In this document: positions 1 through 38,409 of the stretch, one piece after another
Layout: each line of letters opens with the position of its first letter
How positions within the stretch are numbered: position 1 is the stretch's first letter
Virus record (IMG/VR): IMGVR_UViG_3300003691_000028
Location: 1-38,409 of that record
DNA: 38,409 nucleotides
Origin: a virus
Direction: 5' to 3' (one strand)
Notes under the pieces: generated by a model
Database searches by the model: none
What the model was told of the DNA's origin: nothing
Seen by the model: the letters and a program-made list of their open reading frames with translations, nothing else
Translations under genes and position numbers: made by a program

Positions 1-318
1 GAATCGCTTGGTATAAACCCACATCATGGTCATAAAGCCCATACCATGTTAACCCCATTAATGAATTTATCTAAATCGGAAACAGTGCTATTGGCAAAAC
101 AATTGCCCGGATGCTGGGATGCTTTAGCATACACCCACACCAGCTATGACGGAAAATACCCACCCACGGATAAAAATCATGCAAATGTCCTCAGGGCAGA
201 GGGGTTTGAAAAAGCTGGCCTCCCAGACCCTTTAGTTTTAAGAGCTATGATGGAAGGGCTTATGTCTATTCCCATGACCCCCAATTATGATAGGTTTAGG
301 GTATCTATGGAGGTTTAA
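1..318 (+). CDS. queC: QueC-like 7-cyano-7-deazaguanine synthase, C-terminal part (5' end outside window)
   Basis: The frame is open from base 1, so this is the last ~105 residues of a longer protein. The stretch '[20 protein letters not shown]' matches the 'PLM-L-KaEt--LA' segment of QueC, and the tail '[14 protein letters not shown]' matches the QueC C-terminus. QueC converts 7-carboxy-7-deazaguanine to preQ0 with ATP and ammonia. In true QueC the segment between these blocks holds four zinc cysteines (TCY...CGxCxxC.LR). Here the aligned segment reads [19 protein letters not shown], so all four are replaced by S, T, N and N. Either the enzyme works without zinc or it is a relative such as the Gat-QueC amidotransferases of archaeosine synthesis; the missing N-terminus would decide. 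It is the first visible gene of a 7-deazaguanine DNA modification cluster. The family is secure, the exact activity is not. Confidence 0.85.
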
Positions 319-319
319 T

Positions 320-718
320 ATGGACGTTTTTACTCATGGGGTTGCAGGAGCAGTCACCGGATCTGCTTTCGGGAGACCTGTGTTAGGTGCTTTTATTGCA
401 ATCTCTCCTGATATTGTTTTGATTGGGAAACGAAAACAATACCCAACTCGATCTTATTTATTTTTGCACAGTTTCTTTTTTATTATTTCAAGTTGGTTTA
501 TTGTAAATATTTATGATAAAGATTTAGGCTTGTTATTTTTTTATTGCCTACTATCCCATTTAATTCTGGACTTGTTAACACATGGAAAAACTTGGGCTCC
601 TTGCGTATATTGGCCAATGAAATTAAGGCCAATATACTGGCGGGAGTGGGAATTTTTTAACCTTCCTTGGTTTTATGGCCTTGGTTTAACCTCAATATGG
701 TGTGGATTATGGTTGTAA
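320..718 (+). CDS. Small membrane protein of the DUF457/YdjM-like metal-dependent hydrolase family
   Basis: 132 residues starting at the ATG behind GGAGGT, two bases after the QueC-like stop. The pattern fits the membrane-bound hydrolase-like family (DUF457, E. coli YdjM/YbcI). It has H6 in 'FTHG', D31 in 'SPD', H50, and H80-D84-H88 in 'LSHLILDLLTHG', all possible metal ligands set among hydrophobic segments at about 10-30, 48-64, 68-86 and 115-132. It therefore probably sits in the host inner membrane. No substrate is known for the family. Its place between queC and queF-like genes is unexpected for a membrane protein, and its stop overlaps the next gene. A role in the modification pathway is only inferred from position. 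Confidence 0.6.
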   Translation: MDVFTHGVAGAVTGSAFGRPVLGAFIAISPDIVLIGKRKQYPTRSYLFLHSFFFIISSWFIVNIYDKDLGLLFFYCLLSHLILDLLTHGKTWAPCVYWPMKLRPIYWREWEFFNLPWFYGLGLTSIWCGLWL

Positions 719-984
719 CAATTAGACACTGGGTGCCTATAATCACATTCTGCCCCCATAATAACCTCCCTGATTTTATTTACATATCACTCATATATAA
801 AGACAAATTCCGGGAGCTTTATAGCATCAGAAAACGAATTCGTTCCTTAATTTCAGGAAGAAAACTTTTCATGGAGGATATTGCCAAAGAGGTAAGTAGT
901 GAATTCACAGGTGCTGATTCTGTTGAAGTTCGTTTATTATTTAATAGACATATTGTTAAAATACAAAGGGGGAATGATGTATAA
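709..984 (+). CDS. queF-L: QueF-like (QueF-L type) preQ0-modifying enzyme, single short T-fold domain
   Basis: 91 residues from the ATG that overlaps the upstream stop. Upstream in-frame starts at 667 and 697 exist but lie inside the previous gene. The sequence aligns with the unimodular QueF core. 'TFCPHNNLPDF' corresponds to the QueF 'CPvTGqPDf' box, with C15 (thioimide nucleophile) and D22 seven residues apart as in Bacillus QueF. 'FMED' with E56 corresponds to 'FHE', and 'FNRHIVKI' to the final beta strand. The NADPH motif E-(S/L)-K-(S/A)-h-K reads ELYSIR, so both lysines are lost. In crenarchaeal QueF-L, which lacks this motif, the enzyme adds ammonia to the preQ0 nitrile to give archaeosine rather than reducing it. 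I infer the same amidine-forming role here. The QueD start lies inside its last codons. Confidence 0.75.
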   Translation: MVVTIRHWVPIITFCPHNNLPDFIYISLIYKDKFRELYSIRKRIRSLISGRKLFMEDIAKEVSSEFTGADSVEVRLLFNRHIVKIQRGNDV

Positions 985-1426
985 AGTCCATAGATATCAC
1001 GATATTTGTGCGGGTCATAGAGTGGTTGGTCATGAAGGTAAGTGCCGACACCTCCACGGGCACAACTACAGAGTTCATTTCACATGCCAAGCGGATCAAT
1101 TGGATAACGTTGGTCGTGTTATTGATTTTAGTGTGGTTAAAGAAAAGCTGTGTATGTGGCTTGAGGATAATTGGGACCATAAGTTTCTTCACTGGGAAAA
1201 AGACCCTGTTATTAACGCTATAAAACGAGATTTTTCACATAGCTTATTTTATAGCACAATTGAAGATTCGTTAATAAAGCTACCTTTCAATCCAACAGCG
1301 GAAAATATGGCTGAATATCTAGTTGAGACGATTGGCCCTAGTCAATTGAAAGGTACTGGTGTAAAATTAACTGAAGTTAGAATTGAAGAAACTGCCAAAT
1401 GCAGTGCTTCTTATTCCGGAGTATGA
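977..1426 (+). CDS. queD: QueD, 6-carboxy-5,6,7,8-tetrahydropterin synthase
   Basis: 149 residues. The ATG at 977 is favoured over the adjacent ATG at 974 because the GGGGGA Shine-Dalgarno has better spacing. Family marks are clear: H14 ('AGH') plus H27 and H29 ('HLHGHNY') bind zinc, C23 is the catalytic cysteine, 'WDHKFLHW' holds the Asp/His pair, 'PTAENMAEYL' is the helix motif, and 'VRIEETAKCSASY' carries the pterin-anchoring Glu. The protein is somewhat longer than E. coli QueD (about 120 residues) because of an insertion around 75-95 after the DH motif. It converts dihydroneopterin triphosphate, made by FolE next door, to 6-carboxytetrahydropterin, the second step towards preQ0. It overlaps queF-L by 8 bases, so the two are probably translationally coupled. 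Confidence 0.93.
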   Translation: MYKVHRYHDICAGHRVVGHEGKCRHLHGHNYRVHFTCQADQLDNVGRVIDFSVVKEKLCMWLEDNWDHKFLHWEKDPVINAIKRDFSHSLFYSTIEDSLIKLPFNPTAENMAEYLVETIGPSQLKGTGVKLTEVRIEETAKCSASYSGV

Positions 1427-1427
1427 A

Positions 1428-2324
1428 ATGAAAGTTATTTTAAATCACAACAACATTGAACTCTTATGTACAAGAATGAATATTCAGCTCAAGAATATAG
1501 CAAAAGTCGGGAAATTTTATAAATGTTTCCCGATTCCAAGAGGGGGGGTTCCAGCAGCTTATGCCCTATCAGGATATTACAATATTGAAATGGTAGATAG
1601 CCCGCTCGATGCTGATTTCTTTTTTGATGATATTATTGACAGTGGAGCTACGATGGAAAAGTGGTGTGATGCTTATCCTGGAAAACCCTTTTTAGCATTG
1701 ATTGATAAAACAGACCCAGAATGTTATTATTTCAATAAGTGGGTTGTGTTCCCTTGGGAGGGTACAGCAGAGTCAGGCATTGAAGAAAACATTACAAGGA
1801 TTCTCCAATGGATTGGAGAGGATGTTGATCGTGGTGGGTTGAGAGAAACACCAGCTAGGGTATCAAAAGCCCTTGGTGAATGGTTCAGCGGATACGGAAA
1901 AGACCCCAAAGAAGTATTGAAAGTATTCACAGATGGGGCGGAAGGCTATGATCAAATGATTGTGGTTAAGGACATCCCTATTTATAGCAAGTGCGAGCAC
2001 CATATGGCGGATATTTTTGGAACTGCTACAATTGCCTATATCCCGGATGGAAAAATTGTAGGGTTGTCTAAACTGTCACGTCTCGTTGATATGTTTGCCC
2101 GTAGATTACAAGTTCAGGAACGGCTCACGCAACAAATAGCAACAGCATTAAACGATAATCTCAATCCTTTAGGGGTTGGTGTGATAATCAACGCTCGCCA
2201 TATGTGCATGGAGAGTAGGGGGATTTGTCAACAAGGGCATTCAACAATGACTACAGCTTTAAAAGGGGTATTCTTAACGGACACCGATGCACGAGCAGAA
2301 TTTATATCTTTGGCTGGTCGTTGA
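1428..2324 (+). CDS. folE: Phosphoribosyltransferase-GTP cyclohydrolase I (FolE) fusion
   Basis: 298 residues from the ATG behind CCGGAG, one base after the queD stop. Residues 1-110 form a small phosphoribosyltransferase-like domain: 'PIPRGGVPAAYAL' (35-47) and the PRPP loop 'FFDDIIDSGAT' (65-75). Residues ~115-298 are a complete GTP cyclohydrolase I, with 'CEHH' (C189, H192) and C260 in 'MCMESRG' as zinc ligands, the 'QVQERLTQQIA' helix and 'CQQGHSTMTT'. FolE turns GTP into dihydroneopterin triphosphate, the entry step of 7-deazaguanine synthesis. What the N-terminal domain does is open. It could channel or salvage a base or nucleotide, or regulate the enzyme. Its sequence is short for a full phosphoribosyltransferase but the PRPP motif is intact. 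Confidence 0.92.
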   Translation: MKVILNHNNIELLCTRMNIQLKNIAKVGKFYKCFPIPRGGVPAAYALSGYYNIEMVDSPLDADFFFDDIIDSGATMEKWCDAYPGKPFLALIDKTDPECYYFNKWVVFPWEGTAESGIEENITRILQWIGEDVDRGGLRETPARVSKALGEWFSGYGKDPKEVLKVFTDGAEGYDQMIVVKDIPIYSKCEHHMADIFGTATIAYIPDGKIVGLSKLSRLVDMFARRLQVQERLTQQIATALNDNLNPLGVGVIINARHMCMESRGICQQGHSTMTTALKGVFLTDTDARAEFISLAGR

Positions 2325-3242
2325 ATGAACATTTACATGGCAGCAGTGCATTCTAACGGGTATAAGCACACCAATCGCTATGCTAAGTTAAATGAAGTTG
2401 AAAAGGCTGCTGTCCATAATTTACCACATTTATTAGAGTCCTATCACTACATTCATAAACCCGCTTTTGTACAGGCAATACGACAAAATGAAGACAAGAT
2501 TTTTTTAGATTCCGGAGCGTTTTCAGCTTATACATTAGGCGTAGACTTAAACCTAGAGGATTATTGTACTTATATTAAAACAAATGAAGACATAATCCTC
2601 AAAGAAGATGGCATATTGATGGCGTCGGTTCTTGACGGTATTGGAGACCCATTAATAACATATCAAAATCAACTTGCAATGGAAGGGTATGGTGTGAAAC
2701 CTTTACCGTGTTTTCATGCAGGAGAGGACGAAAAATATCTAGAATGGTATGTGCAAAATTATGAATATATTACTTTGGGCGGTATGGTTGGGTCGAGCAG
2801 TAAACAATTGATAATTTGGCTTGACAGAATGTGGGATAAGTATCTAACTGATGGTAGCGGAAATCCAAGACTCAAAGTTCATGGTTTTGGTATTACAGCC
2901 ATTCCAATCATGGAGCGGTATCCGTGGTGGAGTTGTGACTCATCATCGTGGATTCAAAGTGCTGCATTTGGATCAGTAATTACCCCTCAATATGGCCCAC
3001 TTTCAGTTTCTGATAAATCACCTTCACGCCATGTAGCAGGGCAGCATGTTGAAACCTTTACTGAGATAGAAAATAAAAAAATACATGAACTTTTTCATTC
3101 CCAAGGATACGATTATACAAGGCTCTCCACTGTTTACGAGTCACGTGCTGTGTATAATCTATGGGCTTTTGGGGAGATTAATAAGCAGATGGATCTTTGT
3201 AATGTTCAGGATTTTCAGTCTGCACAACCGGAGTTGTTTTAA
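2325..3242 (+). CDS. dpdA: DpdA, DNA-guanine transglycosylase (TGT family)
   Basis: 305 residues starting directly after the folE stop. It belongs to the TGT superfamily in its phage DpdA form. 'FLDSGAFSAYT' (60-70, D62) matches the substrate-binding Asp box of TGT (TDSGGFQ). 'LDGIGD' and 'CFHAGE' follow, 'YITLGGMVG' corresponds to the TGT Gly-rich base-recognition loop, and D205 in 'WWSCDSSSW' sits where the TGT nucleophilic Asp lies. The C-terminal CxCxxC zinc site of tRNA enzymes is absent and the protein is short (TGT ~375). DpdA swaps guanine in DNA for a 7-deazaguanine base such as preQ0, giving restriction-resistant phage DNA. Neighbouring genes supply the base. The stop overlaps the clamp start (TAATG). 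Confidence 0.9.
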   Translation: MNIYMAAVHSNGYKHTNRYAKLNEVEKAAVHNLPHLLESYHYIHKPAFVQAIRQNEDKIFLDSGAFSAYTLGVDLNLEDYCTYIKTNEDIILKEDGILMASVLDGIGDPLITYQNQLAMEGYGVKPLPCFHAGEDEKYLEWYVQNYEYITLGGMVGSSSKQLIIWLDRMWDKYLTDGSGNPRLKVHGFGITAIPIMERYPWWSCDSSSWIQSAAFGSVITPQYGPLSVSDKSPSRHVAGQHVETFTEIENKKIHELFHSQGYDYTRLSTVYESRAVYNLWAFGEINKQMDLCNVQDFQSAQPELF

Positions 3243-4195
3243 TGTTGGATGAATTAAAATTTGTTCAAGGTGCCGTGTCCAAGAAAAACTTTCTACCTGC
3301 TTTGACCCATTTTAGAATTGAGGCTGGTAATATTCGGAGTTTCAACGGAACACTTGCACTTAGTTCGCCAATCAAATTAGACATTGATTGCACCCCAAAA
3401 GCTGACCCATTTATAAAAGCTATTCAAAAATGTACCGAAACTGTATCCATGAGCTTAACAAAAGCCGGGCGGTTGCGTATTCAATCTGGGACGTTTAAAG
3501 TTTTCATCAACTGCACAGAGGAAGAAACCCACCACGTTGAACCAGAAGGCGAGTTACATGATATTGACGGTGAAGTATTTTTAAAAGCAATCAAGACAAT
3601 TGCCCCCTTCATTGGAATCGACGCTTCCCGACCTTGGTCCAATGGTATATTATTAAAAGGTCAAAGCGCATACGCAACTAATAATGTATCGCTGGTTGAA
3701 TATTGGGTTGGAAATAGTTTTCCTGTCATCTGTAACATTCCAAAATCTGCAATAGTTGAAATAATACGAATTAACAAACCGCCAACAAAAGTCCAAATTT
3801 CAAACAAAAGCATATCTTTCCTATATGAGGATGATAAATGGATAAGGACATCACTTTTGGATATTTGTTGGCCGGATTTAGATAAGATTTTAAACACACC
3901 CTCCAACCCAGTGCCAATAGATGAACGCATTTTCGAAGGGCTGGAGAGTATAAAACCTTTCGTGGATAAATTAGGCAGAGTTTATATTCAAAATGAAACT
4001 ATTTGTACTAGCATTATTGAAGGTGAAGGTGCGACTTACGAAATACCCGATTTTAAAAGCGAAGGTGCATATCAATTAGGTATCCTGAACCTCCTCAAAA
4101 ATACTGCCACAAAAATTGATTTTTCAACCTATCCAAAACCCTGTTTATTTTTCGGTGAACGATTGAGGGGCGCAATTATAGGTATGCGTACATGA
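3242..4195 (+). CDS. DNA polymerase sliding clamp, beta-clamp-like
   Basis: 317 residues. The N-terminus 'LKFVQGAVSKKNFLPALTHFRIEAGNIRSFNGTLAL' (written in pieces: LKFVQGAVSKKNF, LPALTHFRIE, IRSFNGTLAL) has the DnaN pattern of 'v..av..knt.PiL....i...g.i...DgtlaI'. Beta-rich repeats follow, and the C-terminus 'CLFFGERLRGAIIGMRT' resembles the end of DnaN, where the last strand reports on the third domain. It is shorter than bacterial DnaN (about 366). The role is to tether the polymerase encoded by the next gene, whose ATG overlaps the stop (ATGA), fitting a co-expressed replisome pair. No catalytic motifs are expected in this family, so the call rests on overall pattern and context. Confidence 0.7.
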   Translation: MLDELKFVQGAVSKKNFLPALTHFRIEAGNIRSFNGTLALSSPIKLDIDCTPKADPFIKAIQKCTETVSMSLTKAGRLRIQSGTFKVFINCTEEETHHVEPEGELHDIDGEVFLKAIKTIAPFIGIDASRPWSNGILLKGQSAYATNNVSLVEYWVGNSFPVICNIPKSAIVEIIRINKPPTKVQISNKSISFLYEDDKWIRTSLLDICWPDLDKILNTPSNPVPIDERIFEGLESIKPFVDKLGRVYIQNETICTSIIEGEGATYEIPDFKSEGAYQLGILNLLKNTATKIDFSTYPKPCLFFGERLRGAIIGMRT

Positions 4196-6366
4196 GGTCG
4201 GACGCTGTTGGGATGTTTTGGGAGGAAGTTGATTATAAAACAGATAAAAAACAGACATTGTTAATTGAAGAAGGTTGGACTGAAGTAATCTCAGGTTTCT
4301 GGGCCGAACAATATTTATTGGATAATGGTGCAGATGTCCGTGAAGTATCCAGCACATTGGATAATGCCTATTTAACTGCCCGTGCAAGCAAGACAGGTGC
4401 AAAAAGAACCCCACCTGAACCTGTATGGCTACATCCGGATTATCTTCCGGGCTTGGACGAAGCTAGAGCCTTTAACGTCCCGTTATTTTCAGAAGAAGAA
4501 CTCCTCCAAGCAGCAGTTGAGGTTTTTACAAAAGGGGTTCGCCACAAACTTATTTTCGACATTGAGTGTTATGGTAATTATTTCCTAATTGCCTTTATTT
4601 CACTAGACCTCGGCAAAGTTGTTTATTTGGAACTCAGTGATGATTCTGAGTTAGATTGTGGGAAACTAAAATGGATATTTGAGAATTTTTGTGTCATAGG
4701 TTTTAACTCAAATAACTACGATATCTGGATAGCTTCAATGGCTGTCCATGGGTGCTCCACAGCAGCTATGAAATCTGTCACAGCTGGTATTATTGAATAT
4801 GGAGAAAAGGGGTGGCATTTATTAAGAAGGCACAAGGTAAAGAAATTAAAAACTGACCACATTGATTTGATAGAAGTGGCTCCGTTATTTGCTTCCCTCA
4901 AAATTTATGGTGGGCGTATGCACACCAAGCAAATGCAGGACCTACCTTTCCCGCCCGGAACTGTTTTATCAGAACCCCAGAGAGCAATTATAAAATGGTA
5001 CTGTGTAAAAGATCTGAGGGTTACATTAGAGCTATACCGGAAAGTAATTAAAGAAATTGTATTGCGGGAAGAGATGGGTCATCAATACGGGGTTGATTTA
5101 CGTTCAAAATCAGATGCTCAAATTGCAGAGGTTGTCATCGGGCAAGAGGTTGAAAAACTAAACGGATACAGACCTTTCAAGCCAGAAATAGAACCTGGCA
5201 CATGCTATTATTATCAAGTACCTGAGTTCATTAATTTCCAAACCCCTCTAATGAACAATCTTGTCAACATAATCAAGAAGACGCCATTTGTGGTGTCTGA
5301 GTTTGGAAATGTTGGCTTGCCACAAGAGCTTAAATCCCAAGTTATTAGAATAAACCAAACTGACTACAAATTGGGGATTGGAGGGCTGCATAGCGTCGAT
5401 AAAAATATGTCTCATTATGCAGATAAGAACACTATTTTAAAAGACGTAGATGCGACTTCCTACTATCCTTTTATAATTCTACTCTTAGGACTATACCCTA
5501 AACACCTTGGCCCTAATTTCCTTACTGTTTTTCGTACCCTAGTTGAAAGACGTGTCAGGGCAAAGGTGGCAAAAAATAAAACAGCAGCAGATACAATTAA
5601 AATTGTGGTCAACGGATCGTTTGGTAAATTGGGCAGCGTGTTTTCTATTTTATATGCACCTGATTTGTTAATCCAAGTGACAATTACGGGCCAACTTTCT
5701 TTACTGCTTCTTATTGAATCGTTGGAACTTGCTAATATACCTGTCGTCAGTGCCAATACAGATGGAATTGTTATCAAATGTCCCAAACATCTTGAATCAA
5801 CTATGGATGTAATTATTAAGCAATGGGAGATCAATACAGGGTTTTCAACAGAGGAAAGTTTATATGCAGCATTGTTCAGCAGGGATGTTAATAACTACCT
5901 CGCTATAAAAGATCCTAGTTGCTGGAAGGAGGGGGATACCACGGATGATAAGGTGAAAACAAAGGGTATTTTTGCAAAGCCCGGACTATCCAAAAACCCA
6001 CAAAATGAAATCTGTATTGTTGCCATCAAGGAACTTTTAATTAATGGTATTGCAATAGAAGAGACAATTCGAAATTGTAAAGACATTACAAAATTTGTCA
6101 ATGTACGAACAGTAAAAGGTGGGGCGGTTAAATTGCATAATAATGAAGGGACGAACGGGCTCTTTCTAGGTAAGGCAATTAGATGGTATTATGCTAAAAA
6201 CATCGCTGGTGAAATTGTTTATGCTACAACAGGTAATAAGGTTCCCAAAACTGAAGGGGCCCAACCTCTCATGGATCTTCCAGGCACATTCCCACAAGAC
6301 GTTGATTATAATTGGTATGAAAAAGAAAGCTTCAAAATATTAAAACAAATCAGTTATTCTAATTAA
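4192..6366 (+). CDS. Family B-type DNA polymerase with 3'-5' exonuclease
   Basis: 724 residues. The exonuclease domain shows Exo I 'IFDIECYGNYF' (D123, E125), Exo II 'GFNSNNYDIWI' (D177) and Exo III 'YCVKDLRVTLELY' (Y270, D274), a DEDDy set for proofreading. The polymerase domain shows motif A 'DVDATSYYPF' (D418), motif B 'KIVVNGSFGKLGS' (~470-482) and motif C 'SANTDGIVIK' (D524). In motif C the usual DTDS is NTDG: the first Asp is Asn and the second, catalytic, Asp is kept. Residues 1-110 have no recognisable motif. The protein is compact for family B, with short palm and thumb segments. It replicates the phage genome, probably with the clamp encoded just upstream. The ATG at 4192 overlaps the clamp stop; a second ATG at 4213 is possible. 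Confidence 0.9.
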   Translation: MRSDAVGMFWEEVDYKTDKKQTLLIEEGWTEVISGFWAEQYLLDNGADVREVSSTLDNAYLTARASKTGAKRTPPEPVWLHPDYLPGLDEARAFNVPLFSEEELLQAAVEVFTKGVRHKLIFDIECYGNYFLIAFISLDLGKVVYLELSDDSELDCGKLKWIFENFCVIGFNSNNYDIWIASMAVHGCSTAAMKSVTAGIIEYGEKGWHLLRRHKVKKLKTDHIDLIEVAPLFASLKIYGGRMHTKQMQDLPFPPGTVLSEPQRAIIKWYCVKDLRVTLELYRKVIKEIVLREEMGHQYGVDLRSKSDAQIAEVVIGQEVEKLNGYRPFKPEIEPGTCYYYQVPEFINFQTPLMNNLVNIIKKTPFVVSEFGNVGLPQELKSQVIRINQTDYKLGIGGLHSVDKNMSHYADKNTILKDVDATSYYPFIILLLGLYPKHLGPNFLTVFRTLVERRVRAKVAKNKTAADTIKIVVNGSFGKLGSVFSILYAPDLLIQVTITGQLSLLLLIESLELANIPVVSANTDGIVIKCPKHLESTMDVIIKQWEINTGFSTEESLYAALFSRDVNNYLAIKDPSCWKEGDTTDDKVKTKGIFAKPGLSKNPQNEICIVAIKELLINGIAIEETIRNCKDITKFVNVRTVKGGAVKLHNNEGTNGLFLGKAIRWYYAKNIAGEIVYATTGNKVPKTEGAQPLMDLPGTFPQDVDYNWYEKESFKILKQISYSN

Positions 6367-6454
6367 GTGGATTTATTTCTGTTATTTATTTGCAAAGCGG
6401 ATGCTTCTAGTTTATTATTACCTTACTAACTTAATAAACACCAAGGAAAAGAAG

Positions 6455-6787
6455 ATGAAGATTACAACAGAATTTAAAACAGAATTTGTAGAAACATTCA
6501 TTGCCCTCGCAGCTCCAAAATTAGAAAAAGAGATTGAGCCCAGAAATTGGTTTTTGATAGCAGCAGCATTGGGAAAAATGTCCCAAGCTGAGAATAAAGG
6601 ACTATGCAGAAGAGAGCAGCGATTAGAGCTGAGAAAGGTATGCACAGCAAACCTTGAAGATAAAAACATAATAGCCTTCGTTGAAAGCTCATTTGTAAAT
6701 CTAAGCCATGAGTTTGACAGAGTTACTGGAAGTGACACGATGGAAGAGTTGATGTTCTGGATCAAACAAAAAGCAATTAAGGCATGA
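6455..6787 (+). CDS. Hypothetical protein, 110 residues
   Basis: Not recognised. The ATG at 6455 is chosen over the ATG at 6401 because it follows a GGAAAAGAAG leader that recurs before other small genes nearby. The product is mostly helical and charged, with 'EIEPRNWFLIAAALGKMSQ' as the most hydrophobic helix. It has two cysteines, no membrane segment and no signal peptide. It follows the polymerase after an 88-base gap and its stop overlaps the next small gene (ATGA). It could be a small replication or host-takeover factor, but nothing in the sequence shows this. Confidence 0.65.
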   Translation: MKITTEFKTEFVETFIALAAPKLEKEIEPRNWFLIAAALGKMSQAENKGLCRREQRLELRKVCTANLEDKNIIAFVESSFVNLSHEFDRVTGSDTMEELMFWIKQKAIKA

Positions 6788-6927
6788 AAAAAGCAAAGAA
6801 AGCGAGGAAAACAGCTGCTCAATTATCAATCCCAGATCCAGAGGACATAGAGATATTTGCAGGCAAATATCCTGAATATGTTATGGGGTGGAACAAAGTA
6901 AAACACAAACAAAGCGCACAAAAGTGA
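6784..6927 (+). CDS. Small hypothetical protein, 47 residues
   Basis: A short open frame that starts on the ATGA overlapping the stop of the preceding gene. The N-terminus is very basic (MKKAKKARK). The acidic middle 'PDPEDIEIFAG' and 'YPEYVMGWNKVKHK' follow. The start overlap is the usual coupling geometry of this operon, which is the main reason to accept it as a gene. No family recognised. Confidence 0.5.
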   Translation: MKKAKKARKTAAQLSIPDPEDIEIFAGKYPEYVMGWNKVKHKQSAQK

Positions 6928-6936
6928 AAATAATGT

Positions 6937-6964
6937 TTTACTTCTCTTCTAAAAGGATTATAAT
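6937..6964 (+). promoter_or_regulatory. Sigma70-like promoter for the small-gene cluster
   Basis: A perfect TATAAT (6959-6964) stands 16 bases after TTTACT (6937-6942), in a 77-base gap without a gene. The next gene begins about 40 bases downstream of the -10 box. This would drive the four small genes at 7005-7945 from the host RNA polymerase. It is predicted from sequence alone. Confidence 0.55.
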
Positions 6965-7004
6965 AGATGTAAGTTAGATAAATAGACAAAAAAGGGAAAA
7001 GAAG

Positions 7005-7214
7005 ATGTCAAAGTCACTACAAGAAATCATTGCTTCAAGCCTAACTCGCTGTCAAATTAACAAATATAGAAAGGATGGATATGTTTATGTGATTGCGGGT
7101 ATTTCCGGTGATAAAGTAGTTGACCTTCGTTATGCTAAAACTTTGGAAGAGGCTGCTGAACTGGAAAATCTTGTTTCTGGGTCTGCTTCAACCATGCGGT
7201 TATCCTATCTTTAA
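7005..7214 (+). CDS. Small hypothetical protein, 69 residues
   Basis: Not recognised. It is the first gene behind the predicted promoter, with the leader GGGAAAAGAAG directly before the ATG. The sequence 'YKDGYVYVIAGISGDKVVDLRYAKTLEEAAELENLV' (in pieces: DGYVYVIAGISG, KVVDLRYAKTLEEA) suggests two or three short beta strands followed by a helix, a small alpha/beta fold. It has one cysteine and no membrane segment. The position suggests an early accessory factor; function unknown. Confidence 0.6.
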   Translation: MSKSLQEIIASSLTRCQINKYRKDGYVYVIAGISGDKVVDLRYAKTLEEAAELENLVSGSASTMRLSYL

Positions 7215-7226
7215 GGGGGAAAGAAG

Positions 7227-7439
7227 ATGATGAGATATGCACTCAACCCAAAAGGGACTTTTCAATTCACATGCCCAGCACAGACGATAGAATCCTTTAA
7301 TAGGAGGATGAAGGCTAAATATTATGATTGGAAAGGACTGCAGGCAAAGGGTTTTGAACCCACATTTGATAACTTTATTCAACAGTATAATGTTGTAAAA
7401 TTAACAGTTGAAGGGGTACAGCATGAATTTCCTAGATGA
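7227..7439 (+). CDS. Small hypothetical protein, 70 residues
   Basis: Not recognised. It starts with ATGATG behind GGGGGAAAGAAG, so either Met may be used. The protein is aromatic- and basic-rich ('NRRMKAKYYDWKGLQAKGFEP') without a hydrophobic helix. Its end overlaps the next gene by 17 bases, in line with close packing of small early genes. Confidence 0.55.
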   Translation: MMRYALNPKGTFQFTCPAQTIESFNRRMKAKYYDWKGLQAKGFEPTFDNFIQQYNVVKLTVEGVQHEFPR

Positions 7440-7620
7440 AGAAGGAATTAGGCAGTCAGCCAGGGCTAAAATCAAAAACAGAAAACCCAAATTGTTATTG
7501 AAAAAATTATGGGCAAAAGCAACCCAGCCCTGGAATTGGGATGATAAACCACCCAAGGTAAATAGAAGGAAGAATCCTGAAACTGGAGTTATAAAAGGAG
7601 CTGATGAAAATGGACATTAA
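7423..7620 (+). CDS. Small basic hypothetical protein, 65 residues
   Basis: Not recognised. The ATG at 7423 follows AAGGGG at good spacing and is preferred to an in-frame TTG at 7408. The product is strongly basic ('RAKIKNRKPKLLLKKLWAKA' near the N-terminus, 'KVNRRKNPETG' later) with several tryptophans, which could suit nucleic acid binding. It overlaps the following gene by 11 bases. The function is not shown. Confidence 0.55.
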   Translation: MNFLDEEGIRQSARAKIKNRKPKLLLKKLWAKATQPWNWDDKPPKVNRRKNPETGVIKGADENGH

Positions 7621-7945
7621 TGAAATTTTAAACGAAGCAAGAAGAACAATTTTAGCACAAGCACTCACAATCACAAGACTGCACGGCATTCACACAAACA
7701 AACTCACAGCAGAAGAAAACAACGGTATAGTGGAGCTAAAAGAGATTTCTCTTCAGATTTACAACAAGCTTGAGCCAATCACTGCTCGTTATTCTCCAAC
7801 AAAGCATGATGAATACTTACAGTATTTATCTATCGAATATGATGTGAATATAATTGCCGTCAGAGCTATTGCTGGAGTTCTTGGTATTAATGAAGATCAT
7901 AGCGGACTTATAAATGCCCTGAAGGATTACAAGCGAGATTTATAA
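7610..7945 (+). CDS. Hypothetical protein, 111 residues, last gene of the plus-strand block
   Basis: Not recognised. Two starts are possible: ATG at 7604 and ATG at 7610. The AAAGGAG box ends at 7600, giving 9 bases of spacing to 7610 and only 3 to 7604, so 7610 is preferred. The product is predicted to be all-helical ('INEILNEARRTILAQALTI', 'AEENNGIVELKEISLQI'), soluble, with no cysteines. Its stop codon lies within the 3' end of the converging lipase gene, a 6-base tail-to-tail overlap. Confidence 0.6.
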   Translation: MDINEILNEARRTILAQALTITRLHGIHTNKLTAEENNGIVELKEISLQIYNKLEPITARYSPTKHDEYLQYLSIEYDVNIIAVRAIAGVLGINEDHSGLINALKDYKRDL

Positions 7946-8560
7946 TTTCTCAATATATTTCCCAATAGCATGATATTTTGAACAGGACAGTTTAAGGTGG
8001 CTGTATTTCTCCCCCAATTGAATCCTTCTTCCAGGATGTCTATAACCCGAATATCTGGTCGGGACAGCAGTTACAATATCAGAGCCATTGCGATAATCCC
8101 TAAAAATAATACAGGGATATTTTTTATGAGAGAAGAACATCACAACCCGTGGCGCCCCGAACGTAACACACTGCTCAACATCGTAGCCTTCAGCAATTAG
8201 CAACTGAGCAAGGATTGGCGCTTCCCCACCACCCTTAGAATGCCCTGTGATAAAAACAGCCTTTGTTTTATCTAAATAAGGAATGATATGTGGCAGTGCT
8301 TTTCGTACAGTTTTCAAATATCCAGGATGAACCCAACCTGTTCTTTTATCATACCAAGGGGGCAAGTGCCTAATGTTATTGATCCAGTCCAACCAGCCCC
8401 CTTCAGCTATTAGATTTTTACTCTCAGTTCCCCTATGAGCAATGATTTGATAATCTGTGAACTGACGAATCAAGATTTCAACTTCACCACTCACAACAGT
8501 TTCACATTCGTAAGCTAATTCGCAATATGCTGCTAAATCTTTATCTGATGGATATTCCAT
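7940..8560 (-). CDS. Class 3 lipase-like alpha/beta hydrolase
   Basis: 206 residues. The nucleophile elbow is 'ITGHSKGGG' with S108. The expected acid is D161 in 'RNGSDIVTAVP', matching the lipase class 3 'DPV..lP' segment, and the base is H197 in 'KYHAIGKYIEKL' (the C-terminal H....Y of the family). 'IIAHRGTES' is the typical oxyanion-side strand and 'CVTFGAPRV' the TFGxPRV motif. No signal peptide. It is the last gene of the tail-tip operon and its start overlaps the adhesin stop, so it is likely made late. It may act in lysis, on outer membrane lipid, or as a tail-associated esterase. Fold and family are firm; the substrate is not known. Confidence 0.85.
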   Translation of the reverse strand: MEYPSDKDLAAYCELAYECETVVSGEVEILIRQFTDYQIIAHRGTESKNLIAEGGWLDWINNIRHLPPWYDKRTGWVHPGYLKTVRKALPHIIPYLDKTKAVFITGHSKGGGEAPILAQLLIAEGYDVEQCVTFGAPRVVMFFSHKKYPCIIFRDYRNGSDIVTAVPTRYSGYRHPGRRIQLGEKYSHLKLSCSKYHAIGKYIEKL

Positions 8561-10215
8561 TATGAGCCCTCATTAAATAAGGCAGTTCTTGCAGTAGCAT
8601 CCAGTGCAACATCATAAACCTTCATTTGATCCACTGCACAATGAGCGTACTCAGTTCCGTGATTAAATCCCAATCGGCCTATTGCTGCTGATCTAACCAT
8701 AGTGCCAGTAGACAAGGCCACTATTGGCGTTGTTGCCACTTCAACATCATCCAAGAATATTTTTGCATTAACCCCATCACCCCACCAAATAATATGATGT
8801 GAGATTGTGTCTGTTATGATTGCATCAGCAGACCCAAGATCTGTAACAGACCCTCCCCCTCCCCCATTGCTTAAATATAAACGCAACCGCCTATCAAAAT
8901 TCTGATCATCAAAAAGGAAGTTGAAGCATTTCACAGAGGCACTTCGATCATTGCCTAAAATGTCATGCTCATTGGTATCATTCGGGTTATTAAAAGTCAC
9001 ATGGGCTGAGACTGTGAATATGCCCGTGTTGATAATAAAGCTGTAATCAACGTCAGTTCCTGGAAGATTTATATAATCCCCAACCCCATCCAATTGAATC
9101 ATTGAGCCAACTTGACCAGCTGGGAAAGTGGGTGTTCCCCCAATGGTTCCAATTCTACCATTTACCTCACTATATAGATCAGTAGAAACGCCACCAGCTC
9201 TAGCATCCATGCTATATGAATCAACAAGGTCCAAAACATTTATTCTAGTGTCCATATCACCAACAAATGCTGCTGCTGTAATCTGCAAAGCCTCTTCATC
9301 TGTTATTGATCCATTTATATAAGTTAATCGGTGACCGTGTTTTGGCCACATGGTTCCGGCGGCTGCATAGGCAGAAGCGTATACCCCAAACTTCCCATTC
9401 CAGTTTCTGTTTACAGGGCTACCAGTTTGAGTGGACAGGGTTTGTGGCACTCCATCAAACCACATTTTTGACGCTGCATAATTATTAACAGTCACTTCTG
9501 TAATTATGCAATGCCACTTATCATCCCCAATCGCAGCAGCAGCTCCTGCTATCCCATACACACTAGCTCCCCCTCCTGCCCCAAGCCCGAAGCTGTCTGT
9601 TGTGTTGTCATGCCACAGAAAAATTCGATTGGTTACATCATCCCCCAATCCCCACAAAACACCATCAGCAGCAGCGTCAAATTTCATCATAGCAATAACA
9701 GTCACAACCCCACCTGTGATATCCAAGGCAGTTGTGGGTCTGGAGTACGCGTTGTTTGCAAGCACACCGTTAGATTCTTGATCAGGAACTGATTGTAGGT
9801 AAGTTGGGGTTCCTGTTACAGGAGCATTAACAGCGCCAATTGTATCTAACCAAGTTCCAGAAGCCTCATCCATTTCCCACAAATGCAAAGCGCCTAAATT
9901 TGCAGCTAATGTAGCATAGGAAAGAAACCCGCCAACTACTAACGTCCCAGTCAGCCAATCATGGAATATGCTATCAAGCTCAACAGCCCCATCATCATCC
10001 ACAGCCCCGATCAAAACCCTCCCAGCCCAATTTTCAGTCGCAGGTGTTGCTTCATCACCCCATTCAAGAGTGAATGTCCCATCAGCTGCTGCCTGTGTTT
10101 CATCCAGCACAGTAAACACCGGACTCCCTGCGAGATTAACTTTTACAGCAATCAAGTGATTAGTGTGGTTCGCTCCCAGTTGCTGAGTTGTGTTTGTATA
10201 GCGATATAAAGTCAT
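8560..10215 (-). CDS. LamG/concanavalin-like tail adhesin
   Basis: 551 residues. Two regions look like laminin-G/concanavalin A lectin domains. The first covers about 105-310 ('LHLWEMDEASGTWLDTIG', 'WHCIITEVTVN', 'KMWFDGVPQTL'). The second covers about 335-548 ('MIQLDGVGDYINLPG', 'FTVSAHVTFNN', 'KIFLDDVEVATTP', 'DQMKVYDVALDATARTALF'). The last motif is the standard end of such domains. The N-terminal ~95 residues are a separate beta-rich part that may anchor to the tail tip. It follows the gpJ-like gene with an ATGA overlap, the usual place for a receptor-binding protein. The target glycan is unknown. Confidence 0.75.
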   Translation of the reverse strand: MTLYRYTNTTQQLGANHTNHLIAVKVNLAGSPVFTVLDETQAAADGTFTLEWGDEATPATENWAGRVLIGAVDDDGAVELDSIFHDWLTGTLVVGGFLSYATLAANLGALHLWEMDEASGTWLDTIGAVNAPVTGTPTYLQSVPDQESNGVLANNAYSRPTTALDITGGVVTVIAMMKFDAAADGVLWGLGDDVTNRIFLWHDNTTDSFGLGAGGGASVYGIAGAAAAIGDDKWHCIITEVTVNNYAASKMWFDGVPQTLSTQTGSPVNRNWNGKFGVYASAYAAAGTMWPKHGHRLTYINGSITDEEALQITAAAFVGDMDTRINVLDLVDSYSMDARAGGVSTDLYSEVNGRIGTIGGTPTFPAGQVGSMIQLDGVGDYINLPGTDVDYSFIINTGIFTVSAHVTFNNPNDTNEHDILGNDRSASVKCFNFLFDDQNFDRRLRLYLSNGGGGGSVTDLGSADAIITDTISHHIIWWGDGVNAKIFLDDVEVATTPIVALSTGTMVRSAAIGRLGFNHGTEYAHCAVDQMKVYDVALDATARTALFNEGS

Positions 10216-12662
10216 ATTAATATCTCAGTTAAGTCATAGCCTTCCGATGGAGAAGCTGTAAGATTAAAATCAATAGGTGGGGTTGTTCTTGTGAATGAAT
10301 GAACGTAAGTTTCCCAAGAATCTTTCCCTGCTCTTTGTGTGCTTATCTCAACTCTCAGGCTACCAGCAACAGCCCCATTCTCAGTAGATTCATCTACCAT
10401 CGTATATGTGAAACTTGTTCCTGTATAAGCGATTTCTTGGTGAAGCAAAGTGTTGAGCGTGTGATTGTAAATTTCAATCGTATATGAAGCTGCTGTTTCA
10501 ATTGTTACGGAAGCATCAACTTCAAACAACAATGGATAATTAACCCTGTCATTATGTTTAAAATCAATTACTAGATCACCAATCACTGAAGCTGGATATC
10601 CTACTGTATTTATTAAAACCTGCCTGGGTGGGTAAGGTCTGTCTGCTCTGTCGTTCAGTGTAATTGAATGTTCTGTAGCATCTGCTATAAGCAAACTATC
10701 ATTTAAGTTGTTGGTCAGGAATTTATTGTTTATGGTGTCTGTAGCTGTATAGGAACCAGCACTGAGGCCAAAATAAAGCACCTCGTAGCACCGCGCAGCT
10801 GTAGTAAAGGCTTTAGGTAGGGTATCTAGCAAACCACGCTTAACGCTGACCAAGCTCACACCACCAGCTGTAAAACTCGCCGTATAATAGGCCATAAACT
10901 CATAGGAGCTGCCTTCAACTATCAGTATGATATTCGTTGCATTGGATTTTACTGTGTTTTCAGTGGCCACTACAGCAGGATCATATAGCTCTGTGACCAC
11001 AAAAGTTGAATCAGTTTGGCTAATGTCTGCAAACAACAAACCTGATTCAACAAAAGTGGCTCCATTGTAATCTAATTCATAAGGATCTCCAGGAAATCGA
11101 TTCCATATGTCATAATCAACATGACCTGTTGGAGCCACAACAAAGTTGAAAAAGGTTGGGGTTGGCGCTTCATACAACTCTGAATAAAAATAGGGCATTT
11201 CAACCAACTCAACTATAGCAGCATCTGTAGCAGCACCAACGAGGGGTACGAAACTGGTTGGGGGGTTGTCATTGAATATTGCTGTGCCTGTTGCGAAAAC
11301 ATCTTGAACAACTTTCAGCTCAATTGTGTTCTTTTTTAAGTCGCCGTAATCAGTGCTTAACACACGCGCAACAAACAAAGTGATCCCATATTTCACACTG
11401 ACTAACTTAAACACTGACCCCTTGCGCAGTCCATATGAGTTAATTGTTCTGCGTAGCGAAATTGAGATTTTTATCAATGGGTTCGTGGTTGTTTTCAGCT
11501 CACGCCATGATACTTTTGCCGCCAGTGCATTTGTCCTCAGCCCATAATATTCCAACTCGCTGCTTCTGGATCTTCCTATCAGAACTCTCGCTGCTGAATT
11601 GACACTTGGGGCTATGTTCTCCATGTAATTATCATTGCGGTCAACATATTTAATTTTGACTTCGGAATTTACAGTATCGAGCGACCCCTCTTCTTTGTTT
11701 GTGATAGCTATTATATCAGCGTCTGTTATTTCTGGGATTGTATTGATGTCATAGGTGTCTCGAACTAGCCCAATATTCACAAGTCCATCTGCTAGATCTG
11801 AAAATAAATAACCATTGATATGGCGCAAAATTTCCCCTATCGCATCAGAACCAGTTGTAGCACTGTCAAAAGCGAATGTGACACCAAGACCCTCATTGAA
11901 TAGATCCAAACCAGCAGCTATGAATGAAGCTGAGTCAATTCTGGATGTTTCTATTCCAACACCGGATAATTTATTTGTCAATATTTCATAAATAAAATAG
12001 GCAGCGTTTGCATCTTCCCCAATAATATGATTTGCTTGAGATAGTGGATTTGGGTATCTACTTGCCTCAATAACCAGCTGTTTTATTGAGGGGGAGTTCC
12101 CCCAGTACATTTGCTCAAATGAAATATAGCTCAGGTTGCGATATGCTGGAACACCCGCTCCGCTGTCAACCTTTGACAGCAAATACGGATCTTCGGTTTG
12201 TGACGTTGACCCTGTATAAAATTTAAAGCTGCCAGCAACACCTCCTTCTTTTTTCTTTGGTCCAAATAAAGTTGGCTCATCTATTGTTCCGGATGCTCCA
12301 TCAGTGTTAAGTGTTCCTTCCCATGCTACAAAATTGCCAACTCTTATTTGGTGCAGCGTCACACCAGCCCCATAAGATAGGGCGAGGCCAATTCCAAGTG
12401 ATATTTTCTCCCCAATTTTGGTGCTAGTTCCACCAAACAACCCACCTGAGCTTTCTTTTATCGCCTCTACTTTCAGATCACCATACCAAAAAACATTATT
12501 TCCTCTCAGCAACTCTTTACCACAAAAATAAACAATTGACCGCTCAACATTTGTCGTATTTACCCTTATATCACCAAGGCCTGTTTTCTTTGTTTTTATT
12601 TCAGGGGTTTTCGTTGTTAGCATGAAAACCAGCATCAGCAACCCAAACGCAAGCCATCCCAT
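10212..12662 (-). CDS. gpJ-like tail tip / host specificity protein
   Basis: 816 residues, the largest tail-tip protein. It follows the gpL-like hub with a TAATG overlap, in lambda order. The start 'GWLAFGLLMLVFMLTTK' is a hydrophobic helix, unusual for a gpJ homologue. The body is beta-rich: 'GLGIALSYGAGVTLHQIRVG' and 'YISFEQMYWGNSPSIKQLVIE' lie in the region that in phages binds the hub. The central part 'GDAIGEILRHINGYLFSDLADGLVNIGLVRD' (pieces: EILRHINGYLF, DGLVNIGLVRD) is typical of phage tail protein domains linked to gpJ. The C-terminus has a fibronectin-like look. It probably closes the tail tube and carries the adhesin. Confidence 0.7.
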   Translation of the reverse strand: MGWLAFGLLMLVFMLTTKTPEIKTKKTGLGDIRVNTTNVERSIVYFCGKELLRGNNVFWYGDLKVEAIKESSGGLFGGTSTKIGEKISLGIGLALSYGAGVTLHQIRVGNFVAWEGTLNTDGASGTIDEPTLFGPKKKEGGVAGSFKFYTGSTSQTEDPYLLSKVDSGAGVPAYRNLSYISFEQMYWGNSPSIKQLVIEASRYPNPLSQANHIIGEDANAAYFIYEILTNKLSGVGIETSRIDSASFIAAGLDLFNEGLGVTFAFDSATTGSDAIGEILRHINGYLFSDLADGLVNIGLVRDTYDINTIPEITDADIIAITNKEEGSLDTVNSEVKIKYVDRNDNYMENIAPSVNSAARVLIGRSRSSELEYYGLRTNALAAKVSWRELKTTTNPLIKISISLRRTINSYGLRKGSVFKLVSVKYGITLFVARVLSTDYGDLKKNTIELKVVQDVFATGTAIFNDNPPTSFVPLVGAATDAAIVELVEMPYFYSELYEAPTPTFFNFVVAPTGHVDYDIWNRFPGDPYELDYNGATFVESGLLFADISQTDSTFVVTELYDPAVVATENTVKSNATNIILIVEGSSYEFMAYYTASFTAGGVSLVSVKRGLLDTLPKAFTTAARCYEVLYFGLSAGSYTATDTINNKFLTNNLNDSLLIADATEHSITLNDRADRPYPPRQVLINTVGYPASVIGDLVIDFKHNDRVNYPLLFEVDASVTIETAASYTIEIYNHTLNTLLHQEIAYTGTSFTYTMVDESTENGAVAGSLRVEISTQRAGKDSWETYVHSFTRTTPPIDFNLTASPSEGYDLTEILI

Positions 12663-13483
12663 TACACTTCTCCTTTTATGCCGTCAGGATTATGTAATTC
12701 AATATTCGGCGTGTCTTTAAAACCAAGATAATTAATGTAGTTACCAAGCGCCTTGCACCTGTCAGGGTCTTGCTGGCAGCCTGGAGCTACGCGAATCGTT
12801 GCACCTGCTTCAGCATCGGGTATTTCATTGAATACTGTGATTTGCGTCCCTGAGTTGGTTTCAATCATTACAGGAATTCCATTGAGGTTTTCTAACACAC
12901 CACCAATTAATTCGTCATTTCCAAATTGCCCAGCCAAGCCTGTTAAGTTTAAAGTAAGCCCAACTTTATCAATAACTGTTGTTTCAAATTGATTTGCAGC
13001 CTTTGACAAACTGCAGAATTCATCATAAATATTGTGGTTACATTTACGCTGAAAAGTACCCCTTAATATTTGCTGCTCCAGCATTCCTAAAGTGGGCCTA
13101 CATAACAGTTCTGCCCTGAAGCCTTGCTCTTTTTTACTAAATACAATCCCATCCCAAAACAGTTGTACCTCTGAGTCTGGATCTTGTAGATGAACTCTAA
13201 ATATTTGTAGGGTGATTGATTGAACTGGCCTGGCGCTGCCAGGAAAGAAATCTTTAACAGGGGGAAAACTTTTATCTGTTTTTATTAAGAGGTCACTTTG
13301 CCGCGCTTCTTCAGACTCAGCAACTTTACCGCGCCCCATTGGGTATGGAACATACACAGCACCAGAATAGGTGAAAGGACTATCTGCACTGGTATAATAA
13401 GAATGCACAGGACCAAAGCCAAATTTGTAAAGCTCAACAGGGCTACTCCCTGCCTCACTGGTTTCATATGCAAGAAAAGTCAT
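12662..13483 (-). CDS. gpL-like tail hub protein with likely [4Fe-4S] site (DUF2163/BR0599 family)
   Basis: 273 residues. The family is recognised by 'VQLFWDGIVFSK', 'LCRPTLGMLEQQ' and the C-terminal 'GCQQDPDRCKALGNYINYLGF' region, like the 'GCd....C...F.N..NF.GF' signature of phage BR0599 and gene transfer agent hub proteins. Four cysteines, C148, C157, C236 and C243, have spacings of 9 and 7. These are the spacings of the cysteines that bind a [4Fe-4S] cluster in lambda gpL. A fifth, C128, stands apart. The hub links the tail tube end to the gpJ-like protein encoded next. Overlaps on both sides (ATGA and TAATG) indicate coupled synthesis. Confidence 0.8.
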   Translation of the reverse strand: MTFLAYETSEAGSSPVELYKFGFGPVHSYYTSADSPFTYSGAVYVPYPMGRGKVAESEEARQSDLLIKTDKSFPPVKDFFPGSARPVQSITLQIFRVHLQDPDSEVQLFWDGIVFSKKEQGFRAELLCRPTLGMLEQQILRGTFQRKCNHNIYDEFCSLSKAANQFETTVIDKVGLTLNLTGLAGQFGNDELIGGVLENLNGIPVMIETNSGTQITVFNEIPDAEAGATIRVAPGCQQDPDRCKALGNYINYLGFKDTPNIELHNPDGIKGEV

Positions 13484-15123
13484 AGAGTTGTCACCATTGG
13501 GGTGGAAATTTTCAAAGTGTCTTGGTCAAAAGTATATTTTAACCTATCAGTATCAAGCCTAACAAGTTGTAAAAATGAAAACAAATGTATCTCTCCAGGC
13601 TCCACTTGCTGTCCTAAATTGGAATCAATAGTGACTGCTCCTGTTTCGCTTAAATCAGCTAGGCGCAAGAACACAGTGCCGTCTGTTAATTCAATATAGA
13701 CAGCTTTACCTCCAGCATCCTGATATCCTCCATAGGCATTCTCCTCAATGGTTATATTTACAGCAGCAGCGCCAATTGTAGCTAGAACTTTTATGTCATT
13801 TCGCCATGTTGGAAAATAAAAATCTTTTTGCTTTCCCTTGCGTGATTCAATTAGTTGGATTAATTCATACCTCGCTTGCTTCCCTTTGGCAAGCCAATTC
13901 TGAGCCATGTATTCTTTAGTTTTATTTCTCAACGCAAAAAGGGAAAGAATGCCTGTTTTTTCATCTATCATAATTCTGTTTTTGAAATTTGAATCATTGA
14001 TAGAACTATATGTGTAGTTCCGATCAATGACTAAATCTTTGCCGTTGTATTGTGTTAATACTGGATCATCCTCGACATAGTTTTCAACAATATTAAAGCT
14101 CACTTCACTTGAGCTAAAATCATTATTCAACTTGCCCAACTTTGGCCTTCCTGCCAGCAATCCGTTTCGCATGGGCACAATAAAAGCACGGGCTGAATAG
14201 TTGTTTTGAATTGGCGTGTTGAAAACCAGACCTGTGGCACTGACAGAGCTTATTTCTAGTGCCTCAAAATTCACACGGTCTTCCCAAATTAAAGCCAAGC
14301 CCCCTGCTTTAAATCGCAGCCATTCAGCATCAAATAGTAAGCTGGTTGCGCCGGATAAAATATCACCGAAATAAACACCAGCATCCATCCACAATGGAAT
14401 CCCGAATTGCCGGTCATTGGCATCATAGAGCATCCCTGCTAGAGCAGTGAAATCACTCCTCTCCAATTTATATTTAGGCTTTATCACAGCTCTGGGCACA
14501 GATCTCAGCGCAATGCGAGTTTCCCCCTCAACCCCCATCTGCACTTCAGTCAAAAATGAGCTTTCCATTGTGGCAGGGTTTTCATAAGGGAACTGTAATA
14601 TTGTAAGGCGAGACCCTGTTACTGTGAGAATTTCTGTACCCACATCAAATGCGAATTCATAAGCAGCGTTAATCACTGGAGGGCCGTCTGTGCTGATGCT
14701 GAGATTATAATCAACAGACTCAAGAGCAGCAAAAACAGCAGGTGGAGGTTTTGGACTTGTATCAAAAGTAAGCCCATCTGCATTACTAGCAGATATGCTG
14801 AGCAGATTGGTTGGGATAAAATAAGCCGCCCATACTTCCACAGACACAATTTGATTACTTGTCAATGATCCTAATGCTATTGGGTTTGGGTTTACATGAA
14901 CTCTATTGTACCAAATGTCTGAAAATGAGCCTGTAGAGTTGCCTTGTTTCAGTCGGCTGAGTGGCTGTGTTGGTGTATCTCGTAAGTGTGTAACCCCATC
15001 CGTTGGGAGCGCACTGCCCACAAGTACACCCTCAGCAGTTGGCTGAAACACAAGCGAGCTTAAAGCAGCTGTGTTAAAGCGCGGGGATTGTCCGTAAACT
15101 ATTGACTGTGCTAATAAGCTCAT
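13480..15123 (-). CDS. Tail tip / baseplate structural protein, 547 residues
   Basis: No named family recognised with certainty. The position just before the gpL-like hub, and the segments 'LAKGKQARYELIQLIESRKGKQKDFYFPTWRNDI', read in pieces (RYELIQLIESR, DFYFPTWRNDI), point to a distal tail protein. Such 'fylPtwr.dl' segments occur in phage tail-tip proteins that shape the hub. The N-terminal 130 residues include a beta-sandwich-like part with 'VSVEVWAAYFIPTNLL'. The start is at ATG overlapping the upstream stop (TAATG). It probably forms the first ring after the tube and tape measure. Confidence 0.55.
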   Translation of the reverse strand: MSLLAQSIVYGQSPRFNTAALSSLVFQPTAEGVLVGSALPTDGVTHLRDTPTQPLSRLKQGNSTGSFSDIWYNRVHVNPNPIALGSLTSNQIVSVEVWAAYFIPTNLLSISASNADGLTFDTSPKPPPAVFAALESVDYNLSISTDGPPVINAAYEFAFDVGTEILTVTGSRLTILQFPYENPATMESSFLTEVQMGVEGETRIALRSVPRAVIKPKYKLERSDFTALAGMLYDANDRQFGIPLWMDAGVYFGDILSGATSLLFDAEWLRFKAGGLALIWEDRVNFEALEISSVSATGLVFNTPIQNNYSARAFIVPMRNGLLAGRPKLGKLNNDFSSSEVSFNIVENYVEDDPVLTQYNGKDLVIDRNYTYSSINDSNFKNRIMIDEKTGILSLFALRNKTKEYMAQNWLAKGKQARYELIQLIESRKGKQKDFYFPTWRNDIKVLATIGAAAVNITIEENAYGGYQDAGGKAVYIELTDGTVFLRLADLSETGAVTIDSNLGQQVEPGEIHLFSFLQLVRLDTDRLKYTFDQDTLKISTPMVTTL

Positions 15124-16019
15124 TATACGCTCGTATCGTACGCAATGCCATAAGTGCCTGAATTATACTGATCAACTGCTCCATTCTTAGCACAAACAGG
15201 GAATATTTTCCAATTTGCCAGTATCACCTCTTCTGGATTAATGTTGCTTATATCACAGCATCGCATTCCTGACACTTCCCCTATTTTGAAAAAAGTATCT
15301 GAAGTGTCATTGACATAGACTCTAATCGGAAGAAGCGGTGTCACTTCATTTATTGTATTGGGGCTATCCCTTAATAAATAAACATTAGTTCCACCCCAGA
15401 TGTTTCCAATAGCTTGATTGCCAATCCCAGATTGATGCCCAAACCCTGCCCAATTGGGGGATAGACCTGTGTGATCAGCTCTAACAACACCTCCCCTACC
15501 TGATGTGCCACTTGAATAATAGTCACTGAAGCCAATTGAATGGGCGTTATCCCTAGGCACGTCTATGTCAGTTGCGGACGTTGACCAGACATGACCACAA
15601 ATATATTCATCACCTGTATATGCTCCGTATTTTATCAATCTGCCAAAATTGATATGTCTATACACACCAGCAGAAGCCTCAATCACACAGTGAAAAGCGA
15701 GAGAATCAACGTAGAAGAAATAACTTGGAAATGGGCCACCTATCGCATTCGCATAAACAGATACAGTAGCACCTGAATCATCTGTTTGCAGACCCCAATT
15801 TACATTGGAATAGGCAGTTGACAGGCTTAGATAGATAGAGTCTGTGTCATTTCTGGCTTGAAAATTATAAAACTTCCCATCTTTGGTTAGATTCAAATTC
15901 CATCTATCTGTGATCTCTTCTGCCCATCTGTTTACTGTGTAGCCGTTCGATGCAGCGAATAATCTTAGCTTGTCTAATAGATCAATTGGATCTGTTGCTG
16001 TGCCTGTTTGAGTTGGCAT
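15123..16019 (-). CDS. Phage virion protein of the tail tip region, 298 residues
   Basis: The N-terminus has a motif shared with the gene upstream: 'TGTATDPIDLLDKLRLFAA' compares with 'KGTALNYLDLLFRMRQCLT'. This pattern (GTA....DLL..L/M) is common at the start of phage structural proteins and probably makes contact with the tail. Later segments 'GVYRHINFGRLIKYGAYTG' and 'EEVILANWKIFPVC' also recur in such proteins. It is beta-rich with 6 cysteines and no membrane segment. The gene lies between the tape measure and the hub. I infer a tail-tip structural role but cannot name the protein. Confidence 0.55.
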   Translation of the reverse strand: MPTQTGTATDPIDLLDKLRLFAASNGYTVNRWAEEITDRWNLNLTKDGKFYNFQARNDTDSIYLSLSTAYSNVNWGLQTDDSGATVSVYANAIGGPFPSYFFYVDSLAFHCVIEASAGVYRHINFGRLIKYGAYTGDEYICGHVWSTSATDIDVPRDNAHSIGFSDYYSSGTSGRGGVVRADHTGLSPNWAGFGHQSGIGNQAIGNIWGGTNVYLLRDSPNTINEVTPLLPIRVYVNDTSDTFFKIGEVSGMRCCDISNINPEEVILANWKIFPVCAKNGAVDQYNSGTYGIAYDTSV

Positions 16020-16020
16020 A

Positions 16021-17694
16021 TTATGTTAGCCTCACTGCCATATAATCACTGAATCCGGTTCTGAAAACATTTTGTATCACAATGTAATCATTACCACCAA
16101 TTGATAAAATGTTTTCAGATGCGTTGGCAAACCCGCTGATCCAGAACAACCCATCCAAATTACCAAGAACGTTCCCACCATCATCATCGCTGTAAATCAC
16201 AGCTTCTTCTAATGAATAGCTACCATCAATATTTTCACGAACAGACTGGTTATTGTTCCAAGGCCATATGTTCGACTTAGTTTCTGTGACTTCGCTTGCG
16301 CCTGATATATATTTATTGCGAATTGATAGCCACTCGCCGTTTAGTTTTCGCAATCGGACATTGTTGGTTGATGGATCAAAAACACCTCTGTGGTTGATGC
16401 TCTCACTTGACCACCTCAACCCTGTGGTTGAGTATGTCCCACCAACTAGAATTGGATATGGGAGTTGTCCTGGAGTAGCATAAGGCAAATAGAATCCAAA
16501 ATAGCCACCTTGATAAACAGTTGATATTTTAGCCAATAGAATAAATCTCCTGCCATCTGCTATGATCCAATATGGGATTGAATCATCCCAGAATTGCATT
16601 GAAACACCCCCAGAAATACCAGGCTGATTATCAGGTGCTAAATGCTCAACTGAGTTATAATCAATAGCACCTTTGAATAGGAGATTGTAATAATCCTCAG
16701 TGCTGTTAACATCGTTTTCAACAATGATATGGATTGCATCAGTTCCAGCAAGACCTGGCCCCTCCAAATACAACCTGCCGTTCCATTCACCATCTCCATT
16801 GTTCACAGCCCATGATTCATCAGTGGCTTGTGTGGTCAATGTACTTGGGGCTGTGGAGAAAGTAATTGTTTCAGATAAGCTAAAAGAATAGGTGCCTGGA
16901 TTCATATGATATGTCATTTGATTTGCGTCATAATCCTCATTCGCAAATGCAGTTTCCATAGCCCCTGAAACTGATCCAGATACTGTGAACTCAAGCGGAT
17001 CAGTAACCACATTGGCAACAAAGCTAGTGACATAAGAATCAGTATCAACATTCGCAGAATCATATGTTTTTAGATAAATGCTGAGGACAAACTCACGGGC
17101 AAGAGCTGGGATTTTTATGTTGTGAGTTTTTGTGAGTAGTGAATCAGGGAACCCAGCTATATCTTTTGTAACGCTAGCTGAACCAATTGGTGCTGACACT
17201 GCATCCCTGAACAGCACCTCAATTCGTGCAACATCAAGTCCGTTTGCCGATGCTTGCAACCATGATAATTCCAGCAACCCTTTCCCAGCATCAATACCTG
17301 TATTTGCTGTTCCTGGAATAGCAACTATTTGTGAAAAGTCAGTTGCGTCCGATGCTAAACCGTAAACAACCCAGTTGATTCCTAACTCAGGCACTTGTTT
17401 TACAGCAGCACCAGCAGCTCCAACAGTCCAGCTTGTCATATCCTGTGTGGTAAATTCACTGTTTGCAATTGAGCAGGGATGATTAGCTGATCCAGCTCCT
17501 GTATCAGCAACTGTCAAAGTCACATTTTCAATTGCAACTGTTGGAATCAACCTCACCTCCTCAAGCACTGAATCAGCTCCAACAGGATAGCTAATGTCCC
17601 CAACAGGTAATAATTTATTTCCTGTTAGACATTGACGCATTCTGAACAACAAATCTAGATAATTTAAAGCTGTGCCTTTTTCAACTACGCTCAT
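16021..17694 (-). CDS. Phage virion protein of the tail tip region, 557 residues
   Basis: It is the first gene after the tape measure. The N-terminal 'KGTALNYLDLLFRMRQCLT' segment is shared in pattern with the 298-residue protein downstream. The middle contains 'WIIADGRRFILLAKISTVYQGGYFGFY' (in pieces: WIIADGRRFILLAK, STVYQGGYFGFY), a segment seen in phage structural proteins that share the same N-terminal box. Residues ~50-230 are a separate beta-rich insert ('IENVTLTVADTG', 'LGINWVVYGLAS'). It could be a carbohydrate-binding or decoration module. The two proteins look like an unequal pair built on the same frame. Confidence 0.55.
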   Translation of the reverse strand: MSVVEKGTALNYLDLLFRMRQCLTGNKLLPVGDISYPVGADSVLEEVRLIPTVAIENVTLTVADTGAGSANHPCSIANSEFTTQDMTSWTVGAAGAAVKQVPELGINWVVYGLASDATDFSQIVAIPGTANTGIDAGKGLLELSWLQASANGLDVARIEVLFRDAVSAPIGSASVTKDIAGFPDSLLTKTHNIKIPALAREFVLSIYLKTYDSANVDTDSYVTSFVANVVTDPLEFTVSGSVSGAMETAFANEDYDANQMTYHMNPGTYSFSLSETITFSTAPSTLTTQATDESWAVNNGDGEWNGRLYLEGPGLAGTDAIHIIVENDVNSTEDYYNLLFKGAIDYNSVEHLAPDNQPGISGGVSMQFWDDSIPYWIIADGRRFILLAKISTVYQGGYFGFYLPYATPGQLPYPILVGGTYSTTGLRWSSESINHRGVFDPSTNNVRLRKLNGEWLSIRNKYISGASEVTETKSNIWPWNNNQSVRENIDGSYSLEEAVIYSDDDGGNVLGNLDGLFWISGFANASENILSIGGNDYIVIQNVFRTGFSDYMAVRLT

Positions 17695-17700
17695 AATCTA

Positions 17701-20700
17701 TTATCCTAAGCCAAGCCGTTCTTTCACAGCAGTTGGATTATTGCCAATAAAATTAAGATATGCTTCTTGCCCTTCATCAGTTTGCAAGTAATCAGAAACC
17801 ATCGACATATCCACAACATTAATTGAGTTTACAACAGGGGCAGGCTGGGCTTGTGGCTCTGCTTGTGCCGCTTGCTTTTGGCCACCTCCTTGTTTTGGAG
17901 CTGTTGAAAGTGGAGTGACTCTGCCTCGTTCAGGTGGAATAAAGAACTGCTCCCCTGTGTTTGAAGTCTGGAACACTTCTGGCCTTGACCCCTCACCAAC
18001 TCTGGACAGCTGCCCTTTGTTAAGATCACCACCAAGCCTTCGAGCTGAAGCAATCTGAGCAACATTTTCAAAAGCCATTGCTCCAATCGCTGCTGCTGCA
18101 ACTGGTCCAGCAATGGGGCCTAGCTCAAGTGCTCTGTTCATTGCTACAAAAGCTGACATTGTGGCATCAACAATGGCAGCAGCTTTGCCTATTGCAGCTA
18201 GCTTTTTATTCTCGCTATTAGCCAGCCCTGCTAATGTTCCATAAAAATCCCTTTGTTTTTGCATTTTCTGTTCGAGCAAATCATTGTTTGCTTTTAATTG
18301 CAACTGGCTTGCAGTCTGGTCTGAAATCACTCTATCTTGTAACAATTGGTCTATTTGCGAAAACGATTGCCTGTGTATCTCAACGAAAGCATCCATCTGG
18401 GTTTGTGTCCCCTCTAAATCAAATAGCCCAGACCTGAACAAATCAAGAGCAGCCTCACCTTCTGTTATCTCACCCAGGCTTAAAGCCTGTCCAAGTCCGC
18501 CAAGTTGATTTGAAATCTCTTCTTGGGAGCCTTTTATTCTATCTAAAATATCAGCTTTGACTTTTAACTGTTCAATTTCCTGTAGCTTGAGTTTAAAACC
18601 TTCTGCCTCGGCATTAGTTAAGACAATTCCATCTTCACGCAATCCCAGCTCTATATCTAAAAGCTGTTGTTTGACTCGTGCTGATCTACCAAAGCCTTCA
18701 GTCAAAGATGCCTCAATAGCAAGCATCTCATTCACAGCGCCTAACGCATCAGCTCTGGCAATTAAAGCTGACTCATCACCACCCCCACCACCAACTTTAG
18801 CAGATCCAGGCAGAGGTTTTTTCTTTATAGTGGCAGGGAGTTCTATTTCTTGCAATGATCTCTCCTGAGCTATTTTTTTAGCTCTTGCTGCAAAAGTATC
18901 AAACACATCCCCAGTAGTGCGGATTAAATCATTTGCAAAATTCTGAATGTGATCTCCTTTCAGCCCATCTGTAAATGCTTTTGCTATATCATCCCCTAGC
19001 GTTTCAACTTCATTATCAATTCCAGGAGGTAGGGTTAGCTGAACTGCTTCAAGCTCACTGATTGTTTTCCCAAATAAGCCACCGATTTTGTTTATGCCAC
19101 GGATTATTTTATTTAATACTGTAGTGAAGCCAGATAACAGTTTATTGAGTGTGTTTGTGATGACCACAAGTGCAGTATCGATCGGGTTGGACATCACAAC
19201 AGCTATATTCTCAAAGATAACTTTTATGACATTGAAAGTTCCTCTAAACAACCCGACCAGCGCATTGAAAGGCGCTATAAAAGCATGAGCGAGAGCAGCA
19301 ATAGATTCCCCCAAACCGGAAGTCATTGCAACCCCTTCCCCAGCAATCCCAGCAAAAACAGAAGAAGCAAACCCCCCAATTGAATCAAAAACATCCTTGA
19401 AGTCATTGAGGAAAAAGTCCACAGATTCACCAATAACTTGAAAAGCACCAACCCCCAAATCACCCAATGTGGTTAAATCATCCCCGAAAATCATTATATC
19501 AGAGCTAAAAATAGCTAGGCTTGAGATGGCGATTGCTATAGCAGTAGCTATTAAGCCAATGGGGTTAGCTGCGAGTGCTGCTGTAAGCCCCCACACTGCA
19601 ACAGCAGCACTTTCAAACGCTATAGCTATGGCAGGTAGCTTTACAATTAAAACAGCAGCACCAAAGGCTAAAACAGCCTTAGTTACAATGTCCATATTTT
19701 CAGCAAGGTCACGAACAACAGTAGATGCAGCTCTGATACCTTTCGTCAACGCGCTAGTATTGCCAAGATCTCCAAAACTGATAACAGCCGCTTCAGTTGC
19801 AGATTTCAGAGCCAAAAAGGCACCGTTGAGGTTCTCATCCATTGTTTTTGCAATACGTTTTGCTGTTCCGTCTGCATCCCCCAAGGCCATTGAAAGTTCC
19901 TGTAGTTTGGGGACTGAATTAATCAAAACTCCTAGAGCAGGCCCACCCCGAACCCCTGCAATTTCAATTGCATCTGTTACTTCAACGCCTGCTGTTTTTA
20001 AGTCATTCAGAACAGCAATCAAGCCACGCTGTTTTATGTTCACATCATCAGCAGTAAGTCCAAAATCATTTAAAATAGAAAGGGCTTTTGATGTTGGAGT
20101 TTGCAGTTGGATCATAGCAGTTCTGAGACCTGTGCCTGCCATCTCACCCTGTAGACCAGCATCTGATAAGACACCAATTGCTGCTGCTGAATCCTCAATG
20201 GAGACCTTTAAACCTGCTGAAATAGTTCCAACAAATTTCATTGCAGAGCCTAATTGTAGAACGTTTGTATTTGCACTATTAGACGCTGCTGCAAGGACAT
20301 CAACCACTCTCCCCATTTCATCAACTTTTAGACCAAAACTTGTTAAGATATTTGAGGAAATATCAGCAGCTGTTCCAAGATCCAATGCTCCTGCTTGAGC
20401 AAGATGAAGAGTCCCTTCAATTGAATTTAAAATTTTATTCGTTTTGAACCCTGCCCTTGCTAAAAATGTCATTCCTTCAGCTGCTTGTGTAGCAGAGAAG
20501 CGAGTTGTTGCGCCTAGCAATTTTGCCTTTTCTCTCAAAGCTGTAAACTCAGCTCCTGTTGCCTGAGTCACTGCTTTCACAGTACTCATTTCTTGCCCAA
20601 AGGATCTGAGAATTTGAGTCCCTTTGAACAGTGCCAACCCAGCTCCAAGACCACCAAGACTTCTTTTCAACAGACCAACTGCGCCATCTGCTTTAACTGA

Positions 20701-20784
20701 GCTATCGCCAATTGAATCAATTTGACGCTTTACAGTTCGAGCACCTTTGGAGTTGACTTCAAGTAATAAGGTTTCTTTTGGCAT
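17701..20784 (-). CDS. Tail tape measure protein (TP901-type)
   Basis: 1027 residues. The N-terminal domain has the classic phage tail tape measure pattern: 'STVKAVTQATGAEFTALREK', 'LGATTRFSATQAAEGMTFLA', 'AGFKTNKILNSIEGTLHLAQ'. The middle (about 355-425) is strongly hydrophobic ('AVLAFGAAVLIVKLPAIAIA', 'IGLIATAIAIAISSLAIF') and could insert in the membrane during DNA ejection. Further on are helical and coiled-coil stretches ('TNAEAEGFKLKLQEIEQLK'), and the C-terminus is Gln/Pro-rich. At roughly 0.15 nm per residue the tail would be about 150 nm. It follows the chaperone genes, the standard order. A tape-measure-length gene with no sheath gene supports a siphovirus. Confidence 0.95.
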   Translation of the reverse strand: MPKETLLLEVNSKGARTVKRQIDSIGDSSVKADGAVGLLKRSLGGLGAGLALFKGTQILRSFGQEMSTVKAVTQATGAEFTALREKAKLLGATTRFSATQAAEGMTFLARAGFKTNKILNSIEGTLHLAQAGALDLGTAADISSNILTSFGLKVDEMGRVVDVLAAASNSANTNVLQLGSAMKFVGTISAGLKVSIEDSAAAIGVLSDAGLQGEMAGTGLRTAMIQLQTPTSKALSILNDFGLTADDVNIKQRGLIAVLNDLKTAGVEVTDAIEIAGVRGGPALGVLINSVPKLQELSMALGDADGTAKRIAKTMDENLNGAFLALKSATEAAVISFGDLGNTSALTKGIRAASTVVRDLAENMDIVTKAVLAFGAAVLIVKLPAIAIAFESAAVAVWGLTAALAANPIGLIATAIAIAISSLAIFSSDIMIFGDDLTTLGDLGVGAFQVIGESVDFFLNDFKDVFDSIGGFASSVFAGIAGEGVAMTSGLGESIAALAHAFIAPFNALVGLFRGTFNVIKVIFENIAVVMSNPIDTALVVITNTLNKLLSGFTTVLNKIIRGINKIGGLFGKTISELEAVQLTLPPGIDNEVETLGDDIAKAFTDGLKGDHIQNFANDLIRTTGDVFDTFAARAKKIAQERSLQEIELPATIKKKPLPGSAKVGGGGGDESALIARADALGAVNEMLAIEASLTEGFGRSARVKQQLLDIELGLREDGIVLTNAEAEGFKLKLQEIEQLKVKADILDRIKGSQEEISNQLGGLGQALSLGEITEGEAALDLFRSGLFDLEGTQTQMDAFVEIHRQSFSQIDQLLQDRVISDQTASQLQLKANNDLLEQKMQKQRDFYGTLAGLANSENKKLAAIGKAAAIVDATMSAFVAMNRALELGPIAGPVAAAAIGAMAFENVAQIASARRLGGDLNKGQLSRVGEGSRPEVFQTSNTGEQFFIPPERGRVTPLSTAPKQGGGQKQAAQAEPQAQPAPVVNSINVVDMSMVSDYLQTDEGQEAYLNFIGNNPTAVKERLGLG

Positions 20785-20785
20785 T

Positions 20786-21214
20786 TTATCGCCCCTGCAC
20801 CCTTGACATTTTGGATGATTTTATCACATTTCTTGCCGCGGATAGGGCAAAAGCGGTCATTCCATTTGGTGCTTGACGCGAACTCCCATCGTTAAGATAT
20901 CCAATATAAGATATGTCGTTTGCTATATAAATTGAACCTTCGTTTTTAAAAGTTTCAATTACTGCCACCCCTTTGTTAATTGTTTCTTGAGCTTGTACAG
21001 GTTCAACCTCTGTGACAGTTTTACCTACAGGCTCATGGAGTGTCGTGTACCACCCTGAACGGGCAACCCCTTTATCAACAGGGGTTGATCTAACTGCTGC
21101 AGATAGGGCAGCCATTGAGGCTTTTCGAGTCACCTCAGAACTGTATTCAACAAAATCGTCACTGGCTTTAAATATAGCTTTTGAAAATGACTTAAACGTC
21201 TTATGAGTTGCCAT
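20786..21214 (-). CDS. HK97 gp10-like neck / tail completion protein
   Basis: 142 residues. 'RSTPVDKGVARSGWYTTL' is the conserved '..tPvdtG.lr.sw' box of HK97 gp10-type proteins, and 'GSIYIANDISYIGYLNDGSS' the matching 'v.N...Ya.ylE.G.s' box. In many phages this protein lies in the neck module. Here it lies between the chaperones and the tape measure, so a tail-tube-end or tail-assembly role is also possible. The start overlaps the frameshifted chaperone's stop by 14 bases. No unusual residues. Confidence 0.65.
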   Translation of the reverse strand: MATHKTFKSFSKAIFKASDDFVEYSSEVTRKASMAALSAAVRSTPVDKGVARSGWYTTLHEPVGKTVTEVEPVQAQETINKGVAVIETFKNEGSIYIANDISYIGYLNDGSSRQAPNGMTAFALSAARNVIKSSKMSRVQGR

Positions 21215-21533
21215 TTTTATTTGCCAAATATGTTAAATAAGTATTATCTAAGGCTTTAATATGATAAATCATTGCTGCAATTTGTTCGTTATCTAGACAT
21301 AGAAGATTGCAGTATGTTACTATTGATTGTAGCATAATTGCACCTGTACTTAAACCAGATACACGCTCATTAGTAAGGTCTTCAAATGCGATAAAGTAAA
21401 AATCCAGCCCCAGAGTTAATTCTGGGGCATTTTTGATTTTATTCGGTAATTCTCGCCCTGCCCTTAAACATTGGGTAATAATGTTACGCTCCATGGGCCC
21501 TTGCTCCAGGCAGTAGAGCAAGAACTCAGTTAG
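21201..21533 (-). CDS. Tail assembly chaperone, C-terminal extension made by -1 frameshift
   Basis: This open frame has no good start of its own: the first candidate is TTG at 21521, without a near Shine-Dalgarno. In the -1 frame it continues directly from the slippery A AAA AAC at the end of the upstream gene, adding about 110 residues for a ~253-residue fusion. The junction reads SKN-LTEFLLYCLEQG. This is the lambda G/GT arrangement, in which the T part binds the tail tube protein and the whole fusion binds the tape measure. The segment has hydrophobic helices ('GLSTGAIMLQSIVTYCNLL') and four cysteines. The place between tube and tape measure is as expected. Confidence 0.8.
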   Translation of the reverse strand, partial: LTEFLLYCLEQGPMERNIITQCLRAGRELPNKIKNAPELTLGLDFYFIAFEDLTNERVSGLSTGAIMLQSIVTYCNLLCLDNEQIAAMIYHIKALDNTYLTYLANKNGNS

Positions 21534-21539
21534 TTTTTT
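21500..21539 (-). promoter_or_regulatory. Programmed -1 ribosomal frameshift signal (A AAA AAC + hairpin)
   Basis: On the minus strand the heptamer AAAAAAC (21539-21533) ends the tail chaperone frame as TCA AAA AAC TAA, a canonical X XXY YYZ site. Ten bases later CTTGCTC pairs with GAGCAAG (7 bp, 9-base loop, 21522-21500), extendable by U-G pairs, a suitable stimulatory stem. A Shine-Dalgarno-like GAGGAGG lies just upstream of the heptamer and may add to slippage. The frame entered after a -1 slip stays open for 110 codons. Confidence 0.85.
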
Positions 21540-21961
21540 GAATCCTCCTCATCTTCAAGTTTGCGAAATGCAGCTGCACCATCCGCCATGTCCTTGATAT
21601 CTAAAAACAAATCATTGAAAGCGTCTAGCACTTTCAAAACATTTTCAGAAGTGACGGGAAGAATGTTGGAAACGTCCTCTGGATCTGCAATTCCATCTTT
21701 GAAAACGCCATCTACTTTTATCTGCCATCCACGAACAATGGTTTTTGCAAATGCAGTCTTTAGGATGTTATTAACAACGCTAGGATCACAAGCATCAGCA
21801 GCAATTGCCCTTCTGTGTGGCTTTGATAGCTTCTCAATAACAGATTGATATTTTTGATTCGCACCGCCAGCGCGAGCCAGCTTGACTCTGAAATCAGAGC
21901 ATGGCTCATACCATATGCCATCTTTCTCAAGGTCTTTTTCAGTATCATATAAATTGTACAT
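21530..21961 (-). CDS. Tail assembly chaperone, zero-frame product (gpG-like)
   Basis: 143 residues from ATG behind AAGGA. It lies between the tail tube gene and the tape measure, where every siphovirus of this type has its tail chaperone. The sequence is acidic and helical ('NVLKVLDAFNDLFLDIKDMA'), ending in 'FRKLEDEEDSKN'. 'SDFRVKLARAGGANQKYQSV' at the N-terminus is typical of phage tail chaperones that act on minor tail parts. Its last codons hold the slippery site, so most ribosomes make this short form and a minority the long one. It should coat the tape measure during assembly and be absent from virions. Confidence 0.8.
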   Translation of the reverse strand: MYNLYDTEKDLEKDGIWYEPCSDFRVKLARAGGANQKYQSVIEKLSKPHRRAIAADACDPSVVNNILKTAFAKTIVRGWQIKVDGVFKDGIADPEDVSNILPVTSENVLKVLDAFNDLFLDIKDMADGAAAFRKLEDEEDSKN

Positions 21962-21990
21962 TTTTAATCCTTATTAAGTGAGTGTAAAAA

Positions 21991-23520
21991 TTAACCTGCG
22001 AGGTCAGGCAAATAATCCCAGAACATGAATAACAAAGTGTGATCAAGGCCAGTGTCTATTTTTGCGCCTGTTGCAGCATCCATGCTGACAGGAATTGTTA
22101 TAGCTGTATCCTGTTCAACATTTGGAGACCCATCACCTAGGCTAATTAATGGGAGATCCATTGTCACCCCTTGATTAGCCTTTGCTAGATGAATTTCAAG
22201 GGAAACATCTTCGTTATTGACTACAGCATCAACAGCAGCAACATCTGAAAAATACCCAGTCATTTCACCACCAACTTGGAAAGTTCCAGCACTGACGTCA
22301 AAAGCACCAAGAACCCCAATGGCTTTGTTGGCGTCCAGATTATTGTTGATTGTTAGTGTGATGTCCTGAGCAAAAGCAAACAGAGCTTCAGGTGCAGCAT
22401 CACCAGCAACAACCTTTGATATTTTAATCCGTGGGATATCACTCGATGTATTAAAAGCATCTGACTCAACAAGAGCTGCCCTTGTCCCAGCCTTGACTCC
22501 AACAACCCCAGATCTGTTCTCAGATTGGGTGCCTTGGAATGTAATGTCCATTTCAACTTTTGCAGCAGAAGAGATATTTAAACTCAGCTCAGATGCAACT
22601 GCGCCAATTACATATTGCGATTGAATTTGACTTGGCAGGGCATCATCAGGAGCACCCAGTTGACGCTCAAGCTGATAAGATCTGCGCTTAATCAATACCC
22701 CAAGCTCATTCTTGCAAACGCGCCCAAAGAACATATGAATTGACAAACCTGTGCCAGTTTCTGTCACCATAGTTGCTGAAGTTTTATCAAACTCAATCCG
22801 ATTTGCAGCAATTGAACGCACTCTACAAAATCCATTGTTTGCTGCTGTGGCAAATTGATTTGCTGTGACATCACCACCAATGAAAACAAACTCCCCAACA
22901 GTAAGACCAAGGGTTGTTAGATCCTTGGTTGTTGTGGTTAAAGCAGGCAAAGTACCCGTCATATCAATATTAGCATCAGCAGAAGCAAACTCAAAACCAA
23001 CTCGACTGATAGTTCCAGTCTCCCCTGTAAGAACAGGGAGGGGGGTTGTGACAGGAACTGAAGTGGCTGCTGGAATACCCCCAACAACTTTCAACCCATT
23101 TGCTGTTGAATCACTGAACCCTTTTGCAAAAAGCAGATCATTGACTACATATGAATCACCACCAGCTGCTGGCTCATAGTCATCTGTGGTGTCGCCTGTA
23201 TCAACTGTTGCAACTGCCAGCTCATCTTTAGTCCGCATATCAGCAAACATAAAGCCCTGAATTAAATCTTGGAAATTCTCTTGGGTGAAATCAGTGCCCC
23301 AACCAGCAGCAGCATCCAGATCAGTGACAACACCTTTTTTTCTCTGTCGGGATGGGTTAATTGGATTTCGTGCAACTGTAGTGACTTCCCCACCAAAAGA
23401 AGCATATCCATTTGGCTCCAGAGGATACCAAACTGGAGCCCCAGGAAGCACACCAAGCGTTTCCTCTTGGGCATAAGAAAGCCCAGTTACATTACTATCA
23501 ATCTTGTTTACTTTTGCCAT
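21991..23520 (-). CDS. Major tail tube protein
   Basis: 509 residues. 'SYAQEETLGVLPGAPVWYPL' at the N-terminus is the phage tube family (Phage_tube_2) signature 'y..Ees.G..p..p.w..l'. 'INPSRQRKKGVVTDLDAAAG' is the matching 'r....G...g..' arm, followed by 'FTQENFQDLIQGFMF'. The C-terminal half is beta-rich ('EALFAFAQDITLTINNNLDA'). It is long for a tube protein; the part between about 105 and 275 looks inserted, with small Thr/Ala-rich strands, and could be displayed outside the tube. The gene order tail terminator, tube, chaperone supports the call. Confidence 0.85.
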   Translation of the reverse strand: MAKVNKIDSNVTGLSYAQEETLGVLPGAPVWYPLEPNGYASFGGEVTTVARNPINPSRQRKKGVVTDLDAAAGWGTDFTQENFQDLIQGFMFADMRTKDELAVATVDTGDTTDDYEPAAGGDSYVVNDLLFAKGFSDSTANGLKVVGGIPAATSVPVTTPLPVLTGETGTISRVGFEFASADANIDMTGTLPALTTTTKDLTTLGLTVGEFVFIGGDVTANQFATAANNGFCRVRSIAANRIEFDKTSATMVTETGTGLSIHMFFGRVCKNELGVLIKRRSYQLERQLGAPDDALPSQIQSQYVIGAVASELSLNISSAAKVEMDITFQGTQSENRSGVVGVKAGTRAALVESDAFNTSSDIPRIKISKVVAGDAAPEALFAFAQDITLTINNNLDANKAIGVLGAFDVSAGTFQVGGEMTGYFSDVAAVDAVVNNEDVSLEIHLAKANQGVTMDLPLISLGDGSPNVEQDTAITIPVSMDAATGAKIDTGLDHTLLFMFWDYLPDLAG

Positions 23521-23531
23521 TACCGTAACCC

Positions 23532-23960
23532 CTATTTGATTTGATCATACTCTGCTGAAACAAGAACATTGGTTTGAAACCAATTTCCGTCACTGCCAAT
23601 TTCTTTTGAAAAAACATCTTTAAACCAAAGACTACCAAAACCTTTTCCTTGAAAAACCTCCACAAAATATTGAGATAAACTGTCGTTAAGAACTAATCCA
23701 TCGTTGAAAGGTGTAAAGAGTTGGAGTGTTATTAGAATATCACGTGAATATCTAATTTTGCCCCCACTGTTTGAAAGTGCCTCTTGGCGACCTTGCAAAT
23801 GCTGAATTAATAATCTACCCCAAGTGATAGCAGATTCAGGAGGGCCGTCCTTTTTTCTATCTTGGAAAAATAAAGCAGACGGGTCTAAGCCACCTGCATA
23901 AGCTCCCCAAGCTATGTTGATTTGACTACTTATAGTATCACGAGCTTCTGCAGTATCCAT
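23532..23960 (-). CDS. Tail terminator-like protein (DUF4128/gpU type)
   Basis: 142 residues from the ATG that overlaps the upstream stop (TGATG). The N-terminus 'EARDTISSQINIAWGAYAG' and the strand 'YSRDILITLQLFTPFNDGL' resemble the gpU/DUF4128 tail terminator fold, in which an initial helix is followed by 'W.r..v.h' and a strand giving 'g.v.vqif.p...G'. 'WFQTNVLVSAEYDQIK' is the matching last strand. It caps the tail tube at the head end. The position right before the tube gene is as expected. No other function is suggested by the sequence. Confidence 0.65.
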   Translation of the reverse strand: MDTAEARDTISSQINIAWGAYAGGLDPSALFFQDRKKDGPPESAITWGRLLIQHLQGRQEALSNSGGKIRYSRDILITLQLFTPFNDGLVLNDSLSQYFVEVFQGKGFGSLWFKDVFSKEIGSDGNWFQTNVLVSAEYDQIK

Positions 23961-24331
23961 CAAACCCTTGCCTGAACTAAATAAACAATTGTAGTATTTC
24001 CCGGTTTAATTTCTTTTACAGTTATGATTTTTAGTTGTTGTGAACCATCAACAATAGTATCGTAATTTATTAAATTTTCATCATTAGATAAACTATCTGC
24101 CGCAACCAGAATTTTCTTGTCCCCAAACCTGATTAAATCATCAAATTCTTCATTTTTAAAAGAAAGAACTGCTCCTGTAGCTGTGACTGAGTTTGGCTGC
24201 CCTGCTTCTTTTGTTCGCCAAGGTTTTGAAGGATCAACCGAGCCTTCTTTTTCCTTTTGAAAAGTAAGACTTCTTCCATTCTTTTCAATCAGTCTTTTTG
24301 CAGTTTGTGCGAGCTTTACGGCATCAACCAT
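23960..24331 (-). CDS. Head closure / head-tail stopper-like protein
   Basis: 123 residues. It starts at ATG right behind the connector gene with a 1-base overlap. 'LAQTAKRLIEKNGRSLTFQK' and 'VTATGAVLSFKNEEFDDLIR' resemble small neck proteins in which a helix precedes a beta-barrel ('itl.r' then 'g.....g......d.li..GD'). 'FGDKKILVAADSL' fits a family pattern of 'G D..v.i.a'. The position between the head-tail connector and tail terminator supports a head closure ring. Assignment is by order more than by sequence. Confidence 0.55.
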   Translation of the reverse strand: MVDAVKLAQTAKRLIEKNGRSLTFQKEKEGSVDPSKPWRTKEAGQPNSVTATGAVLSFKNEEFDDLIRFGDKKILVAADSLSNDENLINYDTIVDGSQQLKIITVKEIKPGNTTIVYLVQARV

Positions 24332-24858
24332 TAACGAATAACTCCACCTAAACCACCTCGCAAAAGAACCTTGATGAAAGAATCTGCTGCTGGATATTTA
24401 CGTTTAACACTAATGGGCATATTTTCTGAATATTCAGTTGACTCCAATATGCCCATGACATCTTCAACCTTTTTCTTTACAAACTGTCCGGAAGCTTCCT
24501 GAGGCATTTCGGGGGTCAACCCTAAATCTGTCGTCAACTCAATAAAAGCATATTCGCAACAAGCATTTTTCAAAGCCTTAGGAATAACATTGCTAACATT
24601 AAAATTATTCCTGTCGTAAGCCCCGTATCTCGGCCATTCTGTACCTTGTATTAGTGTGGTCCGATACCCACTATACGACATTAAGTAGTTAGTGTCCATA
24701 TAAGAAGTTGCTTTAATAATTGCAGCTTCAACAGCTTCAGTATCATAATCATCTAAATCCTTATTAAGATTTAGAAAATAAGCCAGGAAAAATGCTACAT
24801 CTATATAAGCATTCGCATCATCAATGGAACCAGCATCATCCTGAATTAAAAGCGCCAT
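24331..24858 (-). CDS. Head-tail connector, DnaT-like domain family
   Basis: 175 residues. 'DDANAYIDVAFFLAYFLNLN' and 'IIKATSYMDTNYLMSYSGYR' match the phage family often labelled 'DnaT-like ssDNA-binding' (PF20557), which is a head-tail connector in most phages: an acidic 'sYas..ea..Y' start, 'a...iD' helix and '..W PR' box, here 'TEWPRYGAYDR'. It is helical with an extended C-terminus ('SVKRKYPAADSFIKVLLRGG'). It would sit between portal and head closure ring. The overlap with the next gene implies coupled synthesis. Confidence 0.75.
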   Translation of the reverse strand: MALLIQDDAGSIDDANAYIDVAFFLAYFLNLNKDLDDYDTEAVEAAIIKATSYMDTNYLMSYSGYRTTLIQGTEWPRYGAYDRNNFNVSNVIPKALKNACCEYAFIELTTDLGLTPEMPQEASGQFVKKKVEDVMGILESTEYSENMPISVKRKYPAADSFIKVLLRGGLGGVIR

Positions 24859-24861
24859 AAT

Positions 24862-25203
24862 CTAATCCTTTGCTCTATCTTGCTCAATAGTGTATTTGCC
24901 CTCAACGAATGTAATTTTTTCACTATTCGCATCAAGCCCCTGTGCATCATAATAATATTTTCCAATTGGCAGAGTTCCACTTGGTACAAAATAAACTCTC
25001 CCGTCACTACCATCAGTTGATAAAGCCCCTGTGATTTTAGAAACTTCAGTTGAAATGCCAATTGGAGCTTTAACTGTGTGGAGTGATAGCACAAAAGCAG
25101 TCCAGGCGGTTATAGGGACAACCGTCCCTGCTCCATCTTTGACCACAAAAGTATGGCGCCTTGTGTCGCCTCGTTTTTTTACAATATCAATTACAGTTGT
25201 CAT
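24862..25203 (-). CDS. Small beta-rich virion protein, BppU N-terminal-like
   Basis: 113 residues. 'DIVKKRGDTRRHTFVVKDG' followed by 'TVVPITAWTAFVLSLHT' has the look of the BppU N-terminal immunoglobulin-like domain ('i..rGdt..f.f.v.d..g....lt...v.f.l'). In many phages this domain attaches a fibre or a capsid decoration to the virion. The C-terminus 'LPIGKYYYDAQGLDANSEKI' completes the barrel. It lies at the end of a block of fibre-like proteins, close to the connector genes, and may link them to the head or neck. Moderate certainty on fold, low on exact role. Confidence 0.5.
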   Translation of the reverse strand: MTTVIDIVKKRGDTRRHTFVVKDGAGTVVPITAWTAFVLSLHTVKAPIGISTEVSKITGALSTDGSDGRVYFVPSGTLPIGKYYYDAQGLDANSEKITFVEGKYTIEQDRAKD

Positions 25204-25206
25204 AAA

Positions 25207-25389
25207 TTATCCACACAAATCATCATCTAAAGAAACAACCAAATCACCTTCTAAGCTGACTACAGTTTCATCAAAAATTTGGATTTCAATTGGGGCGCCT
25301 GTCTGCGTAATAGATAAAAAATGATTTCTCGCTGAATCAGGGGAGGGTAATTGACTAAGCTCAAGCATTCTTTCTCTAGCAGTTGGCAT
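25207..25389 (-). CDS. Small hypothetical protein, 60 residues
   Basis: Not recognised. It starts on the TAATG that ends the 641-residue protein. The N-terminal helix 'ARERMLELSQLPSPDSARNH' is followed by 'GAPIEIQIFDETVVSLEGDL' and the repeated strand pair VVSLEGDL / VVSLDDDL. This small repeat could dock on the neighbouring beta-rich proteins. Coupled to both neighbours by short gaps. Confidence 0.5.
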   Translation of the reverse strand: MPTARERMLELSQLPSPDSARNHFLSITQTGAPIEIQIFDETVVSLEGDLVVSLDDDLCG

Positions 25390-27314
25390 TACAGCACCTC
25401 ATCCCAAACTTGTTCTTTTGCTAGTCCTGTTGTATCAACAACTGTTCCAGCTGAGTTATTAATTACTTTACCATTCCCTGATACTTTTATCACCCCATCA
25501 ATACAGCTAGCATCTATTGTCACTGTGCCTCCGGTCATTGCAATTCGCATATCATGTAAAGCTGAATCAAACCCCTTTAGAACCAAATCGCCAGAAAAAT
25601 TATCCAATATTGATCTATGAAGAGCACCTGTTGGCATGATCAACGCAGGTGCTGGGAGTCCTGGCACGTGAGCAGGGGCGAGATTGGTGAATAAACTGGC
25701 ATTATTTGCAGCGAGCGTGACCTCCCCTGTAATATTGATATCAACGTGACCACCAAGAACACCTGACAACCCATGTTCAAAGCCACCGACTATCAAACTC
25801 CAAAAATTAGGACTATTTGATACACCTTTCAATATGACTTGTTCAAAAGATGTCCCTGAGACATCTTGCCCATTGAGATCAATTGCGGACAATCCAAGCC
25901 CATCAATTTTAAAATTCTTTACATTCCTGTCTAATGTTGCATCTGCCAAAAACACTATTTGACGAATTTTATTAAGTTCAGCAAAGTCCAGACCGCCACC
26001 TATTGTATTAAAAGGAGTACGGGCAGATCCATCCCCTGCTGCGATTTGTTCAGTGTCTATGAACACTGTTTGGGCTTGATATTTGACTAAATTCGCGTTG
26101 GTGTTCAGGTCGTCATAGTCAAGCGTCATTCCTCCAGTGTTTGTTACTGAAAAATGACCTCTTAAAAAAATTGTGCCTGATGAGCTGGCTGCAACTATTA
26201 GCTTTCCTTGCCCCTCGTGAGTGATTGTGTGAGTCCCACCCCCAGCATTTGCATTTCTATACTCCATACCCCCTGAATAGTGGCGATTAGATAGGGTCTT
26301 AACCTCAGCTGCAAGCTGAAAATCAATTGACGGTGTACCAGAGCCAGCCACTTCAGAATAACATTGATCCATAATGGAATCGCCTGGTTCTTGGTGGACA
26401 ATATCACCCCTAAGACCGCACCCATGGAGATGGTGCTGTCCTATCGTATTTGACCCCATTGAACAGCCAATATATTGTGTTGCTACAATGTTTGCTCCAG
26501 AGTCATTGCCATCAACAATAGCATTCTGGAATAAAGTACCATCTACACTCTGACCTCCTAGAGCGATAGTGTAGCTGAATCCGTCAAATTCAAAACCAGC
26601 AACACTTGAAGGCAAAGTAATACTTGATCCAGGCAGGAGTCTGAATCCAGGTAATTGAACAGAAGCTCTGATAATTAGAGCGTCTGCAATATTGCTGACT
26701 GGGTTATTTACAGTTCCATTTTCAAAATCAACAGTGCCAGGGGTTCCGTTGATTGTGTCGATCCAAACATGGCCCCCTTCATAAACCCCAAAATCTTGCA
26801 ATGTTCTCAACCTTCGCCCGGCAGAACTCGCAATGTTATGAGTTGCGCCAGTCAATGGTCTGTCCCAAGTGGCTTTGGCAATCTCAATCATTCCTGTTGC
26901 TGTTGAAGCAATGGCATCTAACCCTGTAGCAGCGAGAGAAAAACCTGTTTTTCCTGAAACATCTCCTCCAGAGGTTACACCCAAAGTATTACCTGAAGTA
27001 ACAGTCCTACGATAAAGTTCTATTGTCCGATCAACAGGAGCCATATCTGCTTGAGTAATGTGAAATATCATCTCCTCAGAGTCATTCCCAGCAGCTATCG
27101 TCATATCCTCATCCAAAAGTAGTTTATATACTCCCGGCATGTTGATAGCATCAACCTCTGTGATTGTGGGTGTGGTCATAACTGTGGAAGCGCCACCATC
27201 CCTTGATCGATAGACTGTAAATGCTGTCAGTCCTGTTTCTCTTGTTTTTAAGTCTGTAGCATCAACAGCAATGAAATACATCACCTGATCTACAATACCA
27301 CTTGGTATTCTCAC
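25389..27314 (-). CDS. Large virion fibre / decoration-like protein with duplicated beta module
   Basis: 641 residues from a GTG start within GTGA. The first ~120 residues ('VMYFIAVDATDLKTRETGLT', 'FTVYRSRDGGAST', 'ITEVDAINMPGVYKLLLDED') are a domain seen in many phage structural proteins and probably anchor it to the particle. The rest is beta-rich and built from a repeated unit: 'HVWIDTINGTPGT' near residue 185 and 'TVFIDTEQIAAGDGSARTPF' near 405, each followed by 'fDGfsytIaLgGqsvdGT' / 'IDGLGLSAIDLNGQDVSGT'. This suggests parallel beta-helix or stacked repeats. Its place between capsid and connectors points to a head or neck fibre rather than a tail fibre. Confidence 0.6.
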   Translation of the reverse strand: MRIPSGIVDQVMYFIAVDATDLKTRETGLTAFTVYRSRDGGASTVMTTPTITEVDAINMPGVYKLLLDEDMTIAAGNDSEEMIFHITQADMAPVDRTIELYRRTVTSGNTLGVTSGGDVSGKTGFSLAATGLDAIASTATGMIEIAKATWDRPLTGATHNIASSAGRRLRTLQDFGVYEGGHVWIDTINGTPGTVDFENGTVNNPVSNIADALIIRASVQLPGFRLLPGSSITLPSSVAGFEFDGFSYTIALGGQSVDGTLFQNAIVDGNDSGANIVATQYIGCSMGSNTIGQHHLHGCGLRGDIVHQEPGDSIMDQCYSEVAGSGTPSIDFQLAAEVKTLSNRHYSGGMEYRNANAGGGTHTITHEGQGKLIVAASSSGTIFLRGHFSVTNTGGMTLDYDDLNTNANLVKYQAQTVFIDTEQIAAGDGSARTPFNTIGGGLDFAELNKIRQIVFLADATLDRNVKNFKIDGLGLSAIDLNGQDVSGTSFEQVILKGVSNSPNFWSLIVGGFEHGLSGVLGGHVDINITGEVTLAANNASLFTNLAPAHVPGLPAPALIMPTGALHRSILDNFSGDLVLKGFDSALHDMRIAMTGGTVTIDASCIDGVIKVSGNGKVINNSAGTVVDTTGLAKEQVWDEVL

Positions 27315-27511
27315 TGTAAGATGCCCCCTAGTCCTGCTGCATGTTGCGCACCAAACCCTCTATCCAATGATTGAGCTGGGTTGAATATGTCGTCTGGGGC
27401 AGGAGGTGCTGAGACAACTTCTTGCACAATACCCAGTCCTGGAATCAGTAATTGATCTCCACTGCCTGAGTCTGTAAACAACCCGCCTCCTGGAATTAAC
27501 AATTCAGACAT
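27311..27511 (-). CDS. Small Gly/Pro-rich virion-associated protein, 66 residues
   Basis: Not recognised. The ATG overlaps the upstream stop (TAATG) behind GAGGTT. The sequence is low in charge and Gly-rich, with a repeated LLIPG motif ('ELLIPGGGLF' and 'QLLIPGLGIV'). It is wedged between two large fibre-like genes, so it may be an adaptor, but no direct evidence exists. Confidence 0.5.
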   Translation of the reverse strand: MSELLIPGGGLFTDSGSGDQLLIPGLGIVQEVVSAPPAPDDIFNPAQSLDRGFGAQHAAGLGGILQ

Positions 27512-28887
27512 TATGCAACCTCAATTTTTGGACAAGCGTAAATTGTAGTTGAAGGCTTTGCTAAACAGGCCCACACTGTCACCGCTGCATTGTCTGCCCC
27601 TGTAATAGCTGATATTGTGTGAGACGCTTTTCGATGATCTGCGCCGCCTGCGTCTCCTGTCCAAGTCTCAGCGGATGCAGGTAGATTAGCTGGTGTATCC
27701 AGTAGTCCTATTCGAGTCTGTACAAATTGCCCAAGCGCAAGGTCAGTTGAATCAGGATGTTCCACTTCCAACCAAAATTCATCATCCTGAAGAACTGTTC
27801 CAGCGTCTTGGGCAATGTGAGCAGTGAGCGTTTTTGCAGAAGTTAAGTCCAGCCTCAGCTCTGCTATCTTGAAGCGCAGAGGCTGGAGACCCTCAACTAC
27901 AGATGTGGTCGATGTCATTTTTACGCTGTAACCATTAGTCCCATCATACGTTCCACCATTGTCCCTATATATAGCAGTGCTCTCTTCTGCTATACCTTCT
28001 GCACTGGCTTCCTGAAAAGAGTAGTATGTATCTCCATTACCAAATCCATGAATTTTAAAGGGAGCTTCTATGCTTGACTGAAAATCAGACCCTGCAATCA
28101 TAGTGAATGTTGCAGGGGTTTTTATTCGTTTCAACTCAAAGTGACAACCAGCTTTATTTATATGTTTAAAAAGCTGTTGGCCAGAGGTCATTGCTGAACA
28201 GTCAAAATCAGCAACATCAAGCCTCGCAGATCCATCCCCCACTGCATAGCAGCCAAACATTACCCCATTGCTGTGACCTAAAGCACCTACAAGCCCTCCC
28301 CCTCTTATCATGAGGCGTATGCCTGGCTCAAAGTAAATTGCGGAAGTGGTAGAGCTGTCGATCTTACAAGTCACATTTGTATTCAATAGAGTGACAGAGT
28401 TGTATTTGTTAACGCTATTGAACCCACCGAGCCTCCAACTTGACGCTGTGGCTGTGCTAACGCTATTAAACCAGCATTCCTCTGCAATTATTATAGTATC
28501 TGATGTAGCATCTGGCCGCAGAAGGACATTGGATGCCCCTTCTGCGTAGAATTCAATGCCATAAAGATAAAACATTCCAGAAAGTTTGTCTGCTGTTGTT
28601 GAGAACTGGAATTTTGGGTGAATTGGACTGTCTTTTGTGACAAGGGTTGTGGGCGGTTCAGGATCACCTGTATCATCAACTGCATAGCAGCGGATGATAT
28701 TGCCTATAGTGCTAGATCCCCCTGTAATTGTACCAGTGAACCCCTCTGCATGGCCTTTTGCAATGTAAACAGTGCCACCATTCCCAGCAGCAGACAGCGC
28801 AGAAGCCCAAGTTGCTTTGGCCAGTGCCCAAGTCAATCCACTATCAGCATCATTCCCATCCGCTGCACGTAAATACACGACAGCCAT
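27511..28887 (-). CDS. Beta-helix-like virion protein, 458 residues
   Basis: The start 'VYLRAADGNDADSGLTWALA' followed by 'ATWASALSAAGNGGTVYIAK' is the common opening of right-handed beta-helix (pectate-lyase-like) proteins: a short 'G.D..dG.sw..A' strand, then a helix and first coil 'g.tvyi..G'. Short repeating strands ('FYLYGIEFYAEGASNVLL', 'CKIDSSTTSAIYFEPGIRLM') go on to about residue 270. The remaining part is a globular beta domain ('RFKIAELRLDLTSAKTLTAH', 'FWLEVEHPDSTD'). It could bind or degrade a surface sugar. Catalytic residues are not evident, so I do not call it an enzyme. Confidence 0.6.
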   Translation of the reverse strand: MAVVYLRAADGNDADSGLTWALAKATWASALSAAGNGGTVYIAKGHAEGFTGTITGGSSTIGNIIRCYAVDDTGDPEPPTTLVTKDSPIHPKFQFSTTADKLSGMFYLYGIEFYAEGASNVLLRPDATSDTIIIAEECWFNSVSTATASSWRLGGFNSVNKYNSVTLLNTNVTCKIDSSTTSAIYFEPGIRLMIRGGGLVGALGHSNGVMFGCYAVGDGSARLDVADFDCSAMTSGQQLFKHINKAGCHFELKRIKTPATFTMIAGSDFQSSIEAPFKIHGFGNGDTYYSFQEASAEGIAEESTAIYRDNGGTYDGTNGYSVKMTSTTSVVEGLQPLRFKIAELRLDLTSAKTLTAHIAQDAGTVLQDDEFWLEVEHPDSTDLALGQFVQTRIGLLDTPANLPASAETWTGDAGGADHRKASHTISAITGADNAAVTVWACLAKPSTTIYACPKIEVA

Positions 28888-29402
28888 TATCTATCATCCC
28901 ATTGAGATTGGATGGCACTCGCATTTGCCATAATGTCAGGTCTGCCAGATGCAGAAAGATATTCATACATTGTTCTGATTCTTGCCCATTCAGTAGCCTC
29001 AAGACCTGCACCTGCTAGATTCACAGCCACTTGACTCATGCTCCAGCCTCTCACCAAGCGATAGTTGTTGAATTTGATCAAAAGTGAATAAGCATCAATT
29101 GCTCGCTTTTTCCCCATAGCAGCGCGAAGATATGCCACTGCTCGTTGTTCTGCTGAAGCCTCGCCCACAGATGTAATCTCAGTGTTGGCACCTATTCCAG
29201 CATCAGCATCTCGCTTTTCTGCATTGTTCTGGACAACATCTGGGAGGTCAGCTAAAAGCTGGTTCCAATCTGCTAGATTTGCTGCCCTCACACCCCTACT
29301 CACAGTCCGTCCGTCATTAAACGCAAACATCAACTGCCCGTGGTATTGGCCATCAACTTGGATGTGCGGGCCTGATATTACAGTTGTGGCATTTATAGGC
29401 AT
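28887..29402 (-). CDS. Hypothetical virion protein, 171 residues
   Basis: The start is uncertain: ATG at 29402 is chosen, while the TTG at 29411 has slightly better spacing to a GAGG box. The N-terminus 'HIQVDGQYHGQLMFAFNDGR' and 'TVSRGVRAANLADWNQLLAD' look like a small beta domain followed by helices. The rest is helical ('RAVAYLRAAMGKKRAIDAYS', 'WARIRTMYEYLSASG'). No cysteines. No family recognised. The context of fibre-like and small head genes suggests a virion or assembly role. Confidence 0.5.
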   Translation of the reverse strand: MPINATTVISGPHIQVDGQYHGQLMFAFNDGRTVSRGVRAANLADWNQLLADLPDVVQNNAEKRDADAGIGANTEITSVGEASAEQRAVAYLRAAMGKKRAIDAYSLLIKFNNYRLVRGWSMSQVAVNLAGAGLEATEWARIRTMYEYLSASGRPDIMANASAIQSQWDDR

Positions 29403-29411
29403 TTTTATCAA

Positions 29412-29780
29412 CTAACCTCGATTGATGCGATTTGATCTTATTGAGTAGAGGCGTTTTACTTTTCCGCTCTCAATTTTCATTTTGTCCAGACGCTCTAAAT
29501 CACGGGGTGTTGCCTCTCTTTTTGATTCAAGCCTCTCAAGTTGGAATATTTCAGATTCAACCATTTGAAGCCTCTGCTCCAAGGCCCACAAATCAATTTT
29601 TCTATCAATTCGTTCAATTGATGTTTCAACTTTGAGGAATCTCACATCAACAACCACTTTTTCAGCAAACACTTGATATGAGTATCCTAGCAAACCACCC
29701 CCTGTCAGAATTATGAACAAGAACAGCCAGGGGTGGCGCTTGAATGTTTGCTCTGCAACAGATTCTATAAGCCCAGGCAC
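29412..29780 (-). CDS. Single-pass membrane protein with coiled coil, 122 residues
   Basis: Starts at GTG behind a GAGG box. The segment 'PWLFLFIILTGGGLLGYSY' (about 17-35) is one clear membrane helix. From residue 40 on, the sequence is charged with a heptad look ('IERIDRKIDLWALEQRLQMV', 'FQLERLESKREATPRDLERL'), suggesting a coiled coil facing the cytoplasm or periplasm. It might be a holin or spanin-like lysis part, since an endolysin occurs in the same operon. It has no second membrane helix and no lipobox, so this is only a possibility. No family recognised. Confidence 0.55.
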   Translation of the reverse strand: MPGLIESVAEQTFKRHPWLFLFIILTGGGLLGYSYQVFAEKVVVDVRFLKVETSIERIDRKIDLWALEQRLQMVESEIFQLERLESKREATPRDLERLDKMKIESGKVKRLYSIRSNRINRG

Positions 29781-29804
29781 TACAACATCCTCTTCAATCG
29801 TTGT

Positions 29805-30239
29805 TTAACGAATAGATTTAATTCTTTTAAGTTGTTCGGATTTCTGATACGCTTTAATATCATTGGCTGTTGTACGGCCAGCAGCCTCATCCTCCCGTTT
29901 CCGGATAATTACATCCATTGAAGCATTGGCTTTTCGCAATCTTTCCTGAGCTTCACCCATATATTTACGAGCTTCACAAAGCTCTTGTTCACAAAGCTCC
30001 TCGTTACTGAGATCTTTATTAACCCCAACATCAGCTTCAACATCAGCTTCAACATCAGCTTCAACAATCACTGAATTTTTTCTTGTGAAAGCCCCAGCAT
30101 GTTCTGAAATATCTGCTCTCGTGACTGCTTCACCAACAATTTCATTGACAATATCAAGTCGAGGGAGCCCGTCTGTTGTCCAATGATCATCATTAGCTAC
30201 ATCTAATTTAGATAGTGAATGTAAAATTTTATCTTTCAT
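29805..30239 (-). CDS. Hypothetical phage protein with repeat-bearing linker, 144 residues
   Basis: The ATG at 30239 behind GGTGGA is preferred to an in-frame TTG at 30263. 'LDVANDDHWTTDGLPRLDIV' is a box seen in a range of phage virion-associated proteins ('D..dHWT.dG.PR.d.v'). It is followed by 'VTRADISEHAGAFTR'. The linker contains 'EADVEADVEADV' from a three-fold 12-base repeat and 'ELCEQELCEA' from a further 15-base repeat. The C-terminus is a helix with 'EARKYMGEAQERLRKANASM'. It might be a head-associated or assembly protein; no function is shown. Confidence 0.55.
   Translation of the reverse strand: MKDKILHSLSKLDVANDDHWTTDGLPRLDIVNEIVGEAVTRADISEHAGAFTRKNSVIVEADVEADVEADVGVNKDLSNEELCEQELCEARKYMGEAQERLRKANASMDVIIRKREDEAAGRTTANDIKAYQKSEQLKRIKSIR
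30027..30062 (-). repeat. Tandem 12-bp repeat, three copies
   Basis: Three exact copies of AACATCAGCTTC (plus strand), which encode EADV repeats in the 144-residue protein on the minus strand. The multiple of three keeps the frame. A nearby pair of TTCACAAAGCTC copies 15 bases apart (about 29975-30001) shows that the region is prone to short duplications. Confidence 0.9.
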
Positions 30240-30249
30240 TGCTCCACCC

Positions 30250-30711
30250 TTAAAGGTTATCAATACTGGTTAAACTTTCTATTTGTCTTGCAGTTTTACC
30301 AGAAAGAAGTGAGTTAAAAATGTCCTCTTTCTCTGCACCAACAAGAATTTGATTCGTACCTGTACCATCATCCGTAAAGCTGACCACATTAGAACCTACT
30401 ATGGCTTCAGCTTCGGTTAGGTGCAAGGTGAAACTATTAGCGTCATTTGATTTAACCCAGTATTGGGTTACTGCGTCTAATCCAGTAGGCAGTGCGCCTC
30501 CCGAATTGTCCAGGAGAAAAGGTCCCTCACCATCAACAAATCCATGAGTTGTTAGATTTACAAGATTAGTAGCATTTGTGAATGTGACAGTTTGACCCGT
30601 TCCAGTTCCGGATAATCGGGCCGCTTGGGTTTGTAGGAATTCTAGAAAGTTCCCGCTATGGCGCAATCTATCATAATGCCTATAACGGACTTTTCGTGCG
30701 TAAATGGACAT
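30250..30711 (-). CDS. Small virion protein, 153 residues
   Basis: Starts at ATG behind GGAGAT, first gene after the capsid terminator. A helical N-terminus ('YARKVRYRHYDRLRHSGNFL') is followed by a compact beta domain: 'GQTVTFTNATNLVNLTTHGF', 'GALPTGLDAVTQYWVKSNDA', 'FTLHLTEAEA'. The latter has the 'lptgl......yyv.......f.l..t...a' pattern of a domain found in many phage decoration and tail proteins. The location just behind the capsid gene suggests head decoration. Assignment by context and fold pattern only. Confidence 0.5.
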   Translation of the reverse strand: MSIYARKVRYRHYDRLRHSGNFLEFLQTQAARLSGTGTGQTVTFTNATNLVNLTTHGFVDGEGPFLLDNSGGALPTGLDAVTQYWVKSNDANSFTLHLTEAEAIVGSNVVSFTDDGTGTNQILVGAEKEDIFNSLLSGKTARQIESLTSIDNL

Positions 30712-30733
30712 AGATTATCTCCGTACAAAGAAA

Positions 30734-30754
30734 AGCAAAGGCCCCGAAGGGCCC
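30734..30754 (-). terminator. UUCG-loop terminator after the major capsid gene
   Basis: On the minus strand GGCCC-TTCG-GGGCC forms a 5-bp GC stem closed by a C(UUCG)G loop, followed by TTTGCTTTTCTTTG. It lies 8-28 bases after the capsid stop and about 20 bases before the next gene. It fits an intrinsic terminator, perhaps partial, lowering transcription after the abundant capsid gene. Confidence 0.75.
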
Positions 30755-30761
30755 TGACAAA

Positions 30762-31817
30762 TTAAAATTCGCGGGTAATAAGACGGGCTATTTTAATTTG
30801 TTTCCGTTCGGAATAAACACGTTGCCAACTGTCCGCATGGGCGAGGTTGTTGGTAGTTGCTGCATTACTAGGGCCACCTTTTGAGGTAGTTCCAGCGTAA
30901 CGATGGCCAACAGGGTGAATGGCCCATTCTGTCCGGTTGTAAATGACTTCTTGTCCACCACCATTACCAGCATCAGGCTTGCGAGCCATTTCGGTTGGAA
31001 CTTTAGGCGCCCCCATTCCAAGAGCACCGGCACCTGAACCAAACATCCAAGTGTGATAAATACCGGACGCGGGGCTTGGTACACCGTCGTCTACAATTAC
31101 AATGCGGCCCAAGAAGGTTGGAATTTGAGTTTCACCCCTTGCGTCCGGTATGAAGTCAATAAGGTTGTTCTTCTGCATACGAGCATACACAATGGAGTGA
31201 ACACATACCATCGAAAGGTCGCCCATCGAATCGCCCATAGTTACGGCAGCATCAATAAAAGCAGGAGCACTGAAATCCGTTACGCCAGCACTATAAGAAG
31301 CGCCTGAAATATCATTAGTCAAGTCGCCTTGAACATGCTCCGAGCCTGTTGGCACAGCATCATTATCCGCAAAGATACCATTCATTGTCGCAACATAGGC
31401 CGCTTGTAATCGTCTTGCCCAGTAATTAGAAATCCGGTTTGCAATGCTGTTCATTGGATCAACACCAGCAAGCGCATCAGTAAGGTCAGCCGCTGACCAA
31501 GATTGGTTTCGTGATAGACGAACTGCTATTTCAGTAGCAGTTCCAGTTTTTACAGGTGCAGAATTGGCAGTTCCACCCGTAAACGAATCGTCACCGTCAT
31601 CCGATGAAATATTGTCAACATCATTGTCAAGGTCTTTAAAAGATGGTACGTTAAAGGTCAACCCACCACCAGCCAAATCCTCGTCCAGTTGCCGTGAACG
31701 AACTAGAGCTCCTGAGGCAATAAGGTGAGATTTTTCTTCAGTGATTTGTTGAATGTAAGGGTTGAAAATTTCGGGTACTACAACGTCTGCAATTTGAGTG
31801 ATCGGGCCGGTAGCCAT
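30762..31817 (-). CDS. Major capsid protein (HK97-type fold)
   Basis: 351 residues behind an excellent Shine-Dalgarno (GGAGAATTAAAATG). 'TQIADVVVPEIFNPYIQQIT' begins the protein in the way of phage coat proteins with an HK97 fold. 'LTFNVPSFKDLDNDVDNISS' matches the E-loop side, 'NQSWSAADLTDALAGVDPM' the spine helix start and 'RISNYWARRLQAAYVATMNG' the long helix. 'DLSMVCVHSIVYARMQKNN' and 'TFLGRIVIVDDGVP' are the A-domain strands. It follows scaffold and precedes the neck and tail genes. It has its own predicted promoter and terminator, as a highly made product needs. No cleavage site evident. Confidence 0.93.
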   Translation of the reverse strand: MATGPITQIADVVVPEIFNPYIQQITEEKSHLIASGALVRSRQLDEDLAGGGLTFNVPSFKDLDNDVDNISSDDGDDSFTGGTANSAPVKTGTATEIAVRLSRNQSWSAADLTDALAGVDPMNSIANRISNYWARRLQAAYVATMNGIFADNDAVPTGSEHVQGDLTNDISGASYSAGVTDFSAPAFIDAAVTMGDSMGDLSMVCVHSIVYARMQKNNLIDFIPDARGETQIPTFLGRIVIVDDGVPSPASGIYHTWMFGSGAGALGMGAPKVPTEMARKPDAGNGGGQEVIYNRTEWAIHPVGHRYAGTTSKGGPSNAATTNNLAHADSWQRVYSERKQIKIARLITREF

Positions 31818-31892
31818 TTTAATTCTCCAATAAGGTTGTGAGGCCTAGTGTTTAAACCAGAGCCGCGCATCCCATGACCGCAAGCCCAAATA

Positions 31893-31927
31893 AATAAGGA
31901 TAACCCCACATTGAGGTTATCCTTATT
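31893..31927 (-). terminator. 13-bp hairpin upstream of the capsid gene (terminator or mRNA 5' stabiliser)
   Basis: AATAAGGATAACC and GGTTATCCTTATT pair perfectly around a 9-base loop. On the minus strand TTATTTATTT follows. It may end transcripts from the scaffold gene. But a predicted promoter's -10 box (31925-31930) overlaps its first arm, so new transcripts would begin in or at the stem, which could protect the capsid mRNA's 5' end. Confidence 0.65.
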
Positions 31928-31952
31928 ATAAGCAACAACATTAATATTGCAA
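31925..31952 (-). promoter_or_regulatory. Sigma70-like promoter for the major capsid gene
   Basis: Reading the minus strand, TTGCAA (31952-31947) is followed by 16 bases and a perfect TATAAT (31930-31925). It lies in the only sizeable gap of the late head genes, just after the scaffold stop and about 108 bases before the capsid ATG. The -10 box overlaps the hairpin arm at 31915-31927. Confidence 0.55.
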
Positions 31953-31955
31953 CAA

Positions 31956-32762
31956 CTATTTAGTTGGTTTTTGCCCCCCTATAGTCGTTCCTGCAATTTT
32001 TGCAAGTTGTTCCGCCTTATTTCTATCCTGTACGACGATTCTACCTTGCTCTGTCATGTTCCAATTATCTTTAGTGAACGGATTGTGGATGACACCTCTT
32101 TGTCCGGGCCCACCCATAGCTCCAACACCTTGGGATGCAGGCCACCAGTGCGGTCGTGTAGTCTTAACCTCAGTGAACCAAACGCTTGGCTCAATTCCTG
32201 GAGTTATTCCAACATTGTCTTTAGTGACCACATTACCAGTTTCATCCACTACAAATAGATTTTCAGCAATGAGCATGGCGTCTTCAATAGCTGTGTCATG
32301 TATTTTAGCACCCACTCCGGCTTTTCGAACTTGATCGTGAATCGTGCGTTTAACATTGGCAAGTTCATAATTCTGGAGTTGCATGGTCTGATCATCACGT
32401 TCCGCGGTTAATGTGGTTATTTTCCGCTCCAGAGGTGCTGTCCGTGATGTAATTCGTGTTTCAACAATTTCATTGATTTTAGCGTCATCCAAGTTTCCAC
32501 CAGATGCAGCTTCCAATTCAGCAAATCTGTCCAATTTATCATGCACTGCTTCAGCATCCAAACCATTGAACAACCCCAACTTCCGCTTGGTTTCTTTATG
32601 ATCCAGGCGCTCCTTTCGCAAGCCTTCTTGCACTCTTGAAACGTCAGTTGGGGTTTTAACTTCACCAACGGTAAAAAGAATCCATTTACCCTCACTCTCT
32701 TTGAATAAATGCTGCACTGCTTTAGGTATCGCATCAAAATTATCATATACATCTTCAAACAT
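31956..32762 (-). CDS. Capsid scaffold protein
   Basis: 268 residues from the ATG behind CTGGAG (an upstream ATG at 32795 lacks a good site). The N-terminal part is a small domain ('IPKAVQHLFKESEGKWILFT'), then a long charged coiled coil ('LRKERLDHKETKRKLGLFNG' to 'LERKITTLTAERDDQTMQLQ'). The C-terminal box 'FTKDNWNMTEQGRIVVQDRN' with 'KAEQLAKIAGTTIGG' is the 'NP......n.TeQ..l...np..A..LA..AG' ending of phage scaffolds located directly before the major capsid gene. It should guide procapsid assembly and leave. No protease domain is seen. Confidence 0.8.
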   Translation of the reverse strand: MFEDVYDNFDAIPKAVQHLFKESEGKWILFTVGEVKTPTDVSRVQEGLRKERLDHKETKRKLGLFNGLDAEAVHDKLDRFAELEAASGGNLDDAKINEIVETRITSRTAPLERKITTLTAERDDQTMQLQNYELANVKRTIHDQVRKAGVGAKIHDTAIEDAMLIAENLFVVDETGNVVTKDNVGITPGIEPSVWFTEVKTTRPHWWPASQGVGAMGGPGQRGVIHNPFTKDNWNMTEQGRIVVQDRNKAEQLAKIAGTTIGGQKPTK

Positions 32763-32800
32763 AGGAATCACTCCAGTTATTAATAAAGCGAACATTTGCC

Positions 32801-34747
32801 TTATTTGGGTATTTCAAGTCCTTTCTTAGACAACTCATTTAATGTCAGGACATCACCGTCCCGTGCTACAAATTTATCGAGGGTAATATTACCCTTTCTA
32901 AACATCGTTGCTCTTGTAGGCCCCAGAACCTGATCCTGGAACTCCTTTGTCTGTGTTTTCAGCCAACTATTATATGTAGTTTTAGCAGGCACAGTCCCTA
33001 CCAATTCTAAACCTTTTTCACGTGAGAAGGTATCGTATTTACTTTTATGACCCCTTGGCAAATCCCCACGATTTTTAACGGGACTTATTTTAGCTTTATT
33101 ACTGTATTCTTGCAACAGTTCCTTCTGAGTTCTACTATCAAACCCTCTAGTTAGGGCATCTTCAGGTTGTATAAATGGAACTCTAATTGAGCGGCATCTA
33201 AAATGGAGTGGGGGGATTGGCCCTTTTGCTCTTGGGTACATCCCTACACCTAACCCATATTTATCAGCACTCTCAGCCCCCATACAAGTCATGGTTGTAC
33301 GAGCATCCAACGTGGCTACAAACTGTTCAACCTTTACAATATCTGAGTTTTCTTCATACAGGGCTTGTTTTGATTCGTTCTGTATGCCGTTTGTGAGGGT
33401 TAAAATAATACTTTCAGTGTCCCTGAAAGATTTCCTTGCCACCCCATCCATTCGATTAGCAGCCCGCGTCCCAACAATAGTTCGCGCAACTTCAGTGGGC
33501 GATTGCCCTTGTATAATACCTATTTTTGTAGATGCCAATAGTCTTTGCACATCAGCTTGATGTGCATTTTCCAGCCAACCTTTTAACGTCCGCCCTTCAA
33601 AAGGTTGGCTGTTAATTATACCTTCGAGCCTTGATGTTAAGGGTTGAGTCATTTCCAATATCACAGGCAAGGCGTCCTCAATTGTAGCTGCCCCAACTGC
33701 TGCTTCATTAACAACAAGCTCTTTGAACTGATTATTAATGACCGCTGTCATTTCAGCCCAAGCACCAGACCTTACATCGTTAAGTGCATTTCTAAAATTG
33801 GCTTGCCACTTTCGTCCAGCAGCTCCAGTTAATGTACGATTCCCTTGAGCTTTATTTACCCATTTTATAATTGTGTCATGTAAATCTGCTTCTGTTGAAG
33901 CAAGTAGGGGTAGGACTTGATTCCGTAAACCACCAGCATATCGTATTAAATAAGTTTGGTGACGAATTGTACGATCTAATATTTGCTCGTTGGAGGTTAA
34001 TGTAGGGGGAGCTCGGGGGTTAGTAGTGGATTTAGATTTTGACTTCGTGGACGTGGTTTTTTTACGAATGGGTTCAGGCTCAACCTTTGCTTCAACATAT
34101 TCCCCAATCATAGCGGCCCTTGTATCTTTATTTTTTACATCAAATGAACCATCCCATGATGTTCCTAAAAACAACTCTTTATACTGAGAAAACTCTTTAG
34201 ATAAAATAAATACACGAGCGTTGGTTTCACTCATTCCGCCCATTCTCTCTTTTAATTTTTTAAAAAGGGTTGGGTTTTTCTCCTTTTTTGAAATCTTTAA
34301 AACAGACAAAGCACCTTCATTTGGGACTGCCCCTTTTCTAAGCCAAGCATAACCCCCAACATCAAGACCTGCACCAACTGCGATTTTTTTTATACCAAAG
34401 GTGTCGGTGATCTTTAGGCTAGTTTCTGCTACAACATTTGAGATACCAACATTTCGTAATTTTTTTCTAAAAAACAAAAAGGTGTGATCTAATTCTTTAT
34501 TTTTAATATTTATACGACGAGAAATCGATACAGTATATGCCTCGTCCTCAACTGTGATAGTATAGTTATTTCTATTTCTGACACTAATATGGAACCCCCA
34601 AACTGAATCAAGTTTTCCAGTCAATTCCCCATATTTAGAATTAACCTTATGGATCATTTCTAAATAAAGTCCTTTTATTTTATCAAAATCTTTTTTATCA
34701 AACCCTAAATCATCAAGTTCTTCAAAACTATAATCAATGTTAGCCAT
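32801..34747 (-). CDS. MuF-type minor head protein with extra N-terminal domain
   Basis: 648 residues. The ATG at 34747 is chosen because AAGGCGG lies 9 bases before it; it overlaps the upstream stop. The MuF domain lies in the C-terminal third: 'VEQFVATLDARTTMTCMGA' and 'PIPPLHFRCRSIRVPF'. It ends in a tail, 'TTYNSWLKTQTKEFQDQVLG', that is shared by phage minor head proteins. Before it come ~210 helical residues ('LRNQVLPLLASTEADLHDTI') and a Lys/Ser/Thr-rich linker at about 225-245. Residues 1-220 form a separate domain ('IKKIAVGAGLDVGGYAWLRK', 'RVFILSKEFSQYKELFLGTS') with a GNAT-like look. MuF proteins sit inside the head near the portal and may be ejected with DNA. Confidence 0.8.
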   Translation of the reverse strand: MANIDYSFEELDDLGFDKKDFDKIKGLYLEMIHKVNSKYGELTGKLDSVWGFHISVRNRNNYTITVEDEAYTVSISRRINIKNKELDHTFLFFRKKLRNVGISNVVAETSLKITDTFGIKKIAVGAGLDVGGYAWLRKGAVPNEGALSVLKISKKEKNPTLFKKLKERMGGMSETNARVFILSKEFSQYKELFLGTSWDGSFDVKNKDTRAAMIGEYVEAKVEPEPIRKKTTSTKSKSKSTTNPRAPPTLTSNEQILDRTIRHQTYLIRYAGGLRNQVLPLLASTEADLHDTIIKWVNKAQGNRTLTGAAGRKWQANFRNALNDVRSGAWAEMTAVINNQFKELVVNEAAVGAATIEDALPVILEMTQPLTSRLEGIINSQPFEGRTLKGWLENAHQADVQRLLASTKIGIIQGQSPTEVARTIVGTRAANRMDGVARKSFRDTESIILTLTNGIQNESKQALYEENSDIVKVEQFVATLDARTTMTCMGAESADKYGLGVGMYPRAKGPIPPLHFRCRSIRVPFIQPEDALTRGFDSRTQKELLQEYSNKAKISPVKNRGDLPRGHKSKYDTFSREKGLELVGTVPAKTTYNSWLKTQTKEFQDQVLGPTRATMFRKGNITLDKFVARDGDVLTLNELSKKGLEIPK

Positions 34748-34907
34748 CAGCATGAACCGCCTTACCATTTACAATAGTTACTTGTTCATAATTTGTTGCT
34801 CCAGCTTGCCTTAGTTCCTTCTTTAATTTATTTATCCTATCGTTCATTTTCTTTCCGTGAGCAACACCCTCAGCTCCGGTTAACAATGTGACCTTATTAG
34901 TTGCCAT
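34740..34907 (-). CDS. Small basic protein between portal and MuF gene, 55 residues
   Basis: The ATG at 34907 lies behind GGAGGT, which is itself inside the last codons of the portal gene. Its stop overlaps the MuF start. The N-terminus 'ATNKVTLLTGAEGVAHGKKM' and helix 'NDRINKLKKELRQAGATNYE' are followed by a short strand 'EQVTIVNGKAVHADG'. No family recognised. Strong Shine-Dalgarno and overlaps on both sides make it a real gene. Confidence 0.6.
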   Translation of the reverse strand: MATNKVTLLTGAEGVAHGKKMNDRINKLKKELRQAGATNYEQVTIVNGKAVHADG

Positions 34908-34908
34908 A

Positions 34909-36336
34909 TTACTCACCTCCATCTAAGGGGCTTGATACAGCAGTGCCTAAAAATGGTTCTTCATTTGCAAGCTTATCAATCTCTTCATCATAAGTCATTT
35001 TCGTTACACCGTGTTCCTGTAACCACACATGAAGCGACTCCTCACTGATCGGTGCTCCAAGTGCTTTAGCTTGAACAATTTGCATTAAAGTCTGACCGTC
35101 CAAATCAGAGTCTGAAAACTCAAGGTTGGGTGTGACTTTGACTTCATCGGGGTCCGCACCATACCATTTAGCCAACGACTTTAACACTTTCTCCAGAGCA
35201 GCTGCTCCAGTTTTTGCAATTTGTGGGAGTGTGGCAGTTTGAGCAGAAACACGGATTCTTAGAGCTTCACCACTTTCCTTAGCTCGGCTAGTAGCATCCA
35301 TCAATTGACCGCTTTTTTGTGATGCTTGCTTGTAATCGTTTTCAAGGGCCATTCGTTGTTCGGGGAGACCCTGTGAATCAACCCCGATATATTTAGCATC
35401 CCCGTTAATGGGCACGTCAATTCTTGAACCTGCACCAGTGCGAACAGTTTCATCATCGTCCGTATGAGAGCCAATAAGAACCAATGTGTCCTGCCCCTGC
35501 ATAAATAAATTCTGGCGGTAATCAGCTTCCCCCCTATAAATAGCTAGACATAGGCGAGCTAACCCCTCAAGAGGTGGAACATCTGGGGTTGGTGATAGAT
35601 CCTTACTATTGACAAATACAAAAGGGATTTCATTTAAATTGTCACCCAGTAAATTCGGAGAATCTAAAAGACTTCCTGCAATATCATCCCCCTTCTGCAA
35701 AACACCCGAAGCATAGCTACCTTCGGTGACTATTTCTTTATTTTCACCAATGAGGGCTAAGACACGATATTTATTTTTATAAAGCCATGTAAAATCAGCT
35801 TCGAGAACATAACCAGACTCATCTAAAACAACAAGCCCAACATCCCCATTTGCGGAGGTATCATCCCAATTTATAATTGCCAACTCATTATACAGTGCAA
35901 CTATTGAACTCAGCCCCTCGGTGGTGTCCTTTAAATCCCCCAACAAACCAACACGACCTGTAATTATTTGACGAGTGTTGATTTTACGCAACAGGAGCTC
36001 CAACGACTCCCCCAATAGTGTTGACTTTTCTCGCATGGGCTCAAGGGCAGCAGGTAACTCTATTGTTGGCGGTTCCCTGTGCATAATACCAACAGCCGCT
36101 TCAACAGCTTCACGAAATATGGAGTTATAGACCGCTCTTGTTTTATACGCCTCATAGGCCTTCGCACCGGATGAAGTTGCATTAACATCAGCACCGTCTT
36201 CAATTTGACCTGAAGTCATTGGAAGATATTTTGTACCACCATTCTTAATGGCTTCTTCCCCGTCATAACTATCGCAACACAATAGCCATTTTTCATATTC
36301 TGTTGCATAGAATGGGTGTGCAGATTCAACAGACAT
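34909..36336 (-). CDS. Portal protein (DUF4055 family)
   Basis: 475 residues behind AAGGGGAATTTAATG. The sequence fits DUF4055 portals: 'YPMTSGQIEDG'-like N-terminus, 'AYKTRAVYNSIFREAVEAAV' then 'GIMHREPPTIELPAAL', 'NTRQIITGRVGLLGDL' (the tail-side wing), 'GLARLCLAIYRGEADYRQNL' (stem helix) and 'AKESGEALRIRVSAQTATLP'. The gene directly follows terminase, as usual. The dodecamer forms the DNA entry vertex, binds terminase and later the connector. The length is normal for the family. Nothing odd except the small gene coupled to its end. Confidence 0.9.
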   Translation of the reverse strand: MSVESAHPFYATEYEKWLLCCDSYDGEEAIKNGGTKYLPMTSGQIEDGADVNATSSGAKAYEAYKTRAVYNSIFREAVEAAVGIMHREPPTIELPAALEPMREKSTLLGESLELLLRKINTRQIITGRVGLLGDLKDTTEGLSSIVALYNELAIINWDDTSANGDVGLVVLDESGYVLEADFTWLYKNKYRVLALIGENKEIVTEGSYASGVLQKGDDIAGSLLDSPNLLGDNLNEIPFVFVNSKDLSPTPDVPPLEGLARLCLAIYRGEADYRQNLFMQGQDTLVLIGSHTDDDETVRTGAGSRIDVPINGDAKYIGVDSQGLPEQRMALENDYKQASQKSGQLMDATSRAKESGEALRIRVSAQTATLPQIAKTGAAALEKVLKSLAKWYGADPDEVKVTPNLEFSDSDLDGQTLMQIVQAKALGAPISEESLHVWLQEHGVTKMTYDEEIDKLANEEPFLGTAVSSPLDGGE

Positions 36337-36350
36337 TAAATTCCCCTTGT

Positions 36351-37892
36351 TTAAAAATGACCAGAAGTTGAACCGCTTGTAAAGCGATCCCCCATTGATA
36401 AAATAACATAGCGCACTTCATCCCCGACATGGTCTTCAGCTTCAGTATCAACATCATCAGGGTCTTTTATGTCACGCGGTAAAGAAGGTACAGTTCTTAT
36501 AAACCCATCTTGACAATTACGAAACACAAATAGCCCGGGATATTCCCGTGGCCCATTGTCGGGCTGTGCATTAAAGATAGCAATCCGCACCTTTTCCCAT
36601 CCGTTCTTCCGACTCCCTGGCGATTTGTCACTTGGTGTCCATTTCACACCTTTATATTTTGTACCATTAATAGTTACTTTTTGCAACATATCCTTCCCAA
36701 TACAATTGCCATTTTGCACATCGTTGATGGAATTATCAGCGGGGCCGGGTTTAACTCTACCATAATAACCCATTTTAAGCTCTCTTTGTACAATTCCTTT
36801 GGCAATCTGGGTCGCCAGCATTCGCAACCCTTTATTCGGAACCCCACTCCATCCATACCACTCAGCAATTCTAAACAAATCACCTTTGATTGTAGATCTC
36901 CATTTCCCATCAGGTAGCAATACATCACACCCATCTGATTCTGCCCACCAACCGACACTAAAAGGAGCTGATGAACCCCAGTCAAATGATCTAAAAATTC
37001 TCCAAGTGTTGGGTATTTGGAAATCGTCCACTATATTATATTCAGATGACCACACATCATCAAACATACCACCACTTGTAATATCCCATTCGCCCCAAAG
37101 CCACGCTTTCCTTTTATTGATATCAGTAATTGACTCAAGCTCTAAAATGTATTCGGGTGATAAGTATATATTTTCTTTATATGAACCAAATAACCTGACT
37201 TGCGTCTTAGTGACAGATTCACGTTTGTGTGTCCTTGGGTTGAAGACGTCTTTTGTTATCTTTACAACACCACCCGGAGGTGCTGGGTCTACAAACCTCT
37301 GTTTGACCCAATTGTGGCCAACGCCATATGGGTTAGTTGTACTGAACACAACTAATGGTATCTCAGGGAGTGTTATCGCTTGCTGTGTAGCATGGTCTAT
37401 AGTGCTATGCACACTGGGTAAATATGACGTCCGATTCAATGACATTGCCATATCATAAAGTTCTGAGCTAGGTTGCTTTGTTAATTCGTTCCACCCAATA
37501 AAAGGGAACTCATGACCGTGATAGTTCCAATAATCCTGTTCTGTTTTCATTACCCTGAACCAGAGTTCTTCACCTGTCGGCCAAACCCATTTAAGATGGC
37601 TCGGACTACTAATGAATTTAGCCCCATCCCCGAACTGTCTAAACCATCGTTTGGATTTTGATATTAAATCATCTAGGTTTTTATATTCTCGGTCGAAAAC
37701 CACCCCCCGCCAGAACTGCCCATAACCCAAACCGACAAAACGTCTAAAATACATCAACTGAGCATCGGTTTTTCCGGGCCCTCTAGTTCCCTCATAAAGA
37801 ATATGATTACAGGGGCAACTCAGGGCAAGTTCTTGTGAACCCGTTAAAGGCTTCCAAACAACGTTAAAATCGTCAACTGTTTGGGGAATCAT
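36351..37892 (-). CDS. terL: Terminase large subunit
   Basis: 513 residues from ATG at 37892 (the codon before is an in-frame TTG that overlaps the upstream stop). Walker A is 'YEGTRGPGKT' (33-42). Walker B is 'FPFIGWNEL' (130-138), with Asn in place of the usual Asp before the catalytic E137. The coupling motif is 'LVVFSTTNPYG' (181-191). The nuclease domain has three acidic positions: D305 in 'FRSFDWGSSAPF', D387 in 'GPADNSIND', and the 'EDHVGDEVRY' box near 486-494. It packages DNA into the head by ATP hydrolysis and cuts it. No small terminase gene is in the window; it probably lies just outside. Confidence 0.95.
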   Translation of the reverse strand: MIPQTVDDFNVVWKPLTGSQELALSCPCNHILYEGTRGPGKTDAQLMYFRRFVGLGYGQFWRGVVFDREYKNLDDLISKSKRWFRQFGDGAKFISSPSHLKWVWPTGEELWFRVMKTEQDYWNYHGHEFPFIGWNELTKQPSSELYDMAMSLNRTSYLPSVHSTIDHATQQAITLPEIPLVVFSTTNPYGVGHNWVKQRFVDPAPPGGVVKITKDVFNPRTHKRESVTKTQVRLFGSYKENIYLSPEYILELESITDINKRKAWLWGEWDITSGGMFDDVWSSEYNIVDDFQIPNTWRIFRSFDWGSSAPFSVGWWAESDGCDVLLPDGKWRSTIKGDLFRIAEWYGWSGVPNKGLRMLATQIAKGIVQRELKMGYYGRVKPGPADNSINDVQNGNCIGKDMLQKVTINGTKYKGVKWTPSDKSPGSRKNGWEKVRIAIFNAQPDNGPREYPGLFVFRNCQDGFIRTVPSLPRDIKDPDDVDTEAEDHVGDEVRYVILSMGDRFTSGSTSGHF

Positions 37893-38404
37893 CAATTATC
37901 CCTAGCAGCATATTTTAAATTATGTGCAATGCGTCTGCTCCACCCTTTACCAAAAACAGACCATGTTTTAATATGGGTGATAAAAACCAGTCGCTCCGCT
38001 AGAAAGTGTAAAAGTAAATCATTGACATCAATTTCAGCTGCCTTTGACTTTGTTATTGGACCAATAACACCATCAGCTTTCACACCGACCGCGTGTTGAA
38101 AGATTCTTGTTGCATTGTGCATCCCGTGATTCACAGCAGCATCGAACATCTGATATTGTAGGGCAGGTTTGAAAGAATCCATATTCAAAGCATCCCACCA
38201 GTCCCTCCTGTATATTCGCTCTGCCCTTAATTTAGTAAGATTTTTAATATCCAATTTTGGATAAGCTGCGGCAGAAATACCAAATTTAGTACCTCTCAAC
38301 TCTCCAACACGAACTTTCCCGCTAGACCAGTTTCCCCGATCTTTATAATCATCTTGAAAAGAACCTTCGTTTGCAAAAACCCTATTAAAAGATACTTTGA
38401 ACAT
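37892..38404 (-). CDS. Endolysin, GH108 N-acetylmuramidase with C-terminal peptidoglycan-binding domain
   Basis: 170 residues. 'VFANEGSFQDDYKDRGNW' contains the catalytic Glu (E13) of glycosyl hydrolase family 108, followed by 'GTKFGISAAAYPKLDIKNLT' and 'AERIYRRDWWDAL', the conserved helix. From about residue 80, 'YQMFDAAVNHGMHNATRIFQ' and 'VGVKADGVIGPITK' form a PG_binding_3 domain. There is no signal peptide, so a holin should be needed for export, but none is obvious nearby. It cleaves murein glycan at lysis. Its location directly before terminase, with its stop overlapping the terminase ATG (TGATG), is unusual. The Shine-Dalgarno lies outside the window. Confidence 0.92.
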   Translation of the reverse strand: MFKVSFNRVFANEGSFQDDYKDRGNWSSGKVRVGELRGTKFGISAAAYPKLDIKNLTKLRAERIYRRDWWDALNMDSFKPALQYQMFDAAVNHGMHNATRIFQHAVGVKADGVIGPITKSKAAEIDVNDLLLHFLAERLVFITHIKTWSVFGKGWSRRIAHNLKYAARDN

Positions 38405-38409
38405 TTAAT

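Follow-up and report, generated by a model that had tools for sequence, protein, structure and literature searches.

A DUF457 membrane protein accompanies a QueF-L-like enzyme in a predicted archaeosine-type DNA modification operon of a Queuovirinae-like siphophage

A 7-deazaguanine operon at the end of a phage contig

In the survey of phages with 7-deazaguanines, the QueF-like proteins are the undecided case, as they could be either amidine makers or reductases. The virus record IMGVR_UViG_3300003691_000028 encodes such a protein next to a putative integral membrane protein, and so raises the questions of which modified base its operon would install and what the membrane protein does there. 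The record is a single contig of 38,409 bases, with none besides (hereafter the window). An operon at its left end runs on the plus strand and is composed of the tail of QueC, DUF457, QueF-L, QueD, PRT-FolE, DpdA, a clamp, and a DNA polymerase. In its right part, siphophage genes for tail, tape measure, major head, and terminase lie on the minus strand. Relatives with the same gene order from QueE to the polymerase are members of the Queuovirinae and their kin with sizes of 55-64 kb, so the window covers about two thirds of a genome, with QueE expected shortly beyond its left end. The phage is a Queuovirinae-like siphophage.

The first six open reading frames (positions 1-3242) follow each other almost without gaps, and their frames are intact. 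A first-pass annotation had described them as six overlapping genes, with identities read from motifs. All six frames lie where it placed them, and its identities were confirmed by Pfam and PHROG matches, by identity to proteins of the Sphingomonas phage vB_StuS_MMDA13, and by a fold match (five genes by profile or BLAST, and QueF-L by fold). The overlaps are real for DUF457/QueF-L and QueF-L/QueD (about 10 bases each), but QueC and DUF457 as well as QueD and FolE are 1 base apart, and FolE and DpdA abut. The next operon gene, in the same place in the relatives, encodes the DNA polymerase processivity factor (clamp; 3242..4195, plus strand; phrog_947, 9.3e-74). It is followed by the phage DNA polymerase (4192..6366, plus strand; phrog_1252, 1.4e-201), which ends the co-directional block and is 56% identical to the polymerase of Alteromonas phage vB_AcoS-R7M (Amoyvirus, Queuovirinae). 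This is the closest isolated phage overall, but it differs in having Gat-QueC, in lacking QueF-L and DUF457, and in a FolE without the PRT domain.

Genes for preQ0 synthesis and insertion into DNA

The cluster starts at the contig end inside queC, of which only the last 105 codons remain (1..318, plus strand; Pfam QueC, E 3.5e-5; phrog_1550, 6e-10). The half of the protein that binds ATP would fall beyond the contig end, as would any Gat domain at the N-terminus. The tail is 67% identical to QueC of MMDA13 and 59% to that of HD01, has no real match among the tails of Gat-QueC proteins, and is without the cysteines that bind zinc in canonical QueC; proteins of this type occur in 45 phage records. 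Judged on its tail alone, the protein is thus assigned to the Gat-less phage QueC type. A hint from a PHROG model that it might be a Gat-QueC, which would make QueF-L redundant, was set aside because the tail groups with the Gat-less proteins. The closest metagenomic relative has a canonical QueC with the cysteines, yet the same DUF457-QueF-L pair, so the type of QueC is not what links DUF457 with QueF-L.

QueE is absent from the 38,409-base window, as the first-pass annotation had noted. It directly precedes QueC in all 14 distinct QueF-L relatives with a visible upstream gene, and in this phage it would lie past the contig end. QueD, a 6-carboxytetrahydropterin synthase, is encoded at 977..1426 on the plus strand, with an ATG at 974 or 977 (PF01242, 2.5e-29; phrog_2389, 8.9e-54). 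The dpdA gene (2325..3242, plus strand; phrog_887, 6.7e-83) encodes a preQ0-DNA transglycosylase of the phage 9g type with 305 aa, is adjoined by the preQ0 synthesis genes for QueD, FolE, and QueC, and has 74% identity to DpdA of R7M and 61% to that of 9g.

A QueF-like protein without the NADPH motif

The queF-L gene (709..984, plus strand) encodes an archaeosine-synthase-like T-fold protein of 91 aa. Its most likely start is ATG 709; the overlapping upstream codons TTG 667 and ATG 697 are less likely. The protein is 49% identical to the protein annotated as QueF-L in MMDA13. A single-sequence profile comparison with QueF-II gave only E 0.03-0.04, Pfam scans of the family members and a phmmer search of the PDB with MMDA13 QueF-L returned nothing useful, and when one QueF-type phage row was part of the search profile, Bacillus subtilis QueF scored above archaeal QueF-L. 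Among solved structures, the predicted structure (pLDDT 82) best matches archaeal QueF-L, namely, 5k0p (Z 12.6, rmsd 2.8 A, 89 aligned residues) and 5jyx (Z 12.4, 2.6 A, 89 residues), followed by GTP cyclohydrolases (Z 11.2 or less) and QueF 4f8b (Z 10.0). The margin over other T-fold enzymes is a modest 1.2 Z on this 82-pLDDT model, because T-fold enzymes are all alike.

The catalytic Cys15 and Asp22 and the substrate-binding Glu56 are invariant in 15 sequences of the QueF-L family, and catalytic residues are conserved across lineages at 40-60% identity. The earlier reading of the protein as QueF-like but devoid of the NADPH motif holds for the whole family: in an alignment with B. subtilis QueF and the proteins of phages Dp-1, HVTV-1, and phiSM, all of which have the motif E(S/L)KSLK, every family member has another sequence in its place, typically ELYxxRK (ELYxxRKxxR or close variants when the window is compared with its relatives). 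The corresponding letters are VESKSLKLYL in Dp-1, VELKSLKYYL in HVTV-1, and IELKSLKYYL in phiSM. These three phage proteins also keep the C-terminal PRGG/RGG motif of QueF, which is gone from all QueF-L family members.

The QueF-Like protein of Pyrobaculum calidifontis (5JYX/5K0P; PMC5485725) resembles the window protein in its T-fold, its catalytic Cys/Asp/Glu, its lack of the NADPH motif, and its length (~100 aa), but its substrate is preQ0 in tRNA rather than in DNA, and the sequence identity between phage and archaeal QueF-L is about 18%. The QueFs of Dp-1 and HVTV-1 belong to the same T-fold family and are likewise found in phage preQ0 clusters. In contrast, they retain the NADPH and PRGG motifs, and although HHpred had called them QueF-L, mass spectrometry found dPreQ1 in the DNA of both phages (PMC6884629, Hutinet et al.).

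DUF457 is linked to QueF-L

The gene between queC and queF-L (320..718, plus strand) encodes a DUF457/YdjM-family putative integral membrane protein of 132 aa (PF04307, E 6.7e-6). Its score of 26.2 bits is just under the curated cut-off of 29, and PF04307 matches all seven members of the family, with 2e-10 for the best relative. Hydropathy and a helical model (pLDDT 75) point to a membrane location. In an alignment, residues of the metal-hydrolase type are conserved (D2, H6, PD31, H50, SH80, D84, and TH88), with the His and Asp residues invariant. A fold search with the model found no solved structure that resembles DUF457; urea transporters appeared in it at Z of about 3, which is not evidence of kinship.

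Single-sequence searches in viral contigs recovered one relative of QueF-L and none of DUF457, and deeper alignments were needed. Scans with alignments, one set starting from QueF-L and another from DUF457, revealed 15 or so distinct QueF-L contigs besides the window, MMDA13 included. In every QueF-L contig found, DUF457 is the gene immediately before QueF-L, and the two often overlap; one further DUF457 contig breaks off inside DUF457. No Gat domain was detected in any of the QueF-L clusters found, and the order QueE-QueC-DUF457-QueF-L is intact in 14 relatives. The sole match in a genome scan lies on a contig (55,901 bases) from a Verrucomicrobiales metagenome-assembled genome. It was discarded as a mis-binned phage, not a bacterial gene, as it matches an IMG/VR contig of equal size and gene layout.

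To correct for kinship, we constructed a DpdA tree of 32 clusters. DUF457 is present in 12 of the 12 QueF-L clusters on this tree and in none of the 20 without QueF-L, which comprise 10 with Gat-QueC and 10 with neither (Fisher's exact test, p 4e-9, uncorrected for kinship). DUF457 goes with QueF-L in all five independent contrasts on the tree; the corresponding sign test on independent pairs gives p 0.0625, as p 0.05 is out of reach with five supported pairs. Given its presence in every QueF-L cluster found, DUF457 is an obligate partner gene and an unrecognized part of the module, not an incidental membrane protein. A literature search for DUF457 in connection with phage modification found nothing, and to our knowledge, crenarchaeal QueF-Like has no DUF457 partner. 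The linkage provides the first candidate partner for QueF-L and the first functional handle on such DUF457 proteins.

Exchange with Gat-QueC

The gene arrangement itself has been published for MMDA13, whose describers noted in 2020 that its QueC lacks Gat and that QueF-L is a separate protein, and predicted archaeosine as the product (PMC7472734). The archaeosine idea of the first-pass annotation is thus right about the kind of system but had been anticipated. Genes gp30-gp36 of MMDA13 encode QueE, Gat-less QueC, DUF457, QueF-L, QueD, PRT-FolE, and DpdA in the order seen in the window, where QueE is off the contig. The protein between QueC and QueF-L, gp34, is a DUF457 protein listed as "hypothetical", and neither DUF457 nor the PRT domain is described in the portions of that publication considered here (PMC7472734). 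The proteins of the two phages are clearly diverged (39% identity for DUF457, in addition to the values for QueF-L and the QueC tail given above). The new points are the DUF457-QueF-L linkage and the recurrent exchange of QueF-L with Gat.

On the DpdA tree, a single clade of QueF-L clusters is rejected (p-AU 6.6e-8). Given the supported branches, QueC+DUF457+QueF-L and Gat-QueC must have changed places at least five times. Neighboring clusters differ mainly in the block that lies between QueE and QueD. For example, clusters L010 and L023, of which one carries Gat and its neighbor DUF457 plus QueF-L, have 82% identity in DpdA, 88% in FolE, and 67% in QueE but 28% in QueC, so the genes between QueE and QueD are exchanged as a unit. 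Enterobacteria phage 9g (Nonagvirus, Queuovirinae) shares with the window the order of QueD, FolE, DpdA, clamp, and polymerase, also has QueE, and has the same product, dG+, that is predicted for the window. In 9g, however, a Gat-QueC fusion replaces QueC, DUF457, and QueF-L, and FolE lacks the PRT domain. The Gat-QueC and DpdA of 9g have been proven to make dG+ in DNA (PMC6884629). Since the cassette repeatedly replaces this proven enzyme in the same operon, the simplest expectation is the same product.

Proposed pathway and alternative products

We consider it likely that the operon encodes a 7-deazaguanine DNA modification system that installs 2'-deoxyarchaeosine (dG+). The identities, gene order, residues, motif loss, fold match, linkage, and exchange were computed, and the reactions and their order are inferred from established enzymology. 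FolE, QueD, QueE (off the contig), and QueC would make preQ0, which DpdA would swap for guanine in the phage DNA. Cys15 of QueF-L would then form a thioimide with the nitrile of preQ0, with Asp22 as acid/base, and attack of ammonia on the thioimide would yield the formamidine. The archaeosine-type product proposed in the first-pass annotation thus gains support from the missing NADPH motif, the best fold match to archaeal QueF-L, and the alternation with Gat-QueC; dG+ remains a prediction, but one with more behind it than the motifs. Among phage QueF-L proteins, this family is the best candidate for a true archaeosine maker, and since the isolated phage MMDA13 carries a member, it is directly assayable.

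DUF457 would act as a dedicated partner of QueF-L and may supply or localize ammonia, although this is a guess at one possible role. Gat, a class II glutamine amidotransferase domain, takes ammonia from glutamine. As Gat brings its own ammonia and archaeal QueF-L accepts only free NH4+, DUF457 is a natural candidate for the supply. QueF-L of P. calidifontis converts preQ0-tRNA to G+ with NH4+ only, and its discoverers explicitly left a partner that generates NH4+ possible (PMC5485725). DUF457 could equally serve to localize QueF-L to the membrane, or its target could be the QueF-L product. A fuller scheme is tentative and of fairly low probability: a two-protein archaeosine synthase in which the obligate DUF457 makes or channels ammonia or processes the product of QueF-L, a QueC-DUF457-QueF-L cassette that serves as a swappable equivalent of Gat-QueC, and a PRT domain that recycles the guanine released by DpdA.

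The strict tie of DUF457 to QueF-L, rather than to preQ0 synthesis or DpdA, would fit an action during the QueF-L step or following it, and its set of His and Asp residues is hydrolase-like. Water or an amine might therefore attack the thioimide, or DUF457 might process the product, so that another 7-deazaguanine such as dADG or a substituted amidine is made. Further phage 7-deazaguanines have reportedly been described by Cui et al. in 2023. Phages do carry additional 7-deazaguanines, dADG among them (PMC6884629). Against this reading, no case of a DUF457 protein that acts on nucleosides is known to us, and the alternation with Gat-QueC speaks for an equivalent product; we regard a different base as rather unlikely.

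Reduction of the nitrile, with dPreQ1 in the DNA as for QueF, is very improbable. The T-fold and the Cys/Asp/Glu set are common to QueF and QueF-L, the weak sequence matches are to QueF-II, and the QueFs of Dp-1 and HVTV-1 gave dPreQ1 in spite of their QueF-L calls. However, the KSLK and PRGG/RGG motifs kept in those proteins and in phiSM are gone from the whole QueF-L family, QueF ranks 2.6 Z below the best fold match, and the module trades places with Gat-QueC, which makes an amidine. There is equally little to recommend a cluster that is decayed or that raises the preQ0 or queuosine of the host instead of modifying DNA, and we give this very little credence. QueE and the N-terminus of QueC do lie beyond the contig end, but the visible frames are tightly packed, catalytic residues persist across diverged lineages, the upstream gene order is intact in the 14 relatives, and DpdA is needed for DNA modification in phage CAjan (PMC6884629).

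A phosphoribosyltransferase domain on FolE

The gene between queD and dpdA (1428..2324, plus strand) encodes a PRT-FolE fusion, with an N-terminal domain of the xanthine-guanine type (~1428-1770; phrog_8995, 1.1e-6) and GTP cyclohydrolase I FolE (~1770-2324; 5.3e-70). A profile of the PRT family matches purine PRTs in the PDB (E 0.0035-0.08). The window domain has a PRPP loop, DDIIDSGAT (DDxxDxGxT), a PPi loop, PRGGVPAA (PRGG), a base-binding Lys in IDK, and a Trp in W..FPWEG; the loop acids, the Lys, and the Trp are conserved within the family. DpdA is expected to release guanine, and it is plausible, if speculative, that the PRT domain would convert this guanine to GMP and so feed GTP to FolE. 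A literature search for PRT with DpdA found nothing. The domain occurs in 33 phage records (tblastn), and dpdA adjoins PRT-FolE in all 24 of the records that were examined.

The QueC tail at the left end of the window (1-318) lacks the zinc-binding cysteines of canonical QueC, and this variant has matches in 45 phage records. In the closest metagenomic relative of the window, L008, the corresponding gene (4912-5622) encodes a canonical QueC with the cysteines, although the genes flanking it are 54% to 78% identical to their window counterparts. Therefore, queC is exchanged independently. Two other phage clusters, L018 and L020, have neither QueF-L nor the glutamine amidotransferase domain (Gat) fused to QueC in other phages. 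In these, other sequence of 0.7 to 1.2 kb (L018, 3740-4485; L020, 3143-4309) separates queC from queD, a position occupied in phage CAjan by a putative preQ0 transporter.

A purine (XGPRT-type) phosphoribosyltransferase domain is fused to FolE in the window (1428-1770). This fusion adjoins dpdA in all phage records checked (24 of 24), suggesting that the domain may recycle guanine released by DpdA. A literature search on phosphoribosyltransferase domains in combination with DpdA found no paper.

In the structural half of the window, three large minus-strand proteins of 551, 641, and 458 aa (8560-10215, 25389-27314, and 27511-28887, respectively) have no PHROG match.

The contig L037 (PBAL01000089.1) is apparently a 55.9 kb phage of the window's type, from a Verrucomicrobiales metagenome-assembled genome into which it was probably mis-binned. 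One IMG/VR contig has the same size and gene layout as L037.

Follow-up and report, generated by a model that had tools for sequence, protein, structure and literature searches.

Whether phage homologues of QueF act as nitrile reductases or as amidinotransferases was left open in 2019 with the remark that 'Further experimental studies are required' (PMC6884629), because sequence likeness alone could not decide. The same question is raised by a short gene in the preQ0 gene cluster of the virus record analysed here, the whole 38,409-base stretch of which is referred to as the window. We propose that the product of this gene is probably a QueF-L-type archaeosine synthase of phage, that is, an amidinotransferase that would convert preQ0 within DNA into dG+ (2'-deoxyarchaeosine). 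The basic reading is not new, since a homologue from Sphingomonas phage vB_StuS_MMDA13 has already been published as a putative QueF-like archaeosine synthase. What is new here is an eight-member family, the contrast between its motif and that of phages carrying dPreQ1, its repeated exchange with another enzyme and a constant partner gene.

A short gene within a preQ0 cluster

The window comes from IMG/VR, and its cluster runs in the order queC, YdjM-like gene, QueF-L gene, queD, phosphoribosyltransferase-folE, dpdA, sliding clamp and DNA polymerase (Table 1); tail, portal, terminase and endolysin genes lie on the opposite strand. No QueE was seen in the window, the contig of which is cut at its start.

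Table 1. Cluster genes of the window and residues of the QueF-like protein
Feature	Position	Strand	Basis or remark
QueC, C-terminal part	1-318	+	Pfam QueC E 3.5e-5, PHROG 6.4e-10; cut by contig start
YdjM-like membrane protein	320-718	+	Pfam YdjM E 1.2e-5, below cut-off; ORF from 287, start 320 by homologues
QueF-like T-fold protein, proposed phage archaeosine synthase	709-984	+	MMDA13 gp33 homology, AF2 T-fold, eight-member family
Cys15	751-753	+	aligned with thioimide cysteine (B. subtilis QueF C55, P. calidifontis QueF-L C21)
Asp22	772-774	+	aligned with general acid/base aspartate (QueF D62, QueF-L D28)
ELYSIR, residues 36-41	814-831	+	position of QueF NADPH motif; Glu kept, Lys to Tyr, Lys to Arg
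Glu36	814-816	+	aligned with QueF motif glutamate E78
Tyr38	820-822	+	in place of first motif Lys
Arg41	829-831	+	in place of second motif Lys
Glu56	874-876	+	aligned with substrate-anchoring glutamate, QueF E97
QueD	974-1426	+	PHROG E 4.8e-54
Phosphoribosyltransferase-like domain fused to FolE (GTP cyclohydrolase I)	1428-2324	+	profile matches
DpdA-type DNA guanine transglycosylase	2325-3242	+	PHROG queuine tRNA-ribosyltransferase E 6.7e-83; NCBIfam DpdA E 0.023 only
DNA sliding clamp	3242-4195	+	PHROG E 9.3e-74
DNA polymerase	4192-6366	+	PHROG E 1.4e-201

The initial annotation had described a 91-residue protein in overlapping frames, and this is what we find: the open reading frame translates into 91 amino acids and overlaps the upstream frame (stop at 716-718) by 10 bases and the start of queD (974 or 977) by 8-11 bases. 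The frame is a genuine gene. A tblastn search of 50,697 phage records matched one phage, MMDA13 (two records), the gp33 of which (QHB80466.1) is the closest homologue (48.9% identity, E 2e-19, 91% of the query), is annotated as 'putative archeosine synthase QueF-like protein' and lies in the same gene order, with a plain QueC and a YdjM-like gene upstream; unlike the window protein, it has a 7-residue insertion ahead of the motif discussed below. In ten pairs drawn from five family members pN/pS is 0.12-0.40, with the more distant pairs saturated at synonymous sites, i.e. these five members are under purifying selection. Among the 149 open frames of at least 60 residues in the window, three contain C-x6-D-x33/34-E by itself and only this one contains CP-x4-PD-x33/34-E. 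PADLOC returned nothing for the gene. Two Prevotella matches from a genome scan (40-44% over about 40 residues, in frames of 418-426 residues) were dropped as chance because the Cys and Asp lie outside the matched stretch.

The MMDA13 paper of 2020 assigns Gp33 as a putative archaeosine synthase resembling QueF, proposes that archaeosine is present in the DNA and that Gp33 supplies a separate amidotransferase function replacing the GAT domain, and places the YdjM-like companion product Gp34 among hypothetical proteins (PMC7472734). The available portions of that paper report no activity or base analysis and make no mention of mass spectrometry, digests, EcoRI or NADPH. In the open-licence literature, mostly titles and abstracts, we found no treatment of the loss of the NADPH motif in the phage family or of its pairing with YdjM, and nothing relevant on later phage deazaguanine enzymes under the names DpdL and DpdM.

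Two neighbouring proteins have features of their own. Usual QueC carries four zinc-binding cysteines at its C-terminal region, which reads THTSYDG... in the window, in MMDA13 gp35 (L001:6812-7597) and in a third locus (L010:1991-2746); these cysteines seem, from the sequences, to be lost in the three proteins and kept in the QueC of L002. The fusion of a phosphoribosyltransferase-like domain in front of FolE was covered to at least 80% in 33 of 373 matching phage records.

Fold prediction and profile comparisons

AlphaFold2 models built from four window and locus sequences (pLDDT 81.8, pTM 0.73) and from seven sequences (pLDDT 83.1, pTM 0.72) were compared with solved structures. The first model has the order strand-strand-helix-helix-strand-strand, and the single T-fold domain (bb-aa-bb) of about 100 residues that characterizes QueF-L is present in the prediction. 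In both runs archaeal QueF-L from Pyrobaculum calidifontis was the first match, with Foldseek as 5jyx_C (E 4.4e-4 and 5.2e-5) and with VIA as 5k0p_B (Z 12.6 over 89 aligned residues at rmsd 2.8, and Z 12.1 over 88 at 2.4). QueF (4f8b) reached Z 10.0 (90 aligned, rmsd 2.5) and 9.8 (88, 2.3), and GTP cyclohydrolase I, QueD/PTPS and DHNA folds about 9-11, GTP cyclohydrolase I lying 1.3 Z under QueF-L in both VIA runs; no bimodular QueF was among the 50 matches listed by either program. Given these Z scores, the T-fold assignment of the predicted model is firm and its preference for QueF-L over other T-folds modest. The comparison with Pyrobaculum QueF-L had been set beforehand as a check, and the predicted T-fold, with QueF-L as its top solved match, bears the expectation out.

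Sequence profiles tie the window protein to QueF weakly. Pfam QueF (PF14489) did not match the window protein, and NCBIfam QueF-II (TIGR03139) matched one of the eight family members, in register but at E 0.028 and 14.3 bits against a cut-off of 86.9. Searching PDB by HMMER with the eight-member profile retrieved neither QueF nor QueF-L; the matches obtained with single sequences or the family (formin, DUF507, HOP1, VIN3, TcaR) were weak and unrelated. Once HVTV-1 QueF was added to the family profile, 5jyx appeared at E 0.078, but matches to QueF and QueF-L from profiles including Dp-1 or HVTV-1 QueF were rejected as proof of kinship, because these two proteins themselves carry that signal.

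Profile-profile comparison went somewhat further. With five members, hhalign gave P 0.017 against QueF, a weak result with a probability value of 2.7. With eight members QueF was the best of eight cluster families at P 0.0092, though at a low probability value of 4.4, and the Cys, Pro-Asp, Glu and Glu-Asp were in register; five of 11 phage and viral QueFs ranked above all 2000 shuffled QueFs, HVTV-1 falling outside the top 30. The global mode of hhalign was uninformative. The profile searches, a check proposed in the initial annotation, thus put QueF first among the cluster families in profile-profile comparison, but left family cut-offs unreached and found no QueF in PDB with the family profile. 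Since the profile links are weak, it is fold, residues and context in combination that carry the kinship with QueF.

Conserved residues and the replaced lysines

The family consists of the window protein, MMDA13 gp33 (L001), three proteins from IMG/VR (L002, L011/L020 and L021) and three reached by searching for relatives of its YdjM-like neighbour (L049, L050 and L051). Their alignment has 26 invariant columns, including H7, W8, C15, P16, P21, D22, E36, L37, Y38, R41, R45, M55, E56, R80 and H81. The residue set of QueF, Cys55, Asp62, Glu97 and Glu78, is matched in register by C15, D22, E56 and E36, which are also four of the seven columns that stay invariant when five members are aligned with the QueFs of Dp-1 and HVTV-1. 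Arg80 is aligned with the Arg of the QueF PRGG stretch. The claim that Cys, Asp and Glu keep the spacing of Bacillus QueF stands exactly for Cys to Asp (7) but is off by one for Asp to Glu, which is 34 here and 35 in the QueFs of B. subtilis and Dp-1.

In QueF the motif E(S/L)K(S/A)hK(L/Y)(Y/F/W) comprises the NADPH-binding residues (PMC5372742, whose numbering of Cys55, Asp62, Glu78 and Glu97 is used here). The corresponding stretch of the window protein, ELYSIRKR, departs from this consensus, as do those of all eight members: the family motif is E-L-Y-x-(I/A/V)-R-(K/R)-x, both lysines being replaced in 8/8, and the two positions that follow are also off the QueF consensus in the family alignment. 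The proposal that the catalytic residues are retained and the NADPH lysines lost therefore extends to the whole family. By contrast, E(S/L)K(S/A)xK is intact in all 11 phage and viral QueFs examined, namely those of Dp-1 and HVTV-1 together with nine close IMG/VR relatives of the Dp-1 protein. Unimodular QueF, such as B. subtilis 4F8B or Dp-1 gp1, thus shares with the window protein the T-fold, the Cys, the Asp, the Glu and the motif Glu, but has an intact ESKSLK motif and depends on NADPH, and QueF models miss the window protein at their cut-offs.

Archaeal QueF-L (P. calidifontis; 5JYX, 5K0P; PMC5485725) resembles the window protein in its fold, its Cys, Asp and Glu, the loss of the first motif lysine and its length of about 100 residues, and differs in having a tRNA substrate and an Asp-to-Glu spacing of 35. 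Its motif stretch reads A-I-E-E-F-K as against E-L-Y-x-x-R in the phage family, in a single weak alignment and with the archaeal sequence read in part from a profile search that included HVTV-1 QueF. On this alignment archaeal QueF-L seems to have lost the motif glutamate which the phage family keeps as Glu36, and to have kept the second lysine. The description of the window protein as being in the 'QueF-L state' consequently holds for the first lysine, lost in both, but not for the motif glutamate and the second position. Arg41, in place of a lysine, might still hold a phosphate.

Exchange with GAT-QueC

Among 22 loci surveyed the QueF-L gene is present in five. GAT-QueC occurs in eight of the 22, none of which has the QueF-L gene, and a plain QueC is in full view in 11, four of which have it (L001, L002, L011 and L021); the QueC of the window is cut and was left out of these counts, and L007 and L013 show no QueC. 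The remaining seven plain-QueC loci have neither a GAT domain nor QueF-L, so that the slot can be free of QueF-L. Pfam GAT domains were detected in 2/2 GAT-QueCs tested and in 0/6 plain QueCs tested. In three sister records with GAT-QueC (33, 53 and 65 kb) the QueF-L gene is absent over the whole record. Duplicate loci of one contig were counted once (L003, L006, L019, L020, L048, L052 and L053), and six phage records (H3, H9, H19, H26, H27 and H37) were chosen among the matches listed (40 of 373 records).

For loci found independently, i.e. reachable without a QueF-L or YdjM search, the exclusion amounts to 3/10 plain-QueC loci against 0/8 GAT loci and is not significant (Fisher P 0.147), with some rows related (L031/L032 and L030/L033 are near-identical). 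For all found loci it is 7/14 against 0/8 (P 0.020), but the added ones were reached by searching for the QueF-L gene itself or for the gene beside it. A tree of DpdA and clamp from 21 of the 22 surveyed loci splits the QueF-L rows between two starred clades, each of which also contains GAT-QueC rows, and their distribution needs three changes, at least two of them by starred branches; branches are long, and gain and loss cannot be told apart. The QueF-L gene stands in for GAT-QueC in related phages, a switch made separately at least twice on the tree. The GAT-QueC of Queuovirinae (phage 9g type) shares with it the cluster position and, by inference, the product dG+, but has another chemistry and fold, a glutamine amidotransferase domain being fused to QueC.

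Between queC and queD of one plain-QueC locus lies a stand-alone ArcS-core protein (L010:2763-3479; DUF5591 E 2.6e-8, over cut-off). That unlike types of archaeosine synthase occupy this slot in turn speaks, by analogy, for an equivalent task of QueF-L.

The slot has further occupants of interest in themselves. The L010 protein is a candidate minimal phage ArcS in the position used by QueF-L in relatives, and in another phage, which has its own preQ0 genes, a YhhQ/Vut_1-like queuosine-precursor transporter is encoded between queC and queD (L012:2270-2749).

The YdjM-like companion gene

In all eight members the gene immediately preceding QueF-L is the YdjM-like one, with homologues of the window gene in L001, L002, L011, L021, L049, L050 and L051. 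Two of these match Pfam YdjM at E 3.9e-8 and 6.8e-10, and the protein has invariant His and Asp residues. In the survey it was found in the same five loci as QueF-L and was not detected in those without it; in the phage collection it occurs in MMDA13 only. A scan of IMG/VR with the YdjM alignment, from which QueF-L was left out, retrieved six relatives, three of them already known via QueF-L, and a QueF-L gene follows it in 6/6; the same scan with the window protein alone gave no match.

Archaeal QueF-L uses only free ammonium, and a partner producing ammonium was deemed possible (PMC5485725). We conjecture that the YdjM-like protein is such an ammonia partner. As a tentative model, which we consider possible but doubtful, the two genes may form a module replacing the glutamine amidotransferase domain of GAT-QueC, in which the membrane protein would supply or channel ammonia, or anchor a QueF-L able to use only free ammonium, so that dG+ would be made on DNA at the membrane.

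Proposed function and alternatives

In the proposed pathway the gene, the family, the predicted fold, the conserved residues and the swap within the cluster are observations, whereas formation of a thioimide, attack by ammonia, action on DNA and protection are carried over from the relatives named above. FolE, QueD, QueE and QueC would make preQ0, which DpdA would place into phage DNA. The T-fold protein is probably oligomeric, with active sites between subunits, where Cys15 would attack the preQ0 nitrile to form a thioimide, Asp22 serving as acid/base and Glu56 holding the base. Since the NADPH motif is gone, ammonia rather than hydride would attack the thioimide to give the formamidine of dG+, and the modified DNA would then resist host restriction.

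An archaeosine synthase is suggested by QueF-L as the top match of the predicted fold in two AlphaFold2 runs and two programs, by the invariance of C15, D22, E36 and E56 with both lysines replaced in 8/8, and by the retention of the motif in all 11 QueFs, including those of the dPreQ1 phages. The exchange with GAT-QueC and the ArcS core in the L010 slot point the same way by analogy, with the precedent of phage 9g, whose Gat-QueC together with DpdA leads to dG+ in E. coli plasmids (PMC6884629). Against it stand the weak profile link to QueF, the Asp-to-Glu spacing of 34, the kept Glu36, an Arg41 that might still hold a phosphate, GTP cyclohydrolase I at only 1.3 Z behind, the seven plain-QueC loci with neither GAT nor QueF-L, and the history of Dp-1 and HVTV-1: HHpred had called their proteins QueF-L as well, yet the DNA of both carries dPreQ1 (PMC6884629).

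The amidinotransferase could also act on the free base, converting preQ0 to G+ before insertion by DpdA, a variant of the proposal whose probability overlaps with that of the proposal itself. QueF does work on the free base, and for Gat-QueC the order of base change and insertion was left unsettled (PMC6884629), but P. calidifontis QueF-L acts on preQ0-tRNA, and its thioimide with free preQ0 is unreactive to ammonia sources (PMC5485725), so we would give this order of events a minor chance.

A true QueF function, i.e. a nitrile reductase that yields dPreQ1 and holds NADPH through alternative residues, for example Arg41, Lys42 and Arg80, appears unlikely. Likeness to the QueF superfamily, the kept Glu36, the conservative change from Lys to Arg, the alignment of Arg80 with the PRGG stretch and the precedent of the Dp-1 and HVTV-1 proteins would agree with it; yet the first motif lysine is Tyr and the second Arg in 8/8, the next two positions are also unfit, the motif is retained in 11/11 phage and viral QueFs, and the exchange is with GAT-QueC, whose product is dG+ (PMC6884629). 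We likewise give little credence to attack of the thioimide by water, which would yield the amide base dADG, or to a promiscuous hydratase/amidinotransferase. Some dADG is found in HVTV-1 and nt-1, its enzyme being unassigned there (PMC6884629), but in the available text of the QueF and archaeal QueF-L papers the amide is not reported as a product (PMC5372742, PMC5485725), and both exchange partners, GAT-QueC and the ArcS core, belong to archaeosine-synthase types. The T-fold protein might instead have an unrelated or structural function, for example assisting FolE or QueD as a subunit; the Z scores of 9-11 for FolE, QueD and DHNA folds and the weak sequence link to QueF would fit this, but it is improbable given the C/D/E/E set invariant in 8/8 and QueF as the best of the eight cluster families, in register (P 0.0092).

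Implications

Replacement of the motif lysines in 8/8 members as against their retention in 11/11 QueFs provides a clear criterion that separates the family from the two dPreQ1 phages, and this criterion is linked to the gene exchange with GAT-QueC. If the family does consist of archaeosine synthases, QueF-L chemistry would be extended from tRNA to DNA, and the constant partner gene would be a named candidate for the ammonia-generating partner that the archaeal work allowed for.
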